A stretch of DNA of 64,000 nucleotides from Streptomyces sp. NBC_01454. GTDB taxonomy: Bacteria; Actinomycetota; Actinomycetes; Streptomycetales; Streptomycetaceae. A program made the position numbers and the translations under genes. This document shows, in pieces, positions 1 through 64,000 of the stretch. The notes below the pieces were generated by a model that was not told where the DNA came from, made no database searches, and worked only from the letters and a program-made list of their open reading frames with translations. Each line of letters opens with the position of its first letter. The first letter of the stretch is position 1. The stretch lies in assembly GCF_036227565.1 (NCBI RefSeq), contig NZ_CP109460.1, positions 4,774,001 to 4,838,000 on the forward strand, written 5' to 3'.

Positions 1-740
1 TGACGTTCGCCGTGCTGGCGGTCCTCGGCATCGCCTGCGCCCGCGTCCCCCTCCGCTCCCGCGGCCCGATCGGCCTGCGCGCCCTCGGCGTCCCCCTGCT
101 CCTGCTGCCCACCCTCCTGTTGCTGCTGCTCTCCCACGTCGAACCGGCGTATGTGGACCGCTATGTCCTCTACTACGTCGTCGGGTTCGCGCTGCTGGCG
201 GGCGCCGCGCTGGCGCGGCTGCTGCGGCCGGCCGGTGAGCAGGGCCAGACCCGGGGCCGGCGGCTGCGCCGGACGCTGGCGGTGGTGCTGATCCTGGCGG
301 CGCTGCTGCCCGTCGACGTCCATCTGCGCAGCCCGGACAGCCGGGTCGACGATGTCACCGCGGTCGCCCAGGCGGTGCGGGCGATGTCCGAGCCCGGCGA
401 CGGGCTGCTGTTCATGCCCGCCCGGCGGCGGATCTGGCGCGCGACCCAGCCGCACGACTTCCGCGGGCTGCACGATCTCGCGCTGGCGAAGAGCCCGCAG
501 GCCTCCCACACCCTCTACGGCACCGAGCGGTCCGGCGACGCGATCCGCGAACGGATGCTGGCCGCCCGCCGGATCGTCGTCGCCGGCGACCCGGACGGCG
601 GGCCGGCCGACGACAACGACCAGGAGATCGCCAAACGGGCCACGCTGCACGATGCGTTCACGATCTGCCGCAGCACGGAGGTCCGGGGCGCCCGGATCAC
701 GCTGTACGGGCGGCCGGGGACGTGCCAGGGAGGCGGGTAG
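1..740 (+). CDS. C-terminal part of a membrane glycosyltransferase (GT39-like), 5' end outside window
   Basis: The reading frame is open from the first base of the window, so the start lies upstream; about 245 residues are visible. The first third is very hydrophobic: a leucine-rich helix at about residues 28-42 and another at 50-70 after a conserved-looking VDRYVLYY stretch, then a further short helix near 90-102. The remaining 140 residues are hydrophilic and would form the extracytoplasmic C-terminal domain. This architecture is typical of actinobacterial family-39 glycosyltransferases, which use polyprenyl-phosphate sugars at the membrane. The catalytic N-terminal loop with its acidic pair is not in the window, so the assignment rests on the tail only. 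The gene downstream is unrelated and separated by more than 200 bases. Confidence 0.6.
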   Translation, partial: TFAVLAVLGIACARVPLRSRGPIGLRALGVPLLLLPTLLLLLLSHVEPAYVDRYVLYYVVGFALLAGAALARLLRPAGEQGQTRGRRLRRTLAVVLILAALLPVDVHLRSPDSRVDDVTAVAQAVRAMSEPGDGLLFMPARRRIWRATQPHDFRGLHDLALAKSPQASHTLYGTERSGDAIRERMLAARRIVVAGDPDGGPADDNDQEIAKRATLHDAFTICRSTEVRGARITLYGRPGTCQGGG

Positions 741-838
741 GGGGGCCGCTGGTAGAGGGCGGTTTTTTGGGGGGCTCGGGGTCCGTCGTGAGGGCCGGGC
801 GGGTTGCCGTCCGGGCCCCGGCGCACCGGTCTCCCGGA

Positions 839-863
839 GGGGGCCGCGAGCGGCGTGGCCCCC
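839..863. terminator. possible weak terminator hairpin
   Basis: Arms GGGGGCC and GGCCCCC are separated by 11 bases, about 100 bases after the glycosyltransferase stop. There is no T run, so it may simply be a GC-rich structure. Confidence 0.3.
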
Positions 864-883
864 CGGGCGGGCGCGGCGCTGTA

Positions 884-908
884 CGCCGGAGTGGTCATGA
901 CTCCGGCG
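884..908. promoter_or_regulatory. 9-bp inverted repeat upstream of the PEP-mutase-family gene
   Basis: CGCCGGAGT and ACTCCGGCG flank a 7-base spacer, and the site ends 53 bases before the downstream start codon. Its size and position suit an operator for a dimeric regulator, but it could equally be a terminator of the upstream gene. No regulator gene lies beside it. Confidence 0.35.
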
Positions 909-961
909 TCCGCCGCGAGTCTTCGGCGCCTACCGAAGGGGCTCCGGCCTACGGTGCCCGT

Positions 962-1789
962 ATGAGCACCTCCCCGGAGTACGCCACCTTCCACTTCCAC
1001 GCGCTGCACCACGCCGATCAGCCGCTGCTGCTGCCCAACGCCTGGGATGTCACCTCGGCCCTCGCGCTCGCCGGGGCCGGGTACGCGGCGGTCGGCACGA
1101 CGAGCCTGGGCATCGCCGCGGCTCTGGGCTGTCCGGACGGGCAGGCCCGCCCCGAGGTCCGGGACGCGACGGTGGCCCTGGCGCGGCGGCTCTCGGGCCG
1201 GCTGCCCTGCCCGTACACGGTCGACATCGAAGGGGGATTCGGCGGTGACCTCGGCCAAGTGAGTGAGCTGGTGGCCGAGTTGGCGGAGGCCGGGGCCGCG
1301 GGGCTGAATCTGGAGGACGGGCTGCCCGGCGGCGAGGGGCTGCAGGATCCGGTCCGCCAGGCAGAGTTGATCAGCGCGCTGAAGGAACGTGCGCCGGGCC
1401 TGTTCCTCAATGCCCGGGTCGACACCCACTGGCTGGCGGACGCCCCGCCGCCGCTGTCGGTGACGCTCTCACGGGCTGAGAGCTACCTGGCGGCGGGCGC
1501 CGACGGCATTTTCGTGCCGGGGGTCACCGCAGACGAGGAGGTGTCGGTGCTGGCCGCCGAGATCCCCGCCCCGCTGAACATCCTCTTCGCGCCGGGGCGG
1601 CACACCGTCAGCCGTCTGGCGGAGCTCGGTGTGCGCCGCGTCAGCACCGGCTCGCTGCTCTTCCGTACGGCCCTGCAGGCCACCCTCACGGCGGCGGACG
1701 CCATCCGGACGGCCGTGCGCCCGGCGGACGCGGCGGGCGGCGAGGCGATGGGGTACCAGGAGGTGCAGCGCCTGGTGGGGGAGGAGTAG
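962..1789 (+). CDS. isocitrate lyase/phosphoenolpyruvate mutase family protein
   Basis: A 275-residue cytoplasmic TIM-barrel protein of the PEP mutase / isocitrate lyase superfamily. Members make or break C-C or C-P bonds next to an alpha-keto acid using Mg2+. Visible family marks are the early LLLPNAWD motif, the GTTSLG turn, the DIEGGFGG metal-site motif and the GLNLEDG motif. The KKCGH loop of true isocitrate lyases is absent, which points to the small general subgroup (oxaloacetate hydrolase-, carboxyPEP mutase- or methylisocitrate lyase-like) rather than glyoxylate-cycle lyase. The ATG at 962 is chosen because family similarity begins there; the frame is open further upstream but that part is low-complexity. 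No phosphonate genes are nearby, so the substrate is unknown. Confidence 0.8.
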   Translation: MSTSPEYATFHFHALHHADQPLLLPNAWDVTSALALAGAGYAAVGTTSLGIAAALGCPDGQARPEVRDATVALARRLSGRLPCPYTVDIEGGFGGDLGQVSELVAELAEAGAAGLNLEDGLPGGEGLQDPVRQAELISALKERAPGLFLNARVDTHWLADAPPPLSVTLSRAESYLAAGADGIFVPGVTADEEVSVLAAEIPAPLNILFAPGRHTVSRLAELGVRRVSTGSLLFRTALQATLTAADAIRTAVRPADAAGGEAMGYQEVQRLVGEE

Positions 1790-1832
1790 CGCGCGGTGGC
1801 GGGAGGGGCGTCCGGCTTCGGTGGGCGGCGGC

Positions 1833-2117
1833 TCAGGCCTGCCGGCCCCGGCTTCCGTTGCGCCGGCGGTGCAGGCCGGTGGCGACGCCGGCCACGCCCA
1901 GCGCGCCCACGCCGCCGAGCAGACCCGCCTTGGGCAGATGGCCGGCCTTCTCGGCCAGTCCGGCCAGCCCGTTGTCGGGCAGCATGATCGAGGTCCGGCT
2001 CTCCGTGGGTGCGGTGGAGTCGGCGGCGAAGGCGGCGCCCGCGGGAAGCAGCAGGACGGCCAGCGCGCCGGTCGCGACGGTGGCGGCACGGATCATGGAG
2101 CGGTACTGGGCCCGCAT
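1833..2117 (-). CDS. small secreted or surface protein with sortase-like C-terminus
   Basis: A 94-residue protein with a classic signal peptide (arginine at 10, hydrophobic core 13-30, cleavage likely after AFA at about 31). After a short hydrophilic middle comes LPKAG at 61-65, a glycine/alanine/leucine helix at 66-82 and RRR at 84-86. That order of motif, membrane helix and positive tail is how sortase substrates are built, although LPKAG is not the canonical LPXTG or the Streptomyces LAXTG form. The ATG at 2117 has a GAGGAG ribosome site a few bases upstream. It is convergent with the PEP-mutase-family gene. The function is unknown; it may be a short cell-wall-linked protein or a simple membrane peptide. 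Confidence 0.6.
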   Translation of the reverse strand: MRAQYRSMIRAATVATGALAVLLLPAGAAFAADSTAPTESRTSIMLPDNGLAGLAEKAGHLPKAGLLGGVGALGVAGVATGLHRRRNGSRGRQA

Positions 2118-2430
2118 GGGTACTCCTCGTCGTGGGCGGCTCGTGGCCACCCTAGGGGCAGGTACAGGAGGCACGGTACGGAGCGTCCTTAACGGCAATC
2201 CGTAGGTTGTGTAACAGTCGTCAAGATCTCTGGGGTCAGTCCTGTGAAGGCATCGCCCATTCGGCCCAGTCGAAGGCCGCAAAAGCCCCGACTGGCCACG
2301 CAATGGCCGATCCGGAGATTCCGCTCGTCGCCACCTTGGATAGCGTGATGCTGGGCTACGTCCGCATATCCGATGAATTGCCGCTGCGGCGATCGTCCGG
2401 ACACCCGGCCCTGTACGGCAGGGCGGCAGT
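2118..2430. other. divergent intergenic region, no gene seen
   Basis: 313 bases between the small surface protein and the lipoprotein gene, presumably holding both promoters. Base composition is less GC-rich than the flanking genes. I see no strong dyad and no convincing reading frame. Confidence 0.4.
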
Positions 2431-3141
2431 GTGGCGAGGCGGCGAGACGGCGAAGGCGGTGGCGAGGAGATGCGACGGCTGCGACCACGCACGGCGCCGG
2501 CCTCCCGCCTCGTGACCGCCCTGACCTCACGCACCGTCACCTCGGCCGCCCTCGCCGCCGTACTCGCCCTGCTGGCCGGATGCACGAACCTGGAGGGCCT
2601 GCACAACGAGGGGCGTGCCAGGGACGTGGACGCGCCGCGGGTGCTGTGGCCGGACTACTCGCCCGCGCCGCCGAGCCGGAACGAGAATCCGGCGGTGCTG
2701 GTGCCGGTACCCGGCGTCCCGCGGATCCCCGGGGGCAGCATGGCCGCCGCGAACCCGCTCGCCGTCCTCGACGCGGACATCGCCGCGCAGGGCCGGACCC
2801 CGCCCGCCCCGAGTGCGGTACGCCGTCCCGTGCTGCACGACCTCACGGACGACGGCAAGCCGGATCTGCTCATGGCCGTCAACCTCGACCCGCGCAGCAG
2901 CGAACTGCGGGTCTACACCGTCCGGAAGACGGTGGTGACCCGGGTGCTCGTGCTGCGCGGGGTGCTGGCCGGGGTCGAGCTGGCGGCGGGTCATCTCGCC
3001 ATCCGCGAGCCCACCAAGGACCCGCGCTATGTCAGCGTCACCGACTACGTGTGGGCCGGCCACGCGATGGACCTGTGGAACCTCACCCTCGACGACGCCC
3101 GCACCCCGCAGACCCCGCAGGCCGTCGGCGGCAGCCCGTGA
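2431..3141 (+). CDS. lipoprotein coupled to a sensor kinase
   Basis: A predicted lipoprotein of up to 236 residues. A hydrophobic stretch at 36-50 ends in the lipobox LLAGC, with the lipidated cysteine at residue 51 counting from the GTG at 2431. An ATG at 2470 is an alternative start; the GAGGAG just before it sits too close to act well. The mature part contains DLTDDGKPDL, a calcium-loop-like FG-GAP motif. The stop overlaps the kinase start by four bases (GTGA), so the pair is translationally coupled. This recalls the CseA lipoprotein and CseC kinase of the Streptomyces SigE envelope-stress system, but no response regulator or sigma gene is next to it. Probably it modulates the kinase from outside the membrane. 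Confidence 0.7.
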   Translation: MARRRDGEGGGEEMRRLRPRTAPASRLVTALTSRTVTSAALAAVLALLAGCTNLEGLHNEGRARDVDAPRVLWPDYSPAPPSRNENPAVLVPVPGVPRIPGGSMAAANPLAVLDADIAAQGRTPPAPSAVRRPVLHDLTDDGKPDLLMAVNLDPRSSELRVYTVRKTVVTRVLVLRGVLAGVELAAGHLAIREPTKDPRYVSVTDYVWAGHAMDLWNLTLDDARTPQTPQAVGGSP

Positions 3142-4409
3142 GCCCGCCGGCGGTCTCCCTCCGCTGGAAGATCGCGCTGACCGTGATGGCGGTGAGCTGC
3201 GCGGTCGCCGCCGTCCTCGGGGTGCTCGTGCACAACGCGGTGGCCCGTCAGACGGTCGGTCAGGTACGCAAGGAGGCCCGTGCGAACCTGGACACCGCCC
3301 TGGACCTGTTCGAGTACGGCACCTCCCGCGAGGGCCTCAACTCCCTGCTCGACCCGCCCGAACTGCCCGTGCCGCTGCGCCGGTTGGCGCGCTCCGGCCG
3401 GCACGGCACCATGGTCGGGACCCACCACGGCCGTTCCGTCATGTGGGCGGCGGCGCCGGCCGACGGCCAGGTCATGGCGGTCTGGATGCCCTACGGCAAC
3501 GTCCACCGCTCCCTGGACAAATTCGACACCGCGATCCTCGGTTCGGCCGTGCTCGCCGCCACGACCGTCGCCCTGGCCGGACTGTTCCTGGCGCAGCGCA
3601 TCAGCCGCCGGCTGGGCACCACCGCGGCGGTCGCCCGCCGTATCACCGCCGGAGACCTGGACGCCCGGGTCGGCGACGGTGCCGCGCAGGGGCCGGGCGG
3701 CCGCGCGGCGGGGCAGGACGAGGTGGCGGCGGTGGCCGCGGCGCTGGACTCGGTGGCCGGCTCGCTGCAGAGCCGCCTCCAGGCCGAGCAGCGCTTCACC
3801 GCCGATGTCGCGCACGAGCTCCGTACGCCGCTGACCGGCATCCTCGCCTCGGCCGAGCTGCTGCCGGAGGGCCGCCCCAAGGAGATGATCAACGACCGGC
3901 TGCGGGCGCTGCGCCGTCTCACCGAGGACCTGCTGGAGATCTCCCGGCTCGACTCGGGCGCCGAGCACGCGGATCTCTCCGCGTACGACCTCGGGGACCT
4001 CGTCCGGCGCTGCGTCGCCGCCACCGGCCTCGACACCGAGGTACGGATCGCCGCCGACGCGGCCGTGGAGACCGACCGGCGTCGCCTGGACCGCATCCTC
4101 GCCAACCTCGTCATCAACGCGCACCGGCACGGCCGGGCCCCGGTCGTCGTCACCGTCGACGCCGCGGCCGGGCCGCGGCCGACCATCGAGGTGCGCGATC
4201 ACGGACCTGGCTACCCCGCCGACCTGCTGCACCACGGCCCGCAGCGCTTCCGCACCGACGCCCCGGGCCGCGGCAGGGGCCATGGGCTGGGCCTGACCAT
4301 CGCCGTCGGCCAGTCCGCCGTCCTGGGCATCGACGTCCGCTTCACCAACGCCCCCGACGGCGGCGCCCGCACCCTCCTGCGGCTGCCGCGGAGCGCCGTC
4401 GTCGGATGA
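3138..4409 (+). CDS. orphan membrane sensor histidine kinase
   Basis: A 423-residue class I histidine kinase. There is a membrane helix at about 11-33, an extracytoplasmic loop of about 95 residues, a second helix at 132-153, then a HAMP linker. The phosphoacceptor region is RFTADVAHELRTP with His226; the N box has Asn327 in NLVINAHRH; G boxes are DHGPGYP (354-360) and GHGLGL (381-386). All catalytic motifs are present, so the protein should autophosphorylate. No response regulator gene is adjacent on either side, which is unusual for this architecture. It overlaps the upstream lipoprotein by four bases and is convergent with recQ. The signal is probably envelope-related, inferred from the coupled lipoprotein. 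Confidence 0.85.
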   Translation: MSPPAVSLRWKIALTVMAVSCAVAAVLGVLVHNAVARQTVGQVRKEARANLDTALDLFEYGTSREGLNSLLDPPELPVPLRRLARSGRHGTMVGTHHGRSVMWAAAPADGQVMAVWMPYGNVHRSLDKFDTAILGSAVLAATTVALAGLFLAQRISRRLGTTAAVARRITAGDLDARVGDGAAQGPGGRAAGQDEVAAVAAALDSVAGSLQSRLQAEQRFTADVAHELRTPLTGILASAELLPEGRPKEMINDRLRALRRLTEDLLEISRLDSGAEHADLSAYDLGDLVRRCVAATGLDTEVRIAADAAVETDRRRLDRILANLVINAHRHGRAPVVVTVDAAAGPRPTIEVRDHGPGYPADLLHHGPQRFRTDAPGRGRGHGLGLTIAVGQSAVLGIDVRFTNAPDGGARTLLRLPRSAVVG

Positions 4410-4448
4410 GGTCACGTCACCGGTGCCACACCCGTTGATCTCCGTGCC

Positions 4449-6491
4449 TCACCAGTCGATGTCGTCCGGCGGTTCCGGGAGGTCCTCCTCCTCGGGCTCC
4501 GGGGGCAGGTGGCCGGCACCGGGCCCGGTGGCTGCGGTGGCTGCGGTGGCCCGGGATGTCCCGGCTGCCGCCGTGGAGCCGGTGGGTGCGCCCTCGGTGG
4601 CCTCGGCGCTCTCGTGCGGGTCCCGTCCCGCCAGTACCTCCAGGATCTGCGCGCCGTACTTCGCGAGCTTGTTCTCGCCGACTCCGTTGACCGTGCCCAG
4701 TTCGGCCGTCGTCGCGGGCCGGAGGGTGGCGATCTCCCGCAGCGTCGCATCGTGGAAGATCACATACGCCGGGACGCCCTGCTCCTTGGCCGTGCCGCCC
4801 CGCCAGCCGCGCAGCGCCTCGAAGGCCGGCAGCGCCTCCGCCGGCAGATCCACCGGCGCCGCGCGCTTGCCCTTCGCCTTCGCCCTGGCCGCCCGCGCCG
4901 GCTTCTCCGGCTCCCGGCGCATCGGCACCTCGCGCCCGCCGCCCAGCACCTCGCCGCTGGCTTCCGTGAGCACCAGCGTGCCGTAGTCACCCTCGACGGC
5001 GAGCAGCCCCTGGGCCAGCAACTGCCGTACGACGCCCCGCCATTCGGCTTCCTTGAGGTCGTCCCCCACACCGAACACGCTCAGCCCGTCGTGGTCGAAC
5101 TGGATGACCTTGGCGGTCTTCTTCCCCTGCAGGATGTCGATGATCTGGCCCGCGCCGAACTTCTGCCCGCGCTCCCGCTTCAGCCGGACGATCGTGGACA
5201 GCAGCTTCTGCGCGGCCACCGTGCCGTCCCAGGTCTGCGGCGGGGCCAGGCAGGTATCGCAGTTGCCGCACGCGGTGCTCTCCTGCCCGAAGTAGGCCAG
5301 GAGGCGCACCCGCCGGCACTCCACCGTCTCGCACAGCGCCAGCATCGAGTCGAGGTGGGCCGTCAGCCGCCGCCGGTGTGCCTCGTCCCCCTCGGACCCG
5401 TCGATCATCTTCCGCTGCTGGACCACGTCCTGCAGCCCGTAGGCCAGCCAGGCCGTCGACGGCTGACCGTCGCGCCCGGCGCGCCCGGTCTCCTGGTAGT
5501 AGCCCTCCACCGACTTGGGCAGATCCAGATGCGCCACGAACCGCACGTCCGGCTTGTCGATGCCCATGCCGAACGCGATCGTGGCGACCACGATCAGCCC
5601 GTCCTCGCGCAGGAACCGGGACTGATGCGCGGCACGGGTCCGGGCATCGAGGCCCGCGTGATACGGCACCGCGGCGATGCCGTTGTCCACCAGGAACTGC
5701 GCGGTCTTCTCCACGGAGGCCCGCGACAGGCAGTAGATGATGCCCGCGTCCCCCGCGTGCTCGCTCCGCAGCAGTTCCAGGAGCTGCTTCTTGGGCTCGC
5801 TCTTCGCCGCGATCCGGTACTGGATGTTCGGCCGGTCGAAGCTCGCCACGAAATGGCGGGCCTTCTCCATCCGCAGCCGGGAGCTGATCTCCGTATGGGT
5901 GGCCTCGGTGGCGGTGGCGGTCAGCGCGATCCGCGGCACCTCGGGCCAGCGCTCGTGCAGCATCGACAGCGCCAGATAGTCCGGCCGGAAGTCATGGCCC
6001 CACTGGGCGACACAGTGTGCCTCGTCGATGGCGAAGAGCGAGATCTTTCCCCGGTCGAGCAGCCTCAGCGTCTGCTCGACCCGCAGCCGCTCGGGCGCCA
6101 GATAGAGCAGATCCAGCTCCCCGGACAGGAACTCCGCCTCGACGAGCCGCCGCTCCTCCAGATCCTGGGTCGAATTGAGGAATCCGGCCCGCACGCCGAG
6201 CGCCCGGAGGGCGTCGACCTGGTCCTGCATCAAGGCGATCAGCGGCGAGATCACCACGCCCACACCGCCCCTGACCAGCGAGGGGATCTGGTAGCACAGC
6301 GATTTGCCGCCGCCGGTCGGCATCAGGACGACCGCGTCCCTGCCCCCTATGACGTGCTCGATGATCTCCTGCTGACTGCCGCGGAACGCCTCATAGCCGA
6401 ACACCCGGCGCAGCACCTGCACCGCCTCGCTTGCCTCCGAAGCGCCTTCCACATCCATGTCCACGACCACTTCCACGTCCGCCAGAGCCAT
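4449..6491 (-). CDS. recQ: ATP-dependent DNA helicase RecQ
   Basis: A 680-residue 3'-5' DNA helicase acting in recombination and replication-fork repair. All RecQ parts are in order: motif 0 around FRGSQQ (36-41), Walker A TGGGKS (59-64), DEAH box (156-159), the TGRAGRDG arginine-finger segment (335-342), the four zinc cysteines C392, C408, C411 and C414, winged-helix domain, and a C-terminal HRDC domain ending in the helix-hairpin NGVGENKLAKYG near 600. Length matches the family apart from a charged N-terminal extension and an acidic proline-rich tail. No strong ribosome site precedes the ATG at 6491, so the exact start is less certain. It appears to be a single-gene unit. Confidence 0.95.
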   Translation of the reverse strand: MALADVEVVVDMDVEGASEASEAVQVLRRVFGYEAFRGSQQEIIEHVIGGRDAVVLMPTGGGKSLCYQIPSLVRGGVGVVISPLIALMQDQVDALRALGVRAGFLNSTQDLEERRLVEAEFLSGELDLLYLAPERLRVEQTLRLLDRGKISLFAIDEAHCVAQWGHDFRPDYLALSMLHERWPEVPRIALTATATEATHTEISSRLRMEKARHFVASFDRPNIQYRIAAKSEPKKQLLELLRSEHAGDAGIIYCLSRASVEKTAQFLVDNGIAAVPYHAGLDARTRAAHQSRFLREDGLIVVATIAFGMGIDKPDVRFVAHLDLPKSVEGYYQETGRAGRDGQPSTAWLAYGLQDVVQQRKMIDGSEGDEAHRRRLTAHLDSMLALCETVECRRVRLLAYFGQESTACGNCDTCLAPPQTWDGTVAAQKLLSTIVRLKRERGQKFGAGQIIDILQGKKTAKVIQFDHDGLSVFGVGDDLKEAEWRGVVRQLLAQGLLAVEGDYGTLVLTEASGEVLGGGREVPMRREPEKPARAARAKAKGKRAAPVDLPAEALPAFEALRGWRGGTAKEQGVPAYVIFHDATLREIATLRPATTAELGTVNGVGENKLAKYGAQILEVLAGRDPHESAEATEGAPTGSTAAAGTSRATAATAATGPGAGHLPPEPEEEDLPEPPDDIDW

Positions 6492-6938
6492 TCCGAAAGC
6501 CTACGAGCTTCGCGGGGGTCGCCGTCGACCCTGTGGACAACCCGGCCCTGACGGCCGTGCCCGCCGGCCCGGCCCGCGCCGTCGTCCTGCCCGTGCCCGG
6601 CCGTCAGGGCGCCCGTCGGCCCCGGTCGGGACGGCCACGGGAGCCGGCACCACGAGGATGGTATGGGAATGGTCAAGTCCGCCGAATAAAAAGGGCATTA
6701 CGCCCGCACGTTCGTGTCGCCCTCCTCTGCATAACCGACCGATGAGGCAAATACGTGCAAGTATTGGGCCGCTCAACCGACCGGAGTGAAGGCTTCGGCT
6801 TCCGGAATTGATCTTTCCGTTTGTGCCGTCCGAGGTCCGCATACGCCCCGCACATTCACGCGCACCCGCAAAGCATCCGCTCCCCCCACACCCGCAGCCC
6901 CTTCCATCGCCACGTCTACCGGGACCAGGTGTGAGACC
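6492..6938. other. intergenic region with a candidate LysR box
   Basis: 447 bases between recQ and the frameshifted LysR gene. It holds an inverted repeat AATAC-N6-GTATT at 6750-6765, close to the T-N11-A pattern bound by LysR proteins. A relatively AT-rich stretch around 6680-6720 could hold promoter elements. No gene is convincing; in-frame codons run upstream of the LysR start but do not look like LysR protein. Confidence 0.4.
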
Positions 6939-7813
6939 GTGCTGATTTTGCAGCGTGATATCGAAGTGAAACTCCTGCGCACTTTTGTCGCCGTGGTCGA
7001 TGAGAAGGGATTCGCCCGCGCCGCTCAGGCACTCCATGTGACCCAGCCGACCGTGAGCCAGCAGATCAAGCGTTTGGAGACCATTATCCAGGCGCCGCTG
7101 TTCCAGCGCACCAAGCGCCCGTTACAGCTCACCCCCGCAGGTCGCGAGGTGATGGCGCACGCCCGCCGCGTCATCCTGCTCAACAATGAGGTGCTCAGCA
7201 AGATATCGGCCTTCAGTAGCCAGGAATGGTTCAGCATGGGCTGCTCGGTGCATTTCGCCGACGGGCTGCGGACCATGCTCGCCCAGCTCGCGGTGGAGCG
7301 GCCACGCCTCCGCTGCGCCATGGCGACCGGCCTCAGCGCCGTGCTCGCCGACCAGCTCGCCCAGGGGGAACTGGAGGCGGCGGTGCTCCTGGGGACCCGG
7401 ACGCCGCGCAGCGAGATTCTGGGGCGGCTGCGCCTGGCCTGGTACGGACAGGCCCTGCCCGCCCCGGGGGAGCGGCTGCCGGTGGCGCTGGTCAGTGAAC
7501 GCTCGGCGCTGAGCAACCGGATCATCGAGACGCTCGCCGAGCGCAAGGTCGCCTGGCACTCCGTCCCCCGGTGCTCCGACCCGCTGGCGGTCCGGGCCTC
7601 CATCCAGGCGGGACTGGCGTATACGGCGCTGCCGCCAACGCCCACCACCACCACCCCTCGCTGCGCCCCGCGCCGCTCGGTGCCCTCGGCCCCGCACCGG
7701 AGCCGCTGCCCGTCTATCTGGCGTTCTCGCCCTCGGTGCGTGAGCCCGTCGTCGACGCGGCGCGCGCGGCCGCCCGTGCGACGCTCAAGGACGTTCCGCT
7801 GTCCCCTCCTTGA
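6939..7813 (+). pseudogene. LysR-family regulator interrupted by a single-base frameshift
   Basis: The N-terminal winged HTH is clear (KLLRTFVAVVDEKGF, then the HVTQPTVSQQIKRLE recognition region), followed by the start of the effector domain. Near position 7634, after GLAYTALP, the frame loses family sense and continues as out-of-frame residues. From about the same point the frame one base earlier carries the expected end: HHHHPSLRPAPLG, then VYLAFSPSV, stopping at 7813. One missing base, probably a G in the CTGCCGCC stretch, explains this; restoring it gives about 291 residues, the normal LysR length. It is either a real loss of function or a sequencing error. GTG 6939 is the chosen start; GTG 6966 is also possible. 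It sits at the left edge of the aromatic gene cluster. Confidence 0.75.
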
Positions 7814-7898
7814 TCGCCGCCCCGGCCCGGCCACCCCGGCCGTCACCACCACGACCGTCACCACCACGACCGTCGTCCCCGCGGCCGTCCCCGCCCGG

Positions 7899-9137
7899 TC
7901 AGTAGGAGCTCCGGGCGGCCCTGGGCGCCGCCAGCTTCGGGCCGTAGGGCGCGGAGTCCAGCCAGGCTCCCGCCCTGCGCCCGGTGCCCGCCACGGCCGC
8001 GGCGACGCGCCGGCGCAGCCAGACCGACGGACGGTGGGCCAGCATGTGCTCCAAGGCGGAGCCGGCGCAGGCGCGGTTGTACGCGGCCGCCTCCTTCCGC
8101 TCCTGGGCGAAGCGGAGGATCTCCGCCTGGGCCGCCCCGGACGTACCGGCCGTCAGCGCCGCCTGCGCGGCCCGCACCGCCCGGATCGCGTCCGGGATGC
8201 TGGAGTTCATGCCGCGGGCCCCGAACGGCGCGAACAGGTGTGAGGCCTCACCCGTGAGCAGCACCCGGCGGTGGGCGTCGGTGAAGTCGGCGGCCACCTG
8301 CTGGGCGAACCGGTACGTCGACACCCAGCGCACCCGCTCGCCGTACGCCTCGGGCAGCACCCGGGGTATCCAGCGCCGCAGCCCCTCCGGTGAGGTGAAC
8401 CGGTCCGGGTCGTCGTGCACCAGGAGGTTGAGGTCGACCCGCCAGCCGCCCGCGAACGGAACCAGGAGGACGTTGCGGCCGCCGACCCGCGGGTGCTTGT
8501 AGTGGAAGACGCGTTCCAGGAGCAGCGGGTGGGCGGGATCGTCGTCGAGGTCCACCACCACGAAGGTGTTGCGGGAGCGCGGCCCCTCCAGGGGGATGCC
8601 GGCGGCGGAGCGCAGCGCGGAGCGCGAGCCGTCCGCCGCGATCACGTAGTCGGCCGCCCACTCGCCTCCCGTGGAGTCCACGAGCCGCACCCCGTCCGGG
8701 GTGCTCTCGGCGGAGCGCACCTCCACGCCCCAGTGGAACTCCACCCCGCCCTCCCGGCAGGCGGCGGCCATCAGGTCCTCGGTGTGCACCTGCGGAAGGC
8801 TGGTGAACGGCGGCAGCCCGGCGCGGCCGGCCGGCGGGTAGGTCCGGGTGTAGATCTCCTCGCCCGCCCAGTACGACCTCTTGGTCGCCCACATCAGACC
8901 GCGGCCGGCGATCTCGTGGCCCAGGCCGGGGCTGACCTGCTCCAGCTCGCGCAGCGACGTGCCGTGCAGGTAGGCGGCGCGGCTGCCCGGACGGACCGCG
9001 TCCCGGGTGCGCTTCTCCAGGACCACCGCGGGCAGCCCGGCCGCGCGCAGGGCCAGCGCGGCGCTCAGCCCGGCCGGACCGGCGCCGACGACGAGTACGG
9101 GACGGCGGTCGCTACGGCCGGCAGTAGTGGCGCTCAT
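7899..9137 (-). CDS. FAD-dependent aromatic monooxygenase (PheA/TfdB-like)
   Basis: A 412-residue class A flavoprotein hydroxylase, expected to use NAD(P)H and O2 to hydroxylate an aromatic ring. The FAD Rossmann motif VGAGPAG is at 17-23, the second FAD/NADPH motif is AADGSRSALR at 167-176, and the third is GEASHLFAPFGARGMN at 296-311, a variant of the usual GDAAH...GxGMN. The C-terminus is shorter than in phenol hydroxylases, with no thioredoxin-like domain. The start overlaps the preceding small gene by four bases, so it is the last gene of a coupled minus-strand group with MFS exporter, VOC protein and small protein. This context makes it a likely tailoring enzyme of the aromatic cluster. 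The substrate is unknown. Confidence 0.85.
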   Translation of the reverse strand: MSATTAGRSDRRPVLVVGAGPAGLSAALALRAAGLPAVVLEKRTRDAVRPGSRAAYLHGTSLRELEQVSPGLGHEIAGRGLMWATKRSYWAGEEIYTRTYPPAGRAGLPPFTSLPQVHTEDLMAAACREGGVEFHWGVEVRSAESTPDGVRLVDSTGGEWAADYVIAADGSRSALRSAAGIPLEGPRSRNTFVVVDLDDDPAHPLLLERVFHYKHPRVGGRNVLLVPFAGGWRVDLNLLVHDDPDRFTSPEGLRRWIPRVLPEAYGERVRWVSTYRFAQQVAADFTDAHRRVLLTGEASHLFAPFGARGMNSSIPDAIRAVRAAQAALTAGTSGAAQAEILRFAQERKEAAAYNRACAGSALEHMLAHRPSVWLRRRVAAAVAGTGRRAGAWLDSAPYGPKLAAPRAARSSY

Positions 9138-9391
9138 GCTTCGTCCTCCGTCGCGAGGTGCAGGGTCCGGGAGGTGAAGGAGACGATGCGGCCCGCGAGG
9201 CCGCCGGTCAGCGCGGCGTGCCAGACCGCCGTGGGCATCCCGGTCACCTCCCGGCGCAGCACCACCTCGCGCTCCGTGGTGGCGAGCTCCAGATAGTCGC
9301 CGACCGCGCGGACATCCATCCCGGCGGCCTCGGCGGTCCGCACCACGGGCGCGAACTCCGGTACGGCGAGTACGTACACGGCGAGCGTCAC
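9134..9391 (-). CDS. small conserved-looking protein of unknown function
   Basis: 85 residues from GTG 9391, with an AGGGAGGT ribosome site about ten bases upstream. It overlaps the VOC gene at its start and the monooxygenase at its end by four bases each, so it is translationally coupled to both and surely expressed with them. The sequence has a hydrophobic start (TLAVYVLAVPEF), a central EVVLRREVTG segment and no membrane helix, cysteine pair or known motif. It may be a small accessory or ferredoxin-like-fold subunit of one of the neighbouring oxygenases. I do not recognise the family. Confidence 0.65.
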   Translation of the reverse strand: MTLAVYVLAVPEFAPVVRTAEAAGMDVRAVGDYLELATTEREVVLRREVTGMPTAVWHAALTGGLAGRIVSFTSRTLHLATEDEA

Positions 9392-10014
9392 GGCCCCGCC
9401 ACCTCCCTGTCGTTGCGGACCGGCGCGGCCTTCCGCACGAGCTCTGCCTTCCGCTGCCACAGCGTCTGTGCGCAGGGGCGGGGCGACTCGGCGACGTCGG
9501 CGAGCGCGCGCAGCGTCAACTCCGCGTCCCGCGAGTCGAGTGCCGACATCGCGCGCAGCGGCCTGGTGATCTCCAGCTGGAGTCCGTTGGGGTCGTCGAA
9601 GTAGATCGATTCGATCAGCTCGTGCGGCAGCGGCGGGGTGACCCGCACCCCGTGCGCCTTGAGCCTCTCCCGCCAGGCCAGCAGCTCCTCCTCGGTGTCC
9701 ACATGGAAGGCGAGGTGCCGGGAGCGGTGCATGAGGTCGCTCGGCTGCTCCTCCTCGGGCAGGCCGAAGTAGTAGAAGAACGCGATCCGGTTGCCCTTGC
9801 CCATGTCGAAGAAGAAGTGCACGAAGTCCGGGTAGTCCTCGGTGACCCAGCCGGTCGCGGTGATCGCGTGCACGAGCGGCATGCCCAGCACCTGGGTGTA
9901 GAACTCGTAGGTCGCACGCGGCTTCCAGGTGACGAAGGCCAAGTGGTCGACTCCGTCCACCCGCGGGCTCGGCGGGCCGGCCTGCGGACGGGCGGACGGT
10001 GAGGTGAGGGTCAA
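9388..10014 (-). CDS. VOC-superfamily protein (extradiol dioxygenase/glyoxalase-like)
   Basis: About 208 residues from TTG 10014, which has GGAGGAG just before it; this start is the best available but the spacing is tight. Two beta-alpha-beta-beta-beta modules are visible. Metal ligands of type I extradiol dioxygenases are present: His24 in VDHLAF, His100 in SRHLAFHV and Glu149 in LQLEIT. It also has the DPNG turn and a 55-residue helical C-terminal extension. The complete H-H-E triad suggests a working metal site, for ring cleavage, glyoxalase-like or isomerase chemistry. It lies between the MFS exporter (49 bases upstream) and the small protein it overlaps, hence in the same transcript as the FAD monooxygenase. 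Confidence 0.8.
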   Translation of the reverse strand: MTLTSPSARPQAGPPSPRVDGVDHLAFVTWKPRATYEFYTQVLGMPLVHAITATGWVTEDYPDFVHFFFDMGKGNRIAFFYYFGLPEEEQPSDLMHRSRHLAFHVDTEEELLAWRERLKAHGVRVTPPLPHELIESIYFDDPNGLQLEITRPLRAMSALDSRDAELTLRALADVAESPRPCAQTLWQRKAELVRKAAPVRNDREVAGP

Positions 10015-10063
10015 TGCTCCTCCAGAGAGCAGGGCGGCCGCGGGCCGCGCCGTCGGAATGGGG

Positions 10064-11485
10064 TCAGCGCGCCGCGGCCGGGGACCGGCCGCGCAGCCCC
10101 GAGCCGGCGACGAGCGCACCGACGAGCAGGCCCAGGCCGCCGACGACCAGCGCCCAGCGGGTGCCGGCCGCCGTGGACGAGGACAGGTTGAGGACCACGC
10201 CGAGGACGGCGACACCGAGTGAGGCGCCCACCTGGCGGGCGGAGTTGAGTGCTCCGGCGCCGATGCCGGCCAGCTCGGCCGGTACGGAGCCGGCGACCCC
10301 GGCGACCAGGGCGGGCAGGGCGAAGGAGACACCGAAGCCGAAGGCCAGCAGGCCCACCACGGTGGCGACGAGCGCCCCGGCGGAGTTCCCGGTGAACGGC
10401 GCCTGGATCAGCGCCCCGGCACCCATGAGGACGAAGCCGATGGTGGCCGGGCGCCGCGGCCCGATCCGGCCGACCAGCCGTCCGGTGTAGATCGGGTTGA
10501 AGGCGGTGGGCAGGGTCAGCGGCAGGAAGGCGAGGCCCGCGGCGAACGACGAGTAGCCGCGGCCTTCCTGGAAGAACAGCGACAGCGCGAACAGCAGCCC
10601 GGACAGACCGAAGTTGGCGAGCAGGCCGGCCACCAGCGCGGAGGAGAAGCTGCGGCTGCGGAACATCCGCAGCGGCAGCATCGCCGCGTCGCCGGAGCGC
10701 AGTTCCGCGACGAGGAAGACCACCGCCGCGGCCGCCGCCAGCCCGAAGCCGCCGAGCACCCCGCCGCCGGTCCAGCCCTTGTCCGGGCCCTCGATCAGCG
10801 CGTACACCAGCGCGGCCAGTGCGACGACGGCGCTGAGCTGCCCGGTCAGGTCCAGCCCGCTGCGCTGCTTGCGCGCGGTCTCCGGGGCCAGCCGTGCGGT
10901 GATGACCAGACTGACCAGCGCCAGCGGCACGTTGATCAGGAAGATGGCGCGCCAGCCGACCGTGTCGGTGAGCATCCCGCCCACCAGCGGACCGGCGGCG
11001 AGCGCCGCGCCCGTGATCGCCGCCCAGGCCCCCACCGCGCGGGCCCGCTCGGCGGGGTCGGTGTAGGAGTGGACGATCAGGGCCAGGGAGGACGGCAGCA
11101 GCAGCGCCCCGGCGACGCCCAGGGCCAGCCGGAGCACCACCAGCATGCCGAGCGTCGTCGCGACGGCCGAGACGCCGGACAGCACGCCGAACGTCACCAG
11201 GCCCCAGAGGAAGACCCGGCGGCCGCCGAAGCGGTCGGAGAGCCAGCCCGCGGTGAGCAACAGGGCGGCGAAGGTGATGGTGTAGCCGTTGGTGACCCAC
11301 TGGAGGCCGCTCAGGCCGGTGTGCAGATCACCGGCGATGGCGGGCAGCGCCACCGAGACGATCGTCATGTCGAGCAGCACCATGAAGTAGCCGAGGGAAA
11401 GCCCGATCAATAAGGTGCGCGAGGGCTTACCGGTTCGCTTCGGTGCGGCAACGGAATCCCGCTCAGGTTCCGCCCGTGTCGTCAT
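10064..11485 (-). CDS. MFS exporter, DHA2 (14-helix) family
   Basis: A 473-residue drug:proton antiporter-type transporter. Fourteen hydrophobic segments can be traced; motif C-like and motif A-like signatures are present (LDMTIVSVALP at the first helix, GWLSDRFGGRR in the first cytoplasmic loop). ATG 11485 has a GGAGGAG site eight bases upstream. It is the first gene of the minus-strand group MFS-VOC-small protein-FAD monooxygenase and is divergent from an intact LysR gene. That arrangement is typical of product export and self-resistance controlled by the neighbouring LysR protein. The substrate is inferred only as the cluster product. Confidence 0.9.
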   Translation of the reverse strand: MTTRAEPERDSVAAPKRTGKPSRTLLIGLSLGYFMVLLDMTIVSVALPAIAGDLHTGLSGLQWVTNGYTITFAALLLTAGWLSDRFGGRRVFLWGLVTFGVLSGVSAVATTLGMLVVLRLALGVAGALLLPSSLALIVHSYTDPAERARAVGAWAAITGAALAAGPLVGGMLTDTVGWRAIFLINVPLALVSLVITARLAPETARKQRSGLDLTGQLSAVVALAALVYALIEGPDKGWTGGGVLGGFGLAAAAAVVFLVAELRSGDAAMLPLRMFRSRSFSSALVAGLLANFGLSGLLFALSLFFQEGRGYSSFAAGLAFLPLTLPTAFNPIYTGRLVGRIGPRRPATIGFVLMGAGALIQAPFTGNSAGALVATVVGLLAFGFGVSFALPALVAGVAGSVPAELAGIGAGALNSARQVGASLGVAVLGVVLNLSSSTAAGTRWALVVGGLGLLVGALVAGSGLRGRSPAAAR

Positions 11486-11599
11486 AGGAATTCTCCTCCG
11501 TTTCGGAATCTCTGCTTTCGCGGCCCGCGCTGTTGGGGGCGGCACAATCCATTCAACCGGAATCGGAAGGGGAATTGAGGGTGGTGACGACGGGGATGG

Positions 11600-11629
11600 C
11601 CTATGGGTACCATCGGCCCAGCCGATAGG
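11600..11629. promoter_or_regulatory. palindromic operator candidate in MFS/LysR divergent region
   Basis: A perfect dyad ATCGGC-CCA-GCCGAT at 11612-11626 lies within an outer pair CCTAT/ATAGG (11600-11604 and 11625-11629). It is 24 bases before the LysR start codon, and the mRNA start of the exporter would be on the other side. Position fits autoregulation by the LysR protein and control of the exporter operon. Confidence 0.5.
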
Positions 11630-11652
11630 TCAGCTAGGGGGGCGGCACAGTC

Positions 11653-12528
11653 GTGGAGCTTCGGCATCTTCGGACGTTCGAAACGGTGGCCAGGACACTC
11701 AGCGTCACGCAAGCGGCCAAGGAACTGCACTACGCACAATCCAGCGTCAGCGATCAAATTCAGGCGCTGGAGCGTGATCTGGGGGTCGAGCTGCTCGACC
11801 GGTCGCAGCGCCGGGTGCGGCTGACCCCGCAGGGTGTGGCGCTCTCGGAGTACACGGACAAGATCCTCAAGCTGATGGAGGAGGCGCGCTGGGCGGTCTC
11901 CCGGCCCGGCGCAGAACTCGCCTTCGGCGCCCTGGAAACCCTCTGCCAGCACCTGCTGCCGGAGGTGCTCGCGCACTACCGCTCGCTGCATCCGCAGGCC
12001 CGGGTGCGGGTGGCGCAGGACAACCGCGGCGAGCTCTACAAGGCCGTGCGCCGCGGCGACTTGGACCTGTGCCTGACCTTCGGCGACCCGCCGGCCGACC
12101 CGAGCCTGCGTGCCGAGACGCTGGCCGAGGAGCCGCTGGCGGTCATCGTGCCGCCGGGGCACCATCTCGCCGAGCGCGGCGAGGCCGGTCTCGAGGAGCT
12201 CGCCAGGGAACCCTTCCTGGCCACCGAGCGGGGCTGCGGCTTCCGGGAGATGTTCGACAGCGCCTTCGGGGCGGTGGCCGCGAAGGAGCCGGTCGCGGAG
12301 GTGTCCAGCATCGGCACCCTCGGCGCGTGCGTGGCGGCCGGGATGGGCTGCGCGCTGCTGCCGTTGACGGCGGTGCGCGATCAGGCGAGCCGCGGCGAAG
12401 TGGCCGTCGTGAAGGCCGGCGACGGCGACCTGCACACGACGGTGACCATGACCTGGCTGGACCGCAACTCCGCGAACCCGAACCTCATCGGCTTCCAGAC
12501 CGTGCTGCGCCGGCAACTGGGCGGCTGA
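11653..12528 (+). CDS. LysR-family transcriptional regulator
   Basis: 291 residues, the usual LysR length, starting at GTG 11653. The winged HTH is clear: MELRHLRTFETVARTLSVTQ, then HYAQSSVSDQIQALERDLG. The effector-binding domain is intact through residue 290, with the LATERGCGFR and AGMGCALLP segments typical of the fold. It is divergent from the MFS-VOC-monooxygenase operon and convergent (17 bases apart) with the AMP-dependent ligase. It is therefore the likely pathway-specific regulator of the aromatic cluster. The second LysR gene of the cluster is broken, so this one may act alone. The inducer is unknown. Confidence 0.9.
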   Translation: MELRHLRTFETVARTLSVTQAAKELHYAQSSVSDQIQALERDLGVELLDRSQRRVRLTPQGVALSEYTDKILKLMEEARWAVSRPGAELAFGALETLCQHLLPEVLAHYRSLHPQARVRVAQDNRGELYKAVRRGDLDLCLTFGDPPADPSLRAETLAEEPLAVIVPPGHHLAERGEAGLEELAREPFLATERGCGFREMFDSAFGAVAAKEPVAEVSSIGTLGACVAAGMGCALLPLTAVRDQASRGEVAVVKAGDGDLHTTVTMTWLDRNSANPNLIGFQTVLRRQLGG

Positions 12529-12545
12529 CGGCGGCGGGCGGCCGG

Positions 12546-14237
12546 TCACCGGTCGCCCTCGCCGGCCGCCGGCACGGGGCGTGACGCGGGCGCCGGCGGC
12601 CGCGGAAGGGGCGGCAGCGGGATCGACGTCAGCCGGTTCCGGGCGATCTTGCCGGTGACCGTGGTCGGCAACCGGTCCACGACCACGAGCTCCTCGGGCA
12701 GCTTGTACGTGGCCAGTCCCTTGCGGGACAGATGCCCGGTCACCTCGTCCAGCGTCAAGCCGGTGCCGTCGCGGAGCGCGGCCAGCAGACACGAGCGCTG
12801 GCCCAGCCGCGGATCGGGCCGCCCCACGATCGCGTGCTGCGCCAACTGCGGCAGATCGCCGAGCAGTTCTTCGACCTCGAGCGCGCTGAACTTCAGCCCG
12901 CCGCGGTTGATCAGCTCGTCGGCGCGGCCCCGGTAGCCGACCGAACCGTCCGGGTGGAGCACGGCCAGGTCGCCGGTGCGCAGCCAGCCGTCGGCGGTGA
13001 GCGCGGCGCGGGTCAGCTCCGGCGCGCCGTGATAGCCGCGGAACAGGAAGGGGCTGCGGTACTGGAGTTCTCCGGTCGCGCCCGGCCCGGCGCGGCGGCC
13101 CTCGCGGTCCACCACCCTGACCTCGCCCCCGGACACCGGCCGCCCGATGGTGGACGCCGCCTCGGGCGGATCGCCGGGACGGGTGAAGGTCCCCGCGCCG
13201 ATCTCCGTCATCCCCCACTGCACGACGAGCCGCGCGCCCATCGTCCGCCGCACGCCCTCGGCCAGCTCACGGGGCACCGGAGCGCCGCCGGTGCGTACCT
13301 CCCGCAGAGCCAGAGGCGTACCCCCGGCCTCCGCATCCTCCGCATCCTCTGCCAACAGGGTGACGAGATCGCGCAGTTGAGCCGGAACCAGGAACGCCGT
13401 GGTGGCCGAGACAGCGCGCAGGGCGCCGGCGAACCGCCGCGGGTCCCATCCGTCGAACAGCCCGACCCGGCCGCCGGTGACCAGGGCCAGATGGACCGAG
13501 AGCAGCCCGAAGGCATGACTGAGCGGGCTCGCGGAAACCAGTGTGTCCCCGGGGCCCAGGCCGCCGTCCGCCGCGACGGCCGCCGCGTTGCCGAGCAGCC
13601 CACCGTGGCGGTGCACACACAGTTTCGGGCGCCGGGAGGTCGTCCCGGAGGAGGCGAGCAGCATCAGCGGGGCCTCCGGGTCCCGCGGCGGATCCGGAAG
13701 CGCCCCGGGGGCCGGGTCGGGTGCCTCGTCCAGCAGCTCCGCCGCGCTCGGCAGCGTCCCCGCGCCGGACACACCGCGCCCCGTCCGCGCGGGCCCCTCG
13801 CCCTCCACCACCCATGCGTGCCGCAGCGAGCCGCACCCCTCGCGCACCGCGAGGATCTCCCCGACGCGGTCACGGCCGCGGTAGGAGCCCCGCGCCACCA
13901 GCGCGGCGGCTCCGGCCTGGGCGACCAGGGACTGCACCTCGTGGGCGCCGTACGCGCAGTGCAGCGGCAGCAGCAGCACGCCGAGCCGGGCGGTGGCCGC
14001 GTGCAGCACCACCAGTTCCCAGGAGTTCGGCAGCTGCGCCGCCAGTACGTCACCGGACCGCAGTCCCCGCACGTACAGCGCGCCGGCGGTCCGTTCGGCC
14101 TGGCGCAGACAGTCCTGCCAGGTCCGGCCGATCCCGTCGTCCCACACGGCGGGATCCGTACGGCGGGCCGCGGCACGCTCGAGAGCACCGGTGAACGTGA
14201 AAGCGGTCGTCGTCGATTCCGTGGGGAGAGCGTTCAC
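12546..14237 (-). CDS. AMP-dependent acyl/aryl-CoA ligase or adenylating enzyme
   Basis: A 563-residue ANL-superfamily enzyme that should adenylate a carboxylic acid and pass it to CoA or another acceptor. The P-loop motif is SSGTTSRRPK at 196-205; the usual second glycine (SGTTGxPK) is replaced. Other core motifs are intact: WGMTE (341-345), GWLRTGD (417-423), GRADELINRGG (437-447) and the catalytic lysine K530 in TTVTGKIARNRL. No carrier-protein domain is fused. GTG 14237 is preceded by GGAGG at seven bases. In this cluster it probably activates an aromatic acid; benzoate-, salicylate- or cinnamate-type substrates are all possible. It is divergent from the second biosynthetic operon. Confidence 0.85.
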   Translation of the reverse strand: MNALPTESTTTAFTFTGALERAAARRTDPAVWDDGIGRTWQDCLRQAERTAGALYVRGLRSGDVLAAQLPNSWELVVLHAATARLGVLLLPLHCAYGAHEVQSLVAQAGAAALVARGSYRGRDRVGEILAVREGCGSLRHAWVVEGEGPARTGRGVSGAGTLPSAAELLDEAPDPAPGALPDPPRDPEAPLMLLASSGTTSRRPKLCVHRHGGLLGNAAAVAADGGLGPGDTLVSASPLSHAFGLLSVHLALVTGGRVGLFDGWDPRRFAGALRAVSATTAFLVPAQLRDLVTLLAEDAEDAEAGGTPLALREVRTGGAPVPRELAEGVRRTMGARLVVQWGMTEIGAGTFTRPGDPPEAASTIGRPVSGGEVRVVDREGRRAGPGATGELQYRSPFLFRGYHGAPELTRAALTADGWLRTGDLAVLHPDGSVGYRGRADELINRGGLKFSALEVEELLGDLPQLAQHAIVGRPDPRLGQRSCLLAALRDGTGLTLDEVTGHLSRKGLATYKLPEELVVVDRLPTTVTGKIARNRLTSIPLPPLPRPPAPASRPVPAAGEGDR

Positions 14238-14810
14238 GAAGAATCCTCCGTTCCGGGCAGAACCAACAGTCCTTGCCTTGCCGCACGGATTCTGGGCGGA
14301 AATCGAGCGGATGGTCCAGGGGAAAACCGATAAGAACCCCTGATCCGCTGCACCGGTCCGGCCGCGATAACAAAAGCCCCCTCCCGTGATGTCGCGACGG
14401 AGCGCGGGCCCGAAGATAGGCGCGGACGCCCGCTGTCGATTGATTCTCCCGCCGCCGTTCGGCCGCGCCGATGGATGCCCCCCACACGGACAACGCGCAG
14501 CCGTTCACCGCTGCACAACCGGCGCCCGGGAGCCGGACCGCCGCGCCGCGCACCCATAAGAAAACCCACTAACGAAGCCCTGGCCTCCGGTTGAAAGTGT
14601 CACCTCGAAACGTTTCGGCAGGAGCATTCGGTGACTCCGATGAATGCCATCGAGAAGGCCGAACGTGCCGCGTTTCCCCTGGTCAATCGCTATGTCGAGC
14701 CGAGTTCCGGACGAGCGGTCCGGCGCATTCCGGTACCCGTGCGCCCAGGGGCTTGCCGGGCGCCGGAAAACCACCACAGAATTCCGACGGCCCCGATACA
14801 GGAGGTATCG
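14238..14810. other. divergent control region of the cluster with palindrome and alternative start
   Basis: 573 bases between the ligase (minus) and the VOC-like gene (plus). At 14606-14617 is the perfect 12-base palindrome CGAAACGTTTCG. Just after it, an AGGAG site precedes GTG 14631 by six bases, and that frame runs without stop into the VOC-like gene, giving a possible 60-residue N-terminal extension. Codon use in 14631-14810 is less GC-biased than in the gene proper. The region should hold the promoters of both operons. Confidence 0.5.
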
Positions 14811-15638
14811 ATGTCCGTAGTCCGCGCGTCTCACACCACAAAGGAAAGTGTGCGTTCCGTCGGCGAATTACCCTCCGTGGACAGCGAATTGCCGGTGGGC
14901 AGTCCATTCTCCGGCACCGATCTGCGGCGGCTTGCCGACGCGATCCGCGACGCCGGCCTCGCGTCGAGCGCCCCGGTGTCGTCGCTTCTCGAACCGGCCG
15001 GGCCACAGGGCGGGGCCACGTCCCTGACCGAGCGGAACTGCCGGTTCGACCACTGCGCAGTCCTGCTGTTTCCGCAGACCCTCGCCGCGGGGTTGGACCA
15101 TCTGGAACAGTGCGGCCTGGCACCGCTGCCCACCGTGCCGAGCACGGTGGTGCGCCGCAGGCTGAGCGAACGCCACGGTCTCGACCCGGCGCGCTGCGAC
15201 GTCCACCTCACCCGGCTCCGGCTGGACCTGCCGGACGGACGACGCCATCCGGCGGTCGAGGTGTTCCTCTTCCCCCGCGACTGCGCCGCGTTCGACCCGC
15301 GGCTGGCCGCGTCCGAAGTCGCGCACGGCTTCGAGGACCACACCGCGTTCGTGGTGGGCCGGCCGAGCCTCCCGCTGCTGGAGAACCTCGTCACGGCCTG
15401 GCGTGCCGAGGCCGGCCTGCTGTGGGAGGGCGGCGGACACAACCCCCACGAGGGCCCCCAGGGTTCGACCGTCCTGTACTTCGTCCGCGAGCACGGGCAG
15501 CCCTCCCGGCGCCGCCGCTTCGAGCTGCACTGCCCCGGCGATCTGCGGGCCTTCCTCGACCGGGTCCCCGTGGACACCGAGGCCGTACGCCATGCCTACC
15601 GGGAGTGGCGGCACACCGGCCCGGACGTACCCGCGTGA
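14811..15638 (+). CDS. unrecognised protein with a VOC-like metal triad
   Basis: 275 residues from ATG 14811, which has AGGAGGT six bases upstream. I do not recognise the family directly. Its layout resembles a large two-module VOC fold: His81 in FDHCAVLL on a first strand, His177 in EDHTAFVV on the matching strand of the second half, and Glu238 in RFELHC near the end, the H-H-E order of extradiol dioxygenases. Between them is a distinctive EGGGHNPHEGPQG loop. The first 60 residues look disordered. It is the first gene of the plus-strand operon with O-methyltransferase, DAHP synthase and ABM monooxygenase, so a biosynthetic enzyme role is likely. An in-frame GTG at 14631 offers a 335-residue version. 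Confidence 0.65.
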   Translation: MSVVRASHTTKESVRSVGELPSVDSELPVGSPFSGTDLRRLADAIRDAGLASSAPVSSLLEPAGPQGGATSLTERNCRFDHCAVLLFPQTLAAGLDHLEQCGLAPLPTVPSTVVRRRLSERHGLDPARCDVHLTRLRLDLPDGRRHPAVEVFLFPRDCAAFDPRLAASEVAHGFEDHTAFVVGRPSLPLLENLVTAWRAEAGLLWEGGGHNPHEGPQGSTVLYFVREHGQPSRRRRFELHCPGDLRAFLDRVPVDTEAVRHAYREWRHTGPDVPA

Positions 15639-15690
15639 GACCCGCCCCCGGCCCGCACGCCGCCCCGCCCCTACCCACACCGGAGACCCC

Positions 15691-16392
15691 ATGCTGCGCA
15701 ACGACACGCTGAGCCCCAGGAATCTGCCGCTCACCCCCGAGCTGCACGACTACCTGCTCGACCAGGGCCGGATGACCCCCGACCCGCTCCTGGCCGAGGT
15801 GATCGCCTGCACCGGCGCCGCGATCCCCGACCAGGCACACATGGTGGTCGCGCCCGAGGAGGGCGCCCTGCTGACCTTCCTGGTGCGCCTCCTGGGCGCC
15901 CGCCGCATCGTCGAGGTCGGGACCTTCACCGGCTACTCCGCGCTCTGCCTGGCCCGCGGCCTGCCCGCCGACGGCTCGCTGATCACCTGCGATGTCTCCG
16001 CCGAATGGACCTCGCTCGCCCGCGACTTCTGGGACCGCGACGGCGTCGGCGACCGCATCGAGCTCCGCCTCGGCCCCGCACTGGACACCCTGCGCGCCCT
16101 GCCCGCCGAGCCGCACCTGGACCTGGCCTTCATCGACGCCGACAAGCCCGGCTACATCGGCTACTGGGAGGAACTGGTGCCGCGCCTGCGCCCCGGCGCC
16201 CTGCTCCTCGCCGACAACACCCTCTTCAACGGCGAGGTGCTCGCGGAACAGCCCGGCGAAAAGGCCGCGGCCATCCGTGAGTTCAACGCGCACGCCCGCC
16301 GCGACCCCCGCGTCGAGCTGGTCATGCTGCCGATCGCGGACGGCCTGACGCTGGCCCGCCGGCTGCCGGCCGGGGAGCCGCCGCTGCGGTGA
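15691..16392 (+). CDS. SAM-dependent O-methyltransferase, caffeoyl-CoA/catechol type
   Basis: 233 residues, the normal size for the metal-dependent small-molecule O-methyltransferase family. The SAM-binding motif is VEVGTFTGYSAL (74-85). Metal and substrate residues are in FIDADK (147-152, with Asp149) and ADN (174-176). Such enzymes methylate one hydroxyl of a catechol, which fits hydroxylation by the FAD monooxygenase in the same cluster. It lies 52 bases after the VOC-like gene and 81 before DAHP synthase, on the same strand. GGAG precedes the ATG. The regiochemistry and exact acceptor cannot be read from sequence. Confidence 0.88.
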   Translation: MLRNDTLSPRNLPLTPELHDYLLDQGRMTPDPLLAEVIACTGAAIPDQAHMVVAPEEGALLTFLVRLLGARRIVEVGTFTGYSALCLARGLPADGSLITCDVSAEWTSLARDFWDRDGVGDRIELRLGPALDTLRALPAEPHLDLAFIDADKPGYIGYWEELVPRLRPGALLLADNTLFNGEVLAEQPGEKAAAIREFNAHARRDPRVELVMLPIADGLTLARRLPAGEPPLR

Positions 16393-16473
16393 CGCGAGCC
16401 CGGACGACAGGAACCAGGGCCAGGACAGGCCGGAGCCAGCAAGCACACAGCGAACCACAACACGGGGGCCGGT

Positions 16474-17952
16474 ATGCAGTCAGCACCGCACGGCAGGACC
16501 ACTCACACGACCCGACCGCCCGGCCACCCGCCGCTGCGCCTTCCCGACGGACCCGGCACGGGGCCCGACGTGCGCGCCGCCTGGGGCATCGGCTCGGCCG
16601 CACAGCAGCCGGACTGGCCCGACCCGGTCCTCGCCGCGGCCATCGGCGGCGAACTGGCCCGGCTGCCCGGCCTGGTGACCTGGGAGGAGGTCCGTCTGCT
16701 GCGGACCCTGCTCGCCGAGGCCGCGGCCGGTGACCGGCACGTGATCCAGGCGGGCGACTGCGCCGAGGACCCGGCCGAGTGCGCGCCGTCGGCGGTCACC
16801 CGCAAGGCCGGGCTGCTCGACGCCCTGGCCGGGGTGATGGAGGCCGGCACGGGCAAGCCGGTGGTGCGCATCGGACGGATCGCCGGGCAGTTCGCCAAGC
16901 CGCGCAGCGCCCCGACCGAAGCCGTCGCCGGTCTGACCCTGCCCGTCTACCGCGGTCACCTGGTCAACGCCCCAGAACCCACCCCGCCGGCGCGCCGGGC
17001 CGACCCGCAGCGGATGCTGGACTGCTACCGCGCCGCGTCTCACGCCCTCACCTGCCTGCGGCAGCGCACCAGCCCCCGGACACCGGCCACCGCCGCACCG
17101 GTGTGGGCCAGCCACGAGGCGCTCGTCTTCGACTACGAGCTGCCGCTGCTGCGCCGCACCCCTGCCGGCGAGACCCTGCTGACCTCCACCCATCTCCCCT
17201 GGATCGGCGAGCGCACCCGGCACCCGGACGGCCCGCACGCCATGATGCTGGCGCACGTGGCCAACCCCGTCGCCTGCAAGGTCGGGCCGACGACCCGGCC
17301 GGAGGACCTCCTCGCCCTGTGCGCCCGCCTCGACCCGGGCCGCGAGCCCGGCCGGCTCACCCTCATCGCCCGCATGGGCGCCCGGACGGCCGCCACCGCC
17401 CTCCCGCCCCTGGTCGCCGCCGTGCACCGGGCCGGCCACCCCGTCGTGTGGCTGTGCGACCCGATGCACGGCAACACCCTCAAGTCCCCTACGGGCACGA
17501 AGATCCGCTCGGTCCGCGCACTCCTCACCGAGGTCCGCGCCTTCCTCACCGCCGTCACCGAGGCCGGCGGCACCCCCGCCGGCCTCCACCTCGAAACCAC
17601 CCCGTACGACGTGACGGAATGCGTCTGGGACGACCCGGCGGAACGCGCTCCCGCGCGCCCCATCCCCGCGGAACTCGACCCCGCCGAACGCGACTTCGCC
17701 GAGAGCGGCAGCACCGAACGCGACTTCGCCGAGAGCGGCAGCACCGAACGCGACTTCGCCGAGAGCGGCAGCACCGAACGCGACGTCACCGAACGCGACA
17801 TCACCGGCGAAGAGCAGGCCGGCACCCCGGCCCCCGCCTCCCACTGCGACCCCCGCCTCAACCCGGCCCAGGCCCTCGAGGTGGCCCGCGCCTGGGCAAC
17901 ACCCCCACCCCCACGCCCCACCCCCCGCCTGGCCGGCTCCGCCCTCCACTGA
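16474..17952 (+). CDS. class II DAHP synthase with a repeat insertion
   Basis: 492 residues. It condenses phosphoenolpyruvate and erythrose 4-phosphate to DAHP, the entry step of the shikimate pathway. Class II motifs are present: QAGDCAE (92-98, metal cysteine C97), KPRSAPTE (142-149), CDPMHGN (328-334), TEC (381-383) and CDPRLN (458-463). The family normally joins the last two by a short loop. Here about 65 residues intervene, rich in E, R, D and S with three copies of a ten-residue unit. Dedicated DAHP synthases occur in clusters for shikimate-derived products such as phenazines. Its presence here argues that the aromatic core comes from chorismate or an earlier intermediate. Whether the insert affects feedback control is unknown. 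Confidence 0.9.
   Translation: MQSAPHGRTTHTTRPPGHPPLRLPDGPGTGPDVRAAWGIGSAAQQPDWPDPVLAAAIGGELARLPGLVTWEEVRLLRTLLAEAAAGDRHVIQAGDCAEDPAECAPSAVTRKAGLLDALAGVMEAGTGKPVVRIGRIAGQFAKPRSAPTEAVAGLTLPVYRGHLVNAPEPTPPARRADPQRMLDCYRAASHALTCLRQRTSPRTPATAAPVWASHEALVFDYELPLLRRTPAGETLLTSTHLPWIGERTRHPDGPHAMMLAHVANPVACKVGPTTRPEDLLALCARLDPGREPGRLTLIARMGARTAATALPPLVAAVHRAGHPVVWLCDPMHGNTLKSPTGTKIRSVRALLTEVRAFLTAVTEAGGTPAGLHLETTPYDVTECVWDDPAERAPARPIPAELDPAERDFAESGSTERDFAESGSTERDFAESGSTERDVTERDITGEEQAGTPAPASHCDPRLNPAQALEVARAWATPPPPRPTPRLAGSALH
17686..17805 (+). repeat. 30-bp tandem repeat inside the DAHP synthase gene
   Basis: Three identical 30-base units (17686-17715, 17716-17745, 17746-17775) encode ERDFAESGST, followed by two 15-base half units encoding ERDVT and ERDIT. 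Perfect DNA identity of the first three copies suggests recent slippage or recombination. Confidence 0.95.
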
Positions 17953-18102
17953 CCGACCCCGCCCGCCGCGGGGGCCCCGGCCCCCATGACGACCCCGACC
18001 AACCCCCGACGCCTCCTTCCCCGAAGCCTCCTCCCCCGACCCCGAAAGTCGCACCGGCCGTGCAGCCCGCACAGGCCGACCAGGAAAGGAACACCACACA
18101 CC

Positions 18103-18435
18103 ATGAGTGAAACCGTGATCCGCACCGACGACGGCACCTTCGCCATGATCAACGTCTTCGAAGTGGAGCCCGACCGGCAGAAGGAACTGGCCGACGTGAT
18201 GAGCGAGGGCGCCGACCGCTTCATCCGGCACCGTCAGGGATGCATCTCGGTGAACATCCTCACCAGCCTCGACGGCAAGCGCCTCGTCTACTACGCCCAG
18301 TGGCGCAGCAAGGCCGACATCAAGGCGACCATGGGCGACCCCAACGTCCAGTACTACCGCGACAAGGCCGCCGAACTCGCCAAGCCCGACCCGCACGCCT
18401 ACACGGTGTTCTCCGTCCACCACCCGGAGAACTGA
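18103..18435 (+). CDS. antibiotic biosynthesis monooxygenase (ABM) family protein
   Basis: 110 residues in a single ferredoxin-like ABM domain. Recognisable parts are the FAMINVFEVEPDRQKE start, the QGCISVNIL strand, the VYYAQWRS strand and the terminal YTVFSVHH strand. ABM proteins such as ActVA-Orf6 oxidise phenolic polycyclic intermediates without cofactor; others act as heme-degrading or quinone-forming enzymes. ATG 18103 has AGGAAAGGA upstream. It is the last gene of the plus-strand operon, 150 bases after DAHP synthase, and is closed by a perfect terminator 39 bases after its stop. A role as a late oxidase in the cluster is inferred from position. Confidence 0.85.
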   Translation: MSETVIRTDDGTFAMINVFEVEPDRQKELADVMSEGADRFIRHRQGCISVNILTSLDGKRLVYYAQWRSKADIKATMGDPNVQYYRDKAAELAKPDPHAYTVFSVHHPEN

Positions 18436-18473
18436 CGGACGGGCAGCCCCTGGCACCGGAAGCGAGAACGGAG

Positions 18474-18505
18474 AAGCCAGGTCGGGCATGGGTCCGACCT
18501 GGCTT
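18474..18505 (+). terminator. rho-independent terminator at the cluster right end
   Basis: A perfect 12-base inverted repeat (AAGCCAGGTCGG / CCGACCTGGCTT) has an 8-base loop and starts 39 bases after the ABM gene. It marks the likely end of the biosynthetic operon. Confidence 0.8.
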
Positions 18506-18836
18506 TACCGCCCCGGAATCATCCAGACCGTCCCCCGCTTCATGAGCGCGCGACGACTCACGGCGGCGTACCTGGCTCTGCTCGCTCTCACCGCCGCACT
18601 GTCCGCCGTCTTCGGGCCGCCCGGCCCCTTCCTCAGGTGCCACACGAGCACCGACCCACGCCCCCCCCCCCCCCCCCCGCCACTCAACGACCTGATTCAT
18701 CACCCCACCCGGCTCGCGGTGCCGGCGTTTCTCTCCGGCCGCGCGGAGGCGAAGTTCCGTGCCGGCCCTGGCAATGCTGTGGGTGGGGGCCGAAAACGCC
18801 TGGCGGCCGGATCGTGGTCGGCGGCACCCTGAAGCC
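18506..18836. other. intergenic region with an 18-base C homopolymer
   Basis: About 330 bases without a convincing gene. At 18661-18678 there are 18 consecutive C residues, very unusual even for a high-GC genome and a likely site of length variation or assembly error. A reading frame from 18488 crosses it but depends on the tract length and does not look like protein. Confidence 0.5.
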
Positions 18837-19046
18837 ATGAGTCGCTGGAAGCTTTCCGACAACTGGCACGCCGATCTCTCCGGCCTCACCATCGAGCAGC
18901 TCCGTGAGCGCCGAGCCTTCGCCGCCCAGCGCGCTCAGGACGCCGTGGCACGACGCATGGGCCGCAACCCCAAGGCTGCCCGCGACTGGCGCGAGAAGCT
19001 CCGTGCCGTCGAGGACGAACTCCTGAGGCGGGTCGTGCAGGAGTAG
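18837..19046 (+). CDS. small hypothetical charged protein
   Basis: 69 residues from ATG 18837. The sequence is strongly charged and helical: a WKLSDNWHADLSGL start, then a long arginine/glutamate/alanine segment with heptad-like spacing (IEQLRERRAF to LRAVEDELLRR) suggesting a short coiled coil. The reading frame extends 26 residues upstream, but that part is not protein-like. There is no signal peptide or cysteine. It stands alone, upstream of the tRNA gene. The function is unknown. Confidence 0.5.
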   Translation: MSRWKLSDNWHADLSGLTIEQLRERRAFAAQRAQDAVARRMGRNPKAARDWREKLRAVEDELLRRVVQE

Positions 19047-19199
19047 CCGGCCCCCCGAGGACCTGGCGAAGCTGGCCTCTTGCACCGTGGGCCTGCCGAG
19101 GGTGGTGGTCAGGGCGGCCCGGGCAGGGGCGGTGAGGATGCGGTCAGCGCCGTCGGAAATGACCGCGAAGGCATGTGCGCCATATGTGCGCTACGAGCA

Positions 19200-19236
19200 C
19201 AGATGCCCTCCCGTCTGTTGGACGGGAGGGCATCTG
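19200..19236 (-). terminator. strong terminator downstream of tRNA-Arg
   Basis: A perfect 16-base inverted repeat (outer arm starting CAGATGCCCTCCCGTC) around the 5-base loop TGTTG, placed 17 bases after the tRNA 3' end. It could stop transcription in both directions. Confidence 0.8.
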
Positions 19237-19252
19237 CGCTGGTGCTTCTCTG

Positions 19253-19325
19253 TGCCCCCGGCAGGATTCGAACCTGCGACACCCGCTTTAGGAGAGCGGT
19301 GCTCTATCCCCTGAGCTACGGAGGC
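19253..19325 (-). tRNA. tRNA-Arg, anticodon CCT
   Basis: A 73-base cloverleaf on the minus strand. The acceptor stem is GCCTCCG with CGGGGGC (one G-T pair), followed by the D arm, the anticodon stem CCGCT/AGCGG with loop CTCCTAA giving anticodon CCT, a five-base variable region, and the T arm GCAGG-TTCGAAT-CCTGC. The discriminator is A. CCA is not encoded, as is common in Streptomyces. It reads the rare AGG codon. Confidence 0.95.
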
Positions 19326-19512
19326 ATGGGTTTGGACCCCTGACAGGGTAGCTGATGGGTGCGCTGGAGGTTGCTTGTGTTGGGGGTGAGGCCCCTGGAC
19401 GTGCCGTGGGTGGCCATGGGGCTCAAGGCGGTGAGGTGGTCCGGCTGTGTGGTCACGTCGCCTCGTCGGGGGTAAGTGCCACTGAAATGATGGCTGGTTG
19501 AGCCATGGCGTG

Positions 19513-19550
19513 CCGATGGCGGTGGCCGATGAATCGGTCACCGCCATCGG
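19513..19550 (-). terminator. hairpin downstream of the small membrane-protein pair
   Basis: CCGATGGCGGTG and CACCGCCATCGG form a 12-base stem extended inward by further pairs, 61 bases beyond the stop of the minus-strand gene ending at 19611. It is a likely terminator for that pair. The 19326-19512 stretch towards the tRNA shows no gene. Confidence 0.6.
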
Positions 19551-19610
19551 TGTGTACGCCTGATGCCGCGCCGTCGGGGTGGCGGCGGTCGCGGGCTCAT
19601 GCGTCCGGTG

Positions 19611-19934
19611 TCAGCCCCCGATGTGCCAGCTGATCGTGCCGTCCGTGGTGGTGAGGAGGGCGAGGAGGAGCAGGTCGGCGGCGCCGAGGGCGATGCCCAG
19701 GAGGGCGCGGCCGCGGCGGTTGGTGCCGCGGGCCAGGGCCAGGCCGCCGAGGGTCAGGGCGCAGGGGCCGAGGAGGAGGTTGAGGACCAGGGTGCCGAGC
19801 AGGCCGAGGATGAAGGAGGCCACAGCCATGCCGTCCGCGTGGGAGCGGAGGTGGGAGGCGGGCCGGTGCGGGGCCTGGAGCTCGGGGGCCGGGGCGGGCG
19901 AGATCGTCCGGGCGGCTTCGCTGAGCGTGGTCAT
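19611..19934 (-). CDS. small membrane protein, DUF4190-like
   Basis: 107 residues. A hydrophilic proline-rich start of about 35 residues is followed by two hydrophobic segments: AVASFILGLLGTLVLNLLLG (about 37-56) and ALLGIALGAADLLLLALL (about 77-94), joined by a short LARGTNRRGRA loop. That arrangement matches the two-helix DUF4190 family common in actinobacteria, whose role is not known. Its ATG overlaps the stop of the preceding small gene by four bases, so the two are coupled. The pair is divergent from a FabR/DesT-like TetR gene, suggesting control by that regulator and a link to membrane lipid state. Confidence 0.7.
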   Translation of the reverse strand: MTTLSEAARTISPAPAPELQAPHRPASHLRSHADGMAVASFILGLLGTLVLNLLLGPCALTLGGLALARGTNRRGRALLGIALGAADLLLLALLTTTDGTISWHIGG

Positions 19935-20095
19935 CGGGAGGTCACCTCGTGCTGGTGGCGGCGTTCGCGGAGGAAGAAGACGAGCAGCCAGCCGGCGATG
20001 ACGGCGGCCGCGACGAGGGTGACGGGGACGGGGAGGTGTGCCGCGGTGCCCAGCAGGGTCCCCATCAGGAGGAGGGCTGCGACGAGGAAGAGCAT
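19931..20095 (-). CDS. very small membrane protein
   Basis: 54 residues from ATG 20095, with GGAAAGGA just upstream. Two hydrophobic helices (about 2-15 and 21-39) separated by HLPVPV, then a positively charged tail LRERRHQHEVTSR. It is coupled to the next gene by a four-base overlap. It is divergent from the TetR gene with 103 bases between. The function is unknown; it may be a subunit or stabiliser of the neighbouring two-helix protein. Confidence 0.6.
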   Translation of the reverse strand: MLFLVAALLLMGTLLGTAAHLPVPVTLVAAAVIAGWLLVFFLRERRHQHEVTSR

Positions 20096-20120
20096 GATCT
20101 TCCTTTCCAGTTCCAGAGGA

Positions 20121-20193
20121 CAGTTGTTCACTCAGTTCCCTCAGTCTACGACCGTCCGCGAGTGGAGTAGTTCGGAGAACGGTTGTTTACTAG
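20121..20193. promoter_or_regulatory. paired direct-repeat operator candidate for the TetR regulator
   Basis: CAGTTGTTCACTCAG at 20121-20135 and ACGGTTGTTTACTAG at about 20179-20193 share the core GTTGTTyACT. On the other strand the first copy reads AGTGAAC, a half-site like those bound by DesT-type regulators. The second copy ends six bases before the TetR start codon. Confidence 0.45.
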
Positions 20194-20198
20194 ATGAC

Positions 20199-20834
20199 AT
20201 GAGTCACAGTCTTGGAGTGCGGCAGGCCCAGAAACAGAAGACCCGTCAGGCGTTGCTCGACGGGGCGCTCGGGCTGCTGGAGGAGCAGAGCCTGAGCAGC
20301 CTGGGGCTGCGGGAAGTGACGCGGGTGGTGGGCATCGCCCCGACCGCGTTCTACCGGCACTTCCGCGACATGGGGGAGCTGGGTGTCGCGCTGGTCGAGG
20401 AGGCGCTGGGGAGCCTGCATGTGATGGTGCGCGCGATCCTCGCCGAGCAGGACGGGGCCGAGGAGCGGATCGACCGGACGGTCGCGGTCGTGGAGCAGCA
20501 CGTACGCCGGTATCCGCTGCACATCCGGTTCGTGGCGCGTGAGCGGCACGGTGGCGTACGGGCCGTCCGGCAGGCCATCGCGGGGGAGCTGGACCGGTTT
20601 GCGGAGGAGGTCGCGGCGGCGCTGAAGACGCAGCCGGTGTCGGAGGGCTGGCGCGATGACGATGTGCGGATGCTGGCGGAGCTGTATGTGGACCGGCTGG
20701 TGACGACGGCCGCGGCGCTGCTCGACGCCGAGGCGGACGGCATGGAGGGCGCGGCCGAGCAGGTGGTGCGGGTCGCGCGCCGGCAGCTGCGGCTGATCAG
20801 CATCGGGCGGCGGCACTGGCGGGAGGAGCAATAG
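20199..20834 (+). CDS. TetR regulator of the FabR/DesT type
   Basis: 211 residues. The HTH region LSSLGLREVTRVVGIAPTAFYRHFRDMGELG (split here by domain: turn at VGIAPTAF, recognition helix YRHFRDM) strongly resembles FabR and DesT, which control unsaturated fatty-acid synthesis in response to acyl-CoA. The ligand domain fills the rest, ending in RRQLRLISIGRRHW. ATG 20199 is chosen because the similarity begins just after it; no strong ribosome site is visible. It is divergent from two small membrane proteins, and GTTGTTyACT direct repeats lie between. Probable targets are those genes plus lipid genes elsewhere. Confidence 0.8.
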   Translation: MSHSLGVRQAQKQKTRQALLDGALGLLEEQSLSSLGLREVTRVVGIAPTAFYRHFRDMGELGVALVEEALGSLHVMVRAILAEQDGAEERIDRTVAVVEQHVRRYPLHIRFVARERHGGVRAVRQAIAGELDRFAEEVAAALKTQPVSEGWRDDDVRMLAELYVDRLVTTAAALLDAEADGMEGAAEQVVRVARRQLRLISIGRRHWREEQ

Positions 20835-20918
20835 GGGGAGGAGTAGGGGGAGGAGTGCGGGGGCCGTTCGGGGTGCCTCGCCGGTTTGTTTCCCCGTTTG
20901 CGTGGTGACGTGGGGGCG

Positions 20919-22166
20919 TCAATCGCGCGCCGGGGTGACCCGTACGCGGTAGGTGCCGTCCGGGTTTTCCGTGAGGACGGTGACGGCTGCGCCGCTGGTG
21001 CGGTCGGTGAAGGTCTCGCCGGGGCCGAAGGTGGCGTCCGTCAGTTCCGGGTCGACGTATTTGTTGTCCCGGTAGCAGCCTCCGCTGTGCGGGGTGGCGT
21101 CCACGATGCGGAGCGGGCCGCGGCCCGAGGGGACGTGGGTGGCGACGCGGTAGATGAGGACGCCCGGCTGGCAGACGGCCGGGTCGAGCAGGCCGCGGAT
21201 GCGGGCCTCGACGACCAGGGCGGTGCGGTGGGAGGTCGGGACGACGACGATCTTGGTGCCGCCGGGGGTGGAGAGGGGGGTGAGGGTGTGTTCGCCGGGC
21301 GTCCCGTGGCGTGGAGCGCAGTGCACCTGCTCGGCGGAGAGCCAGCCGAGCTTCCACTTGTGCCAGCCGACGAAGTCGTTGCTCGGCCCCCAGTCCTCGT
21401 CCATCGGATCCCAGTGGCCTACGGGGGGTGAGTCGTCGCGGTCGTCGGTGAAGTAGAGGTCGGGCAGGCCGAAGCTGTGGGCGTTCTCGTGGTTGAGGAC
21501 GCGGAAGGCGCTCGACCCGGTTTGCCGGCTCCAGATGAAGGACGCGTTCCGGAACGGCACCCCGTCGGCGGTCCGCAGCCCCATGTCGCCACCGCTGAAG
21601 GTGACCGACAGGACCGTACGGGTCGCGGGCGGACCCGCGTTGGGGGTGGCGATGACGTTGATGACGTCGTAGTCGCGGAAGTCGACGAGCGGGTCGACGG
21701 CGCGGACCAGTTCCCGGGACAGGGCGTGATAGCCGCCGTCCGAGGTCGGGTCGAAGCTGGCACCCCGCCCGATGCCGTACGCCGCGAGCGGCCGTGACAT
21801 CCGGATCCACCGGAACAGCGGTATGGGGCGGTAGGTCAGCCTGCCGTAGGAGCTGATGCGGAAATACTCCGTCGCGGCCGGGAAGAACTCGGCGAAGCGG
21901 GCCCGGGGGGAGAGGGTCGCGTGCGCGTCCGGGAAGTCGATGAAGAGGGTGAGCGCCCGTACGGGACCGGACGATCGGGCGAAACCTGTGGGGGTCTCCG
22001 CGGATTCGGCGACGTCGTCGCTGATGCCGCGCAGGGCACACGGGCCACTCGGCGAGGCGCCGGGCCCGGTGGGTATGGCCACGGCGCTGGGCGGTGAGCC
22101 CAGGGCTATCGCCGCGGCCGCGGTGGCCGCTCCTGCGGCCAGAACCGCGGATACCTTGTGCTTCAT
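20919..22166 (-). CDS. secreted M6-family-like metalloprotease
   Basis: 415 residues. The signal peptide covers about 1-30 (KHKV start, alanine-rich core, cleavage near AVA). The zinc-binding motif is HENAHSFGLPD with HExxH at 226-230 and the downstream aspartate typical of M6 (immune-inhibitor-A-like) and related metzincin-like proteases. The preceding region contains YFRISSYGRL, a usual M6 signature, and a GHWDPMDEDWGPS segment follows as the Met-turn region. The C-terminal 150 residues form a beta-rich domain with one disulfide candidate. ATG 22166 has AAGGTGA five bases upstream and is preferred to GTG 22175. It is exported and probably degrades extracellular protein. It is convergent with the TetR gene. 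Confidence 0.85.
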   Translation of the reverse strand: MKHKVSAVLAAGAATAAAAIALGSPPSAVAIPTGPGASPSGPCALRGISDDVAESAETPTGFARSSGPVRALTLFIDFPDAHATLSPRARFAEFFPAATEYFRISSYGRLTYRPIPLFRWIRMSRPLAAYGIGRGASFDPTSDGGYHALSRELVRAVDPLVDFRDYDVINVIATPNAGPPATRTVLSVTFSGGDMGLRTADGVPFRNASFIWSRQTGSSAFRVLNHENAHSFGLPDLYFTDDRDDSPPVGHWDPMDEDWGPSNDFVGWHKWKLGWLSAEQVHCAPRHGTPGEHTLTPLSTPGGTKIVVVPTSHRTALVVEARIRGLLDPAVCQPGVLIYRVATHVPSGRGPLRIVDATPHSGGCYRDNKYVDPELTDATFGPGETFTDRTSGAAVTVLTENPDGTYRVRVTPARD

Positions 22167-22630
22167 ACCGATCACCTTGTGTCGACGGGTGATCGCTCGC
22201 GCGCGGGGTTACGTCAACCGGAGTCATGGCGGGGCCGGATGGGTCGGTCTGGAGAGGCGGTTCGGGTGGGGCGGTTCGGGTGGGGCGGACCCGGACCGGT
22301 CCCGGTGGGGTGTGGTTCAGGTCACGTCGGGGAGTGAAATATCCGGGGAGGGGATCCCCGTTTAACCAGACGTCCGGATGAAACGGGGGGCGAATCCCCG
22401 GTTCGGTGGGCCGGTCGTCGGGTCGCCGAGCCGGCGGGTCGCCCGGTCGTCCGGTCGCCCGGTGGTCCGGTGGTCCGGTGTGCAAGCCGTGGTCACCCGG
22501 TCGGCCGGGCTGGCCGGCGGTCGCGCCTCCGGCCGTATGGCCCGTCGGTTCGGATGGCCCTCCGGCCGCCTGATCGTCCGGAGACCCGTGTGGTCAGAGA
22601 TGTGCTGAGAGATGAGAGGAGTGAGCCGCC
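22167..22630. other. intergenic region with short GC-rich repeats
   Basis: 464 bases. Direct repeats of GGCGGTTCGGGTGG near 22256-22290, a GGGGATCCCC palindrome at 22350-22359, and degenerate CCGGTsGTC units around 22440-22490. Promoters of the protease and the TetR gene should lie here. No coding region is convincing. Confidence 0.45.
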
Positions 22631-23293
22631 GTGGCCGCCACCACTGCTTGTGCGAAGTCCGGGAAAGAGGGGCAGCAGCCCCGTCTGCGGGCCGATGCCC
22701 TGCGCAACCGGGAGCGGATCATCGCGGCCGCCCGCGAGACGATGGTCGAGTTCGGGGCCGAGGTCCCGCTCGATGAAATCGCTCGACGCGCGGGTGTCGG
22801 TAATGCGACGCTCTATCGTCACTTCGCGGATCGCCTGGAGTTGATCCACCACGTCACCCTGTCCGTCATGTCCCGTACCGCGGACCGAGCGGAGAGCGCC
22901 CTTGCCGAGGAGTCCGATGCTTTCCAAGCGCTGAGGCGCTTCGTCCACGCCGCGGTGGAGGAGCGGATCGGGGCGCTGTGCCCCCTGCTCTCCGACGGCG
23001 TCGACCGCGACCACCCCGACCTGCTCGCCGCGGGTGATCGTCTGGAGGCGGCCATCGAGGCCGTCATGGGCGCCGCACGCGACAGCGGCCAGCTGCGTAC
23101 CGACATCGCCGTCGGCGATCTGATGGTCGCGCTCACCCAGCTGACCAGGCCGTTGCCGAGCAGCGGCGGTATGGATTTCGACAAGTTCGTGCACCGTCAT
23201 CTGCAGCTGTTCCTGGACGGCCTGCAGGCGCCCGCCCGTTCCGAACTTCCCGGGGCCCCGGCCACCTTGGAAGATCTCCGGCGCCGCTCGTAA
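22631..23293 (+). CDS. TetR-family regulator of the downstream exporter
   Basis: 220 residues. Typical N-terminal HTH: LRNRERIIAAARETMVEFG, then LDEIARRAGVGNATLYRHF. The ligand domain includes a CPLLSDGVDRDHPDLLAAG loop and the C-terminal TetR_C extension seen in regulators of multidrug efflux. GTG 22631 is used, since homology begins shortly after; no strong ribosome site is seen. It is followed on the same strand, after 194 bases, by a DHA2-family exporter, so the natural reading is local repression of that exporter with relief by its substrate. The drug or metabolite is unknown. Confidence 0.88.
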   Translation: MAATTACAKSGKEGQQPRLRADALRNRERIIAAARETMVEFGAEVPLDEIARRAGVGNATLYRHFADRLELIHHVTLSVMSRTADRAESALAEESDAFQALRRFVHAAVEERIGALCPLLSDGVDRDHPDLLAAGDRLEAAIEAVMGAARDSGQLRTDIAVGDLMVALTQLTRPLPSSGGMDFDKFVHRHLQLFLDGLQAPARSELPGAPATLEDLRRRS

Positions 23294-23487
23294 CCCCGGC
23301 ACCACGCCGTCATACCTCCCACGCTTCCTGCCCGACCCACCGACTCGTCCCGCCCCACCGTCCCGCTCGTCCGTCCACTCCTACGTCCCGTCCTGCGTTC
23401 GTGCGTTCCTGCGTCCTGACGGCCGCCCGGTCCGCCGGCCTTGCTCTTGCTCTTGTTCGCTCACCGCACCACTAGGTGGATCCCGTC

Positions 23488-25014
23488 ATGCCTGAAACAC
23501 CCACATACGTCGACCCCCGGCGCTGGAAAGCGCTGATATTCATCGCTCTCGCCCAGCTGATGGTCGTGCTCGACGCGACCATCGTGAACATCGCGCTGCC
23601 CTCCGCCCAGCAGGACCTCGGTATCACCGACGCCAACCGGCAGTGGGTGATCACCGCCTACGCACTGGCCTTCGGCGGGCTGTTGCTCTTCGGCGGGCGC
23701 ATCGCCGACCTGTGGGGGCGCAAGCGGACCTTCGTCACCGGACTCATCGGCTTCGCGGTCGCCTCCGCGCTCGGCGGGGCCGCGGCCGACCAGGCCATGC
23801 TGATGGGTGCGCGGGCGCTGCAGGGGGTCTTCGGCGCACTGCTGGCGCCGGCCGCGCTGTCCCTGCTGGCCGTGACGTTCACCGAGGCCAAGGAGCGCGC
23901 CAAGGCGTTCGGCATCTTCGGTGCGATCGCGGGCGGCGGCGGCGCCGTGGGCCTGATCCTCGGCGGGGTGCTGACCGAGTACCTGAACTGGCGCTGGACG
24001 TTCTTCGTGAACATCCCGTTCGCCGTGGTCGCCGCGACCGGTGCCCTGCTGGTCATCCGCGAGCCCGCGGAGAGCCGTAACACCTCCCGGCTGGACGTTC
24101 CCGGCGTCATCCTGGCCACCCTCGGCCTGGTCTCGCTGGTCTACGGCTTCACCCGCGCCGAGTCCGACGGCTGGCTGGCCGCCCCGACGCTCGGCCTGTT
24201 CGCCGCGGCCGTCGTGCTGCTGCTGACGTTCGTGCTGGTCGAGTCCAAGGTGAAGGCGCCGCTGCTGCCGCTGCGGGTGGTCGCGGACCGCAACCGCGCC
24301 GGCATCTACGCCTCGCTGGGTCTGGCCGTGATCGGCATGTTCGGTCTCTTCCTCTTCCTGACCTACTACCTGCAGATCGTGAAGGGCTACACCCCGGTGA
24401 CGACCGGTCTGGCCTTCCTGCCGATGATCGTCGGCATGATCACCGGCTCGACGCAGATCGGCGCCCGGCTGATGACCCGCGTCCGGCCGCGGCTGCTGAT
24501 GGCGCCCGGTTTCACGGTCGCCGCGCTCGGCATGCTGGTGCTGACCCAGATCGACCTGGACACGTCCTACCCCGCGCTGATCCTGCCCGGCTTCCTGCTG
24601 ATGGGTCTCGGCATGGGTACGGCGTTCATGCCGGCCATGTCGCTGGCCACGCACGGTGTCCAGCCGCGCGACGCCGGTGTCGCCTCCGCGATGGTCAACA
24701 CCTCGCAGCAGGTGGGCGGCGCGATCGGTACGGCCCTGCTGAACACCATCGCGGCCAGTGCCACCACCGCGTACGCCACCTCGCACGCGGCCGGTGCCCG
24801 CTCCCTCGACCTGCTCAAGCTCCAGGCGATGGTGCACGGCTACACCACCGCCATCTGGTGGGCGGTCGGCATCCTGGCCCTGGCGGGCGTGATCGCCTTC
24901 ACCTTCATCAACACCGGGCGGCCCGGCGGCGGTTCGCCGGTGGCGTCGTCGCAGGACGGCGAGGGCGCGGCGCTGGGCGAGGACGAGGTGCCGGTCCCGG
25001 TGATGGCGCACTGA
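23488..25014 (+). CDS. MFS exporter, DHA2/EmrB-QacA family
   Basis: About 508 residues with 14 predicted helices. Signatures are LMVVLDATIVNIALP in helix 1, GGRIADLWGRKR (motif A) in the first loop, and the GGVLTEYLNWRWTFFVNIP segment that follows helix 5. The C-terminus is acidic. AGGTGG precedes ATG 23488; a GTG at 23476 is possible. It lies downstream of a TetR gene in the same orientation and is convergent with a MarR gene. It most likely pumps out a toxic hydrophobic compound using the proton gradient. Confidence 0.92.
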   Translation: MPETPTYVDPRRWKALIFIALAQLMVVLDATIVNIALPSAQQDLGITDANRQWVITAYALAFGGLLLFGGRIADLWGRKRTFVTGLIGFAVASALGGAAADQAMLMGARALQGVFGALLAPAALSLLAVTFTEAKERAKAFGIFGAIAGGGGAVGLILGGVLTEYLNWRWTFFVNIPFAVVAATGALLVIREPAESRNTSRLDVPGVILATLGLVSLVYGFTRAESDGWLAAPTLGLFAAAVVLLLTFVLVESKVKAPLLPLRVVADRNRAGIYASLGLAVIGMFGLFLFLTYYLQIVKGYTPVTTGLAFLPMIVGMITGSTQIGARLMTRVRPRLLMAPGFTVAALGMLVLTQIDLDTSYPALILPGFLLMGLGMGTAFMPAMSLATHGVQPRDAGVASAMVNTSQQVGGAIGTALLNTIAASATTAYATSHAAGARSLDLLKLQAMVHGYTTAIWWAVGILALAGVIAFTFINTGRPGGGSPVASSQDGEGAALGEDEVPVPVMAH

Positions 25015-25139
25015 TCCCGTAGGGGTGGTGGGGCCACCTGGTCCCATGAGGGACGCTGGTCCCGTAGGGGTGGTGCGGTCGGGGGCGCTCGGAGCGTCGA
25101 CGTCTCCGGCCCACTCTTACCGCATTCCTACCTCGCTCC

Positions 25140-25250
25140 TACGTGCGCCAGGGTCGTCCCTTAGGTGTGCTGGGCCTGTCCCCGTACGTGCGCCGGGCTT
25201 GTCCCGTACGTGCGCCGGGCCTGTCCCGTACGTGTGCCGGGCTTTCCGGC
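25140..25250. repeat. five tandem copies of a 22-bp unit
   Basis: Units start at 25140, 25162, 25185, 25207 and 25229 and resemble TACGTGCGCCGGGCTTGTCC plus two bases; units 3 and 4 differ by one base. They sit between the convergent MFS and MarR genes. There are no spacers, so it is not a CRISPR array. A repeated TCCCGTAGGGGTGGTG pair lies just upstream, near 25015 and 25063. No gene is seen in 25015-25317. Confidence 0.85.
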
Positions 25251-25317
25251 CCGGCGCGCCGCCGCACCGCCTCGACCGCTCCACAGGTGCCGGGCTTCTT
25301 CCGGCTTCGCCGAACCG

Positions 25318-25815
25318 TCAGCGGAGCCAGGGGAGGTCGGCACCTTTCGGTTGCAGCCCCTCGGTCATGACCTGGCAGATCTCGGCGAGTTGAGCGACCT
25401 GCTCCGGGGAGAGCCGGTCGAAGATCGCGGCGCGTACGGCCGCGACATGGCCGGGGGCGGCCTTCTCCAGGACCCGCATCCCCTCGTCCGTGAGGTGGGC
25501 GTTCTGGCCCCGCTTGTCGGACGAGCAGTTCTCCCGCTGCACCCAGCCGTTCCGTTCCAGGCGCGCGATCGCGTGGGAGAGGCGGGAGCGGGTGATCTTG
25601 GCGTTCTGGGCCAGCTCGGTCATCCGCATCCGACGGCGGGGAGCGCGGGAGAGCTGGACGAGCAGGCCGTAATACACGTGCGGCATTCCGGCATCGCGCT
25701 GCAGCTGGCGGTCGAGGTGATCCTCCAGGAGCGTGGTGGCGTGCAGGTAGCACTGCCAGGCGTATTGCTCCTCGTCGCTGAGCCAGTGCGGCTCGGCTGC
25801 GGCTTCGCTGCTCAT
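25318..25815 (-). CDS. MarR-family transcriptional regulator
   Basis: 165 residues from ATG 25815; a GTG at 25824 is an alternative. The winged HTH is visible as RRMRMTELAQNAKITRSRLSH followed by the ARLERNGWVQRE recognition and wing region. Flanking helices for dimerisation are at both ends (DEEQYAWQCYLHA and the C-terminal SPEQVAQLAEICQ). It contains one cysteine in the wing (ENCSSDKRG), which could respond to oxidation, although that is only a possibility. The gene is convergent with the DHA2 exporter and its upstream region carries an AT-rich dyad. Confidence 0.88.
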   Translation of the reverse strand: MSSEAAAEPHWLSDEEQYAWQCYLHATTLLEDHLDRQLQRDAGMPHVYYGLLVQLSRAPRRRMRMTELAQNAKITRSRLSHAIARLERNGWVQRENCSSDKRGQNAHLTDEGMRVLEKAAPGHVAAVRAAIFDRLSPEQVAQLAEICQVMTEGLQPKGADLPWLR

Positions 25816-25842
25816 ACCATCCACTCTCTCACCACTCGGAGA

Positions 25843-25859
25843 GTTATTTAAGTTTTAAC
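25843..25859. promoter_or_regulatory. AT-rich dyad upstream of the MarR gene
   Basis: GTTATTTAAGTTTTAAC has matching ends GTTA/TAAC and an inner TTAA-GTT-TTAA. It is strikingly AT-rich in this genome and begins 28 bases upstream of the start codon, where a MarR protein would act on its own promoter. Confidence 0.5.
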
Positions 25860-26481
25860 AACGCCGTATGAGGACTTTCTGCGGCGAGGGAACGGCCAGG
25901 CATCGTCCCGATGTTGATCATCCCCGACGACTGATCATTGCCGATGCCTGAATGTTCACGCGTATCGGTCTACTGCCCAGTGTGACGCCGGGGAGTGGCG
26001 ATGACGGAAGTGCCGGCTCGCTTTCTCACCCCGCCGCCTTGGCCTCGCCATCTCGGGCACCGTACGCCGTCGTTCGGCTACGCACCGTGGTGGGCCGGTT
26101 CGCCTCGTGGCCGTGCGCAGCCCGGTGGTGCGGGGTGGGCGCGGTGCGATGTGGCCGCGTCGGCTGAGGGAGGGATGTGGCTGAACTCCGAGTCGTCGAG
26201 GGGGAGTTCGGGTACGGCTGCTCTCAACTTGCCGTTCAGGGTGGGAAGTTGGGTCCGCCGGCCGGCGGTGTCACGTGCCGGGGCGGGACGCCGGACACCC
26301 TGACGGTGACGTCAGGGTGGCCGGGCGGGCCGTGGAGGTGACCGACCCCGAGGTGGTCGCGCGCCATGCGGCGGAGGCGGCATGGCGGCGCCGGAGTCGT
26401 CCCGTCAATGACGGATGGAGCGTCAATGACGGATGAGTGGTGAGGGTTGGATGAGTGGTGAGGGCGGCTGCTCCCGGTGTC
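25860..26481. other. 622-base region without a convincing gene
   Basis: Two TGATCA palindromes occur near 25915-25937. Near the right end are two copies of CGTCAATGACGGATG (26403-26417, 26421-26435) and two of GGATGAGTGGTGAGGG (26431-26446, 26449-26464), placed just after the stop of the following minus-strand gene. A frame at 25995-26303 has no protein-like features. Confidence 0.4.
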
Positions 26482-27045
26482 TCAGTGGGTGGCGACCGGG
26501 AGGTCGTGGGGCCGGTGAGCCTTGTGGGGGCGGTGTTCGCCGTGCGGCTCGCGGACGCGGTGGGTGCGGAAGACGTAGAGCGAGACGACGAACATCACGG
26601 CGCCCATGGTGAAGCCGAAGGCGCACGACTTGAGGATGGCTTCCCCGCCGAGGCTGTAGCACCAGCCCAGCGAGCCGCCGAAGACCACCCCGTAGGCGAT
26701 CGCCCGGGTCTCGGTGAGCATGGACGACTGGAAGTGGGCCACCACCAGCCCGAGTGCCCCGGAGACCACGAACGCGGTCAGCCCGTACAGCATGGCCGGA
26801 CCGCCCTTGGTGCCGTCGGTGTGGGTGCGGAAGATGGTGAAGAGGCCGAAGGCGAGCGCGGTGATGATCGGCAGCGACACCTTCGCCGGGATGCGTCCGG
26901 GCATTCCCGCCATCCCGGTCGTTCCCGGGGCCCGCTGCGGGGAGCCGGCCCGGTCGGTGGCCTGGGTCGTCGCGCCGTGTTCGGTCTCCACGGTGCCGTG
27001 CGAGCGGGCGGCCCGTGCGCCGTGCCGCTGAGCGATCCGGTCCAT
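26482..27045 (-). CDS. hypothetical four-helix membrane protein
   Basis: 187 residues from ATG 27045, with GAGAGGAG six bases upstream. The first 50 residues are hydrophilic and probably cytoplasmic. Four hydrophobic segments follow (about 56-69, 84-104, 116-131 and 139-158), then a histidine- and arginine-rich tail REPHGEHRPHKAHRPH. I do not recognise a named family. Its position beside the GNAT gene and hrdD suggests it belongs to the stable genomic neighbourhood of hrdD. The histidine-rich tail could bind metal, but nothing else supports that. Confidence 0.65.
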   Translation of the reverse strand: MDRIAQRHGARAARSHGTVETEHGATTQATDRAGSPQRAPGTTGMAGMPGRIPAKVSLPIITALAFGLFTIFRTHTDGTKGGPAMLYGLTAFVVSGALGLVVAHFQSSMLTETRAIAYGVVFGGSLGWCYSLGGEAILKSCAFGFTMGAVMFVVSLYVFRTHRVREPHGEHRPHKAHRPHDLPVATH

Positions 27046-27202
27046 GACGGGCTCCTCTCGGTTGCCCCGCTGCCTCCTGTCCAGGCGACACCCGGGGGCC
27101 GTCCGCGTCAACCGGAGCGGCGGCAGGGGCCCGGCGGGCGGTCCGTCCCTGTCCGCTTGCGCCCGGCTTGTGCCCGACTTGTGCCGGACGGTGCGGGCCG
27201 GT

Positions 27203-27802
27203 TCAGCCCAGGTCCTTCTGGTACCAGGCCACGTCCCAGTAGCGGCCGAACTTGCGGCCCACCTCCGTGTACGTGCCGAGGTGCCGGAAGCCGAAACGGG
27301 TGTGGAGGCGGGTGGAGGTCTCGTTCGGCTGGGTGATCCCGGCGTAGGCGCGATGGACGTCCTCGTCGGCCAGCGCCTCGAACAGGGCCTTGTACAGCAG
27401 CGTGCCGACGCCCCGGCCGGTGGCGTGCGGCGCGCAGTAGACGGTGACCTCGACGGAGGGGGCGTAGGCGGCCTTCGGGCGGAACGCGCTGCTGGTCGCG
27501 TAACCGAGCAGGGCGCCTCCCGGGGGACCGGCGTCGGCGGCCGCGGGAGTGCCGCGGGAGCCGTCCGTCGGCCCGTTGTGCGGGTCTTTCGTCCGGTCTG
27601 TCGCCTCCTGGGCAACCAGAAGCCGGTGCGGGCCGTCTTGGGGGTGGGAGAGCAACCACGGGCGGCGCTGTTCGGGGGTGAAGGGTTCCGTGTCGAACGT
27701 GATGCAGGTCTCGCGAATGTAGTGATTGTAAAGATCGGTAAGGGCCGGCAGGTCCGCTTCGGTGCCCGCTGTGACCTGCACTTCCCCGTGTCCTTGCAGC
27801 AT
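27203..27802 (-). CDS. GNAT acetyltransferase, phosphinothricin acetyltransferase-like
   Basis: 199 residues from ATG 27802, with GGGAGGG upstream. It shows the Bar/Pat and YncA pattern: TEADLPALTDLYNHYI at the start, FDTEPFTPEQRRPWL, the acetyl-CoA loop HATGRGVGTLLYKAL, and GITQPNETSTRLHTRFGFRHLGTY before the C-terminus. A 25-residue glycine/proline-rich insert follows EATDRTKD and is absent from typical members. Such enzymes acetylate phosphinothricin, methionine sulfone or similar amino acids. A bialaphos-resistance gene of this kind is known beside hrdD in S. coelicolor, and the same divergent pairing is seen here. The substrate is not proven. Confidence 0.85.
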   Translation of the reverse strand: MLQGHGEVQVTAGTEADLPALTDLYNHYIRETCITFDTEPFTPEQRRPWLLSHPQDGPHRLLVAQEATDRTKDPHNGPTDGSRGTPAAADAGPPGGALLGYATSSAFRPKAAYAPSVEVTVYCAPHATGRGVGTLLYKALFEALADEDVHRAYAGITQPNETSTRLHTRFGFRHLGTYTEVGRKFGRYWDVAWYQKDLG

Positions 27803-27863
27803 GAGCCCTCCCTGGATGGCGTCGCAGGGTACTGCATGATCAGAAAAATAGCGGGGCGCCGCG

Positions 27864-27889
27864 GGAATTCTGTCCGGATTCCAGCCGTT
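27864..27889 (+). promoter_or_regulatory. SigR-type promoter of hrdD
   Basis: GGAAT at 27864-27868 and GTT at 27887-27889 are exactly 18 bases apart, matching the GGAAT-N18/19-GTT consensus of the thiol-stress sigma factor SigR. It lies 100 bases before the hrdD start. In S. coelicolor hrdD is a known SigR target, so the site is likely functional. Confidence 0.75.
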
Positions 27890-27989
27890 GTTTCCTTCGG
27901 ACGGGCCGCTCGGCAAGCATCGGCCTCCGATGGACGATCGGGCCCGCTCCACCGTCCCGCGACCGACTCATCGCAAAGGGAGCACACGC

Positions 27990-28991
27990 ATGGCAACCCG
28001 TGCCGTCGCCCGGCGTCAGGACAGCAGCAGCGCTTCTGACGGGGCCAACAGTGTTCGCGCAATAGGCGGGGAGATCGCCGACCGCGACCTGGTCGGCATG
28101 TACCTCGACGAGATCGCGCGTACACCACTCCTCGACGCCGCCAAGGAGGTCGAGCTGTCCCAGACCATCGAGGCGGGCGTCTACGCCCAGCAGATCCTGG
28201 ACGGGGAGGTCACCGACGGCAATGCCGCAGGTGCCAGCCCCGAGGAGCTGGAGGCGCTGGCCGGGGAGAGTGCCAGGGCCAAGGACGTCTTCATCCGCTC
28301 CAACCTCCGGCTGGTGGTCGCGGTCGCCCGCCGCTATCCGCGCGCCGGGCTGCCCCTGCTCGATCTGATCCAGGAGGGCAACGCCGGTCTGGTGCGTGCC
28401 GTGGAGAAGTTCGACTACGCCAAGGGCTTCAAGTTCTCGACGTATGCGACGTGGTGGATCCGCCAGGCCATCACCCGTTCCATCGCCGACCAGTCGCGCA
28501 CGATCCGGCTGCCCGTGCACCTCGTGGAGGAGCTGGGCCGGATACGCCGGGTGCAGCGCGAGTTCAACCGTGAGAACGGCCGTGACCCGGAGCCGGCGGA
28601 GGTCGCCGGCGAGCTGGGCTCCACGCCCGCCCGTGTCACCGACGTCCTCGACTGGGCGCGCGACCCGGTCAGCCTCAACATGTCGGTGGACGACGACGGC
28701 GACACCCAGTTCGGCGACCTGCTGGAGGACACCTCCGCGGCCTCGCCCGAGCAGTCCGTCCTGACGCTGCTGCGCAGCGAGGAGCTGGAGGACCTGATAG
28801 ACCGGCTCGACCACCGCACCGCCTCGATCATCAAGGCCCGCTACGGCATCGAGGACGGCCGTGAGCGCACCCTGACCGAGGTCGGCAAGCAGCACGGCCT
28901 GACCCGCGAGCGGATCCGCCAGATAGAGAAGCACGCGCTGCTGGAGCTGAAGCGGATGGCGCGCGACACCGGATTCGACGCGGCCGCATAG
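27990..28991 (+). CDS. hrdD: group 2 principal-like sigma factor HrdD
   Basis: 333 residues from ATG 27990, preceded by AAAGGGAG. Region 1.2 begins DLVGMYLDEIARTPLL; region 2 has SNLRLVVAVARRY, the core-binding LDLIQEGNAGL and the -10 recognition segment FSTYATWWIRQAITRSI; region 4 carries the -35 HTH TLTEVGKQHGLTRERIRQIE. Region 1.1 and the long nonconserved insert of HrdB are missing, which places it in group 2. The MATRAVARRQ start and the overall length match Streptomyces HrdD. It is non-essential in relatives and is linked to oxidative/thiol stress through SigR. It is divergent from the GNAT gene. Confidence 0.93.
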   Translation: MATRAVARRQDSSSASDGANSVRAIGGEIADRDLVGMYLDEIARTPLLDAAKEVELSQTIEAGVYAQQILDGEVTDGNAAGASPEELEALAGESARAKDVFIRSNLRLVVAVARRYPRAGLPLLDLIQEGNAGLVRAVEKFDYAKGFKFSTYATWWIRQAITRSIADQSRTIRLPVHLVEELGRIRRVQREFNRENGRDPEPAEVAGELGSTPARVTDVLDWARDPVSLNMSVDDDGDTQFGDLLEDTSAASPEQSVLTLLRSEELEDLIDRLDHRTASIIKARYGIEDGRERTLTEVGKQHGLTRERIRQIEKHALLELKRMARDTGFDAAA

Positions 28992-29036
28992 CCCGCGGGC
29001 GAGCGCGCCTGCCCGAGGCAGGACCTGTGGAGGATG

Positions 29037-29065
29037 AGCCCCGGTGCCGTTTCGGCGTCGGGGCT
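29037..29065 (+). terminator. hrdD terminator
   Basis: AGCCCCG and CGGGGCT form a 7-base stem with an inner GCC/GGC after a GT mismatch, loop GTTTC, followed by a T-containing tail. It begins 46 bases after the hrdD stop. Confidence 0.6.
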
Positions 29066-29290
29066 CTTGTGTGTCCGGGAGCCGGGCGGCCGGAAGCCGG
29101 GAGCCGGGGGCCAGAGGTCGGGAGGCGGGGGCAAAAGCGGGCGGCCGCCCTGCCATCCCCAGGCCGCAGGGCTCACCAAACCCGCCCGCCGCCGTCCCGC
29201 GCAATGTCCGTTTGAGTCTGCCTGAAGCCCACTTCCGTTTACTTTCTCGAACTCCGGGCGTAGCATCCAGCTGAAACCACAGGTTCGGGC

Positions 29291-30094
29291 ATGGAACGGA
29301 CACAGACGCAGATGTACGCACCGGAACGTCAGCAGGAGATCCTGCGGCTCGCCCGTGAAGGCGGGCGGGTCGATGTGCTCTCCCTGGCGGAGGAGTTCCA
29401 GGTCACCGCCGAGACCGTGCGGCGCGATCTGAAGGCGCTGGACCGGGCCGGTCTGGTGCGCAGGGTGCACGGCGGGGCCATTCCGGCCGGCCGCCTGGAC
29501 TTCGAGCCCGACCTCGCCGAGCGGGACGCCGTCGCCGCCGACGAGAAGCAGCGCATCGCCCGGGCCGCACTCGCCGAGCTCCCCGGGGGCGAGGGCGGTA
29601 TCGGCAGCTCCGGGAGCGTGATCCTGGACGCCGGTACGACCGCTGCCCGGCTCGCCGCCGAGATCCCGCTGGAGGCCGAGCTGACCGTCGTCACGCACGG
29701 CCTGCCGGTCGCCGCGCGGCTGGCCGACCACCCCGGCCTCACCCTCCATCTCGTGGGCGGCCGGATCCGGCACCGTACCCGGGCCGCGGTCGACGACTGG
29801 GCGCTGCGTGCCTACCGCGAGATCAATGCCGATGTGCTGTTCCTGGCGGCCAACGGCTTTTCCCCCGACGGCGGACTGACCACCCCCGACCTCGCGGAGG
29901 CCGCCGTGAAGCGGGCGCTGATCGCCGCCGCCCGCCGCGTCGTCCTCCTCGCCGACTCCGCCAAATTCGGGCAGACGCACTTCGCCCGCTTCGGCGAGCT
30001 GTCGGACGTGGACCTGCTCATCACCGACACCGGCCTGAGCCCCGACGACGCCCTCGCCATCGAGCGCGCGGGCACGGAAGTAGTACGCGCATGA
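29291..30094 (+). CDS. fruR: DeoR-family regulator of the fructose operon
   Basis: 267 residues. The N-terminal DeoR HTH is plain: APERQQEILRLAREGG, then SLAEEFQVTAETVRRDLKALD, with the RVHGGA signature right after. The sugar-phosphate sensor domain follows (LDAGTTAARLA, VVTHGLPVA, then LADSAKFGQ). ATG 29291 is used; ATG 29312 is possible. The stop overlaps fruK by four bases, so regulator and kinase are coupled. It should repress the operon until fructose 1-phosphate appears. In S. coelicolor the same fruR-fruK-fruA order is known. Confidence 0.88.
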   Translation: MERTQTQMYAPERQQEILRLAREGGRVDVLSLAEEFQVTAETVRRDLKALDRAGLVRRVHGGAIPAGRLDFEPDLAERDAVAADEKQRIARAALAELPGGEGGIGSSGSVILDAGTTAARLAAEIPLEAELTVVTHGLPVAARLADHPGLTLHLVGGRIRHRTRAAVDDWALRAYREINADVLFLAANGFSPDGGLTTPDLAEAAVKRALIAAARRVVLLADSAKFGQTHFARFGELSDVDLLITDTGLSPDDALAIERAGTEVVRA

Positions 30095-31038
30095 TCCTCA
30101 CCGTCACCCCCAACCCCAGCCTGGACCGTACGTACGAGATCCCGGCGCTGGACCGCGGGGCCGTGCTCCGGGCGACCGCCGACCGGATCGACCCCGGCGG
30201 CAAGGGCGTCAATGTCTCGCGGGCGGTCGCCGCGGCCGGACACCGCACGCTGGCCGTCCTGCCGCTGGGCGGTCCCGCCGGTGCGGCGCTGGCGGGGCTG
30301 CTGGGGGCCGAGGGCATCGAGGTGGCGAGGGTGCCGGTGGCGGGTCAGACCCGCTCCAACATCTCGGTCGCCGAGCCCGACGGCACCCTCACCAAGATCA
30401 ATGCGCCCGGGCCGGAGCTCACGCACGAGGAGTCGGAGGCGCTGCTGCGCAGGACCGGCGAGCGTTCGGCAGGAGTCGACTGGATCGCCTGCTGCGGCAG
30501 CCTGCCGCGCGGACTGGCGCCCGAGTGGTACGCGGAGCTGGTCGCCCGCGCCCACCGCGCCGGCGCCCGGATCGCCCTGGACACCTCGGGCCCGTCGCTG
30601 GTGGCGGCGCTGGGCGAACGCCCGGACGTCGTCAAGCCGAACGCCGAGGAGCTGGCGCAGGCCGTCGGCCGCCCGCTGGCGACCCTCGGCGACGCGGTCA
30701 AGGCCGCCGAGGAGCTGCGCGCCCGGGGTGCCCGCGCCGTCCTGGCCTCCCTCGGGGCGGACGGCCAGCTCCTGGTCGACGAGGACGGCGTCCACTACGG
30801 CAGTGCCCCGGTCGCCGCCGTCCGCAGCAATGTCGGCGCGGGCGACGCCTCGCTGGCCGGCTTTCTCACGGCGGGCGGCAGGGGACCGGCCGCGCTGGCC
30901 GCCGCGGTGGCGCACGGTGCGGCCGCCGTCCAGCTGCCCGGCAGCCTGATGCCGACGCCGGCCGATCTGGAGACGGCGGCGGTCACGGTCACCGGTGACG
31001 TCCCCCTCGACCGGCTGCTGACGGAGCCGTCGCCATGA
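30091..31038 (+). CDS. fruK: 1-phosphofructokinase
   Basis: 315 residues of the PfkB sugar-kinase family. It phosphorylates fructose 1-phosphate to fructose 1,6-bisphosphate in the cytoplasm, after fructose uptake by FruA. Motifs are TPNPSLDRTYEI at the start, the GGKGVNVSRA substrate motif (37-46), KPNAEELAQ (182-190) and the anion-hole/catalytic motif GAGD at 249-252 with Asp252 as base. Length is normal. Its ATG overlaps the fruR stop by four bases and fruA follows after 118 bases on the same strand. Confidence 0.93.
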   Translation: MILTVTPNPSLDRTYEIPALDRGAVLRATADRIDPGGKGVNVSRAVAAAGHRTLAVLPLGGPAGAALAGLLGAEGIEVARVPVAGQTRSNISVAEPDGTLTKINAPGPELTHEESEALLRRTGERSAGVDWIACCGSLPRGLAPEWYAELVARAHRAGARIALDTSGPSLVAALGERPDVVKPNAEELAQAVGRPLATLGDAVKAAEELRARGARAVLASLGADGQLLVDEDGVHYGSAPVAAVRSNVGAGDASLAGFLTAGGRGPAALAAAVAHGAAAVQLPGSLMPTPADLETAAVTVTGDVPLDRLLTEPSP

Positions 31039-31156
31039 CCGCCGACCGCGGAGCCGGGCGCATCACCGCCGCTCGCCCCGCCGGTGCCTGCCCCCAGCCA
31101 CCCCCCGTTCCGTCCCCACCGCCCCCACGGCGGTGCCGCGCGCAAGGGAGCCCGCG

Positions 31157-33256
31157 ATGAGTGAGCTGATCACCGGGGAACTGGTCGACCTCGACCTGTC
31201 CGCCGAAACGAAGGACGCCGCCGCGCGGTCCCTGGCCGAACGGATGGTCGCCGCCGGCCGGGTCACCGACCTGGCGGGCTTCCTCGCCGATGTGGCCACA
31301 CGCGAGGCCCAGATGCCGACGGGGCTGGACGGCGGGATCGGCATTCCGCACTGCCGCAGTACCCACGTCACCGAGCCGACGCTGGCCTTCGGGCGCAGCG
31401 CCGCCGGTATCGACTTCGGTGCGCCGGACGGCCCGGCCGACCTGATCTTCCTGATCGCGGCCCCGGCGGGCGGCGACGCGGACCATCTGTCGATCCTGTC
31501 GGCCCTCGCCCGGCAGCTGATGGACGAGACCTTCACCGGCGCGCTGCGCTCGGCCACCGAACCGGAGCGTACGGCGGCACTCATCCGCGGGGACGAGCCC
31601 ACGGCCGAACCGGCGGCCGAGCAGGCGGAGGCGGCACCGACGGCAGATCAGGCAGCAGCGGATCAGGAGGAAGTGGAACCGGCAGAAGTGGAACCGGCAG
31701 AAGCGGAACCGGCGGAAGCGGAACCGGCGGCGGAGACCGCGTCGACGAGCGGCGAGCCCGCCGGCCGCCCCGCCCCGGCCCCGTTCCGGATCGTCGCCGT
31801 CACCTCCTGCCCCACCGGCATCGCGCACACCTACATGGCCGCTGAGTCGCTGGAGAAGGCCGGGAAGGCCGCCGGCGTCGAGGTGGCCGTCGAGACCCAG
31901 GGCTCGGCCGGGTTCCAGCGGCTCGACCCGCAGCTGGTCGCGGCCGCGGACGGCGTGATCTTCGCGCATGACGTCGAGGTACGGGACAAGGAGCGGTTCG
32001 CCGGGAAGCCGACCGTCGACGTCGGGGTGAAGGCGGGCATCGGCCGTGCCGCCGAACTCATCGCCGAGGTGCGCCGGAAGGCCGCCCACGGCGAGGCGAG
32101 CGCCCCGGCGCGAGCCGCCGCCCCCATGGACAAGGACGCCGAAGCGGGCGACGGCTTCGCCACCCGGCTCCGTAAGTGGCTCATGACGGGCGTCAGTTAC
32201 ATGGTGCCGTTCGTCGCCGCGGGCGGGCTGCTCATCGCGCTCGCCTTCGCCCTCGGCGGCTACACGGTCAACAAGGCGCCGTCCGTCGCCGACCACTTCC
32301 TGTGGACCGAGTCCGGCAGCTGGGCGGCCCTGCTCTTCCAGATCGGCAGCGTCGCCTTCGGCTTCCTCGTCCCCGTCCTGGCCGGCTTCATCGCCTACGG
32401 CATGGCCGACCGCCCCGGCCTCGTCCCGGGCTTCGTCGGCGGGGCCATCGCGCTCACCGTCAACGCGGGCTTCCTGGGCGGGCTGATAGCCGGTCTGCTG
32501 GCGGGGGCGGTGGTGACGGCGATCCAACGGGTCCGCATCCCGGCGCCGTTGCGGGGCATCATGCCGGTGGTGGTCATCCCGCTGATCTCCTCGGCGGTCG
32601 TGGGCTTTTTGATGTTCCTGGTGGTCGGCAAGCCGATCGCCGCACTGCAGAAGGGGCTGACCGACTGGCTGTCCGGCCTCACCGGCGCCAACGCGGTCAT
32701 CCTGGGCGCGCTGCTCGGCCTGATGATGTGTTTCGACCTCGGCGGCCCGCTGAACAAGGTCGCCTACGCCTTCGCGGTCGGCGGCCTCGCCAACCCCAAC
32801 GAGGGCAGCCTGAAGGTCATGGCCGCGGTCATGGCGGCCGGAATGGTCCCGCCGCTGGCGATGGCACTGGCCACGACCGTGCGCGGCCGGCTCTTCACCA
32901 GGGCCGAGCGGGAGAACGGCAAAGCGGCCTGGGTGCTCGGCGCCTCCTTCATCACCGAGGGCGCGATCCCCTTCGCCGCCGCCGACCCGCTGCGGGTCAT
33001 CCCCTCGGCGATGGCCGGCGGCGCGATCACCGGCGCCCTCTCGATGGCCTTCGGCTGCACCCTCCGTGCCCCGCACGGCGGCATCTTCGTCGTCCCCCTG
33101 ATCGGCCAGCCGTTCCTCTACCTGCTCGCCATCGCCGCGGGCACGTGCGCCGGCACCGCCCTGGTCATCCTCCTCAAGGGCCTCCTCCGACGCCCGCACA
33201 CCCGCCCGACGGACACCCCCACCCCCGACGGCACCGGCGTGACGGTCACCGCCTGA
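31157..33256 (+). CDS. fruA: fructose-specific PTS enzyme II, domains A-B-C
   Basis: 699 residues. EIIA covers about 1-146 with phospho-His65 in GIGIPHCRS. A flexible linker (about 147-208) holds four EPAEV/EAEPA-type repeats. EIIB covers about 209-310 with phospho-Cys218 in TSCPTGIAHT. EIIC spans about 335-690 with eight or more helices starting at KWLMTGVSYMVPFVA and including the EGAIPFAAADP loop. The protein takes up fructose and phosphorylates it at C1 using HPr-phosphate; ptsH and ptsI are not in the window. AAGGGAG lies six bases before ATG 31157. A perfect terminator follows the gene. Confidence 0.95.
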   Translation: MSELITGELVDLDLSAETKDAAARSLAERMVAAGRVTDLAGFLADVATREAQMPTGLDGGIGIPHCRSTHVTEPTLAFGRSAAGIDFGAPDGPADLIFLIAAPAGGDADHLSILSALARQLMDETFTGALRSATEPERTAALIRGDEPTAEPAAEQAEAAPTADQAAADQEEVEPAEVEPAEAEPAEAEPAAETASTSGEPAGRPAPAPFRIVAVTSCPTGIAHTYMAAESLEKAGKAAGVEVAVETQGSAGFQRLDPQLVAAADGVIFAHDVEVRDKERFAGKPTVDVGVKAGIGRAAELIAEVRRKAAHGEASAPARAAAPMDKDAEAGDGFATRLRKWLMTGVSYMVPFVAAGGLLIALAFALGGYTVNKAPSVADHFLWTESGSWAALLFQIGSVAFGFLVPVLAGFIAYGMADRPGLVPGFVGGAIALTVNAGFLGGLIAGLLAGAVVTAIQRVRIPAPLRGIMPVVVIPLISSAVVGFLMFLVVGKPIAALQKGLTDWLSGLTGANAVILGALLGLMMCFDLGGPLNKVAYAFAVGGLANPNEGSLKVMAAVMAAGMVPPLAMALATTVRGRLFTRAERENGKAAWVLGASFITEGAIPFAAADPLRVIPSAMAGGAITGALSMAFGCTLRAPHGGIFVVPLIGQPFLYLLAIAAGTCAGTALVILLKGLLRRPHTRPTDTPTPDGTGVTVTA
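31670..31729 (+). repeat. 15-bp tandem repeats in the FruA linker
   Basis: Four in-frame 15-base units encode EVEPA, EVEPA, EAEPA, EAEPA; each neighbouring pair is identical at DNA level. They lie between EIIA and EIIB and probably vary the linker length. Confidence 0.9.
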
Positions 33257-33275
33257 CCCCCGCTTCCCGGGAACG

Positions 33276-33320
33276 TGCCGGGGCCCGCACCGCGAGGACA
33301 GGACGGTGCGGGCCCCGGCA
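33276..33320 (+). terminator. fru operon terminator
   Basis: A perfect 17-base inverted repeat (TGCCGGGGCCCGCACCG and its complement) with an 11-base loop, 20 bases after the fruA stop. Confidence 0.85.
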
Positions 33321-33468
33321 TGCCGCGTCCGGTACGGGCGGCGGGTCTCGCGCCCGGCCCTCACCTGGGCAGGTGTCGGCTGTTATCCGCTGGCCGTCGC
33401 CCTGTGTCTGCTCCTGCGGGATGTGCTCTGACGGGTGCGAAGAACGACGAAGGGCGGGAGAACGACGA

Positions 33469-33510
33469 AAGGCGGTGGCCGGCCCCCCCAGGGGAGCCGG
33501 CCACCGCCTT
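33469..33510 (-). terminator. L,D-transpeptidase gene terminator
   Basis: A perfect 15-base inverted repeat (AAGGCGGTGGCCGGC / GCCGGCCACCGCCTT) with a 12-base loop, 26 bases downstream of the minus-strand transpeptidase stop. Confidence 0.85.
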
Positions 33511-33535
33511 CAGCTGTCCGCCGCAGACGCCGCCG

Positions 33536-34867
33536 TCAGGCCGCGCTGCCCGCCTGCCACTCGGACCACGACATGTTCCAGCCGTTGAGGCCGTTGTCCG
33601 GCTTGACGGTCTGGTCCTTCGAGTTCTTGACGATGACGACGTCGCCGATCAGCGACTCGTTGAAGAACCACTTGCCCGGGGTGTCACCGCCGCCGCCCTT
33701 CTGGTCGCGCAGACCGACGCAGCCGTGGCTGGTGCCGGAGTTGCCGAACACCGACGAGGCGCCCCAGTAGTTGCCGTGGATGAAGGTGCCGGAGGCCGAC
33801 AGCCGCATGGCGTGCGGGACGTCAGGGATGTCGTACTCGCCCTTGCCGTCGTCGTTCTTGAAGCCGACGGTCGAGCCGTCCATCCGGGTCTGCTCGAACT
33901 TCTCCGAGATCACCATCTGGCCGTTGTAGGTCGGGTGCTCGGGGCTGCCGCCGGAGATCGGGATGGTCTTGTAGGTCTTGCCGTCCCGCTTGACCGTCAT
34001 CTGCTGGGTGTTCATGTCGACCGTGGAGACCTGCGAGCGCCCGATGGTGAAGGACACCGTCTTGGACTGGACGCCGGAGATGCCCTGGCCGCCCTTGACC
34101 CCGTCCAGGTCGATCTTCATGGTGACCTTGGAGCCGGCCTTCCAGTAGTCCTGCGGCCGGAAGTCCAGGCGCTGGGCGCCGAACCAGTGGCCGACGACCT
34201 TCTGGCCGCTGCTGGAGGTCACCGTGATGTGGGACTGGACGTCCTTCTTGTTGGTGATCGCCTTGTCGAAGTTGAACGACACCGGCATGCCGACGCCGAC
34301 GGTCTTGCCGTCGTCGGGGGTGTAGGAGCCGATGAAGCTGTTGGCGTTGGAGACCGTCGTGAAGGAGGAGTTCTCGGTGGCGGCCCGGCCCTTGGAGTCC
34401 TTGGCCTTCGCCACGATCCGGTACTTGGTGCCGCGCTCCAGCTGCACGCCCGGCTTCCAGGACGAGCCGTCGGGCGATATGGCACCGGCGACGTCCTTGC
34501 CGGCCGGGTCGGTGAGCTTCACCTCGGTCAACTTGCCGCCGGTGACCTTCACCCCGGTGTCGTTGATGCTGGCGTTGGTGGCGCCGTCGTCCGACGAGAC
34601 CTTGATCTTGGCGTCGGAGGCGTTCTTGGCGGCCGCGGCGTCGGCGGCGGCCTGGCCGTTCTTGCCGTCGTCATTGCCCCCGGCCGAGGCGTCCCCACCA
34701 CAGGCGGACAGGGACAGCGCACCCGCCGCGAACAGGGCCGTCACGGCGAGCGTGCGGCGCATCCGGCGGTGCCGGTGCGGCGTACCGGGCGCCGGCTGCT
34801 CGTCCGACAGGAGCAGCTGGTGCGGGGTGCGGGACCGAGCGGGCGCGGGGTTGTCCGGCGTTGTCAC
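33536..34867 (-). CDS. lipoprotein L,D-transpeptidase with Ig-like domains
   Basis: 443 residues from GTG 34867, which has GGAG six bases upstream; ATG 34879 gives four more. After a long basic start comes the signal LAVTALFAAGALSLSAC, with lipobox cysteine about 56. A lysine/alanine-rich linker and two beta-sandwich (Ig-like) domains follow. The YkuD catalytic domain ends in FIHGNYWG and the active-site motif SHGCVGL with His381 and Cys383. Such enzymes form 3-3 cross-links in peptidoglycan outside the membrane, as LdtMt2 does in mycobacteria. All catalytic residues are present. It is transcribed alone, with its own terminator. Confidence 0.93.
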   Translation of the reverse strand: MTTPDNPAPARSRTPHQLLLSDEQPAPGTPHRHRRMRRTLAVTALFAAGALSLSACGGDASAGGNDDGKNGQAAADAAAAKNASDAKIKVSSDDGATNASINDTGVKVTGGKLTEVKLTDPAGKDVAGAISPDGSSWKPGVQLERGTKYRIVAKAKDSKGRAATENSSFTTVSNANSFIGSYTPDDGKTVGVGMPVSFNFDKAITNKKDVQSHITVTSSSGQKVVGHWFGAQRLDFRPQDYWKAGSKVTMKIDLDGVKGGQGISGVQSKTVSFTIGRSQVSTVDMNTQQMTVKRDGKTYKTIPISGGSPEHPTYNGQMVISEKFEQTRMDGSTVGFKNDDGKGEYDIPDVPHAMRLSASGTFIHGNYWGASSVFGNSGTSHGCVGLRDQKGGGGDTPGKWFFNESLIGDVVIVKNSKDQTVKPDNGLNGWNMSWSEWQAGSAA

Positions 34868-34961
34868 GAGCTGCTCCATACAGGGGGGGTTGTGGTTCCG
34901 TGCTGATAAACAGCACGAGTGGGCGGATTCGGTTGCGGGTGCGGCCCGCTTGTGAGGAAGA

Positions 34962-36242
34962 TCACGTGCGTGGCGGTAGGGGGTGGTCGGCCGACCCTGA
35001 GAGCCAGGTTCGCAGCGCCGGGCCGTGTTCGTCCAGGCGGGGTGGAGCGAAGGGTTGGGTCACCGGAGTCCCCGAGAGGCGGAGAGGGCTGGTGACTTGG
35101 GGGATCCGGCCCTCGCCCACCGGGGTCACCGGATCGAGCCCGAGCCGCGTGGCCAACGCCAGCGCCCCGGAGAGGGTGTTGACCGGGCCGCAGGGGACCG
35201 ACGCCGCGGACAGTCGCTCGGACCAGCCCTGCGGCGTGTCGGCAGCCAGTAGGTTTTCGAGTGCTTTGATGAGTTCTGTACGGTTTTGTACGCGATCTTG
35301 ATTGCGGACGAACCGGATGTCATCGGCCAGCTCCGGTGCGCCCAGCGTCTGCGTCAGCGCCCGGAATTGCCGGTCGTTGCCCGCCGCCACCGCGAGCGGT
35401 TCCCCGTCCCGGCAGGCCAGCGTCTCGTACGGGGCGATGCTCGGATGGCGGTTGCCCATGGGGCCCGGATCGCGGCCGGTGGCCAGGTGGCCGGACGCCT
35501 GATTGACCAGCGAACCCAGCAGCGATGAGAGCAGATTCACTTCCAGCAGCTGGCCCTCCCCGGTGCGGTCGCGGTGCCGCAGCGCCGCCAGGATGCCGGT
35601 GGTGGCGTCCTTCGCGGTCAGCACGTCCACCAGCGCGACGCCGGTCTTCAGGGGCGTCCCGCCGGGCTCGCCGGTGAGGCTCATCAGCCCGCCGACGGCC
35701 TGGACGACGAAGTCGTAGCCGGGCAGCAGGGCACCCGGGCCGGCGCCGAAGCCGGTGATGGTGCAGTGCACCAGGCCGGGGTTGGCGGCCCGGGTGGCGG
35801 TGTGGTCCAGGCCGTAACGGGCGAGCGAGCCGGGGCGGAAGTTCTCGATCAGTACGTCGGCCCGCCGGGCCAACTCGCGGGCCGCGGCCGCGTCGTCCGG
35901 ATCGCCCAGGTCCAGGGCCAGGCCGCGCTTGGAGCGGTTCGCGGCGTCGAAATACGCCGCGGTGCCGTGCTGCCGCGGGCCGCTGCCGTCCGGCTCCGGG
36001 CCCTCGGGGCCGGGGGCGAACGGCGGGCCCCAGGCGCGGGTGTCGTCGCCGGTGCCCGGCCGCTCCACCTTGATCACCTCGGCGCCGAGGTCGGCCAGCG
36101 TCGCGGCGGCCAGCGGCCCGGCCAGCACCCGGCTGAAGTCCGCGACGAGGATGCCCTCCAGGGCGCGGGCGGGCGGCTCACCGGGCGGGCCGGCGGCAGG
36201 GGATGGCGAGGCGGCGGCGGGCGGCCGGGGTGGCTGCGGCAC
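34962..36242 (-). CDS. CaiB/BaiF family III CoA-transferase
   Basis: 426 residues from GTG 36242, with GAGGAG eight bases before. Family III CoA transferases move CoA between carboxylic acids through an aspartyl-CoA intermediate. Visible signatures are VADFSRVLAGPLAAATLADLGAEVI split at the family start, KVERPGTGDDTR, RSKRGLALDL, DVLIENFRPGSL and the catalytic-aspartate region VALVDVLTAKDATTGILAAL. The N-terminal 25 residues are proline/alanine-rich and extra. No acyl-CoA dehydrogenase or racemase is adjacent, so the substrate is unclear. It is divergent from the small protein gene behind the DosR-like box. Confidence 0.9.
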   Translation of the reverse strand: MPQPPRPPAAASPSPAAGPPGEPPARALEGILVADFSRVLAGPLAAATLADLGAEVIKVERPGTGDDTRAWGPPFAPGPEGPEPDGSGPRQHGTAAYFDAANRSKRGLALDLGDPDDAAAARELARRADVLIENFRPGSLARYGLDHTATRAANPGLVHCTITGFGAGPGALLPGYDFVVQAVGGLMSLTGEPGGTPLKTGVALVDVLTAKDATTGILAALRHRDRTGEGQLLEVNLLSSLLGSLVNQASGHLATGRDPGPMGNRHPSIAPYETLACRDGEPLAVAAGNDRQFRALTQTLGAPELADDIRFVRNQDRVQNRTELIKALENLLAADTPQGWSERLSAASVPCGPVNTLSGALALATRLGLDPVTPVGEGRIPQVTSPLRLSGTPVTQPFAPPRLDEHGPALRTWLSGSADHPLPPRT

Positions 36243-36419
36243 GGGGCGTTCTCCTCACGTCGCGGACGGGTGCCGCCATCGTCCGGGACGATTTTCGCCG
36301 GGGGGAAGGCTCCGGCTTGTCCAACGGCGTGGGACGGCACCTGCCAGGGTGGCGACCCGGGCCACCGCAGGAAGGTGTCGAGCCGGAAATGTAGCGAAAT
36401 GCCATAGGAGATGCGTCAC

Positions 36420-36439
36420 TTCAGGACTTAAGTCCCAAG
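36420..36439 (+). promoter_or_regulatory. DosR/OsdR-like dormancy box
   Basis: TTCAGGACTTAAGTCCCAAG contains the perfect 12-base palindrome GGACTTAAGTCC and agrees at 17 of 20 positions with the mycobacterial DosR consensus TTSGGGACTWWAGTCCCSAA. A second half-site AAGTCCTGA lies at 36452-36460. It ends 74 bases before the start codon of the downstream small gene. Confidence 0.6.
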
Positions 36440-36513
36440 ATCCCCTGTCGAAAGTCCTGAGGCGTGGTGTCTACTGGCGTGAGCCCAGCGCCTCATCCGT
36501 CCGGGAGGACCGC

Positions 36514-36843
36514 ATGCTCCCCGTCTCGATTGTGCAGCAGATCGGCCTCGGCGTGCTCTTCGCACTGGCCGTCGTCTGGACCGCCGGGCTGATCAGAATG
36601 CTGCGCCGGGGCCGGTACGAGGCGGCCATGTGGCGCGACCAGCAGGAGATGCGGACCCGCTACGCGCCGCGGGGGCGTTCCGCGTGGCCGGGACCGGACG
36701 CCCTGCCCGGCCGCCCGGAGCTGCTCGGTGCGGTGCCGCGGCAGACCGGTCCGGCCGGTCCGCCGTCGGAGTGCGTGGAGCTGAGCGAGGCCGAGCGCAC
36801 CGCGTTCGAGGGGCTCGTCCGGCAGTTGACCAGCCCCAGTTGA
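36514..36843 (+). CDS. small membrane-anchored protein, possibly hypoxia/dormancy induced
   Basis: 109 residues from ATG 36514, with GGGAGG six bases upstream. One N-terminal helix (about 5-28, QQIGLGVLFALAVVWTAGLI) is followed by an arginine-rich juxtamembrane segment and a proline-rich cytoplasmic tail ending in a short helix (SEAERTAFEGLVRQL). I do not recognise the family. Its upstream region carries a strong DosR-like box, so expression may rise under oxygen limitation or nitric oxide through a DosR/OsdR-type response regulator. The function is unknown. Confidence 0.6.
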   Translation: MLPVSIVQQIGLGVLFALAVVWTAGLIRMLRRGRYEAAMWRDQQEMRTRYAPRGRSAWPGPDALPGRPELLGAVPRQTGPAGPPSECVELSEAERTAFEGLVRQLTSPS

Positions 36844-36873
36844 GGCGGCGGCCGGCCGGGCGCACCGGGCGGC

Positions 36874-37497
36874 TCAGCGGCCCGGGCCCAGCCTCAGCAG
36901 GGCCAGCGCGGTCAGCATCTGCACCGATACGGCGGCCGTCGACTTCCACGTCGACAGATGGTGCTGGCCCCGTATGAGCAGGACCGCCAGAAGGTAGCCG
37001 AAGCCCCAGGTGGTCCAGGTCGCGGCCTGCACGAAGGTGGCGTCGGTCGGCAGCCAGGCGGCGATCGCCAGCCGCGGCAGATCCGTCACCCAGAACAGGA
37101 CGATGAACAGGCTCGCGGTCGGCGCGAAGCGGCCTATGCCGCCGAGCGTGCGGGCGATGGCGTGGGCGACCGCGCCCAGGGCGAGGCTGGCGGTGAGCAC
37201 CCCCGCCTCGGCCAGCCCGACGAGTTGCAGCGCCGCGGTCCGGTCGGCGGCCCACTGGGTGTGGAAGGCGTCCATCGACACCACCCCGATGCCGCCGCTG
37301 ATCAGCGACAGCAGCACCGCCGCGCTCCAGGCGCTGCGGTCCCGTGCCTCGTCCAGCACCTCCACCGGCCGGTACCACAGCCCGAATATCAGCCGGTGCC
37401 ACCACAGTCGGCGGCGTGGTGCGGGTGCACGGGGAGCCGGCTGGACGAGCGTGGGCGGCGGGTGCTGGGGAGAGGGGGAGGGGGGTGGTGCGGGCAT
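36874..37497 (-). CDS. Yip1-domain-like membrane protein
   Basis: 207 residues from ATG 37497. A proline-rich start of about 30 residues is followed by LIFGLWYRPVEVLDEARDRS, then five hydrophobic segments spread from about 52 to 200. The short amphipathic lead followed by about five helices resembles the Yip1 family, which in bacteria has no established role. There is no signal peptide. It is divergent from the VIT-family gene with 85 bases between, so the two may share regulation. Confidence 0.65.
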   Translation of the reverse strand: MPAPPPSPSPQHPPPTLVQPAPRAPAPRRRLWWHRLIFGLWYRPVEVLDEARDRSAWSAAVLLSLISGGIGVVSMDAFHTQWAADRTAALQLVGLAEAGVLTASLALGAVAHAIARTLGGIGRFAPTASLFIVLFWVTDLPRLAIAAWLPTDATFVQAATWTTWGFGYLLAVLLIRGQHHLSTWKSTAAVSVQMLTALALLRLGPGR

Positions 37498-37582
37498 AAA
37501 GCCGTTTCTACCACCGGCCAATTCGCGGTGGCGCGGGGGCGTCGGGCGCGACCACGGCCGGTGCGGATGAGAGGCTCGGCCG

Positions 37583-38299
37583 GTGACTGTGCAGACACCG
37601 GAGCACGACGAGGCGCACGGCGGCGGACTCGGCAGCCGGCTCAACTGGCTGCGGGCCGCGGTCCTCGGCGCCAACGACGGCATCGTGTCCACCGCCGGAC
37701 TGGTCGTCGGGGTCGCCGGCGCCACCGACGCACGGGCCGCGCTGCTGACGGCGGGGCTGGCGGGGCTGCTGGCCGGGTCCATGTCGATGGCGGCCGGCGA
37801 GTACGTCTCGGTCTCCACCCAGCGGGACTCGGAGAAGGCCGCGCTGGCGATGGAGAAGCGGGAGCTGGCGACCGAGCCGCAGGCCGAACTCACCGAGCTG
37901 ACGGAGATGCTGGAGGACAAGGGACTGGACGGCCGGCTGGCCCGGGAGGTCGCCGAGCAGCTCACCGAGCACGACGCGCTGCGGGCCCATGCCGAGGTGG
38001 AGCTGGGCATCGACCCCGACGAGCTGACCAACCCCTGGCATGCGGCGGGGGCGAGCTTCCTCGCGTTCACGGTGGGGGCGCTGCTGCCGCTGCTGGCGAT
38101 CGTGCTGCCGCCCACCGGACAACGGCTGTGGATCGCGGTGCTCGCGGTGCTGGCGGCGCTGGCACTGTGCGGCTGGAGCAGCGCCCGGCTGGGCGCCGCA
38201 CCGGTGCGCCGCGCGATCCTGCGCAACGTCGCGGGCGGCGCGCTGGCGATGGGTGTGACGTACGCGGCGGGGTCGGTGCTGGGGGCCGTGGGCGTGTGA
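37583..38299 (+). CDS. VIT1/CCC1-family transporter
   Basis: 238 residues from GTG 37583. The family signature is LRAAVLGANDGIVSTAGLVVGVAGA at the first helix, with the second helix motif GSMSMAAGEYVSVSTQRD. A charged cytoplasmic domain between helices 2 and 3 (about 90-145, rich in glutamate) forms the metal-binding section in VIT1-type iron transporters; several glutamates are kept here (EKRELATEPQAEL, ELTEMLEDKG). Three more helices complete the protein. It likely moves Fe2+ or Mn2+ out of the cytoplasm with proton exchange. No iron-box is visible upstream. Confidence 0.88.
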   Translation: MTVQTPEHDEAHGGGLGSRLNWLRAAVLGANDGIVSTAGLVVGVAGATDARAALLTAGLAGLLAGSMSMAAGEYVSVSTQRDSEKAALAMEKRELATEPQAELTELTEMLEDKGLDGRLAREVAEQLTEHDALRAHAEVELGIDPDELTNPWHAAGASFLAFTVGALLPLLAIVLPPTGQRLWIAVLAVLAALALCGWSSARLGAAPVRRAILRNVAGGALAMGVTYAAGSVLGAVGV

Positions 38300-38390
38300 C
38301 CGGCCGCGGTGTGCCGTGGTGGCGCGGTCCGCGGCGGACGGTCCCGGAGCCGGTCCGCCTCACCGGTACGAGTGAGCGGGCGAGGCCGGC

Positions 38391-39386
38391 TCAGTCCGCC
38401 CCGTAGAGGTCGCGGTAGGACGGGAAGAGGCCGCCGGGGCCGTCCACCGTCTCCGCCGCCAGGGCGCCCCGGACCACGGCCCGGGTGACCACGTCCGCGC
38501 CGGCGGAGAGGATCTCGTTCAGCGCCCCGGCCTCCGCGTGGATGCCGAAGGCGGCGTCGGTGAGGGCCTCTTCGGGCACGAGCGGGCGGGCGGCGGTGGA
38601 CAGGGTGAAGACGGTGTCGCCGTCGGACAGCAGATGGACGGGGCGGATGGCGCGGGCCAGCCCGTCGTGCGCGGTGCCGGCGAGTTTGTGTGCCTGGGCG
38701 CGGGTGAGGGCGGCGTCGGTGGCGACCACCACCAGGGTGGTGTTGAGGGGCGGGCGGACGGACGCGGCCGAACGGGCCCGGGACCTCTCCGTGGCCTCGG
38801 CCAGCCGGCGCAGCGCGGCCGCGTGCACCCCGGGGGCGGGCAGGGCGGTGCCGCCCTCGTACAGCCGGCCGTAGAGGGCGCCGGTGCGGGGGTCGGCGAC
38901 GGAGCCCGCGGCATTGACGGCGGCCAGCGCGGCGACGGTGGTGCCCGACGGGAGGACCGCGCTCGCGGTGCCGATGCCGCCCTTGAGGCCGCCGGCCACC
39001 GCGCCCGTGCCGGCGCCCGTGTTGCCCTCGACCACCGGGCCGCCCGGCGCGGTGACCGCCGCGGCCGTGACCGCCGCCCGGCCCAGCGCGGCGTCCGGAC
39101 GGGCCCGCCAGTCGCCGCCGCGCCCGAGGTCGAACAGGGCCGCGGCCGGCACGACCGGGACGACCTGGGCGGGGTCGGGCCCCACGCGGAAGCCGCGGCC
39201 CTGTTCCTCCAGCCAGGCGACGACACCCGACGCCGCGTCAAGACCGAAGGCGCTGCCGCCGGTCAGGACGACCGCCTCGATGCGCTGGACGAGGTTGCGC
39301 GGGTCCAGCGCGTCGGTCTCCCGGGTGCCGGGCCCGCCGCCGCGTACCTCCACGGCCGCGACGGCGCCGCCGTCGGGAGCCAGCAC
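38391..39386 (-). CDS. P1-family peptidase (DmpA/BapA-like) with no canonical full-length start
   Basis: 331 residues are readable from GTG 39386. P1 peptidases are self-cleaving N-terminal-nucleophile hydrolases of the DmpA type. Family motifs are GGGPGTRETDALDP (17-30), VLTGGSAFGLDAASG (40-54), GNTGAGTGA (121-129) and the processing site PLNTTLVV with Thr216/Thr217 as nucleophile candidates. The conserved family start DALTDVLGLRVGHAQ is encoded in frame upstream, to about 39466, but that segment lacks ATG, GTG or TTG before the next stop. Only ATT (39512) or CTG could initiate there. Either a rare start is used, or a small error removed the real one. It follows the L,D-transpeptidase gene on the same strand. 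Confidence 0.8.
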   Translation of the reverse strand: MLAPDGGAVAAVEVRGGGPGTRETDALDPRNLVQRIEAVVLTGGSAFGLDAASGVVAWLEEQGRGFRVGPDPAQVVPVVPAAALFDLGRGGDWRARPDAALGRAAVTAAAVTAPGGPVVEGNTGAGTGAVAGGLKGGIGTASAVLPSGTTVAALAAVNAAGSVADPRTGALYGRLYEGGTALPAPGVHAAALRRLAEATERSRARSAASVRPPLNTTLVVVATDAALTRAQAHKLAGTAHDGLARAIRPVHLLSDGDTVFTLSTAARPLVPEEALTDAAFGIHAEAGALNEILSAGADVVTRAVVRGALAAETVDGPGGLFPSYRDLYGAD

Positions 39387-39504
39387 GACGGTGGTGCCGC
39401 TCAGGTGCCCGTCGCCGGTCCGCTGGGCGTGGCCGACCCGGAGGCCGAGGACGTCGGTCAGGGCGTCCTGCGGCCCCGCGGGGTGCGGCGCGCCCGGTGG
39501 CTGC

Positions 39505-40338
39505 TCAGTAATCGGCCGGTCCCATCACGATCACCGGGTGCAGGCTCGGGTCGAGGCTGCGCAGCAGTTCCCGCATCACCTTGGGCTTGAGGCTCACACA
39601 GCCCTGGGTGGGGCCGTCGTGGTCGACGTGCAGCCACACCCCGCCGCCCTTGGCGTCGCCCCATGGCCGCTGCTTGTCCAGGGGGGAGGTGCCGGGCTCC
39701 CGGTTGTAGTTGATGGCGATGACGTAGTCGAAGGCGCCGGCCAGCGGCTCGCCGTCCACCCCGGTGCCGTTGGCGACGAAGCTGTTGTTGCGGTCGTAGG
39801 GCAGCCGGGTGCCCGCGGGGGCGGCCAGCCGGCCGCCGGCGTCGGTGAGCGCGAAGACCCCGATGGGGGAGCGCAGGTCGCCGTAGCGGTGGTCGTCGGT
39901 CCAGCCGTGGGCGGCGTTGTGCGCGCCCCAGACGGGGCCCGGCACCCAGTCCTGCGAACCCTCCGCCCGGGTGTAGAGGACGACACGGGACTGGAAGGAG
40001 TCCATGCCCTTGCCGGTGACGACCAGAACCTGCCGGGAGTTGGCCGGTATCCGCTTCCTGGCGGCGTCGCTGAGGCCGGGGATCTGCCGGCCGGCGGGAC
40101 CGTTCGGTGCGGCGTTCGGGGCGGTTTTCGGCGCGGCCGCGGGAGTACGTGGCGTGTCCGGGCCGGAAGCCGTCGCGGACGTGGTGCTCTTGGCGTCGGT
40201 CCCGCCGTTGTGATCGTCCCCCGAGGCCGGCCACGCCCACAGGGCGGTCCCGACCAGGGTGGAGACGGCGAGACCGCTCACGGCCTTGCTGCGCCGGGAC
40301 AGTCTCGTCCGCGCGCGGGACTGAGCATGGCGGGCCAT
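39505..40338 (-). CDS. exported L,D-transpeptidase-like protein
   Basis: 277 residues from ATG 40338, with GGAGGAG upstream. An N-terminal arginine-rich segment and hydrophobic helix (about 19-38, AVSGLAVSTLVGTALWAW) export or anchor it. A threonine/proline/alanine linker spans about 50-85. The C-terminal domain shows YkuD-like features: GDLRSPIGVFAL (154-164) and HVDHDGPTQGCVSL with His240 and Cys247 as catalytic pair. The substrate-side motifs are more distant than in the lipoprotein enzyme at 33.5-34.9 kb, closer to the wider murein transpeptidase-like group. It probably acts on peptidoglycan outside the membrane. Confidence 0.82.
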   Translation of the reverse strand: MARHAQSRARTRLSRRSKAVSGLAVSTLVGTALWAWPASGDDHNGGTDAKSTTSATASGPDTPRTPAAAPKTAPNAAPNGPAGRQIPGLSDAARKRIPANSRQVLVVTGKGMDSFQSRVVLYTRAEGSQDWVPGPVWGAHNAAHGWTDDHRYGDLRSPIGVFALTDAGGRLAAPAGTRLPYDRNNSFVANGTGVDGEPLAGAFDYVIAINYNREPGTSPLDKQRPWGDAKGGGVWLHVDHDGPTQGCVSLKPKVMRELLRSLDPSLHPVIVMGPADY

Positions 40339-40789
40339 GGCTGGCGTCTCCTCCAGTACGGACGGCGGTCTGCCCGGGGCTTTCGGTGGTTCTCCCACAG
40401 GGCCACTCCCTGTCATAAAAAGGGCAATCTGCACCCTACCGCGTCGGCGTCGGTGCGCCTCCGCTGGCCCCTGTGCCCCACGGCGAACACGGGTGTGAAG
40501 CGCAGGGAAGTGGGGTCCATTGGTGGGTAATTGACGGGCCGTGGACGGACCGGGCGCCCGGGCCGGTACGCGGGCCGCGCTGGTGGCGGGCCCTCGCCCG
40601 GCCGGGGGACGAAGATGGCTCGATCTGATGCAGAATCAGGGCGGGGGCGGGGCTGTACGGCCGTTCGGCACGCTTATGGCGGAGCGGCGCGACGCGCCCG
40701 GGGGAGGGCGGCCGCCGGGGGTGTCCGGGCCGCTCCCGGAGATCGGTGACGGGGCGATCCCCGAGACGGGTGACGACGCGGGGCTCCGG
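40339..40789. other. intergenic region, no gene seen
   Basis: 451 bases between the transpeptidase start and the end of the ltrA-like gene. The promoter of the transpeptidase should lie near 40390-40440, where an A-run (ATAAAAAGGG) occurs. The rest is GC-rich; frames on the plus strand continue antisense to the ltrA-like gene and are shadows. Confidence 0.4.
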
Positions 40790-41947
40790 CTACTCCACCG
40801 GTGCCGCGCCCTGACGGGACGTGAGGTGGACGCCGGCCGCGACGGTCGCGGCGGCCACCGAACCCGCCACCGGCACCGCCGCGCGCCCGGCGAGGGTGCA
40901 CGCCAGGACCAGCAGCGCCGACACCGGCAGCACCAGCTGCTGGGCCGCGCCGCGCTTGTGGTGCCGGGAGTGGATCAGCCACACCGTGCACAGGAACAGC
41001 GCATAGGGCACCGTGACGCACGCGGCCGCCCCGAACGCCGACAGCTGCGCCCGGCCGGACGACTCCCTCACCACGACCTCGATGCCCGCGCCGACCGCGG
41101 CCGCCGAGCCGAACACGAGGTAGTGGCCGTAGCCCCACAGGAACGCCTGACGGTTCGCGCGCAGGTGGCGGTGGATGGGCACGGCGAAATAGATCCAGTA
41201 CGCGGCGAAGACCAGCAGCAGCCCGCCGCCCGCGAGCGGCAGCAGCGCGCTCAGCTCGTCGTGCTCGTCCAGCGCCGACTGCACGGCCAGGGTGGCCGCC
41301 GCGATCGTCTCGCCCAGCACGATGATGGTGAACAGGCCGTAGCGTTCCGCGATGTGATGGGCATGCCAGCTGGTCTGCCAGGCCCGCTCGGCCAGCCCGG
41401 GGACGGCCAGCTCCAGCGCTCCCACGCTCACGAACACCCAGGGCACGTCCCCCTCCGGCAGGAGCAGCAGCCCCAGCCAGCCGACCTGGCACACCGTCAC
41501 CCCCAGGGCGTAGGACAGCGCGGTGCGCCGCTCCGCGCCCCGGCTGCCGTGCGCGGCCCGCAGCCACTGGGCGACCATCGCCAGCCGCATCACCACGAAC
41601 CCGCACCACACCAGGGTGAAGTCGCTCCCGGCGAAGGCCCGCGGCACACCGGCCGCCAGGATCAGCACCCCCGCCATCTGGACGAGCGTCACCACGCGGT
41701 AGAGCGGGTCGTCGGTGTCGTAGGCCGAGGCGAACCAGCTGAAGTTCATCCACGCCCACCAGATGGCGAAGAAGAGCATCAGATAGCCGAAGAGGCCGTG
41801 GCCCGGATCCCCCTCGGCCAGCGCATGCGCCAGCTGCCGGCCCGCCTGGGCGATCGCCACGACGAAACACAGGTCGAAGAAGAGCTCCAGCGGGGTGGCG
41901 GCGCGGTGCTGCTCGTCGCGCCGGCGCGCCCGCATGCGGACCGGCAC
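40790..41947 (-). CDS. ltrA: low temperature requirement protein A (LtrA) family
   Basis: 385 residues from GTG 41947, with GAGAGGAG seven bases upstream; ATG 41935 is an alternative. LtrA signatures are ATPLELFFDLCFVVAIAQ at the first helix, FFAIWWAWMNFSWFASAYDTDD, HHIAERYGLFTIIVLGETI and the HRHLRANRQAFLWGYGHY loop. About ten to twelve membrane helices are visible. LtrA was named for cold growth in Listeria, but its molecular action is not known. The final 10 residues are hydrophilic. It is divergent from the XRE gene with 191 bases between. Confidence 0.9.
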   Translation of the reverse strand: MPVRMRARRRDEQHRAATPLELFFDLCFVVAIAQAGRQLAHALAEGDPGHGLFGYLMLFFAIWWAWMNFSWFASAYDTDDPLYRVVTLVQMAGVLILAAGVPRAFAGSDFTLVWCGFVVMRLAMVAQWLRAAHGSRGAERRTALSYALGVTVCQVGWLGLLLLPEGDVPWVFVSVGALELAVPGLAERAWQTSWHAHHIAERYGLFTIIVLGETIAAATLAVQSALDEHDELSALLPLAGGGLLLVFAAYWIYFAVPIHRHLRANRQAFLWGYGHYLVFGSAAAVGAGIEVVVRESSGRAQLSAFGAAACVTVPYALFLCTVWLIHSRHHKRGAAQQLVLPVSALLVLACTLAGRAAVPVAGSVAAATVAAGVHLTSRQGAAPVE

Positions 41948-42138
41948 CTCGGCTCCTCTCGTCGGCCGGAGCGGCCGCCCTCAGTACAGCGCGGGCGGCC
42001 CCTGCCACCAACGAGGGGAGCGGGGGGCGGCGTGTCGTGCGGGGCCGCTGCGTCGCGCTGGTGCAAGGCCAGGGTTGACTGAGGCGCGTCGTGCAGCTAT
42101 AGCGGGCATACGCTTGTCGCTGAGGGGACGGTGAGCCC

Positions 42139-43374
42139 ATGTCCACAGGGTTGGCTGACAACGTTCGGAAGTACCGGCGCACAGCCGGACTGAGCCAAGA
42201 GGCTTTGGCCGAAGCAGCAGACCTCTCGCTGAGTACGGTCCGCAAGGTGGAGCAGGGCGGGGACGCGCGGGTGGAGACGCTGCACGCCCTTGCTCGCGCG
42301 CTGGGGGCGTCCACGTCAGCGCTGATCGTCACGGAGGCAGCGAAGCCCGTTCTGGGCGACGAGGCGAACCGCCGGTATCTCGCTGGGCTTCGACGTGCGC
42401 TCATGCCCCCCATCGGCCTCTCGGCGCCGCTGACGGACCACGGGGAGGCCGGCGAGCTTTCGGTCTTGCGGCGAGAGATGGAAGACGGGCACGCGCTGTA
42501 CCACGCCGATCGGTACAGCTCCGTGGCGAAGAGACTTCCGGGACTGCTGCGCTCCACTGAGACTGCCGTGTGCGCCTTTGAGGGCGAAGAGCGGCAGCAC
42601 GCCTTGATCGTGCGCGCTCAGGCGCTCGGGTTGGCAGGAAAGTACCTGACGCAGGTCCGGCAATATGACATGGCGTACCACGCGCTGTCCGAGGCCATTC
42701 GCCTTGCTCGCGAGGTGGGGAAGACGCAACTTGCCGCAACGGGAGTTGTCGGCATGTGCTGGTTGCTGCTGAGGCAAGACCGCTTCGATGAGAGCGAACA
42801 GCTTGCCACCGTCACAGCGTCCGAGCTGGAACCTCGATTCTCTGTGGCCACGCCGGGTGCTCTCGCCGTGTGGGGTGAGCTTTCCCTCAGGGTCGCGTCT
42901 GCAGCAGTACGGAACAACCGTCCGGACATAGCGCGGGAAGCCCGCAGAATGGCCGCGACGGCTGCCAGCGCGCTGGACGCGGAACACACCGACTACCGGT
43001 CCCACTGGACGACGTTCGGACCCGTCACAGCGGAACTCAAGGCCGTCGAAGACCTGTCCATCATGGGCGACGCGCGGGGGGTGCTCCGGCGCGCTGACGA
43101 CGGGCTGTTGAGTCAGAAGGCAGTACGCAACTACGGCAAGCCCAGCGCGAACAACTGGGACCGCCACCGGCTGGACGTGGCGCGGGCACACGGCCTGCTC
43201 GGGGCGCACCAGGACGCCATGGACGTCCTCACCTCGATTCGGCGCACGTCCGGTGAATGGATCACGCATCAAGCCATGGCCCGTTACGTGATGAGCGACA
43301 TTCTCCGGTCCCGTAAGCGAACGCTGACCCAGGACATGCGCGAGTTGGCTGTTCATCTCGGGGTTGCCGAGTAG
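42139..43374 (+). CDS. XRE-family regulator with TPR-like C-terminus (WhiJ-type module 1)
   Basis: 411 residues. An N-terminal HTH_3 domain (about 5-65: NVRKYRRTAGLSQEALAEAADLSLSTVRKVEQG) is followed by about 330 residues of helical repeats (for example HALSEAIRLAREVGKTQLAAT and LDVARAHGLLGAHQDAMDVL), a layout common in Streptomyces sensors that are relatives of WhiJ and AbaA-locus regulators. Downstream in the same direction are a small helical protein, a DUF397 protein and a zinc-ribbon protein, making a module. The codon use is less GC-biased than in the flanking ltrA-like gene. It likely binds DNA and is tuned by a small partner. The ligand is unknown. Confidence 0.85.
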   Translation: MSTGLADNVRKYRRTAGLSQEALAEAADLSLSTVRKVEQGGDARVETLHALARALGASTSALIVTEAAKPVLGDEANRRYLAGLRRALMPPIGLSAPLTDHGEAGELSVLRREMEDGHALYHADRYSSVAKRLPGLLRSTETAVCAFEGEERQHALIVRAQALGLAGKYLTQVRQYDMAYHALSEAIRLAREVGKTQLAATGVVGMCWLLLRQDRFDESEQLATVTASELEPRFSVATPGALAVWGELSLRVASAAVRNNRPDIAREARRMAATAASALDAEHTDYRSHWTTFGPVTAELKAVEDLSIMGDARGVLRRADDGLLSQKAVRNYGKPSANNWDRHRLDVARAHGLLGAHQDAMDVLTSIRRTSGEWITHQAMARYVMSDILRSRKRTLTQDMRELAVHLGVAE

Positions 43375-43492
43375 GTGTTGCGTAACGTGGTACATCCCTG
43401 TGAACCCTCGCCGAACTAACCCCCTGTGCACGTGGATTGCTCACCTGAGCGCCCATACGGTCCCCCTATGGAAAGTGGCGAAGGGGGCCGGA

Positions 43493-43879
43493 GTGGTGGA
43501 GAGAACGGACGGCGACCGGCAGCGGCGGCGCGACCTTGCCGACGCGGCGTCAGGGCAAGTGCCCCGGTTACTGCCCTGGACGACGGACGGCAAGCGGTGC
43601 TTGCTGAGCACAGATGATGCGGGCGGGTACCTGTCCCGGCTGGCTGACGAGATGGAAGCCGAACAGCTTGCCATGGGTGAGGACGTGCTCAGGGAAGCCC
43701 GAAAGGTGCTGGACGCCCCCCTGTCTCCGTATGCCGAGGTGCGGTATGCCGGGCTCCGTCTCGCTGAGTGCCTGAGGGACGCTCTCAGGGTCGCCGAGTC
43801 GCGCGGCATGCGCCTCCAGCACCCGAGCGAAGAAGCCGCGGAGAGCACCGCACAGGGCGCTGATGAGGCGTCTGCATGA
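43493..43879 (+). CDS. small helical protein of the XRE module, paralogue of 50652-51032
   Basis: 128 residues from GTG 43493 with AAGGGGG five bases upstream; GTG 43475 and 43496 are alternatives. The protein has a basic start, the segment RLLPWTTDGKRCLLSTD, and a helical end with LAECLRDALRVAESRG. The same two blocks occur in the small gene at 50652-51032 (RLLPWAGPEGKPCYLITD and DALRVAESRG), so these are paralogues of one family. It has no known domain. Both copies lie close to an XRE regulator, which suggests a partner or modulator. Confidence 0.65.
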   Translation: MVERTDGDRQRRRDLADAASGQVPRLLPWTTDGKRCLLSTDDAGGYLSRLADEMEAEQLAMGEDVLREARKVLDAPLSPYAEVRYAGLRLAECLRDALRVAESRGMRLQHPSEEAAESTAQGADEASA

Positions 43880-44072
43880 GCCGCACACGGCCGCAGGGGG
43901 TGGCTGTGAGTCCTCAGGCGGCCATCCAGCCGGCCCGCAATCGCTGAAACTCCGCCGTTGTCGGACGCAGCACGAGGAGAACTGCTCCCGCGGCTCGCAG
44001 GAGTCCCGGCAGGGGCGGCGCAAGACGGCACGGGGACCGCTTCCCCGGCACGTAGAAGAGGGGAAAGCCACG

Positions 44073-44273
44073 ATGAAAGCTTTAGAGTTCCGCACGTCCA
44101 GCGCATGCCAATACAACAACAAGGATCCACGCTGTGTCGAAGTGGCAACCAACGTGCCTGGCAAGGTGGTGGTCCGCAGCAGTCTGTCCGGTGAGGTGGT
44201 TGAGTTCACGGCCGTCGAGTGGACCGACTTCCTCAGCGGTGCCAAGCTCGGAGAGTTCGATATCTCGGCCTAG
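44073..44273 (+). CDS. DUF397 protein
   Basis: 66 residues from ATG 44073, with AAGAGGGGAAAG upstream. It fits DUF397: FRTSSACQYN, then the core CVEVATN and VVVRSS strands, and the ending FTAVEWTDFLSG. In Streptomyces, DUF397 genes sit next to XRE regulators in whiJ- and abaA-type loci and affect sporulation and antibiotic production; a toxin-antitoxin-like role for some has been proposed. It is the third gene of the module. The frame is open far upstream, but only this part is homologous. Confidence 0.85.
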   Translation: MKALEFRTSSACQYNNKDPRCVEVATNVPGKVVVRSSLSGEVVEFTAVEWTDFLSGAKLGEFDISA

Positions 44274-44281
44274 GAGATGCC

Positions 44282-44464
44282 TTGCAGGAGTGCCCCCGCT
44301 GTGGCAGCGAAGCGGTACCGGACCCGGAGAATGCGCGCGCTCTCTGGTGTATGTCGTGCTGGCACGTGGGGACGCCCCCGAAGGAATCCGGCTGTACGGG
44401 CTCATTGCCCCGGCGCATGCCTGCGCTGAGGGTGCTGGATGAGCACCGGGACCTGAACCGCTGA
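44282..44464 (+). CDS. small zinc-ribbon-like protein
   Basis: 60 residues from TTG 44282, eight bases after the DUF397 stop, with GGAG six bases before. Two cysteine pairs form a ribbon: CPRCG near the start and CMSCW about 20 residues later. The rest is basic and proline-rich without further motifs. It lies at the end of the XRE-DUF397 module and just before a terminator, which supports co-transcription. Such short proteins are easy to miss; it could be non-coding, but the cysteine spacing is hard to explain by chance. Confidence 0.5.
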   Translation: MQECPRCGSEAVPDPENARALWCMSCWHVGTPPKESGCTGSLPRRMPALRVLDEHRDLNR

Positions 44465-44478
44465 GCGCCTGAGAGAGG

Positions 44479-44514
44479 CCCGGTCGGCACGTTCCCCGTG
44501 TGCCGGCCGGGTTT
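44479..44514 (+). terminator. terminator of XRE module 1
   Basis: CCCGGTCGGCAC and GTGCCGGCCGGG form 12 pairs (one G-T), loop of 9 bases, followed by TTT. It lies 15 bases after the zinc-ribbon gene. Confidence 0.75.
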
Positions 44515-44648
44515 CCCGCTGTCCAACTTGGCCAATTCGTAGCTCGTGCAAGGGCACTGAGACATCCAGTGGCGCCGTGGTTCACACCCACCAGATGGCG
44601 CGGAAGAGCTCCTGAGGGGTGGCGGTGGATGTCGTGCGGGGCCGGCGG

Positions 44649-45683
44649 CTACTCGGCGACCGCCTCCACGATCGAGGGGAAGGCCGAGGTCGGCAGCACC
44701 CGGGTCAGCCGGAAGCCCTCGGCCGACAGCAGCGTCGCGAACTCCTGTGCGGTGCGCTCCTGCCCGTCGACCACGGCCATCATCGCCACGTCCAGGGTCT
44801 TGCCGAAGTGCGGGGCGTTGCCCGGTGGCAGCACGGAGTCGATGACCAGCAGCCGGCCGCCGGGCGCCATCGCCGCGTGGCAGCTGCGCAGGATGCGCCG
44901 GCAGGCCTCGTCCGGCCAGTCGTGCAGGACCTGCTTGAGGACATAGACGTCCCCGCCCTCCGGTACGGACGCGAAGAAGTCGCCCTCCTGGGTGCGCCAG
45001 CGGCCCTTCAACTCGTCGCCGTCCAGGAGGTGGTGGGCCAGCGGCGGCGCCTGGTCGAAGAGCACCCCGGTCAGCTGCGGATGGCGGCGCAGCACGGCGT
45101 GCAGCAGCCCGCCGCGGCCGCCGCCGACGTCCACGACCGTCCCGCCGGTCGCGGGGAACGGATAGATCGCCGCCACCGCCTCGTCGACCGGTGCGGACAG
45201 CGACGACATCCCGTCGTCGAAGAGCCGTCGGGTGTCCGGATCCGACTGCAGATGGGTGAAGAGGGGCGCCCCGTGGAGCCGCTCGAAGGAGGTGCCGCCC
45301 TCCCGCACCGACTCCGGCAGGTCGGCCGAGACCCGCCGGAAGAGGTCGTCGGTCATCATCATGACCGCGTCGTGCAGCGAGCCGGGGACGCCGGTGCGCA
45401 GCGGGGCGGCGGCCGGCGTCAGCCGGAAGGCCCCCGCGGTGTCCTCCCGGAAGATGCCGCGGGTGGCGAGATAGCGCAGCACGCGGCGCAGATGCGGGGC
45501 GTGGGTGCCGGTGGCGGCGGCCAGCTGCCCGGCGGTGCGCGGGCCCCCGGCGAGATGGTCGGCGATGCGGTGCTGCGCCGCGGTGCGCAGCGCGGCGGAG
45601 AAAAGGTGGCCCATGGCCTGGTCCATCAGGTGAGCCATGAGGTCGCGGGGCTCGCCGGTCGATCGGTCGGGGGAAGTGGCCAA
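44649..45683 (-). CDS. SAM-dependent O-methyltransferase, AcrO/DmpM-like
   Basis: 344 residues from TTG 45683 with GGAGG seven bases upstream. The N-terminal dimerisation helix-turn-helix domain (about 15-100) includes HRIADHLAGGPRTAGQLAAATG. The SAM motif is VVDVGGGRGGLLHAVLRRHP and the acceptor-side residues occur in LKQVLHDWPDEACRRIL, with the HDW pair as base. This is the natural-product O-methyltransferase type that acts on phenolic hydroxyls or carboxyls (as in polyketide and phenazine paths). No biosynthetic partner lies beside it, so it may act on an external phenol or a product of the 7-18 kb cluster. Confidence 0.88.
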   Translation of the reverse strand: MATSPDRSTGEPRDLMAHLMDQAMGHLFSAALRTAAQHRIADHLAGGPRTAGQLAAATGTHAPHLRRVLRYLATRGIFREDTAGAFRLTPAAAPLRTGVPGSLHDAVMMMTDDLFRRVSADLPESVREGGTSFERLHGAPLFTHLQSDPDTRRLFDDGMSSLSAPVDEAVAAIYPFPATGGTVVDVGGGRGGLLHAVLRRHPQLTGVLFDQAPPLAHHLLDGDELKGRWRTQEGDFFASVPEGGDVYVLKQVLHDWPDEACRRILRSCHAAMAPGGRLLVIDSVLPPGNAPHFGKTLDVAMMAVVDGQERTAQEFATLLSAEGFRLTRVLPTSAFPSIVEAVAE

Positions 45684-45927
45684 CGTCAGCCTCCAGTCAG
45701 CGGCTTGGGCTTGCTGGTCCCGGTCGCCGGGGGTGATCCACGGTTGCAGCCGAGCGCTCCGGTGTCACGGGCGGACTCCGGGTCAACCGCGAAGTCCGGC
45801 CAGGGAAGGGCGGGGTGGCGTGCAGGGCTCGTCGGCGGCGGCCGGGCACGGGCCCTAGGGGACGGCTCCGGGGGATGCCGGGGGCCGTCCCTCGATGCGG
45901 AGCGGCCGTTCATGGTCGAATGCGCGT

Positions 45928-47289
45928 ATGAGCGACAGCGACACGACAGGCACGACCAGCCCGACCGATGACGCCGAGCACCGCAACGACTCCGCACCGG
46001 CCGCCGTCCTGGCCCCGCTGGACGACCGCCTCCCGGACCTCGTGGCCCTCTACGAGGATTTGCACCGGCATCCCGAGCTCGGCTTCCAGGAGACCCGGAC
46101 CGCCGCCGAGGCCGCCCGCCGGCTGACCGCGGCCGGCTATGACGTCACCACCGGCATCGCGGGGACCGGTGTCGTCGGCGTCCTGCGCAACGGACCGGGG
46201 CCCGTGGTCCTGCTGCGCGCCGACATGGACGCACTGCCCGTCACCGAGAACTCCGGCCTGGACCACGCCTCCACGGTCCCCGGCCGGATGCACGCCTGCG
46301 GGCACGACGTCCATGTGACGTGTCTGCTGGGCGCCGCCGCTCTGCTCGCCGCGGGCCGCGGCCACTGGTCCGGCACGCTGATCGCGCTCTTCCAGCCCGC
46401 CGAGGAGGTCGGCGGCGGCGCCCGCGCCATGATCGACGCCGGCCTCTACACCAAGGGCCTGGTCCCCACCCCCGAGGTGGTGCTGGCCCAGCATGTCGCC
46501 CCGCTCGCCGCCGGGCTGATCGCCTACTGCCCCGGACCCTGCATGGCCGCCGCCGACAGCCTGGAGATCACCTTCCACGGCTCCGGCGGCCACGGCTCAC
46601 GGCCCGAGACCACCGTCGACCCGATCCTGATGGCCGCGTCCTTCGTGCAGCGGGTGCAGTCCGTGGTGGCCCGCGAGGTCGCGCCGAAGGACCGGGCGGT
46701 GGTCACCGTCGGCTCCTTCCACGCCGGGGACTCCGCCAACGTCATCCCCGACCGGGCCGTCGTACGGCTCAGCATCCGCACCTTCGACGAGGCGGTGCGC
46801 AGCTCGGTGCTGGCCGCCGTCGACCGCATCGCACGGGCCGAGGCCGCCGCCTCCGGTGCCGGGCGCGCCCCCGAGACCGAGGTCCTGGACACCTTCCCGG
46901 TCACCGTCAACGACTCCGCGACGCTGCGGCAGGTCAACGAGGCGTTCACCGAACTCTTCGGCGACCAGCGGGTGTTCCCCTACGAACCGGCCACCGGCAG
47001 CGAGGACGCCGGACTGCTGGCGACCGCCGCCGGGGCACCGCTCTACTACTGGTGGCTGGGCGGCTGGGATCCCGAGGAGTTCCAGGCGGCGCTGGCCGCC
47101 GGACGGCTGGCGCAGGACATCCCGTCCAACCACTCCCCGCACTTCGTACCGGTCGTCCGCCCGACCCTCACCATGGGCGTGGAGGCGCTGACCGCCGCGG
47201 CGCTCAACCAGCTGGCGCCACCGGCGACGGATGCCCGCGCGAAGCCGGCCGGGCAGGCCGCCCGGGGCGGGGCGGCACCGGGCGTTTGA
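45928..47289 (+). CDS. M20-family amidohydrolase
   Basis: 453 residues from ATG 45928. M20D-type amidohydrolase that would cleave N-acyl or amide-linked amino acids (hippurate, IAA-amino acid, N-acetyl amino acids). Features are HRHPELGFQETRT (47-59), the metal region RADMDALPV (97-105), HACGHDVH (122-129), QPAEEVGGGA (about 155-164) and the dimerisation-domain HGSGGHGSRPE. A C-terminal SNHSPHF holds the last metal histidine. The start is hydrophilic with no signal peptide. A MerR-PP2C gene follows after 95 bases on the same strand. Confidence 0.9.
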   Translation: MSDSDTTGTTSPTDDAEHRNDSAPAAVLAPLDDRLPDLVALYEDLHRHPELGFQETRTAAEAARRLTAAGYDVTTGIAGTGVVGVLRNGPGPVVLLRADMDALPVTENSGLDHASTVPGRMHACGHDVHVTCLLGAAALLAAGRGHWSGTLIALFQPAEEVGGGARAMIDAGLYTKGLVPTPEVVLAQHVAPLAAGLIAYCPGPCMAAADSLEITFHGSGGHGSRPETTVDPILMAASFVQRVQSVVAREVAPKDRAVVTVGSFHAGDSANVIPDRAVVRLSIRTFDEAVRSSVLAAVDRIARAEAAASGAGRAPETEVLDTFPVTVNDSATLRQVNEAFTELFGDQRVFPYEPATGSEDAGLLATAAGAPLYYWWLGGWDPEEFQAALAAGRLAQDIPSNHSPHFVPVVRPTLTMGVEALTAAALNQLAPPATDARAKPAGQAARGGAAPGV

Positions 47290-47384
47290 CCTTGTCCTTG
47301 GGGCAAGCCCCAGCATCGGCGGTGCCGGGCGAGGCGTCCGGCACGAGGAAGACGGACGGGCGGACGGGCGGATGGAGGCACGGC

Positions 47385-48461
47385 ATGACGCCGTACGAGG
47401 ACGGTCAACTGCTGACCATCGGGGCGTTCGCACGGGCCTGCCGGCTCTCGCCGAAGGCACTGCGCCTCTACGACGAACTCGGCCTGCTGACCCCGGCCCG
47501 TGTCGATCCGCACAGCGGCTACCGCCACTACGCCCCGGCCCAGCTGGAGCAGGCCCGGCTGGTGGCCTGGCTGCGCCGGCTCGGGATGCCGCTGGCCCGC
47601 ATCCGCGAGGTGGGCGAGCTGGCCCCGGCCGCGGCGGCCGGGGCGGTCGCCGCGTACTGGGCGCAGGTCGAGGCCGACACCGCGGCCCGCCGGGACCTGG
47701 CCGCCTTCCTCGTCGATCAACTGACGCGGAAGGACACCGGTATGACCGCATCCCGTACGCCCTTGACGATGCGCTGCGCCGCCCTGACCGACCGGGGCCT
47801 GGTGCGCCCGGCCCAGCAGGACGCGGCCTACGCGGGACCCCGGCTGCTGGCCGTGGCCGACGGCTACGGCCCGCGCGGCGGCCCGGCCGCCACCGCCGCC
47901 ATCGACGCGCTCAAGGGCCTGGAGCACCAGGACCTGGCCTCGGCGGATCTCCCGGGCGCCCTGGAGGAGGCCGCCCGCCGCGCCCACCGCGCCGCCCCCT
48001 CGGCGGACGAGGCGACCGGCAGCACCCTCACCGCGCTGCTCCGCTCCGGCAGCCGGCTGGCGCTGCTGCACATCGGGGACTCGCGGGCCTATGTCCTGCG
48101 CGACTCCGGCCTGTTCCGCATCACCCACGACCACAGCCCGGTCCAGTCACTGATCGACGAGGGCCGGCTCACCCCCGAGGAAGCCCCGTCCCACCCGCAG
48201 CACGGCCTGCTGCTGCGCGCACTCGACGCGGACACCGAGTTCACCCCCGACGTGCACCTGCTCGAAGCCCACCCCGGGGAGCGCTATCTCCTGTGCACCG
48301 ACGGCCTGACCAATGTCCTGCCCCCCGACACGATCCAGGCCGCACTCACCACCGCCACCACCCCCGACCAGGCCGTACGCGACCTCGTCCAACTGACCCA
48401 CGAGGCGGGGGCGCCGGACAACGTGGCCTGTGTGGTGGCGGAGATATCGGCGGCGGCGTAG
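47385..48461 (+). CDS. MerR-type DNA-binding domain fused to a PP2C-type phosphatase
   Basis: 358 residues. The first 75 residues are a MerR winged helix (TIGAFARACRLSPKALRLYDELGLL, then the GYRHYAPAQLEQARLV segment) and the helix to about 115 is a dimerisation coil. Residues 125-356 are a PP2C domain with its metal and catalytic aspartates: RPAQQD with Asp146, VADG with Asp159, GDSR (231-234), CTDGL with Asp306 and DN at 345-346. The MerR effector domain is replaced by the phosphatase. The likely meaning is a DNA-binding regulator that dephosphorylates a partner, such as a Ser/Thr-kinase target, or that senses metal. ATG 47385 has GGAGG upstream. Confidence 0.88.
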   Translation: MTPYEDGQLLTIGAFARACRLSPKALRLYDELGLLTPARVDPHSGYRHYAPAQLEQARLVAWLRRLGMPLARIREVGELAPAAAAGAVAAYWAQVEADTAARRDLAAFLVDQLTRKDTGMTASRTPLTMRCAALTDRGLVRPAQQDAAYAGPRLLAVADGYGPRGGPAATAAIDALKGLEHQDLASADLPGALEEAARRAHRAAPSADEATGSTLTALLRSGSRLALLHIGDSRAYVLRDSGLFRITHDHSPVQSLIDEGRLTPEEAPSHPQHGLLLRALDADTEFTPDVHLLEAHPGERYLLCTDGLTNVLPPDTIQAALTTATTPDQAVRDLVQLTHEAGAPDNVACVVAEISAAA

Positions 48462-48476
48462 CGCGGACGTGAGGGG

Positions 48477-48511
48477 GCGCGGCGGCCGGCCGATTCCGGC
48501 GGCCGCCGCGC
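48477..48511. terminator. bidirectional terminator between convergent genes
   Basis: An 11-base perfect stem (GCGCGGCGGCC / GGCCGCCGCGC) with a 13-base loop lies between the stops of the MerR-PP2C gene and the second XRE gene. It could end both transcripts. Confidence 0.7.
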
Positions 48512-48538
48512 TGACCTCGGACGGGCGGGGAGGGCCGG

Positions 48539-49774
48539 TCACGCCATGGCGTCGGAGCGTTCGGCCAGACCGCGCAATTCGGGCGACGCCGCGCGCCCGG
48601 CCATCAGCACCAGTTCACGGATGACTCCACGCGCAGCGGTGTGACTGCGCACCACGTCGGGGGCCACCTGCTCTGCTCTCAGCAGCGCATCGAGGGCGTC
48701 ACCGAACTGCCGTCGCTGGGCATGGGCCCGTCCCACATCCATCAGAAGCCTGGCCCGCCGCTCGGCGGACAGCTCCTCGGCGTCCACACCCTTGGCGATG
48801 TCGAGCGCTTCCCCGGCATCTCCGAGGTCCACCGCGGTGGATACCGCCTGGACCTCGACATTCGTAGGACCGAACTCCAGATTGAAGTCGCTCCGCCCTC
48901 CGCCGACCCGTTCGGCCACGACTCGGGCCTTCGCGATCTGCTCACGGGCTGCCGCGCGGTCTCCCGCCCGGGCGTGCACCAGCGCCAAGGCAAGATGGAG
49001 CGAGCCCAGAACCGACAGTTCTTCCGGGCTGGTGGACCGCGGCTCGGCGTGCTGCGCAAGCGTGTTGATGGCCGCGGCAGCCGCATGTTCGGCCTGATCC
49101 AGATGCTTGAGCCGGACGAAGGCGTGGACCAGACGGAAGACCCCGACGAAGACGCCGAGCTGATCGCCCGCGAGCTCTGCCGCGCGGATGGCGCGGTCAG
49201 CGGCCACCCATGCGGCGTCGGCCTCGTTCTGGCGCACGAAAGCCGCAGCCAGCGCCTGATAGGTACGTGCCGTCAACCGGTGTACTTCTGCCCGGTGTGC
49301 ACCGGGTGCCGTGCGGGAGGCCTGCTCCAGACGGGGCACCAGCGGACCGAGCGCCGCGCTCAGCTCGGCGAACCGGCCCGCATGTGTCAGTGCCCAGACG
49401 CGTTCGACCTCCTCACGCAGCTCAGGCAGAGCCGGGCGGGGTTCCTCCCGTGGGTCGAGTAGTACATCCAGCGCGGAGTGCCCCGAAATCACCAGGCGGG
49501 CCTGGTCCAGATCATTCTGCGGCGCTTCACCTGTCGCCTCGGGCTCCGCTGCAACCGGGGCCTCGGGCTGCAGAATCTGAAGTGACACCCCCAGGCCGTC
49601 CGCCAGCAGACGCAGCACATCGAGGCGGTTGACCGGCTGAATTCCCCGTTCCACCTGGGACACCCAGCTGGCCGTACGGCCGAGCGCTGCGCCCAACTCG
49701 GTCTGTGTGAGACCGCGCCGGCGTCGTAGTTCCGCGACCCGCACGCCGAACTCCCGCCGCTTCTGTGCCGTCAC
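48539..49774 (-). CDS. XRE-family regulator with TPR-like C-terminus (WhiJ-type module 2)
   Basis: 411 residues. HTH domain at about 9-65 (GVRVAELRRRRGLTQTELGAALGRTASWVSQVERG). The rest is helical repeats of the TPR kind, for example LTARTYQALAAAFVRQNEADAAW and LLMDVGRAHAQRRQFGDALDALL. It is the same length as the regulator of module 1, but sequence similarity is limited. Its GTG overlaps the stop of the ABM-like gene upstream by four bases, so the two are coupled. The pair is divergent from two small genes of the same family as those in module 1. Such regulators usually bind their own promoter. Confidence 0.85.
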   Translation of the reverse strand: MTAQKRREFGVRVAELRRRRGLTQTELGAALGRTASWVSQVERGIQPVNRLDVLRLLADGLGVSLQILQPEAPVAAEPEATGEAPQNDLDQARLVISGHSALDVLLDPREEPRPALPELREEVERVWALTHAGRFAELSAALGPLVPRLEQASRTAPGAHRAEVHRLTARTYQALAAAFVRQNEADAAWVAADRAIRAAELAGDQLGVFVGVFRLVHAFVRLKHLDQAEHAAAAAINTLAQHAEPRSTSPEELSVLGSLHLALALVHARAGDRAAAREQIAKARVVAERVGGGRSDFNLEFGPTNVEVQAVSTAVDLGDAGEALDIAKGVDAEELSAERRARLLMDVGRAHAQRRQFGDALDALLRAEQVAPDVVRSHTAARGVIRELVLMAGRAASPELRGLAERSDAMA

Positions 49775-50091
49775 GGTTGCACGGCCACCTTTCCGTCGAC
49801 GACATCGAGGAAGGTCACCTCGACGCCCGTCAGGTGCTGCTCGCGTTCGGCGAGGAAGCGCCTGGTGTGCGGCTGTGCTTCGTGCGCCTCGAATGCGGCA
49901 CGGTCCGCGTACAGCTCGTAGAAGACGCGGACCAGCGGATCGCCCTCCGGGACATGGCTCACGTACGTCAGCGTGTCGGGCTCATGGGCCTTGATGCCGG
50001 TCAGCGTCCGTGCGCACAGCTGGTCAAAGGCAGTTGCCGCCTCCTGGTCTCTCAACGAGAAGCGAACAACCAGGCCGAATCCGTCGTTCAT
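49771..50091 (-). CDS. ABM-family small oxygenase-like protein
   Basis: 106 residues in one ferredoxin-like ABM domain: FGLVVRFSLRDQEAATAFDQL, then TLTYVSHVPEGDPLVRVFYELY and FEAHEAQPHTRRFL, the histidine-containing segment of quinol monooxygenases and of many stress-linked ABM proteins. It is the first gene of the pair with the XRE regulator (four-base overlap), read from the operator at 50146-50177. It may detoxify or make the small molecule that the regulator senses; this is inferred from position. It is not closely similar to the cluster ABM protein at 18.1 kb. Confidence 0.8.
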   Translation of the reverse strand: MNDGFGLVVRFSLRDQEAATAFDQLCARTLTGIKAHEPDTLTYVSHVPEGDPLVRVFYELYADRAAFEAHEAQPHTRRFLAEREQHLTGVEVTFLDVVDGKVAVQP

Positions 50092-50145
50092 GTGTGCCCC
50101 TTCCGGTCGCGCTCAGTCTGTCAGTCGTGCAGTCGGACTGCGAGT

Positions 50146-50177
50146 CGCAGAATTTATTCAATCGCAGAGATTCTGCG
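50146..50177. promoter_or_regulatory. divergent operator with dyad and direct repeats
   Basis: CGCAGAAT and ATTCTGCG form a perfect 8-base dyad with a 16-base gap, and a second CGCAGA occurs at 50163-50168, so two direct CGCAGA copies lie 17 bases apart. It sits between the ABM/XRE pair and the small-gene pair of module 2, the likely binding place of the XRE protein. Confidence 0.6.
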
Positions 50178-50280
50178 AGTATGCTCGTAGTGGCGAGATT
50201 GCTGAGCGTGACGCCGGTGACGTCAAAGGAAGTTGAGGTCATGGGTGTGGTCTGCCGCCTCGCTGCCCTGAAACGAGAGA

Positions 50281-50311
50281 CCCCCGCGGCCGTGTGCAAA
50301 CGGCCCGGGGG
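50281..50311 (+). other. leader hairpin upstream of the module 2 small gene
   Basis: CCCCCGCGGCCGT pairs with ACGGCCCGGGGG apart from a one-base bulge. It is 30 bases before the next start codon. An in-frame ATG at 50241 with AAGGAAG upstream covers the same stretch and could encode a leader peptide, so the hairpin may attenuate transcription or translation. Confidence 0.35.
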
Positions 50312-50340
50312 CGTGGCCCACCTGGAGAAAGCAGGTAGAC

Positions 50341-50655
50341 ATGCCGCACTTTATCGCTCGCCTCTGTGCGCAGCTGCTGAGGCTGTTATTGCCCCCACAC
50401 GGTCGGCACCGCGCCGCCCCGACGGCTGACCTTCGCGCGGCGAACGCCGCGACCACACTCCGGCTGCCGCACCATCAACTCGCCTTCGCACGAGGTGGGG
50501 ACTGCGCCCCGGTAGGCCCCCGTGCCCTCGTGCACTCCGCACGGCGCCACCCGAATCGGCTCGCGCAGCAGCAACGCCACCGCACCCTGCTGCCCCTCGT
50601 CCGAGACGTCGGCACCGGCCACCGCTGCCTCCACAGGCAGAAGGTGGCCGTGTGA
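50341..50655 (+). CDS. small basic protein of module 2
   Basis: 104 residues from ATG 50341. The start (HFIARLCAQLLRLLLPPHGRHR) forms an amphipathic or membrane-associated helix followed by an arginine- and histidine-rich, proline-rich, probably disordered tail. I do not recognise a named family, but a leucine-rich start followed by a GRHR segment recurs in small Streptomyces proteins near XRE genes. Its stop overlaps the next gene by four bases (GTGA), so both are translated together. Confidence 0.5.
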   Translation: MPHFIARLCAQLLRLLLPPHGRHRAAPTADLRAANAATTLRLPHHQLAFARGGDCAPVGPRALVHSARRHPNRLAQQQRHRTLLPLVRDVGTGHRCLHRQKVAV

Positions 50656-51032
50656 GGAACGGCGGGGGCGGAGAGGGCCGGTTCAGCCGTCTTCTCCCGT
50701 GGGCAGGCCCCGAAGGAAAACCCTGCTACCTCATCACGGACCGCTCGGATGGCCGCCTGTCGCAAGCGGCCGACAGGGTGGAGTCGGTACAGCTGGAGAT
50801 GGGCCACGACCTGCTGGGACACGCAGTCGAGTTGATCGATGATGCCAAGGTCTGTGCCTCAGAACTCCGTTACCTGTCCGCCCGGCTGGCCGAAGCCCTG
50901 CGCGACGCCCTGCGCGACGCCCTGCGCGTCGCTGAGAGCAGAGGCGACCGACTTCCGGCAGCCGGCGGCGAGGACGGCACCGCGCGGGAGCGGCCCGGCG
51001 ATACCGGATACGAGGACCTGGCCTCCCCCTGA
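50652..51032 (+). CDS. small helical protein of module 2, paralogue of 43493-43879
   Basis: 126 residues from GTG 50652, coupled to the preceding gene by a four-base overlap. It shares RLLPW..., the PCYLITD segment and DALRVAESRG with the small protein of module 1, showing that the two loci carry the same component. Before DALRVAESRG it repeats RDALRDAL. It has no membrane helix or known domain. Its repeated association with XRE regulators suggests a regulatory partner. A strong terminator follows five bases after the stop. Confidence 0.65.
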   Translation: MRNGGGGEGRFSRLLPWAGPEGKPCYLITDRSDGRLSQAADRVESVQLEMGHDLLGHAVELIDDAKVCASELRYLSARLAEALRDALRDALRVAESRGDRLPAAGGEDGTARERPGDTGYEDLASP

Positions 51033-51037
51033 GAAGG

Positions 51038-51069
51038 GCGGGCGGTCCCCTTCACAGGGGGCCGCCCGC
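51038..51069 (+). terminator. terminator of module 2 small genes
   Basis: GCGGGCGGTCCCCT and AGGGGGCCGCCCGC form 14 pairs (one G-T) around TCAC, directly after the stop at 51032. Confidence 0.85.
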
Positions 51070-51194
51070 TTCGGCAATCGAAGTCTCCGGGCCTGACGGC
51101 GAGACTCTCGGCAGACGGAGCGCCGGTGGGCAGGCCGGGCCCGCCCCACCTCGGGGCACCGGGCGTGGGTTGGAACGCAGTGCCCGCCCCGCCC

Positions 51195-52409
51195 CTAAGC
51201 CAGCCCCTTCAGCATCCCCTTGAAGTAGAGCTGTGGCAGGCCGTAGCGCTTGAGGAACCACATGTCGGTGCGTTCGCGGGTGGTGTCGAGGAAGGGGATC
51301 GAGGGGGTGGGCTGCAGGTCGTAGTCGAACTCGGCGAGCAGCATCTTGTGGCGGGCGGTGACCAGGGGGCAGGAGGTGTAGCCGTTGTAGCGGGCGGTGG
51401 CGGGGCGGCCGCGCAGACCCGCGAGGAGGTTGTCGACGACGACCGGGGCCTGCTTGCGGATCGCGGCGCCCGTCTTGGACGTCGGCAGATGGGCGACGTC
51501 GCCGAGGACGAACACGTTCGGGAAGTCCGGGTGCTGGAGGGTCGCCCGGTCGGTCCTGACGTAGCCGTGCGGGGAATCGGGGTCGGCGAGCGGGCCGTTC
51601 GCCAGCCATTCCGGGGCGCGCTGCGGCGGTACGGCGTGCAGCAGGTCGTAGTGCACGGTCTCGGTCTTGCCGGTGCCGTGATCCGTGATCTCCGCCTCGC
51701 GGGCGGCGCCGTCCAGCCGGGTCATCTCGGAGCTCAGCCGCACCTCGATGCCGTACCGCCGGGCCGTCTCCGTCAGCGCGCGGTCGAAGACCGGCACCTT
51801 GAACATCGCCGGCTCCGGCAGCACCAGGATGGTGCGGATCGCGCCCAGTACGCCGCGCTTGCGCCAGTGGTCGGCCGCCAGATACGCGATCTTCTGCGGG
51901 GCGCCACCGCACTTCACCGGCCCGGACGGCATGGTGAACACCGCCGTGCCGCTCCGCATCCGGCGGATCAACTCCCAGGTGAGCGGGGCGAGATCGGGCC
52001 GGTAGTTGCTGCTCACCCCGCCGTGCCCGAGGGCCGCGGACAGCCCGGGCACCCCGTCCCAGTCGAGTTGCAGGCCGGGGGCGAGGATCAGCCGCCCGTA
52101 GGACAGGACCCGGCCGGAGCCGGTGGTGACCGTACGGGCGGTGGGGTCGACGGCGGTGGCACGCTCGCGCAGCCAGCGCACCCCCGGCGGTATGACGTCC
52201 GCCTCGGTGCGCAGCGAGGCGCGCAACGGGGCCTGGCCGCCGCCGACCAGCGTCCACAGCGGCTGGTACCAGTGCGTTTCGGAGGGCTCCAGCAGGGTGA
52301 TGCCGCGGATGCCGGCACGTCGTAACCGGGCGGCGACGGTGATGCCCGCGGTGCCGCCGCCGACGATCAGGACCTGGTGGTGGGACGGGGCGGCGGATGC
52401 CGGAGCCAT
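51195..52409 (-). CDS. sulfide:quinone oxidoreductase-like flavoprotein
   Basis: 404 residues from ATG 52409, with AGGAGGT four bases upstream. FAD motif LIVGGGTAGITVAARL (14-29), and the second FAD site VFVLGDVAHLPTSKTGAAI (299-317). Redox cysteines C167 (VKCGGAPQK) and C347 (TSCPLV) are kept, while the third cysteine of some types is not present. It should oxidise sulfide to persulfide or polysulfide and reduce the quinone pool, bound to the membrane face by a C-terminal helix. It is the last gene of the GntR-TauE-SQR group, and a persulfide dioxygenase is divergent, so sulfide detoxification is the clear theme. Confidence 0.9.
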   Translation of the reverse strand: MAPASAAPSHHQVLIVGGGTAGITVAARLRRAGIRGITLLEPSETHWYQPLWTLVGGGQAPLRASLRTEADVIPPGVRWLRERATAVDPTARTVTTGSGRVLSYGRLILAPGLQLDWDGVPGLSAALGHGGVSSNYRPDLAPLTWELIRRMRSGTAVFTMPSGPVKCGGAPQKIAYLAADHWRKRGVLGAIRTILVLPEPAMFKVPVFDRALTETARRYGIEVRLSSEMTRLDGAAREAEITDHGTGKTETVHYDLLHAVPPQRAPEWLANGPLADPDSPHGYVRTDRATLQHPDFPNVFVLGDVAHLPTSKTGAAIRKQAPVVVDNLLAGLRGRPATARYNGYTSCPLVTARHKMLLAEFDYDLQPTPSIPFLDTTRERTDMWFLKRYGLPQLYFKGMLKGLA

Positions 52410-52420
52410 GTGTACCTCCT

Positions 52421-52470
52421 GGAAGTGGGTGGAAGTGGGTGGAAGTGGGTGGAAGTGGGTGGAAGTGGGT
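52421..52470 (-). repeat. five perfect copies of a 10-bp unit before the SQR ribosome site
   Basis: GGAAGTGGGT is repeated five times without change, ending directly next to the AGGAGGT of the SQR gene on the minus strand (there read as ACCCACTTCC). It takes up half of the gap between the permease and SQR genes. Copy number could tune the SQR leader. Confidence 0.95.
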
Positions 52471-52504
52471 AGAAAAGGACGGGTCGGTGCGGAGTGCGCC
52501 GGGG

Positions 52505-53398
52505 TCATGGGGCCCAGAGGTGCGGGAGGGCGACGGCCGCCATCGCGACGGCGAGGACGGTGACCAGACCGGCGAACGCCGTGGTCAGGGCCTGCGGGCG
52601 CAGGCGGGTGGTGAGGCGGTTGCCGAGGTTGCTGCCGACCGCGGCGCAGGCCGCGAAGCCGGCCAGCAGCGGCCAGTCCAGGGTGCCGGTGCCGGCCCGG
52701 GTGCCCAGCGCGGTCAGGGAGTTGATGAGGATGACCAGGAGCGAGGTGCCTATGGCGACCGGCATCTCCAGGCCCAGCACCAGGGTGAGGGCGGGTACGA
52801 CGACGAAGCCGCCGCCGACCCCGAAGAAGCCGGTGAGCAGCCCGACGGCGGAGGCGGTCGCGGCGACACGGGCCGGGCGGATGGGCGCAGGAGAGACAGG
52901 AGGGGCAGGAGAGACGGGAGAGGCGGCCGTTCTCCGGGGATCCCGTGAGGGCTCGGCCCGCACGGCATCCGATGCCGGCACGCCCTGCGCCTCCCCCGGG
53001 GGTTCCGTACCGTCCGCCTCCCGCGAGGCGCGCAGCCCCCGTAACAGCAGCATCGCCGCCACCACGAGCATCAGACCCGCGAACGCCGCCATCAGCACCG
53101 TGGGATCCAGCGCCGCACTCCACCGGGAACCGAGGTAGCTGCCGGCCGTACCCAGCGCCCCGAAGGCCGCACCGGCCGCCCAGCGGACCCGCCCGGCGCG
53201 GGCATGGCACATCAGCCCGGTCACCGCGCCGACCGTGACGACGACCAGCGCGCCCGCGGTCGCCTCGTGCGGCGACTGCCCCAGCAGATAGACCAGCGCG
53301 GGCACCGCCAGCACCGAACCGCCGCCGCCCAGCGCGCCCAGCAGCAGCCCGATCACCAGCCCGCACGGCAGCGCCGTGACGGCTATGAGGACGGACAC
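52505..53398 (-). CDS. TauE/SafE-family sulfur compound permease
   Basis: 297 residues from GTG 53398, overlapping the GntR gene by 16 bases. It has two repeats of the family unit: LLLGALGGGGSVLAVPAL near the start and LLTGFFGVGGGFVVVPAL after the middle, each with the glycine-rich motif. Eight helices are visible, with a hydrophilic arginine/proline loop (about 125-170) between the halves. TauE/SafE members export sulfite, sulfoacetate or take up sulfur anions. Here it probably moves sulfite or thiosulfate formed by sulfide oxidation. It lies 95 bases before SQR on the same strand. Confidence 0.88.
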   Translation of the reverse strand: MSVLIAVTALPCGLVIGLLLGALGGGGSVLAVPALVYLLGQSPHEATAGALVVVTVGAVTGLMCHARAGRVRWAAGAAFGALGTAGSYLGSRWSAALDPTVLMAAFAGLMLVVAAMLLLRGLRASREADGTEPPGEAQGVPASDAVRAEPSRDPRRTAASPVSPAPPVSPAPIRPARVAATASAVGLLTGFFGVGGGFVVVPALTLVLGLEMPVAIGTSLLVILINSLTALGTRAGTGTLDWPLLAGFAACAAVGSNLGNRLTTRLRPQALTTAFAGLVTVLAVAMAAVALPHLWAP

Positions 53399-54183
53399 GA
53401 GGCCCGCGGCGCCAGGGCGACGGCCCGGCTGTTGTCGGACCACTCCGCGACGAAGGTGAACCGGTCGCCGCGCACCACCGTCTCGCGCCACTCCACGGGC
53501 CGCTCCCCGGCCCGCCCCAGCCGCTCGATGGCGAACGCCGGCTCCCGGTCGGCCAGCCCCAGCAGCCACGCCTGCCGGATGTCCGGCAGGAACGGATGGA
53601 TCCGCTCCCGGCCGCCGGTGACCTTCACCCCGCAGCGCCGGGACAGCTCCCCGTAGAGCGAGGTGTGCCCGAAGTCGGCCTCCAGCAGCGGCTCGGCGGC
53701 CTCGGCGGGCAGATACGCGGTGTCGTGGGCGAGCGGTTCGCCGTCCGCGAGCCGCAGCCGCTCCAGGACGATCAGCGGCGCATCCGGGATCAGCCCCAGA
53801 TGCCCGGCGATCGTCCCGTCCGCGGTCCGCTCCAGCCGCAGCACCTCGCTGCGCTGCTCCACGCCCTGCCCCTCCAGCTCACGGAAGAGGCTGTAGAGCG
53901 AGCCCAGCGGCTGCTGTATGCGGCGGGTGTCGAGCCGGCTGGCGCGGCCGCGTTCGGCGATCACCAGGCCGTCGGCGCGCAGCTTGCGCAGCGCCTCGCG
54001 GACGGTGTGCCGACTGACCCCGTACTCGCCGGTGAGCCGGTGCTCGGCGGGGAACTCCGCGTGGAACGCGCCGGCTTCCATCCGGCGGCGCAGATCGGCG
54101 AAGAGCTGTGCCCACAGGGGCAGCGGCGAGTGCCGGTCCAGGGCGCGCGGTTCGTGTGCGCCGTCCGGCGGCTCGGTCGTCAT
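53383..54183 (-). CDS. GntR/UTRA regulator of the sulfur locus
   Basis: 266 residues from ATG 54183 with GGAGGAA seven bases upstream. The winged HTH is LFADLRRRMEAGAFHAEFP, then LTGEYGVSRHTVREALRKLRADGL; the UTRA ligand domain covers about 105-250 with LRLADGEPLAHDTAYLP and IHPFLPDIRQAWLL. It heads the minus-strand group with TauE and SQR and faces the persulfide dioxygenase gene across 237 bases holding a perfect palindrome. In staphylococci similar gene sets are controlled by CstR; a GntR regulator here is a different solution. The ligand is unknown, perhaps a sulfur metabolite. Confidence 0.88.
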   Translation of the reverse strand: MTTEPPDGAHEPRALDRHSPLPLWAQLFADLRRRMEAGAFHAEFPAEHRLTGEYGVSRHTVREALRKLRADGLVIAERGRASRLDTRRIQQPLGSLYSLFRELEGQGVEQRSEVLRLERTADGTIAGHLGLIPDAPLIVLERLRLADGEPLAHDTAYLPAEAAEPLLEADFGHTSLYGELSRRCGVKVTGGRERIHPFLPDIRQAWLLGLADREPAFAIERLGRAGERPVEWRETVVRGDRFTFVAEWSDNSRAVALAPRASCPSS

Positions 54184-54331
54184 GGTCGATTCCTCCGCGG
54201 ACTGACGAGGTGGGGTGGCGTGGGGTCGGATGGGGCGGGGGAGAGGGTACGGGGCCCTGAGCGGCTGATACGGGGTCATATCTCCCGCCGGGAAGGGGAC
54301 CCCGGCTTGTCGCCCGCCCTCGGGGTACCTA

Positions 54332-54343
54332 ATGTACGTACAT
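54332..54343. promoter_or_regulatory. perfect palindromic operator of the GntR regulator
   Basis: ATGTACGTACAT is a 12-base perfect palindrome placed 78 bases before the dioxygenase start and 149 before GntR. Size and alternating symmetry match GntR sites of the HutC type. Confidence 0.65.
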
Positions 54344-54420
54344 CCGTGCATCCGCACAACGCACCCTGCCCGGACGGGTCCCGGCCGCCGGACGGACCCG
54401 CACACCTCTGGAGGCCGACC

Positions 54421-55902
54421 GTGCACTTCGCGCAGTACTACCTCGACTGTCTGTCCCAGGCGTCGTATCTGATCGGCGACGAGACCACCGGACGGGCCGT
54501 GCTCGTCGACCCGCGCCGCGACACCGACGAATACGTGCGGGACGCGGAAGCCGCCGGCCTGCGCATCGAACTCGTCGTCGAGACGCACATCCACGCCGAC
54601 TTCCTCTCCGGACACCTCGAACTCGCCCGCGCCACGGGCGCCACCGTCTGCTTCGGCGCGGCCGCCGAAACCGGCTTCCCCATACGGCGGTTAAGGGACG
54701 GCGAGCGCCTCTCGCTCGGCGGGGACGACGGCGAGGGGGTCACCCTCACCGTCCTCGCCACCCCCGGCCACACCCTTGAATCCATCTGTCTGGTCATCCG
54801 CGAACACCCCGACGACGAGGTGCCGTTCGGCGTGCTGACCGGCGACACCCTCTTCGTCGGCGACGTCGGCCGCCCCGATCTGCTGTCCGCCGCGGGGCAC
54901 TCCCCGCAGGACATGGCCGCCCGGCTGCACCACTCCCTGCACACGAAACTGCTGACCCTCCCGGACGCGACCCGGGTCTTTCCCGCACATGGCGCGGGCT
55001 CCGCGTGCGGCCGCAGCCTGTCCACCGAGACCAGCTCCACGATCGGCGATCAGCGACGCCTCAACTACGCCCTGCAGCCCATGCCGGAGGCCGACTTCAT
55101 CCGGCTGGTCACCGCCGGACAGCCCGCCACCCCCGGCTACTTCGCGCACGACGCGGCCCTCAACCGCGACGGTCATCCCCTCCTGGAGCCCGGCCCGCCG
55201 CCCGCCCTCACCCTGGACGAGGCACTCACGGCCCGCGACGAGCAGGGCGCCGCCCTCCTCGACTGCCGCCCGCTGGCCGCCTACACCCGGGCGCACCTGG
55301 CCGGTTCGTTCCATACGAGCCTGGACACGCGGTTCGCGGAGTACAGCGGCAGCGTGGTCGCCCCGGGCACCCCCATCGTGCTGCTCGCCGACCCCGGCGC
55401 GGAGCAGGAGGCCCGCCTCCGCCTCGCCCGCATCGGCTACGACCACGTCCTGGGCCATCTGCCCGACCCCGCCGCCGTATTGGAGCGCTGCCCCACACTC
55501 ACCCGCCGCAGCCATCGCATCCGCTACGAGGAACTGGCGGGGGAGCGGAGCCGGTGGAGCGGGGGGCTCCGGGTGGCGGAGAGCGTGGAGGGCGGGGCTT
55601 TGAGGGGCGGGGAGCCGGCTGATCGCCGTGGCGTGGCCGGTGCGCGGCCGGACGGTGTCCAGTTGATCGATGTCCGCAATCCGGCCGAGTACGAGGCGGG
55701 GGCCCTCCCCGGAGCCCGCAACATCCCGCTGGCCGGCCTCCGCCACCACATCGGGGCACTGGACCCGGACCGCCCGGTGGTCCTGTACTGCCGCAGCGGC
55801 AACCGGTCGGTGATCGCGGCGGCCCTGCTGGAGGCGCACGGCTTCGGGGACGTGTGCGACGTGGTGGGCGGCTATGAAGCGGTGGCGGCGGCCGCGGGGT
55901 GA
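54421..55902 (+). CDS. persulfide dioxygenase-rhodanese fusion (CstB/ETHE1-like)
   Basis: 493 residues from GTG 54421, with GGAGG six bases upstream. The N-terminal metallo-beta-lactamase domain (1-240) has the iron ligands H56, H58 and D60 in THIHADFLSGH, then TPGHTLESI and GDTLFVGDVGRPDL, as in ETHE1. It is followed by two rhodanese domains. The first (about 265-360) has no catalytic cysteine (LLADPG in its place), while the last (about 415-490) has C457 in YCRSGNRS. Such proteins oxidise glutathione- or other low-molecular-weight persulfide to sulfite and thiosulfate; Streptomyces would use mycothiol persulfide. It is divergent from the GntR-TauE-SQR operon. Confidence 0.92.
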   Translation: MHFAQYYLDCLSQASYLIGDETTGRAVLVDPRRDTDEYVRDAEAAGLRIELVVETHIHADFLSGHLELARATGATVCFGAAAETGFPIRRLRDGERLSLGGDDGEGVTLTVLATPGHTLESICLVIREHPDDEVPFGVLTGDTLFVGDVGRPDLLSAAGHSPQDMAARLHHSLHTKLLTLPDATRVFPAHGAGSACGRSLSTETSSTIGDQRRLNYALQPMPEADFIRLVTAGQPATPGYFAHDAALNRDGHPLLEPGPPPALTLDEALTARDEQGAALLDCRPLAAYTRAHLAGSFHTSLDTRFAEYSGSVVAPGTPIVLLADPGAEQEARLRLARIGYDHVLGHLPDPAAVLERCPTLTRRSHRIRYEELAGERSRWSGGLRVAESVEGGALRGGEPADRRGVAGARPDGVQLIDVRNPAEYEAGALPGARNIPLAGLRHHIGALDPDRPVVLYCRSGNRSVIAAALLEAHGFGDVCDVVGGYEAVAAAAG

Positions 55903-55953
55903 GCCGTGCACCGGTTGGCGGGCGGTAGGGCTTCAGCCGGTCCGGCCCGGGCG

Positions 55954-57546
55954 TTATCCGTTTCCGGTCCGTGCGCCCGGCGTTGGGGGCTGTGTGTCAG
56001 CCGGTCCGGTTTGTGCTGCGGGGGCTCCCGGCCTGGGCTCGTCGGGGGCAGGGTCTGCCCGGTGGGTGCTCCGGTCCTTGTCGCCCTCGCCGAACCGGCC
56101 CTTGTGCAGCCGGTGAAGCGGCAGCATGAGGACGAGGACGAGGATGAGGACGAGGACGGCGGCGGCGCCCAGGCAGGCGGCAGCGGGGAGTGCCAGGGCG
56201 AGGCGGGCACCGGCGCCCGCACCTGCACCTGCACCGGTGAGGCCGCCCGGCCCGTTACCGGCGACGCTCCCCGTCCCGTCCTCACCGGTGACGGCACCCG
56301 CCCCGGCGCCGGTGACGGCGAGCCAGATCCCCGCCGTGGCGGTCAGCACCGCCTTCGTCACCCCGGACGCCTCGCCCGCCCGCTCGCGGCGGACGACCGC
56401 CTGTGTGCCGGTGAGCGCCAGCCCGCCGGCCACGCCCAGGGCCACCGCGGCCCCCGTCGACGCCATCAACAGCGTGGGGGCGCCCGTACCGTGCGCGGCC
56501 CACCCCAGCGCGGCCGCGGCTGCGGTGAGGCAGCCGGCCATCACCGGCACGGCGGCCGTGGGCCGCACCCGGCCGGCTACCGGGCCGCCCATCGCCAGCG
56601 CGGCGGCCGGTGCAAGAAACGCCACCCCCGCGTCCCGCACCGACCACCCCTCGTCCTGCTGGAGCACCCACGGCACCACGTACAACAGCGCCACGGTCGC
56701 GGAGTTGGCGAGCGCGCCGCCCGCGGTCAGCGCCACGTACGGGCGGTTACGGAACAGCGCAAGGTCCACCAGCGGCGCGGCGGAGCGCCGCTCGGCCCGT
56801 AGGAACAGTGCACCGAGCACCGCCGCACCCATCGCCCAGCCCCAGGCCACCGGATGCCCCAGCCAGCGGACGAGGCAGACCAGCGCGCCCGTGGCGGCGG
56901 CCGCACCCGCGGTGTCGAAGGGCTGCCGGGCCCCCGGTTCACGGGACTCCGCCGCCCGGCGGGCGCACAGCACGGCGCCCAGGGCAAGCGGCACGGTCAG
57001 CCAGAAGACGGCCCGCCAGGAGACGTACCGGGCGAGCACACCGCCGATGAACGGGCCGCCCACGGTCGCCAGTCCGGCCAGCCCCAGTGCCCGGCCCGTC
57101 GCCCGGCGCCCGTGTTCCGGCGGACAGGCATGGGTCAGCAGCGCGAGTCCGGCGGGCATGAGCAGCGCACCACCCGCACCCTGCAGTACCCGCGCCGCCA
57201 CCAGCACCGGCAGCGATGGTGCGAGCGCGCACAGCACGGCGGCGACCCCGAAGAGCGCCGCACCGAACGTCAGCATCCGGCGCCGCCCGTAGAGATCACC
57301 GAGGCGGCCGGCCACCGGCATCAGGGAGCCGGTGGCGAGCAGATAGCCGCTGACGATCCAGGGGGTGGCGGACGCGGACCCGTGTAGCTCGTCGCGGACG
57401 ACGGGCAGCGCCGGATTCAGTGCGAAGGCGTCCAGTTGGACGCAGCAGGCGCCGGTGGTGAGGGCGGCCAACGCCCAACGGGCCGACCGGTCCAGGCGCG
57501 GGCGTTGTCCGGACGGGGGCATGACGGGCATCGAGCCGCCTCTCAT
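55954..57546 (-). CDS. MFS exporter, 14-helix type
   Basis: 530 residues from ATG 57546, with GGGAGGG a few bases upstream; ATG 57531 is also possible. Motifs are DAFALNPALPVVRDEL near helix 1, GRLGDLYGRRRML (motif A) and ARVLQGAGGALLMPAG in helix 4, then GGPFIGGVLARYVSWRAVFWLTVP. The region between the last helices has a short glycine/alanine repeat. The C-terminus is proline-rich. It is divergent from a truncated acetyl-CoA-synthetase-like gene, and no regulator is adjacent. The substrate is unknown. Confidence 0.88.
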   Translation of the reverse strand: MRGGSMPVMPPSGQRPRLDRSARWALAALTTGACCVQLDAFALNPALPVVRDELHGSASATPWIVSGYLLATGSLMPVAGRLGDLYGRRRMLTFGAALFGVAAVLCALAPSLPVLVAARVLQGAGGALLMPAGLALLTHACPPEHGRRATGRALGLAGLATVGGPFIGGVLARYVSWRAVFWLTVPLALGAVLCARRAAESREPGARQPFDTAGAAAATGALVCLVRWLGHPVAWGWAMGAAVLGALFLRAERRSAAPLVDLALFRNRPYVALTAGGALANSATVALLYVVPWVLQQDEGWSVRDAGVAFLAPAAALAMGGPVAGRVRPTAAVPVMAGCLTAAAAALGWAAHGTGAPTLLMASTGAAVALGVAGGLALTGTQAVVRRERAGEASGVTKAVLTATAGIWLAVTGAGAGAVTGEDGTGSVAGNGPGGLTGAGAGAGAGARLALALPAAACLGAAAVLVLILVLVLMLPLHRLHKGRFGEGDKDRSTHRADPAPDEPRPGAPAAQTGPADTQPPTPGARTGNG

Positions 57547-57868
57547 CTGCCCTCCCGCAGACGCGGGAGGGAATCGGAAGAAGAAACAGAAGGTGATGAG
57601 AGGGGATGGAGTGGACCGGAGAGGGGCAGGAATGCCGGGACGAACCACGCGCACGGCCGGAGGAATCCGGAGCTGTGCGCCGCAGGAATCTGCGGGCCGG
57701 GTGCCGGAGGGTTCGTGGCGAGGCGCCGGAGGAGTCGGCGGAGTCGGCGGAGAAAGCCGGGAAGGCCCGGCGCGCTGTGCTGCCGCGTGGGTGCGGGAAG
57801 GGGCGGGCGCGGGCCCCGTACAACGGACGTTCAGCGATCGTTGATCGACGATCTCCAGGCTGGTCCGC
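57547..57868. other. intergenic region with a dyad
   Basis: 322 bases between the exporter and the truncated synthetase gene. GATCGT and ACGATC (57836-57841, 57848-57853) flank TGATCG, near the start of the truncated gene. Repeated GGCGGAGTC units lie near 57730-57760. No gene is seen. Confidence 0.4.
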
Positions 57869-58414
57869 ATGTTGCGCCGTGTGACTTCAGAGCATGCAGA
57901 TGACGCCAGGGAAAGGCAAGAGCCGCAGGCGTCGCGGATCGCCCTCACCTGGAACGGAGAGCCCGGACGCCGTGAGGAGCTGACGCACGGCATGCTCCTG
58001 GACCAGGCGGACCGGGCCGCGGCCGCGCTCACCCGGCTCGGGGTACGGGCCGGCGACCGGGTCGCGGTGCATCTGCCGCTGGTCCCCGAATCCGTGATCG
58101 CCACGCTCGCCTGCGGGCGGTTGGACGCGATACGCACCACGCTGCCGGTCTCGCTGACGGTGCCCGAACTGGCCGCGAGGACCCAGGAGTCCTCGGCCCG
58201 GGTGCTGATCACGGCCGATGCGGCGTTCTGGGACGGGGCCGTACGTCCGGTGAAGGCGCTGCTGGACCATGCGCTGGCACGGGGTGCGGCCGCGGGCGGT
58301 TTGCGGGACCGGAAGGTGCTGGTGGTGAACCGGTGCTCGCGCCCGGTCTCCTGGAAGCCGGGCCGCGACCTGTGGTGGCACGAGGCCCTGGGCATGCCGG
58401 CCGTTCTCCGCTGA
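57869..58414 (+). CDS. truncated acetyl-CoA-synthetase-like AMP-binding protein
   Basis: 181 residues from ATG 57869. It follows the N-terminal part of acetyl-CoA synthetases: LTHGMLLDQADRAAAALTRLGVRAGDRVAVHLP, then ACGRLDAIRTTLPVSLTVPEL, ARVLITADAAFWDGAVRPVK and WHEAL. It stops before the P-loop, acetyl-site and C-terminal domains, about a quarter of the full length. It cannot make acetyl-AMP. There is no sign of the missing part in any frame in the 386 bases after the stop. It may be a decayed gene or, since similar short proteins exist in Streptomyces, a separate small protein with a regulatory or binding role. Confidence 0.6.
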   Translation: MLRRVTSEHADDARERQEPQASRIALTWNGEPGRREELTHGMLLDQADRAAAALTRLGVRAGDRVAVHLPLVPESVIATLACGRLDAIRTTLPVSLTVPELAARTQESSARVLITADAAFWDGAVRPVKALLDHALARGAAAGGLRDRKVLVVNRCSRPVSWKPGRDLWWHEALGMPAVLR

Positions 58415-58459
58415 CGAAGGGCGCACGGGCGGGCTTGTTGCGGGTGGCGCGGTGGCCCG

Positions 58460-58613
58460 GGGGGCGTGGCCCGGGGCCGAGGGGGGCTGGGGCCGAGGGG
58501 TACGGGGGAGGGGTACGGGGGCGGGGGCCGGGGCCGAGGGGCACGGGGGAGGGGACGGGGCGGGTCTGGCGACCGTGGCCGGGGGAGGCTCGGGGAGGGG
58601 GCCCGAGCCTCCC
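58460..58613 (+). repeat. G-run-rich stretch ending in a terminator-like hairpin
   Basis: The 386-base gap 58415-58800 has repeated GGGGCCGAGGGG and GTACGGGGGAGGGG units, many runs of four or five G, and then GGGAGGCTCGG / CCGAGCCTCCC (58583-58593, 58603-58613), an 11-base stem. It could fold as G-quadruplexes on the plus strand. No gene is seen. Confidence 0.5.
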
Positions 58614-58800
58614 TCGCTGATGGCCCTGGCTCATGGCCCCGCCCCGCCCCCCGCCCCCACCCACCCCACCCCACTCGGCCCTCGGCCCTGGCCCTGGCCT
58701 TCCGAGGAGGCGCGCGGATTTCGCCCGTCTACCGGACGGCCTCACCCACCTGAGGCCACAAAACAGGACCGTTGCCCCATGGCCCCCTAGCGTGGTCTCC

Positions 58801-60120
58801 GTGCCACAGCCATCAGACGCCCCAGCAGCCCCGGGAGCGGATCCCGGGCACATAGCGGAGCCGCCCCGGCCCAGGTCCCCGGCGGTCCGTGCGACGCTGG
58901 TGGGCTCGATCGCCGCGCTCCTGCTGAGCGCCGCCATCGTCCTGGGCAGCCGCATGCTGCGGGACTTCGACTCCGCGCTGCTTCCCTACGCCGTGGCCAC
59001 CGTCTTCCTCGCCTTCGGCATCGCCTACCGCTGCACCGCCCGTCGCAGCGATCCGCCCGCCCGCAGTCTCCACCGACCAGACCACCGCACCCTCCGCACT
59101 GTCTTCCCCAAGGACACGCTCCTCAGGGAAGACACCCCCAGGGGCGAGATCTCCAGGGAAGACACCTCCAGGGAAGACATCCCCAGCACTACCAGGGCGG
59201 ACATCTCCACCAGCCGCATCCTCTCGGGGCACATATCCACGGCCGACATCTCAACTGCAGACGCCTCAACTGCAGACGCCTCACCTGCGGACGCTTCACG
59301 TGTGGACATCTCACCTGCGGACAGCTCACCTCCGGACCTCTTCGGGCAAAGCAGCGCCAGGGGAGGGGCCGCCAGGGGAGGGGCCGCCAGGGGAGGGGCC
59401 GCCAGAGGAGGGGCCGCCAGGGCCGGCGGCTCCAGGGCCGGCGGCTCCCAGGAGGGCCTCCGCGGTGAGAGCCTCCGCCGGACAACCACCGAGCCCACCG
59501 GAGAGACGACCGCCGATCCCGCTCCCGGCCCCAATCCCGCTCTTGCTCACCTCCCCGGCTCCAGCTTCCAGAGATTCGTCGGCGTCCACTCAGTCGTCCG
59601 CTGGGTCGCTCATCAACTCCTCCTCTGGGGTTGCCTTCTGGCTGTGCTCATCACCGTCCCGCTTGTCTGGGGGTGGTTCACCTTCACCGCGGCAACTGGA
59701 CCCGGGCTCGGTTATGACATGCGTATCTGGGGATTCAGGGTCATCGGTTTCGACTCCTCCGATGTCATCGGCTGGATTGTCTTCCACGGGCTCGACCTCG
59801 CCGCCCTGCTCGTTATCGCGGGTGCGGGTTACTTCCTGTGGCGGCGCCTGCGGGACCGTTCGGCCACGCCGGGAGGCCGCGTTGCCTATGACCTGGTTCC
59901 GTTGCTCGCTCTCCTCGTCATCTCCGTCACCGGACTTCTGCTGACGTTCTCGGCGCTCTTTCTGCACGGCGGCGGCTATCGGTTGCTCTCGCTGCTGCAC
60001 ATGGTGTCCGTGGTATTCACCCTCGTTTACCTCCCGTTCGGGAAGTTCTTCCCTCCCGTGCGGCGGTCCGGCGTGACCGGCGGGAAGCCGTTCGCCGCCG
60101 CCGCCCGGCAGGACGAATAG
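58801..60120 (+). CDS. NarI-like membrane protein with a long repeat-rich cytoplasmic insert
   Basis: 439 residues from GTG 58801 (GTG 58792 is an alternative). Two helices (about 33-50 and 59-77) come first. A low-complexity section runs from about 105 to 245. Then four more helices follow (270-290, 322-345, 363-390, 395-412). The last part resembles NarI/DsrM-type cytochrome b subunits, with histidines H271, H329, H389 and H400 as possible heme ligands. The insert has a five-residue rhythm (ADIST, ADAST, ADASP, then AARGG repeats). The two-helix start plus four-helix NarI end suggests a redox protein that passes electrons to or from the quinone pool. No catalytic partner is adjacent. Confidence 0.6.
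   Translation: MPQPSDAPAAPGADPGHIAEPPRPRSPAVRATLVGSIAALLLSAAIVLGSRMLRDFDSALLPYAVATVFLAFGIAYRCTARRSDPPARSLHRPDHRTLRTVFPKDTLLREDTPRGEISREDTSREDIPSTTRADISTSRILSGHISTADISTADASTADASPADASRVDISPADSSPPDLFGQSSARGGAARGGAARGGAARGGAARAGGSRAGGSQEGLRGESLRRTTTEPTGETTADPAPGPNPALAHLPGSSFQRFVGVHSVVRWVAHQLLLWGCLLAVLITVPLVWGWFTFTAATGPGLGYDMRIWGFRVIGFDSSDVIGWIVFHGLDLAALLVIAGAGYFLWRRLRDRSATPGGRVAYDLVPLLALLVISVTGLLLTFSALFLHGGGYRLLSLLHMVSVVFTLVYLPFGKFFPPVRRSGVTGGKPFAAAARQDE
59110..59448 (+). repeat. 15-bp-period repeats in the NarI-like gene
   Basis: Three sets with 15-base period: TCCAGGGAAGACACC-like units at about 59110-59185, ACTGCAGACGCCTCA-like units at about 59245-59330, and GCCAGGGGAGGGGCC four times at 59356-59415 (three identical), then AGGGCCGGCGGCTCC twice to 59448. 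All keep frame and encode five-residue repeats. Confidence 0.85.
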
Positions 60121-60552
60121 CCCTCTCCCCAGTGCCGTGGCGAACTCCTCGGCTTCGCCCCGTACCTCGCGCATTCCCCGACCGGAAAGGCCGCTGCCCC
60201 ATGGCTCGTCATGACGACGCACCTTCCCGCCATTCGCTTCCCGGCTCCGACCGGAACCGGCCCCACAAACGCAGCCATGCCACACAGGGCCCGCCGACCC
60301 GGCCCCACGACGGCGATCGCCCACACCCCATCCCCACCCACGACAAGGGCCGCTGAGCCGAACGGCATCCGCGGTACCGCCCGACATCGCCCGGTACCAG
60401 CCCCGGATGGTTCCCTGCAGTAGCCAGTAGCCAGCGGCCCGGCCGCTCGCCAGACAGCTACCTGGCCACTACCCGGACGGTTCCCGCCCCCGCATCCCAG
60501 CCACCGGTATCCCGCCGACAGGTGCGGCGGCCGGCGATGGCAGGATGCCGGA
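60121..60552. other. intergenic region without a convincing gene
   Basis: 432 bases before mepB. A 51-residue His-rich frame starting with ATG 60200 (MARHDDAPSRH) exists but has only a distant GGAAAGG ribosome site; I do not call it. No strong dyad is seen. Confidence 0.35.
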
Positions 60553-61122
60553 ATGGCGACATATTCCGGGGGACCGTCGGACCACGGCCCCGCACCTACC
60601 GCACCATGGCCGGACGGGGAATCGCTGCACGGCGAACTGCTGGCGGCGAAGGCATCGGTGTATGACCCGTGCGGATTCGTCTGCTCGCGGCCGGTGCCCG
60701 AGGCCGAGAGTGCCGAGTATGCGGCGCATGAATTCACTCTCGACGGCTTGTCCGTCAGGTTCCGGGTGGGCAAAACCACTCCGACGAAGGTCGGACAGTT
60801 CGTCACGGTGTGGAAGCGGCGCCCCGGCGGGCCGATTCAGCCCTTCGATTCCACGGACCCGGTCGATCTCTTCGTGATCAGCACTCGCGACGACGGGCGG
60901 TTCGGGCACTTCGTCTTTCCGCGGGAGGCGCTCTGCGAGCGGGGCATCGTTTCCCGTAACGGCTCCGGTGGAAAGCGCGCTTTCCGTCTCTATCCGCCGT
61001 GGGTGGAGACGACCAGCCGCCAGGCCCGGAGCACGCAGGCGTGGCAGGTGAAGCACTTTCTGCCGATTCCCGAGGACGGTTCCGTCGATACGGCCCGTGC
61101 GTGGGAGCTGTATCACCCGTGA
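60553..61122 (+). CDS. MepB-family protein
   Basis: 189 residues from ATG 60553 with AGGA a few bases upstream. It matches the MepB family: LHGELLAAKASVYDPCGF near the start, the FTLDGLSVRFRVGKTTPTKVGQFVTVWKR core, FVISTRDDGRFGHFVFPREAL, and the KRAFRLYPPWV segment. MepB is encoded in the mepRAB locus of staphylococci beside a multidrug pump; its own role is unclear. It is a soluble, cysteine-poor protein of normal length. No MepA-like pump or MepR-like regulator is adjacent here. Confidence 0.88.
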   Translation: MATYSGGPSDHGPAPTAPWPDGESLHGELLAAKASVYDPCGFVCSRPVPEAESAEYAAHEFTLDGLSVRFRVGKTTPTKVGQFVTVWKRRPGGPIQPFDSTDPVDLFVISTRDDGRFGHFVFPREALCERGIVSRNGSGGKRAFRLYPPWVETTSRQARSTQAWQVKHFLPIPEDGSVDTARAWELYHP

Positions 61123-61281
61123 GCGCCGGCCCCGGCCGGGAGCGGCCAGGCACATCCTGCCGGCCCGCCTGCCGGCCCCGGGTGCGCTGAGTGCGGCCTC
61201 GCCCGCGGGCACCCTCCGCCGAGGGGATCGCGGGCGGCCCGCGCCGGTCGGGAGCTCCCGGCCCGGCCGTACCCTGGAGGG

Positions 61282-61530
61282 GTGAGCAGCACCCCCGACC
61301 ATGAGCCGGCCACCGAGTCCCAGGACGCCTCCGGCGCCGAACAGGCCGCCGCACCCGCGCCCGCCGCGCGTCCGGCCCGCAAGCCCGCGGCGCGGCTGAT
61401 CTTCGACGATCCGCTGACCCAGCAGTCCTCGGACGACACCGACCGCGGCTGGGGCGAGCGCCCCACCGGCGGGGACGGCGCCGCCGACCTCGCCCGCTTC
61501 CTCGACGAAAAGCCGCCCCACCACCTCTGA
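61282..61530 (+). CDS. small hydrophilic conserved-type protein
   Basis: 82 residues from GTG 61282, with CTGGAGGG upstream. It is rich in alanine, proline and aspartate in the first half (ESQDASGAEQAAAPAPAARPARKPAAR) and then has the ordered-looking block LIFDDPLTQQSSDDTDRGWGER and ARFLDEKPPHHL. There is no membrane helix. The end block looks conserved and probably serves for protein contact. It is convergent with mscL, 41 bases away. The function is unknown. Confidence 0.6.
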   Translation: MSSTPDHEPATESQDASGAEQAAAPAPAARPARKPAARLIFDDPLTQQSSDDTDRGWGERPTGGDGAADLARFLDEKPPHHL

Positions 61531-61571
61531 GCGAGGCGACGGGGCGGCATCGGCCGGCCGTTCGGCGCCTG

Positions 61572-62069
61572 CTACTCGTGCGTCTTCTGGGTGCCGATGG
61601 TGCCCGAGGACATCGACGTCCCGCCGGTGCGCTGCGCGATGAGCGCATCGCGGATCTCCGTCAGCAGCTCGATCTCGGTCGGGCCCAACGGGGCGTCCTC
61701 CACCGGCTTCCTGAACATCTGGCGCTCCTTCCACTTGTTGATCGGAAGGATCATGAGGAAGTAGACGACCGCGGCGGTGATCACGAACGTCAGGGCGGCG
61801 CTGAGTACGGAGCCCCACAGGATGTAGATGCCGTCGCTGAAGGCACCCGTCTTGGGATCCTTGGCGCAGGTCGCGGTCAGGCAGGACTGGTAATGATCGA
61901 GGTTCTGCGATCCGAGCGCACCCACGAGGGGGTTGATGATCCCCTTCACCACCGCGTTGACGATGTTCGTGAAGGCCGCACCGACGACCACCGCGACCGC
62001 GAGTTCGATGACGTTGCCGCGCATCAGGAATTCCTTGAATCCCTGCAGGACGCCCTTGCTCTCGCTCAC
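61572..62069 (-). CDS. mscL: large-conductance mechanosensitive channel
   Basis: 165 residues from GTG 62069. MscL forms a pentameric channel that opens under membrane tension to release solutes in hypo-osmotic shock. Signatures are GFKEFLMRGNVIELAVAVVVGAAF at the first helix, the NPLVGALG segment, a periplasmic loop with a cysteine pair (CLTATCAKD), then helix 2 (VLSAALTFVITAAVVYFLMILPINKW) and the RKP...LGPTEIELLTEIRDALI C-terminal bundle. Length is slightly above the E. coli form because of the loop and tail. Confidence 0.95.
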   Translation of the reverse strand: MSESKGVLQGFKEFLMRGNVIELAVAVVVGAAFTNIVNAVVKGIINPLVGALGSQNLDHYQSCLTATCAKDPKTGAFSDGIYILWGSVLSAALTFVITAAVVYFLMILPINKWKERQMFRKPVEDAPLGPTEIELLTEIRDALIAQRTGGTSMSSGTIGTQKTHE

Positions 62070-62351
62070 CAGACAGCCTCATTCCTTGCTCATTACACAC
62101 GGTGCACCAACACTCAGCACCGCAACTTACGTCAGGGCAGGGCGGAGGTGTCCAGTCCTGCCGCGCCGGCCGGTGACCGGCGACCGCGTCGGCGCGGATC
62201 CGGCGGAGGGTCTCGCTCCTGCCGTCCCGGTGGGCGGATGCCGCCCCACCGGTGCGGTGGGCGTGCCCACAGGGGCAGGCAGCAGCTGCCCTGCCACTCG
62301 CAGAAGTGTCACGTGACCCGGGGGCCGAAGCCACTCGATCTTGGAGCATGA

Positions 62352-62684
62352 TCACCGCCCTCCCACGGCCGCCGCCGAAGGACAGCCGGCGGCGGGAGCG
62401 GCTCGTACGGCGCCGTACGACGCGCCGCCGGCCAGTAACGCCGCGGCCGTCGCCAGGCCGGCGGCCAGCACGCGCCGCCGCGCGGTCCGGCCCAGCCGGG
62501 CCCGGCCGCCGCCGGCCCGCACCGGCGGGAAGTGCGGCACCTCACACGGCGGGGGAGCGGGAAGCGGAGGAGAGAGGAGCCCGGGGTCGGCCAGGGGCGG
62601 CGAAGGGAGTCCCGGGTCGGTCAGGGGAGGGGAGAGGAGTCCGGGCCCGGTCAGGGGAGGGGAAGCGGACGGGGTACGGGGCAT
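62352..62684 (-). CDS. shortened SAF-like membrane protein
   Basis: 110 residues from ATG 62684. The first half has tandem proline-rich repeats (SPPLTDPGLPSPPLADPGLL), then CEVPHFPPVRAGGGRARLGR and one helix (RRRVLAAGLATAAALLAGG). The CEVPHFPPVR block followed by a helix is how SAF/CpaB-like proteins between mscL and methylthioadenosine phosphorylase start in streptomycetes, as far as I remember. Here the frame stops 25 residues after the helix, where the SAF domain should begin, and the 282 bases to mscL show no clear SAF domain in any frame. The gene may be truncated, or a minimal relative. The ribosome site is weak. Confidence 0.5.
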   Translation of the reverse strand: MPRTPSASPPLTGPGLLSPPLTDPGLPSPPLADPGLLSPPLPAPPPCEVPHFPPVRAGGGRARLGRTARRRVLAAGLATAAALLAGGASYGAVRAAPAAGCPSAAAVGGR

Positions 62685-62823
62685 CTGGGCACCGCCTGTG
62701 GTGAGGGGTTCGGAGAACCGGCGATCACCACCGTGCCGGAGTCCGCGCCGGCCCGCTCCAGGCTGTGTACGACCCCGCCCCTGTGGACAACTCGGCCACC
62801 CCGAAGGGTGAGGCCGCGCGGGA

Positions 62824-63657
62824 TCACGGCAGCTGGATGCCCAGATCCCAGCCCGCGTGGGCGTCGGTGCACAGGCAGCTGCGGGCGGCGTTGTCGGGGA
62901 GGGCGGCGACCGCGTCGAAGAGGACCTCGCGCAGCCGGTCGACGTTCTGCGCGAAGACCCGGAACACCTCCTCGTGGGAGACGCCATGGCCGGTCTCGGT
63001 CCCCGCGTCCAGGTCGGTGACCAGCGTCAACGACGTGTAACACAGGCTCAGTTCGCGGGCCAGTACGGCCTCGGGGTGCCCGGTCATACCCACCACCGAC
63101 CAGCCCTGCGCGGCGTGCCAGCGCGATTCGGCGCGGGTCGAGAAGCGGGGGCCCTCGACGACGACGAGGGTGCCGCCGTCCACCGGCTCCCAGTCCCGGC
63201 CACGGGCCGCCGCGAGGGCGGCCTCCCGCCCGGCGGGGCAGTACGGGTCGGCGAAGGTCAGATGGACGACATTGGGGGTGCTGCCGTCCGGCAGGGTCTC
63301 CCCGTCGAAGTAGGTCTGGGTCCGGGCCTTGGTGCGGTCCACGAGCTGGTCGGGCACCAGCAGCGTGCCGGGGCCGTACTCGGGGCGCAGCCCGCCGACC
63401 GCGCACGGGCCGAGGACCTGGCGCACGCCGAGCGAGCGCAGCGCCCACATGTTGGCCCGGTAGTTGATGCGGTGCGGCGGGAGATGGTGGCCGCGGCCGT
63501 GCCGGGGCAGGAACGCCACCTGGCGGCCGGCGATCTTCCCCAGGAAGACCGAGTCGCTGGGGGCCCCATAGGGGGTGTCCACCGCGACCTCGGACACGTC
63601 GTCGAGGAACGAGTAGAACCCCGAGCCGCCGATTACACCAATCTCCGCGTCAGCCAT
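62824..63657 (-). CDS. mtnP: S-methyl-5'-thioadenosine phosphorylase
   Basis: 277 residues from ATG 63657. It splits methylthioadenosine with phosphate into adenine and methylthioribose 1-phosphate in the methionine salvage and polyamine routes. PNP/MTAP family-2 features are IGVIGGSGFYSFLD at the start, FLPRHGRGHHLPPHRINYRANMWALRSLGV, the phosphate/ribose region and VVGMTGHPEAVLARELSLCYTSL. The sequence is complete to the final GIQLP. A strong terminator of the fmdB-like gene lies just upstream. Inosine phosphorylase activity cannot be excluded. Confidence 0.92.
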   Translation of the reverse strand: MADAEIGVIGGSGFYSFLDDVSEVAVDTPYGAPSDSVFLGKIAGRQVAFLPRHGRGHHLPPHRINYRANMWALRSLGVRQVLGPCAVGGLRPEYGPGTLLVPDQLVDRTKARTQTYFDGETLPDGSTPNVVHLTFADPYCPAGREAALAAARGRDWEPVDGGTLVVVEGPRFSTRAESRWHAAQGWSVVGMTGHPEAVLARELSLCYTSLTLVTDLDAGTETGHGVSHEEVFRVFAQNVDRLREVLFDAVAALPDNAARSCLCTDAHAGWDLGIQLP

Positions 63658-63729
63658 GCCGGTCACACTATCGGGGCGCGGCGGCGTGGGGCAGGAGAGT
63701 GACGCGGACGAAAGCAAGCCGTAAGACAA

Positions 63730-63760
63730 CGGGCCCCGCCGTCGGTGACGGCGGGGCCCG
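63730..63760 (-). terminator. terminator of the FmdB gene
   Basis: A perfect 14-base stem (CGGGCCCCGCCGTC / GACGGCGGGGCCCG) with a GGT loop, 13 bases after the stop on the minus strand. Confidence 0.85.
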
Positions 63761-63772
63761 GAACGCTGTGGG

Positions 63773-64000
63773 TCAGGCGGCGGAGCTGCTGCCCGAGCTG
63801 CTGCCGGACGACGACGAGGCGGCGGCCGGAGCGGCGGCCTTGCTGTCGGAGCTGCCGGACGAAGAACTCGAGGAGCCCGAGGAGTCCGAGGAGGACGAAG
63901 CACCGGACGCGGCCGCGGTCTTCGCGGGGCTGCTGCTGGACGACGAGCCGCGGCTGTCGTTGCGGTAGAAGCCGGAGCCCTTGAAGACGATGCCGACCGC
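63773..64000 (-). CDS. FmdB-family zinc-ribbon protein, 5' part outside window
   Basis: The last 75 residues are visible; the gene continues beyond the window. The start of the visible part, AVGIVFKGSGFYRNDSRG, is the typical sequence after the CxxC zinc ribbon of small FmdB regulatory proteins. The remainder is a serine/alanine-rich tail with almost no other residues, a common end in Streptomyces copies. The zinc-binding cysteines themselves are not in the window. The precise role of these proteins is unknown. Confidence 0.85.
   Translation of the reverse strand, partial: AVGIVFKGSGFYRNDSRGSSSSSSPAKTAAASGASSSSDSSGSSSSSSGSSDSKAAAPAAASSSSGSSSGSSSAA

What the first reader, a model, noticed from the sequence alone, without database searches (positions are those of the whole stretch)
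6939..18505. Compact aromatic natural-product cluster with no matching known pathway
Seen: an 11.5 kb set with LysR control, an MFS exporter, FAD hydroxylase, AMP-dependent ligase, catechol-type O-methyltransferase, class II DAHP synthase, ABM oxygenase and two proteins with VOC metal triads, closed by a perfect terminator. Known: a dedicated DAHP synthase marks clusters whose core comes from the shikimate route. Inference: the cluster makes a hydroxylated, O-methylated aromatic compound. It lacks PKS, NRPS, isochorismatase, anthranilate or aminobenzoate synthase, so the ring-forming step is unclear and may be done by one of the two VOC-like proteins or by genes elsewhere.
Basis: partly seen in the sequence, partly recalled or inferred. 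Interest (0 to 1): 0.75.

Follow-up and report, generated by a model that had tools for sequence, protein, structure and literature searches.

The report
Orphan shikimate-fed cluster, new ring-former candidate
A soil bacterium carries a compact, mobile set of eleven genes that seems to build an aromatic acid from primary metabolism with an undescribed enzyme family and then probably modifies, perhaps opens, the ring; neither the product nor that enzyme family is known yet.

Summary
It is syntenic in 11 of 11 close relatives found in Streptomyces, Kitasatospora and Winogradskya (one cut by its contig end); the window's flanking genes were found beside only 2 of the 11. No characterised cluster turned up in the literature searches; antiSMASH/MIBiG were not available. 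The "VOC-like" protein P8 (14811-15638) matches no Pfam or NCBIfam model. It belongs to an undescribed family with a predicted VOC fold, conserved H81/E150/H177/E238 and three invariant arginines. Relatives are fused to an O-methyltransferase beside a PobA-type 4-hydroxybenzoate hydroxylase (PobA in 20 of 20 loci examined), or stand beside other flavin hydroxylases. In a sister cluster sharing VOC, exporter, ligase and regulator, a polyketide synthase of 6-MSAS layout occurs where the window has DAHP synthase plus P8. I infer that P8 makes the aromatic acid, most likely 4-hydroxybenzoate from chorismate. The other VOC protein differs: it carries an extradiol-dioxygenase-like motif and its relatives keep company with aryl ligases and salicylyl-CoA-type hydroxylases, so the product may be ring-opened. 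All enzyme functions are inferred; none is shown.

The parts
6939..7813 (+). LysR regulator 1; frame lost near 7630-7640 in this assembly, open (291 aa) in 10 relatives
   Evidence: PF00126 85 bits; frame comparison; 11/11 loci
7899..9137 (-). class A FAD-dependent aromatic hydroxylase (FMO), 412 aa
   Evidence: PF01494 150 bits; nearest solved structures PnpA, RubL, GrhO5; median 80% identity over 11 loci
9134..9391 (-). 85-aa protein of no known family, overlaps FMO and VOC by 4 bases each (assumed starts)
   Evidence: no Pfam/NCBIfam; 11/11 loci; 42% homologue next to VOC in the sister cluster L077
9388..9960 (-). VOC protein, predicted extradiol-type ring-cleavage dioxygenase (H6, H82, E130; H113...Y120..DPNG...E130)
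10064..11545 (-). MFS exporter, EmrB/DHA2 type
   Evidence: TIGR00711 238.7 bits over cut-off 230.2
11653..12528 (+). LysR regulator 2
   Evidence: PF03466 156 bits, PF00126 83 bits
12546..14237 (-). acyl/aryl-AMP (or CoA) ligase; Ala where salicylate/DHB-type ligases have Asn
   Evidence: PF00501 221 bits; alignments
14811..15638 (+). P8: member of a family without Pfam/NCBIfam model; proposed aromatic-acid-forming enzyme
15691..16392 (+). class I SAM O-methyltransferase (caffeoyl-CoA/catechol OMT family)
   Evidence: PF01596 182 bits; relatives common in the genus (123 of 382 genomes at E<=1e-70)
16474..17952 (+). diverged class II DAHP synthase, with a 30-bp x 4.1 repeat at 17684-17806
   Evidence: PF01474 388 bits; TIGR01358 369 bits, under cut-off 614.7
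18103..18435 (+). ABM-domain protein (small monooxygenase family)
   Evidence: PF03992 35.6 bits over cut-off 23.1
18474..18505 (+). perfect 12-bp hairpin after the + strand operon, no T-run

Best explanation
The 11 genes are one mobile biosynthetic cluster made of two modules. Build module (+ strand, P8-OMT-DAHPS-ABM): the dedicated DAHP synthase raises shikimate-pathway flux. P8, a new enzyme of predicted VOC fold with a glyoxalase I-like H-E-H-E site, aromatises a shikimate-pathway intermediate; most likely it eliminates pyruvate from chorismate to give 4-hydroxybenzoate. The OMT methylates a later catechol. Processing module (AMP ligase and FMO-small-VOC-MFS with LysR2): the ligase activates an acid without an ortho hydroxyl, the FMO hydroxylates the ring, the VOC protein opens it as an extradiol-type dioxygenase, and the MFS protein exports the product. 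Shown: gene content, synteny, borders, conserved residues, partners. Inferred: every reaction, their order, and the product.
For: Gene order identical in 11/11 loci. Across P8 homologues, H81, H177, E238, R117, R121, R236, E169, E175, Y223 are 71/71 and E150 is 70 E + 1 D (71 rows, 68 different domain sequences). P8's usual partner is a class A flavin hydroxylase. PobA-type in 20/20 clade-C loci examined; in 19/20 the P8 domain is followed in the same ORF by more than 250 residues, the 20th being cut by a contig end; Pfam shows an O-methyltransferase there in the 3 full-length proteins tested. PobA-type also in Solirubrobacteraceae L015 and Streptomyces AV19 L013; a different FMO in 5/5 clade-B regions. 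P8-linked PobAs keep Tyr201, Arg214, Tyr222, Pro293 and Tyr385 in 23/23 rows, 22 loci; the natural protocatechuate hydroxylase instead has Trp201 and Phe385 (PMC10770758, abstract and passages seen), so 4-hydroxybenzoate is favoured. UbiC (PF04345) is in 0 of 25 P8 genomes searched. Sister cluster L077 has LysR, MFS, small, VOC (73%) and AMP ligase but within its 20 kb no P8, OMT, DAHPS, ABM or window-type FMO; it has a PKS of 6-MSAS layout instead. Ligase: His-Ala in 11/11 window-type rows examined versus His-Asn in 3/3 sister loci. VOC: relaxed extradiol motif in 10/10 examined, exact in the two catabolic-looking loci; 2 of 20,000 shuffles.
Confidence: 0.4

Rival explanations
1. P8 is a 3-dehydroshikimate dehydratase: it gives protocatechuate directly; the flavin hydroxylase partners make gallate- or hydroxyquinol-type acids and the OMT methylates those.
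For: 3-dehydroshikimate has vicinal oxygens suited to a VOC metal site (chemistry recalled). Thr294 of P8-linked PobAs is Ser/Ala/Cys in 23/23; T294A/Y385F is recalled as the gallate-forming PobA mutant, and the listing shows both mutant names with gallic acid in the abstract of PMC9063093 (listing only).
Against: Tyr201 and Tyr385, replaced in the natural protocatechuate hydroxylase, are kept in 23/23 P8-linked PobA rows. Three invariant arginines fit a dicarboxylate such as chorismate better (inference).
Confidence: 0.15
2. P8 is a tailoring enzyme that acts after the hydroxylase (for example on the catechol or its methyl ether), and the ring acid comes from ordinary metabolism or from genes elsewhere.
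For: P8 is usually next to a hydroxylase and fused to an OMT in clade C, which says that the steps are linked but not in which order. No gene other than P8 and its hydroxylase recurs next to P8 across the clade B or clade C regions examined, so no DAHP synthase is shared there.
Against: In the window the cluster pays for its own DAHP synthase and has no other recognisable ring-former; the sister cluster L077 has a PKS where P8+DAHPS stand here. P8 lacks the extradiol motif, 0/71.
Confidence: 0.3
3. The product stays aromatic: the VOC protein is an epimerase-, resistance- or binding-type VOC protein and does not open the ring.
Against: The fourth ligand position of the epimerase/glyoxalase site is Tyr (AFFYYF), and His113/Tyr120/DPNG/Glu130 form an extradiol-like motif. 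The only other homologues in the genus at E<=1e-30 (3 of the 7 genomes with a match, of 382 searched) sit with aryl-AMP ligases and salicylyl-CoA 5-hydroxylase-like enzymes.
Confidence: 0.35
4. It is a catabolic cluster for plant aromatics, not a biosynthetic one.
For: AMP ligase + hydroxylase + VOC resemble the catabolic-looking loci L091 and L093; LysR regulators are typical of aromatic catabolism (recalled).
Against: A dedicated diverged DAHP synthase, an OMT and an EmrB/DHA2-type exporter fit degradation poorly; no further ring-fission pathway genes were recognised among the eleven.
Confidence: 0.06

Closest known systems
XimC chorismate lyase of xiamenmycin biosynthesis (PMC4053376, passages seen), and UbiC
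   Same: Proposed reaction: chorismate to 4-hydroxybenzoate as the entry step of a small Streptomyces cluster with a CoA-ligase-like gene and an FAD enzyme; XimC also lacked identity to E. coli UbiC.
   Different: XimC is 196 aa and shares almost 30% identity with putative chorismate pyruvate-lyases; P8 is 275 aa, has a predicted VOC fold and no PF04345 match.
PobA-type 4-hydroxybenzoate 3-monooxygenase + OMT units (vanillate-type chemistry)
   Same: Relatives of P8 sit beside PRK08243 enzymes over cut-off (3 of 3 tested) and are fused to an OMT.
   Different: The window cluster has no PobA; its FMO belongs to another subfamily and its OMT is PF01596, not PF00891. I saw no description of the pair plus P8 in the listings.
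salicylyl-CoA 5-hydroxylase / gentisyl-CoA route (Sdg-type, recalled)
   Same: Ligase + class A flavin hydroxylase + dioxygenase logic; VOC homologues lie in such loci (L077, L091, L093).
   Different: Window ligase has Ala for the salicylate-type Asn and its FMO does not list PRK08255 among its best 25 NCBIfam hits.
type I extradiol dioxygenases (LapB, BphC, catechol 2,3-dioxygenase) and single-domain VOC enzymes
   Different: 190 aa, one VOC domain; first motif position differs; substrate unknown; epimerases score higher.
glyoxalase I / methylmalonyl-CoA epimerase (VOC, four metal ligands)
   Different: No sequence similarity found; extra helix and N-terminal part; invariant Arg set.

Membership tests
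VOC superfamily (for P8) | paired beta-alpha-beta-beta-beta fold | tested here: inconclusive
VOC superfamily (for P8) | conserved metal-ligand set | tested here: inconclusive
   H81, H177, E238 71/71 and E150 70 E + 1 D, but that they are the ligands rests on the weak fold alignment; metal not testable
chorismate lyase UbiC family (PF04345) | sequence match to the family | tested here: not met
   P8 has no Pfam hit even at E 10 in the window member; no Chor_lyase among hits of 34 members
chorismate lyase (function) | chorismate to 4-hydroxybenzoate + pyruvate | not testable with these tools
   context inference only
type I extradiol dioxygenase (for VOC 9388-9960) | H-H-E facial triad without fourth ligand | tested here: met
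   by sequence only: H6, H82, E130 invariant in 12 rows, fourth position Tyr; metal not tested
type I extradiol dioxygenase (for VOC 9388-9960) | PS00082 motif (recalled) | tested here: inconclusive
   exact in G718 and G426, met in 10/10 only if the first position is relaxed
type I extradiol dioxygenase (for P8) | extradiol motif | tested here: not met
   0 of 71 even with relaxed first position
salicylate/2,3-DHB-AMP ligase (for the AMP ligase) | Asn after the conserved His in the aryl pocket | tested here: not met
   Ala in window and 10 relatives, Asn in 3 sister loci and in the 4 solved ligases shown
class II DAHP synthase | family match | tested here: met
   PF01474 388 bits; NCBIfam equivalog cut-off not reached, 369 of 614.7
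known characterised gene cluster | match of the full gene order | tested here: inconclusive
   paper searches aimed at the cluster found none; MIBiG and antiSMASH not available

The most novel reading that the evidence does not exclude
P8 belongs to a new, widespread actinobacterial family of metal-dependent ring-forming lyases (VOC fold, chorismate or 3-dehydroshikimate to an aromatic acid), used alone, fused to methyltransferases and paired with flavin hydroxylases; and the window's cluster builds an aromatic ring with it only to open that ring again with a second VOC enzyme, giving a non-aromatic natural product from the shikimate pathway.
Probability: 0.22. Interest if true: 0.78.

Novelty: new variant of a known kind. 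Interest (0 to 1): 0.6.

Why it matters
If P8 is a ring-former, about one in six genomes of the genus searched (63 of 392) holds an unrecognised entry to aromatic acids, now mostly named hypothetical protein or methyltransferase where a name is given. It would offer a further enzyme fold for making 4-hydroxybenzoate or protocatechuate, useful in engineering, and would give cluster-mining tools a marker for a class of shikimate-derived clusters that lack PKS and NRPS genes. The second VOC protein makes it testable whether bacteria also make natural products by building and then opening an aromatic ring.

Tried and rejected
Rejected: catabolic cluster (dedicated DAHPS, exporter, OMT); salicylate/2,3-DHB chemistry (ligase lacks the Asn); P8 as an extradiol enzyme (0/71 motif); P8 as UbiC; a fusion claim resting on long open frames alone (Pfam finds PF00891 in the C-terminal part of the 3 full-length proteins tested and only the OMT dimerisation domain in the one cut by its contig).

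Led nowhere: promoter/terminator scan; Rfam (only the tRNA); PDB profile search with the P8 alignment (one chance hit at E 1.7); profile comparison of P8 with VOC (probability 0.2%); Solirubrobacteraceae family search (1 of 146 genomes, the one already known); phylum search (3 of 396); plasmid tblastn (7 records, all under 60% identity; the S. clavuligerus record carried no annotation there). The 50 rows shown hold no UbiC-type chorismate lyase; that list re-ranks only Foldseek's own hits. I did not test the recalled likeness of the clade-B hydroxylase to PhzS.

Counting notes: the scan used two short peptide patterns and is not exhaustive. The 23 PobA rows hold one locus twice (22 loci). One search examined 20 of the 58 lower-scoring P8 places (those with loci, L018 included). 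AMP ligase rows: window, L002 and L004-L012; L003 was left out. VOC rows in the motif count: window, L002, L004, L005, L007, L011, L012 and three sister loci; L003, L006, L008-L010 were not included. Flank test: 11 called window flank genes against L002-L012; the loci hold only about 1-2.4 kb before LysR1, and L002-L004 end soon after the cluster, so the test is partial. The tree is a quick one, with L063 and L064 on long branches. Paper listings were capped (20 of 63; 10 of 17; 15 of 30).
Full report
What is there. The window lies at C1:4774001-4838000 of a 9.46-Mb genome whose nearest named relatives for these genes are Streptomyces kronopolitis and S. sioyaensis. Between 6939 and 18435 there are eleven genes. 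On the minus strand are FMO (7899-9137), an 85-aa ORF (9134-9391), VOC (9388-9960) and MFS (10064-11545), the first three overlapping by 4 bases with the starts assumed here, and the AMP ligase (12546-14237). On the plus strand are LysR1 (6939-7813), LysR2 (11653-12528) and an apparent operon of P8 (14811-15638), OMT (15691-16392), DAHPS (16474-17952) and ABM (18103-18435). After ABM follows a perfect 12-bp hairpin at 18474-18505 without a T-run.

Is it a unit. A scan of one genome per species with two peptide patterns from the P8 alignment gave 14 loci. In 11 of them (L002-L012), from Streptomyces, Kitasatospora and Winogradskya humida, the eleven genes are present in the same order and orientation; L003 lacks ABM because the contig ends. 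Median identities over those loci run from 67% (P8) to 87% (VOC). The neighbouring RecQ-like gene (4449-6491; named from its sequence, by recall) is found beside the cluster only in the two nearest relatives (L002, L003). In the other nine none of the window's 11 called flanking genes was found, apart from paralogous hits to the cluster's own MFS gene; these loci hold about 1-2.4 kb before LysR1 and, except L004, about 7 kb after ABM. So the cluster seems to move as a block with borders at LysR1 and ABM. The three other loci (L013-L015) are P8 relatives outside such clusters.

P8's company. In 392 genomes of the window's genus (Streptomyces, judged by its relatives) 63 have a P8 homologue. A quick tree separates three groups, each on one side of a branch with SH-aLRT 97-100. 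Group A (4 of 392 genomes) is the cluster described here; the three others carry all eleven genes (L066, L080, L081). Group B (7 genomes) stands beside a class A flavin hydroxylase in 5 of 5 regions examined. In group C the P8 domain is the N-terminal part of a longer protein: in 19 of 20 loci more than 250 residues follow it, the 20th being cut by a contig end, and a PobA-type hydroxylase lies next to it in 20 of 20. Pfam shows a class II O-methyltransferase, PF00891, in the C-terminal part of the 3 full-length proteins tested. In the regions labelled C, PobA was found in 12 of 14 (misses L063, L065), in L064 P8 is not fused, and no PobA lies within the S. clavuligerus plasmid region. PobA-type enzymes also accompany P8 in the distant Solirubrobacteraceae locus L015 and in L013; all three tested score over the PRK08243 cut-off of 351 bits (410.7, 446.7, 362.7), though under the TIGR02360 equivalog cut-off. 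An annotated Kitasatospora plasmid shows the same pair as '4-hydroxybenzoate 3-monooxygenase' and 'methyltransferase'. A database search with one fusion gave 442 proteins; the 120 listed carry PF00891.

What the hydroxylase partner says about the acid. Numbering follows PaPobA, set by the alignment to solved PobA 7on9 (offset 2) and by the residue roles in PMC10770758 (abstract and passages seen). The P8-linked PobAs keep Tyr201, Arg214, Tyr222, Pro293 and Tyr385 in 23 of 23 rows (22 loci) but have Met for Ser212 in 23 of 23 and Ser (15), Ala (7) or Cys (1) for Thr294. The natural protocatechuate hydroxylase XaPobA has Trp201 and Phe385 and keeps Ser212. So the para-hydroxy side of the pocket is kept, which favours 4-hydroxybenzoate, while the changed carboxylate side warns that the true substrate may differ. 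A UbiC-type chorismate lyase (PF04345) is found in 0 of 25 P8 genomes searched; of 14 control genomes E. coli rang. A Streptomyces chorismate lyase unlike UbiC has a precedent, XimC (PMC4053376, passages seen).

The swap. The 85-aa ORF led to a sister cluster in genome G628 (L077). It has LysR (46%), MFS (57%), the small ORF (42%), VOC (73%) and an AMP ligase (33%), but within 20 kb no match to P8, OMT, DAHPS, ABM or the window's FMO. In their place are a 1784-aa polyketide synthase with KS, AT, DH, KR and ACP domains, the layout of 6-methylsalicylate synthase (recalled), and a flavin enzyme with partial similarity to salicylyl-CoA 5-hydroxylase. The shared set is a processing module; the ring builder differs. 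This is the best argument that P8, fed by the cluster's own DAHP synthase, supplies the aromatic acid here. The genome's primary DAHP synthase lies elsewhere (C1:6146329, 706 bits). The ligases agree: the sister enzymes have the His-Asn of salicylate-type ligases, the window type has His-Ala in 11 of 11 rows, so the window's acid should lack an ortho hydroxyl.

Model and limits. Chorismate -> 4-hydroxybenzoate (P8) -> hydroxylation (FMO or ABM) -> O-methylation (OMT) -> activation (ligase) -> further hydroxylation (FMO) -> ring opening (VOC) -> export (MFS), under two LysR regulators. Only gene content, synteny, borders, residues and partners are shown; every reaction and the order are inferred, and the roles of the small ORF and ABM are unknown. 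The OMT has relatives in 123 of 382 genomes of the genus at E <= 1e-70 and says little about the product.

Novelty. Of ten searches of the paper library, four were aimed at the cluster, three at a function like P8's (52, 53, 92) and three at side questions (78, 84, 87). No listed title or abstract start describes the cluster, P8 or the PobA/P8-OMT unit; some listings were capped, and subscription papers, MIBiG and antiSMASH were not available, so the claim is limited. As a cluster it is a new variant of a known kind; as an enzyme family P8 may be new.

Noticed in passing
window 7600-7700: The first LysR gene loses its frame here in this assembly while ten relatives read through to 291 aa; either a real lesion or a sequencing error.
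   Followed up: partly
window 17684-17806: Inside the DAHP synthase gene a 30-bp unit is repeated 4.1 times (93% matches), adding a repeated FAESGSTERD-type stretch.
   Followed up: partly
window 18661-18678: A run of 18 C just after the cluster.
   Followed up: no
G000:C1:8239123-8240256 (L073, L076): A second diverged class II DAHP synthase far from the window, perhaps marking another shikimate-fed cluster in the same genome.
   Followed up: no
L077 (G628:C1:4432001-4452000): Unassigned cluster with a PKS of 6-MSAS layout, a salicylyl-CoA 5-hydroxylase-like enzyme, VOC, MFS and LysR; a UbiD-family gene nearby is closest to BagN/FevL but under that model's cut-off (476 of 1000 bits).
   Followed up: partly
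clade-C loci, for example L032, L034, L036, L107: Proteins mostly named methyltransferase (442 hits, 120 listed) carry an unrecognised N-terminal P8 domain; the name hides part of the protein.
   Followed up: yes
L091 (G718) and L093 (G426): Catabolic-looking loci with VOC, aryl-AMP ligase and a salicylyl-CoA 5-hydroxylase-like enzyme; the VOC protein may be the ring-cleavage enzyme of a CoA-dependent salicylate route.
   Followed up: partly
window 19252-19325: tRNA-Arg (cct) just beyond the cluster, a possible integration landmark.
   Followed up: no
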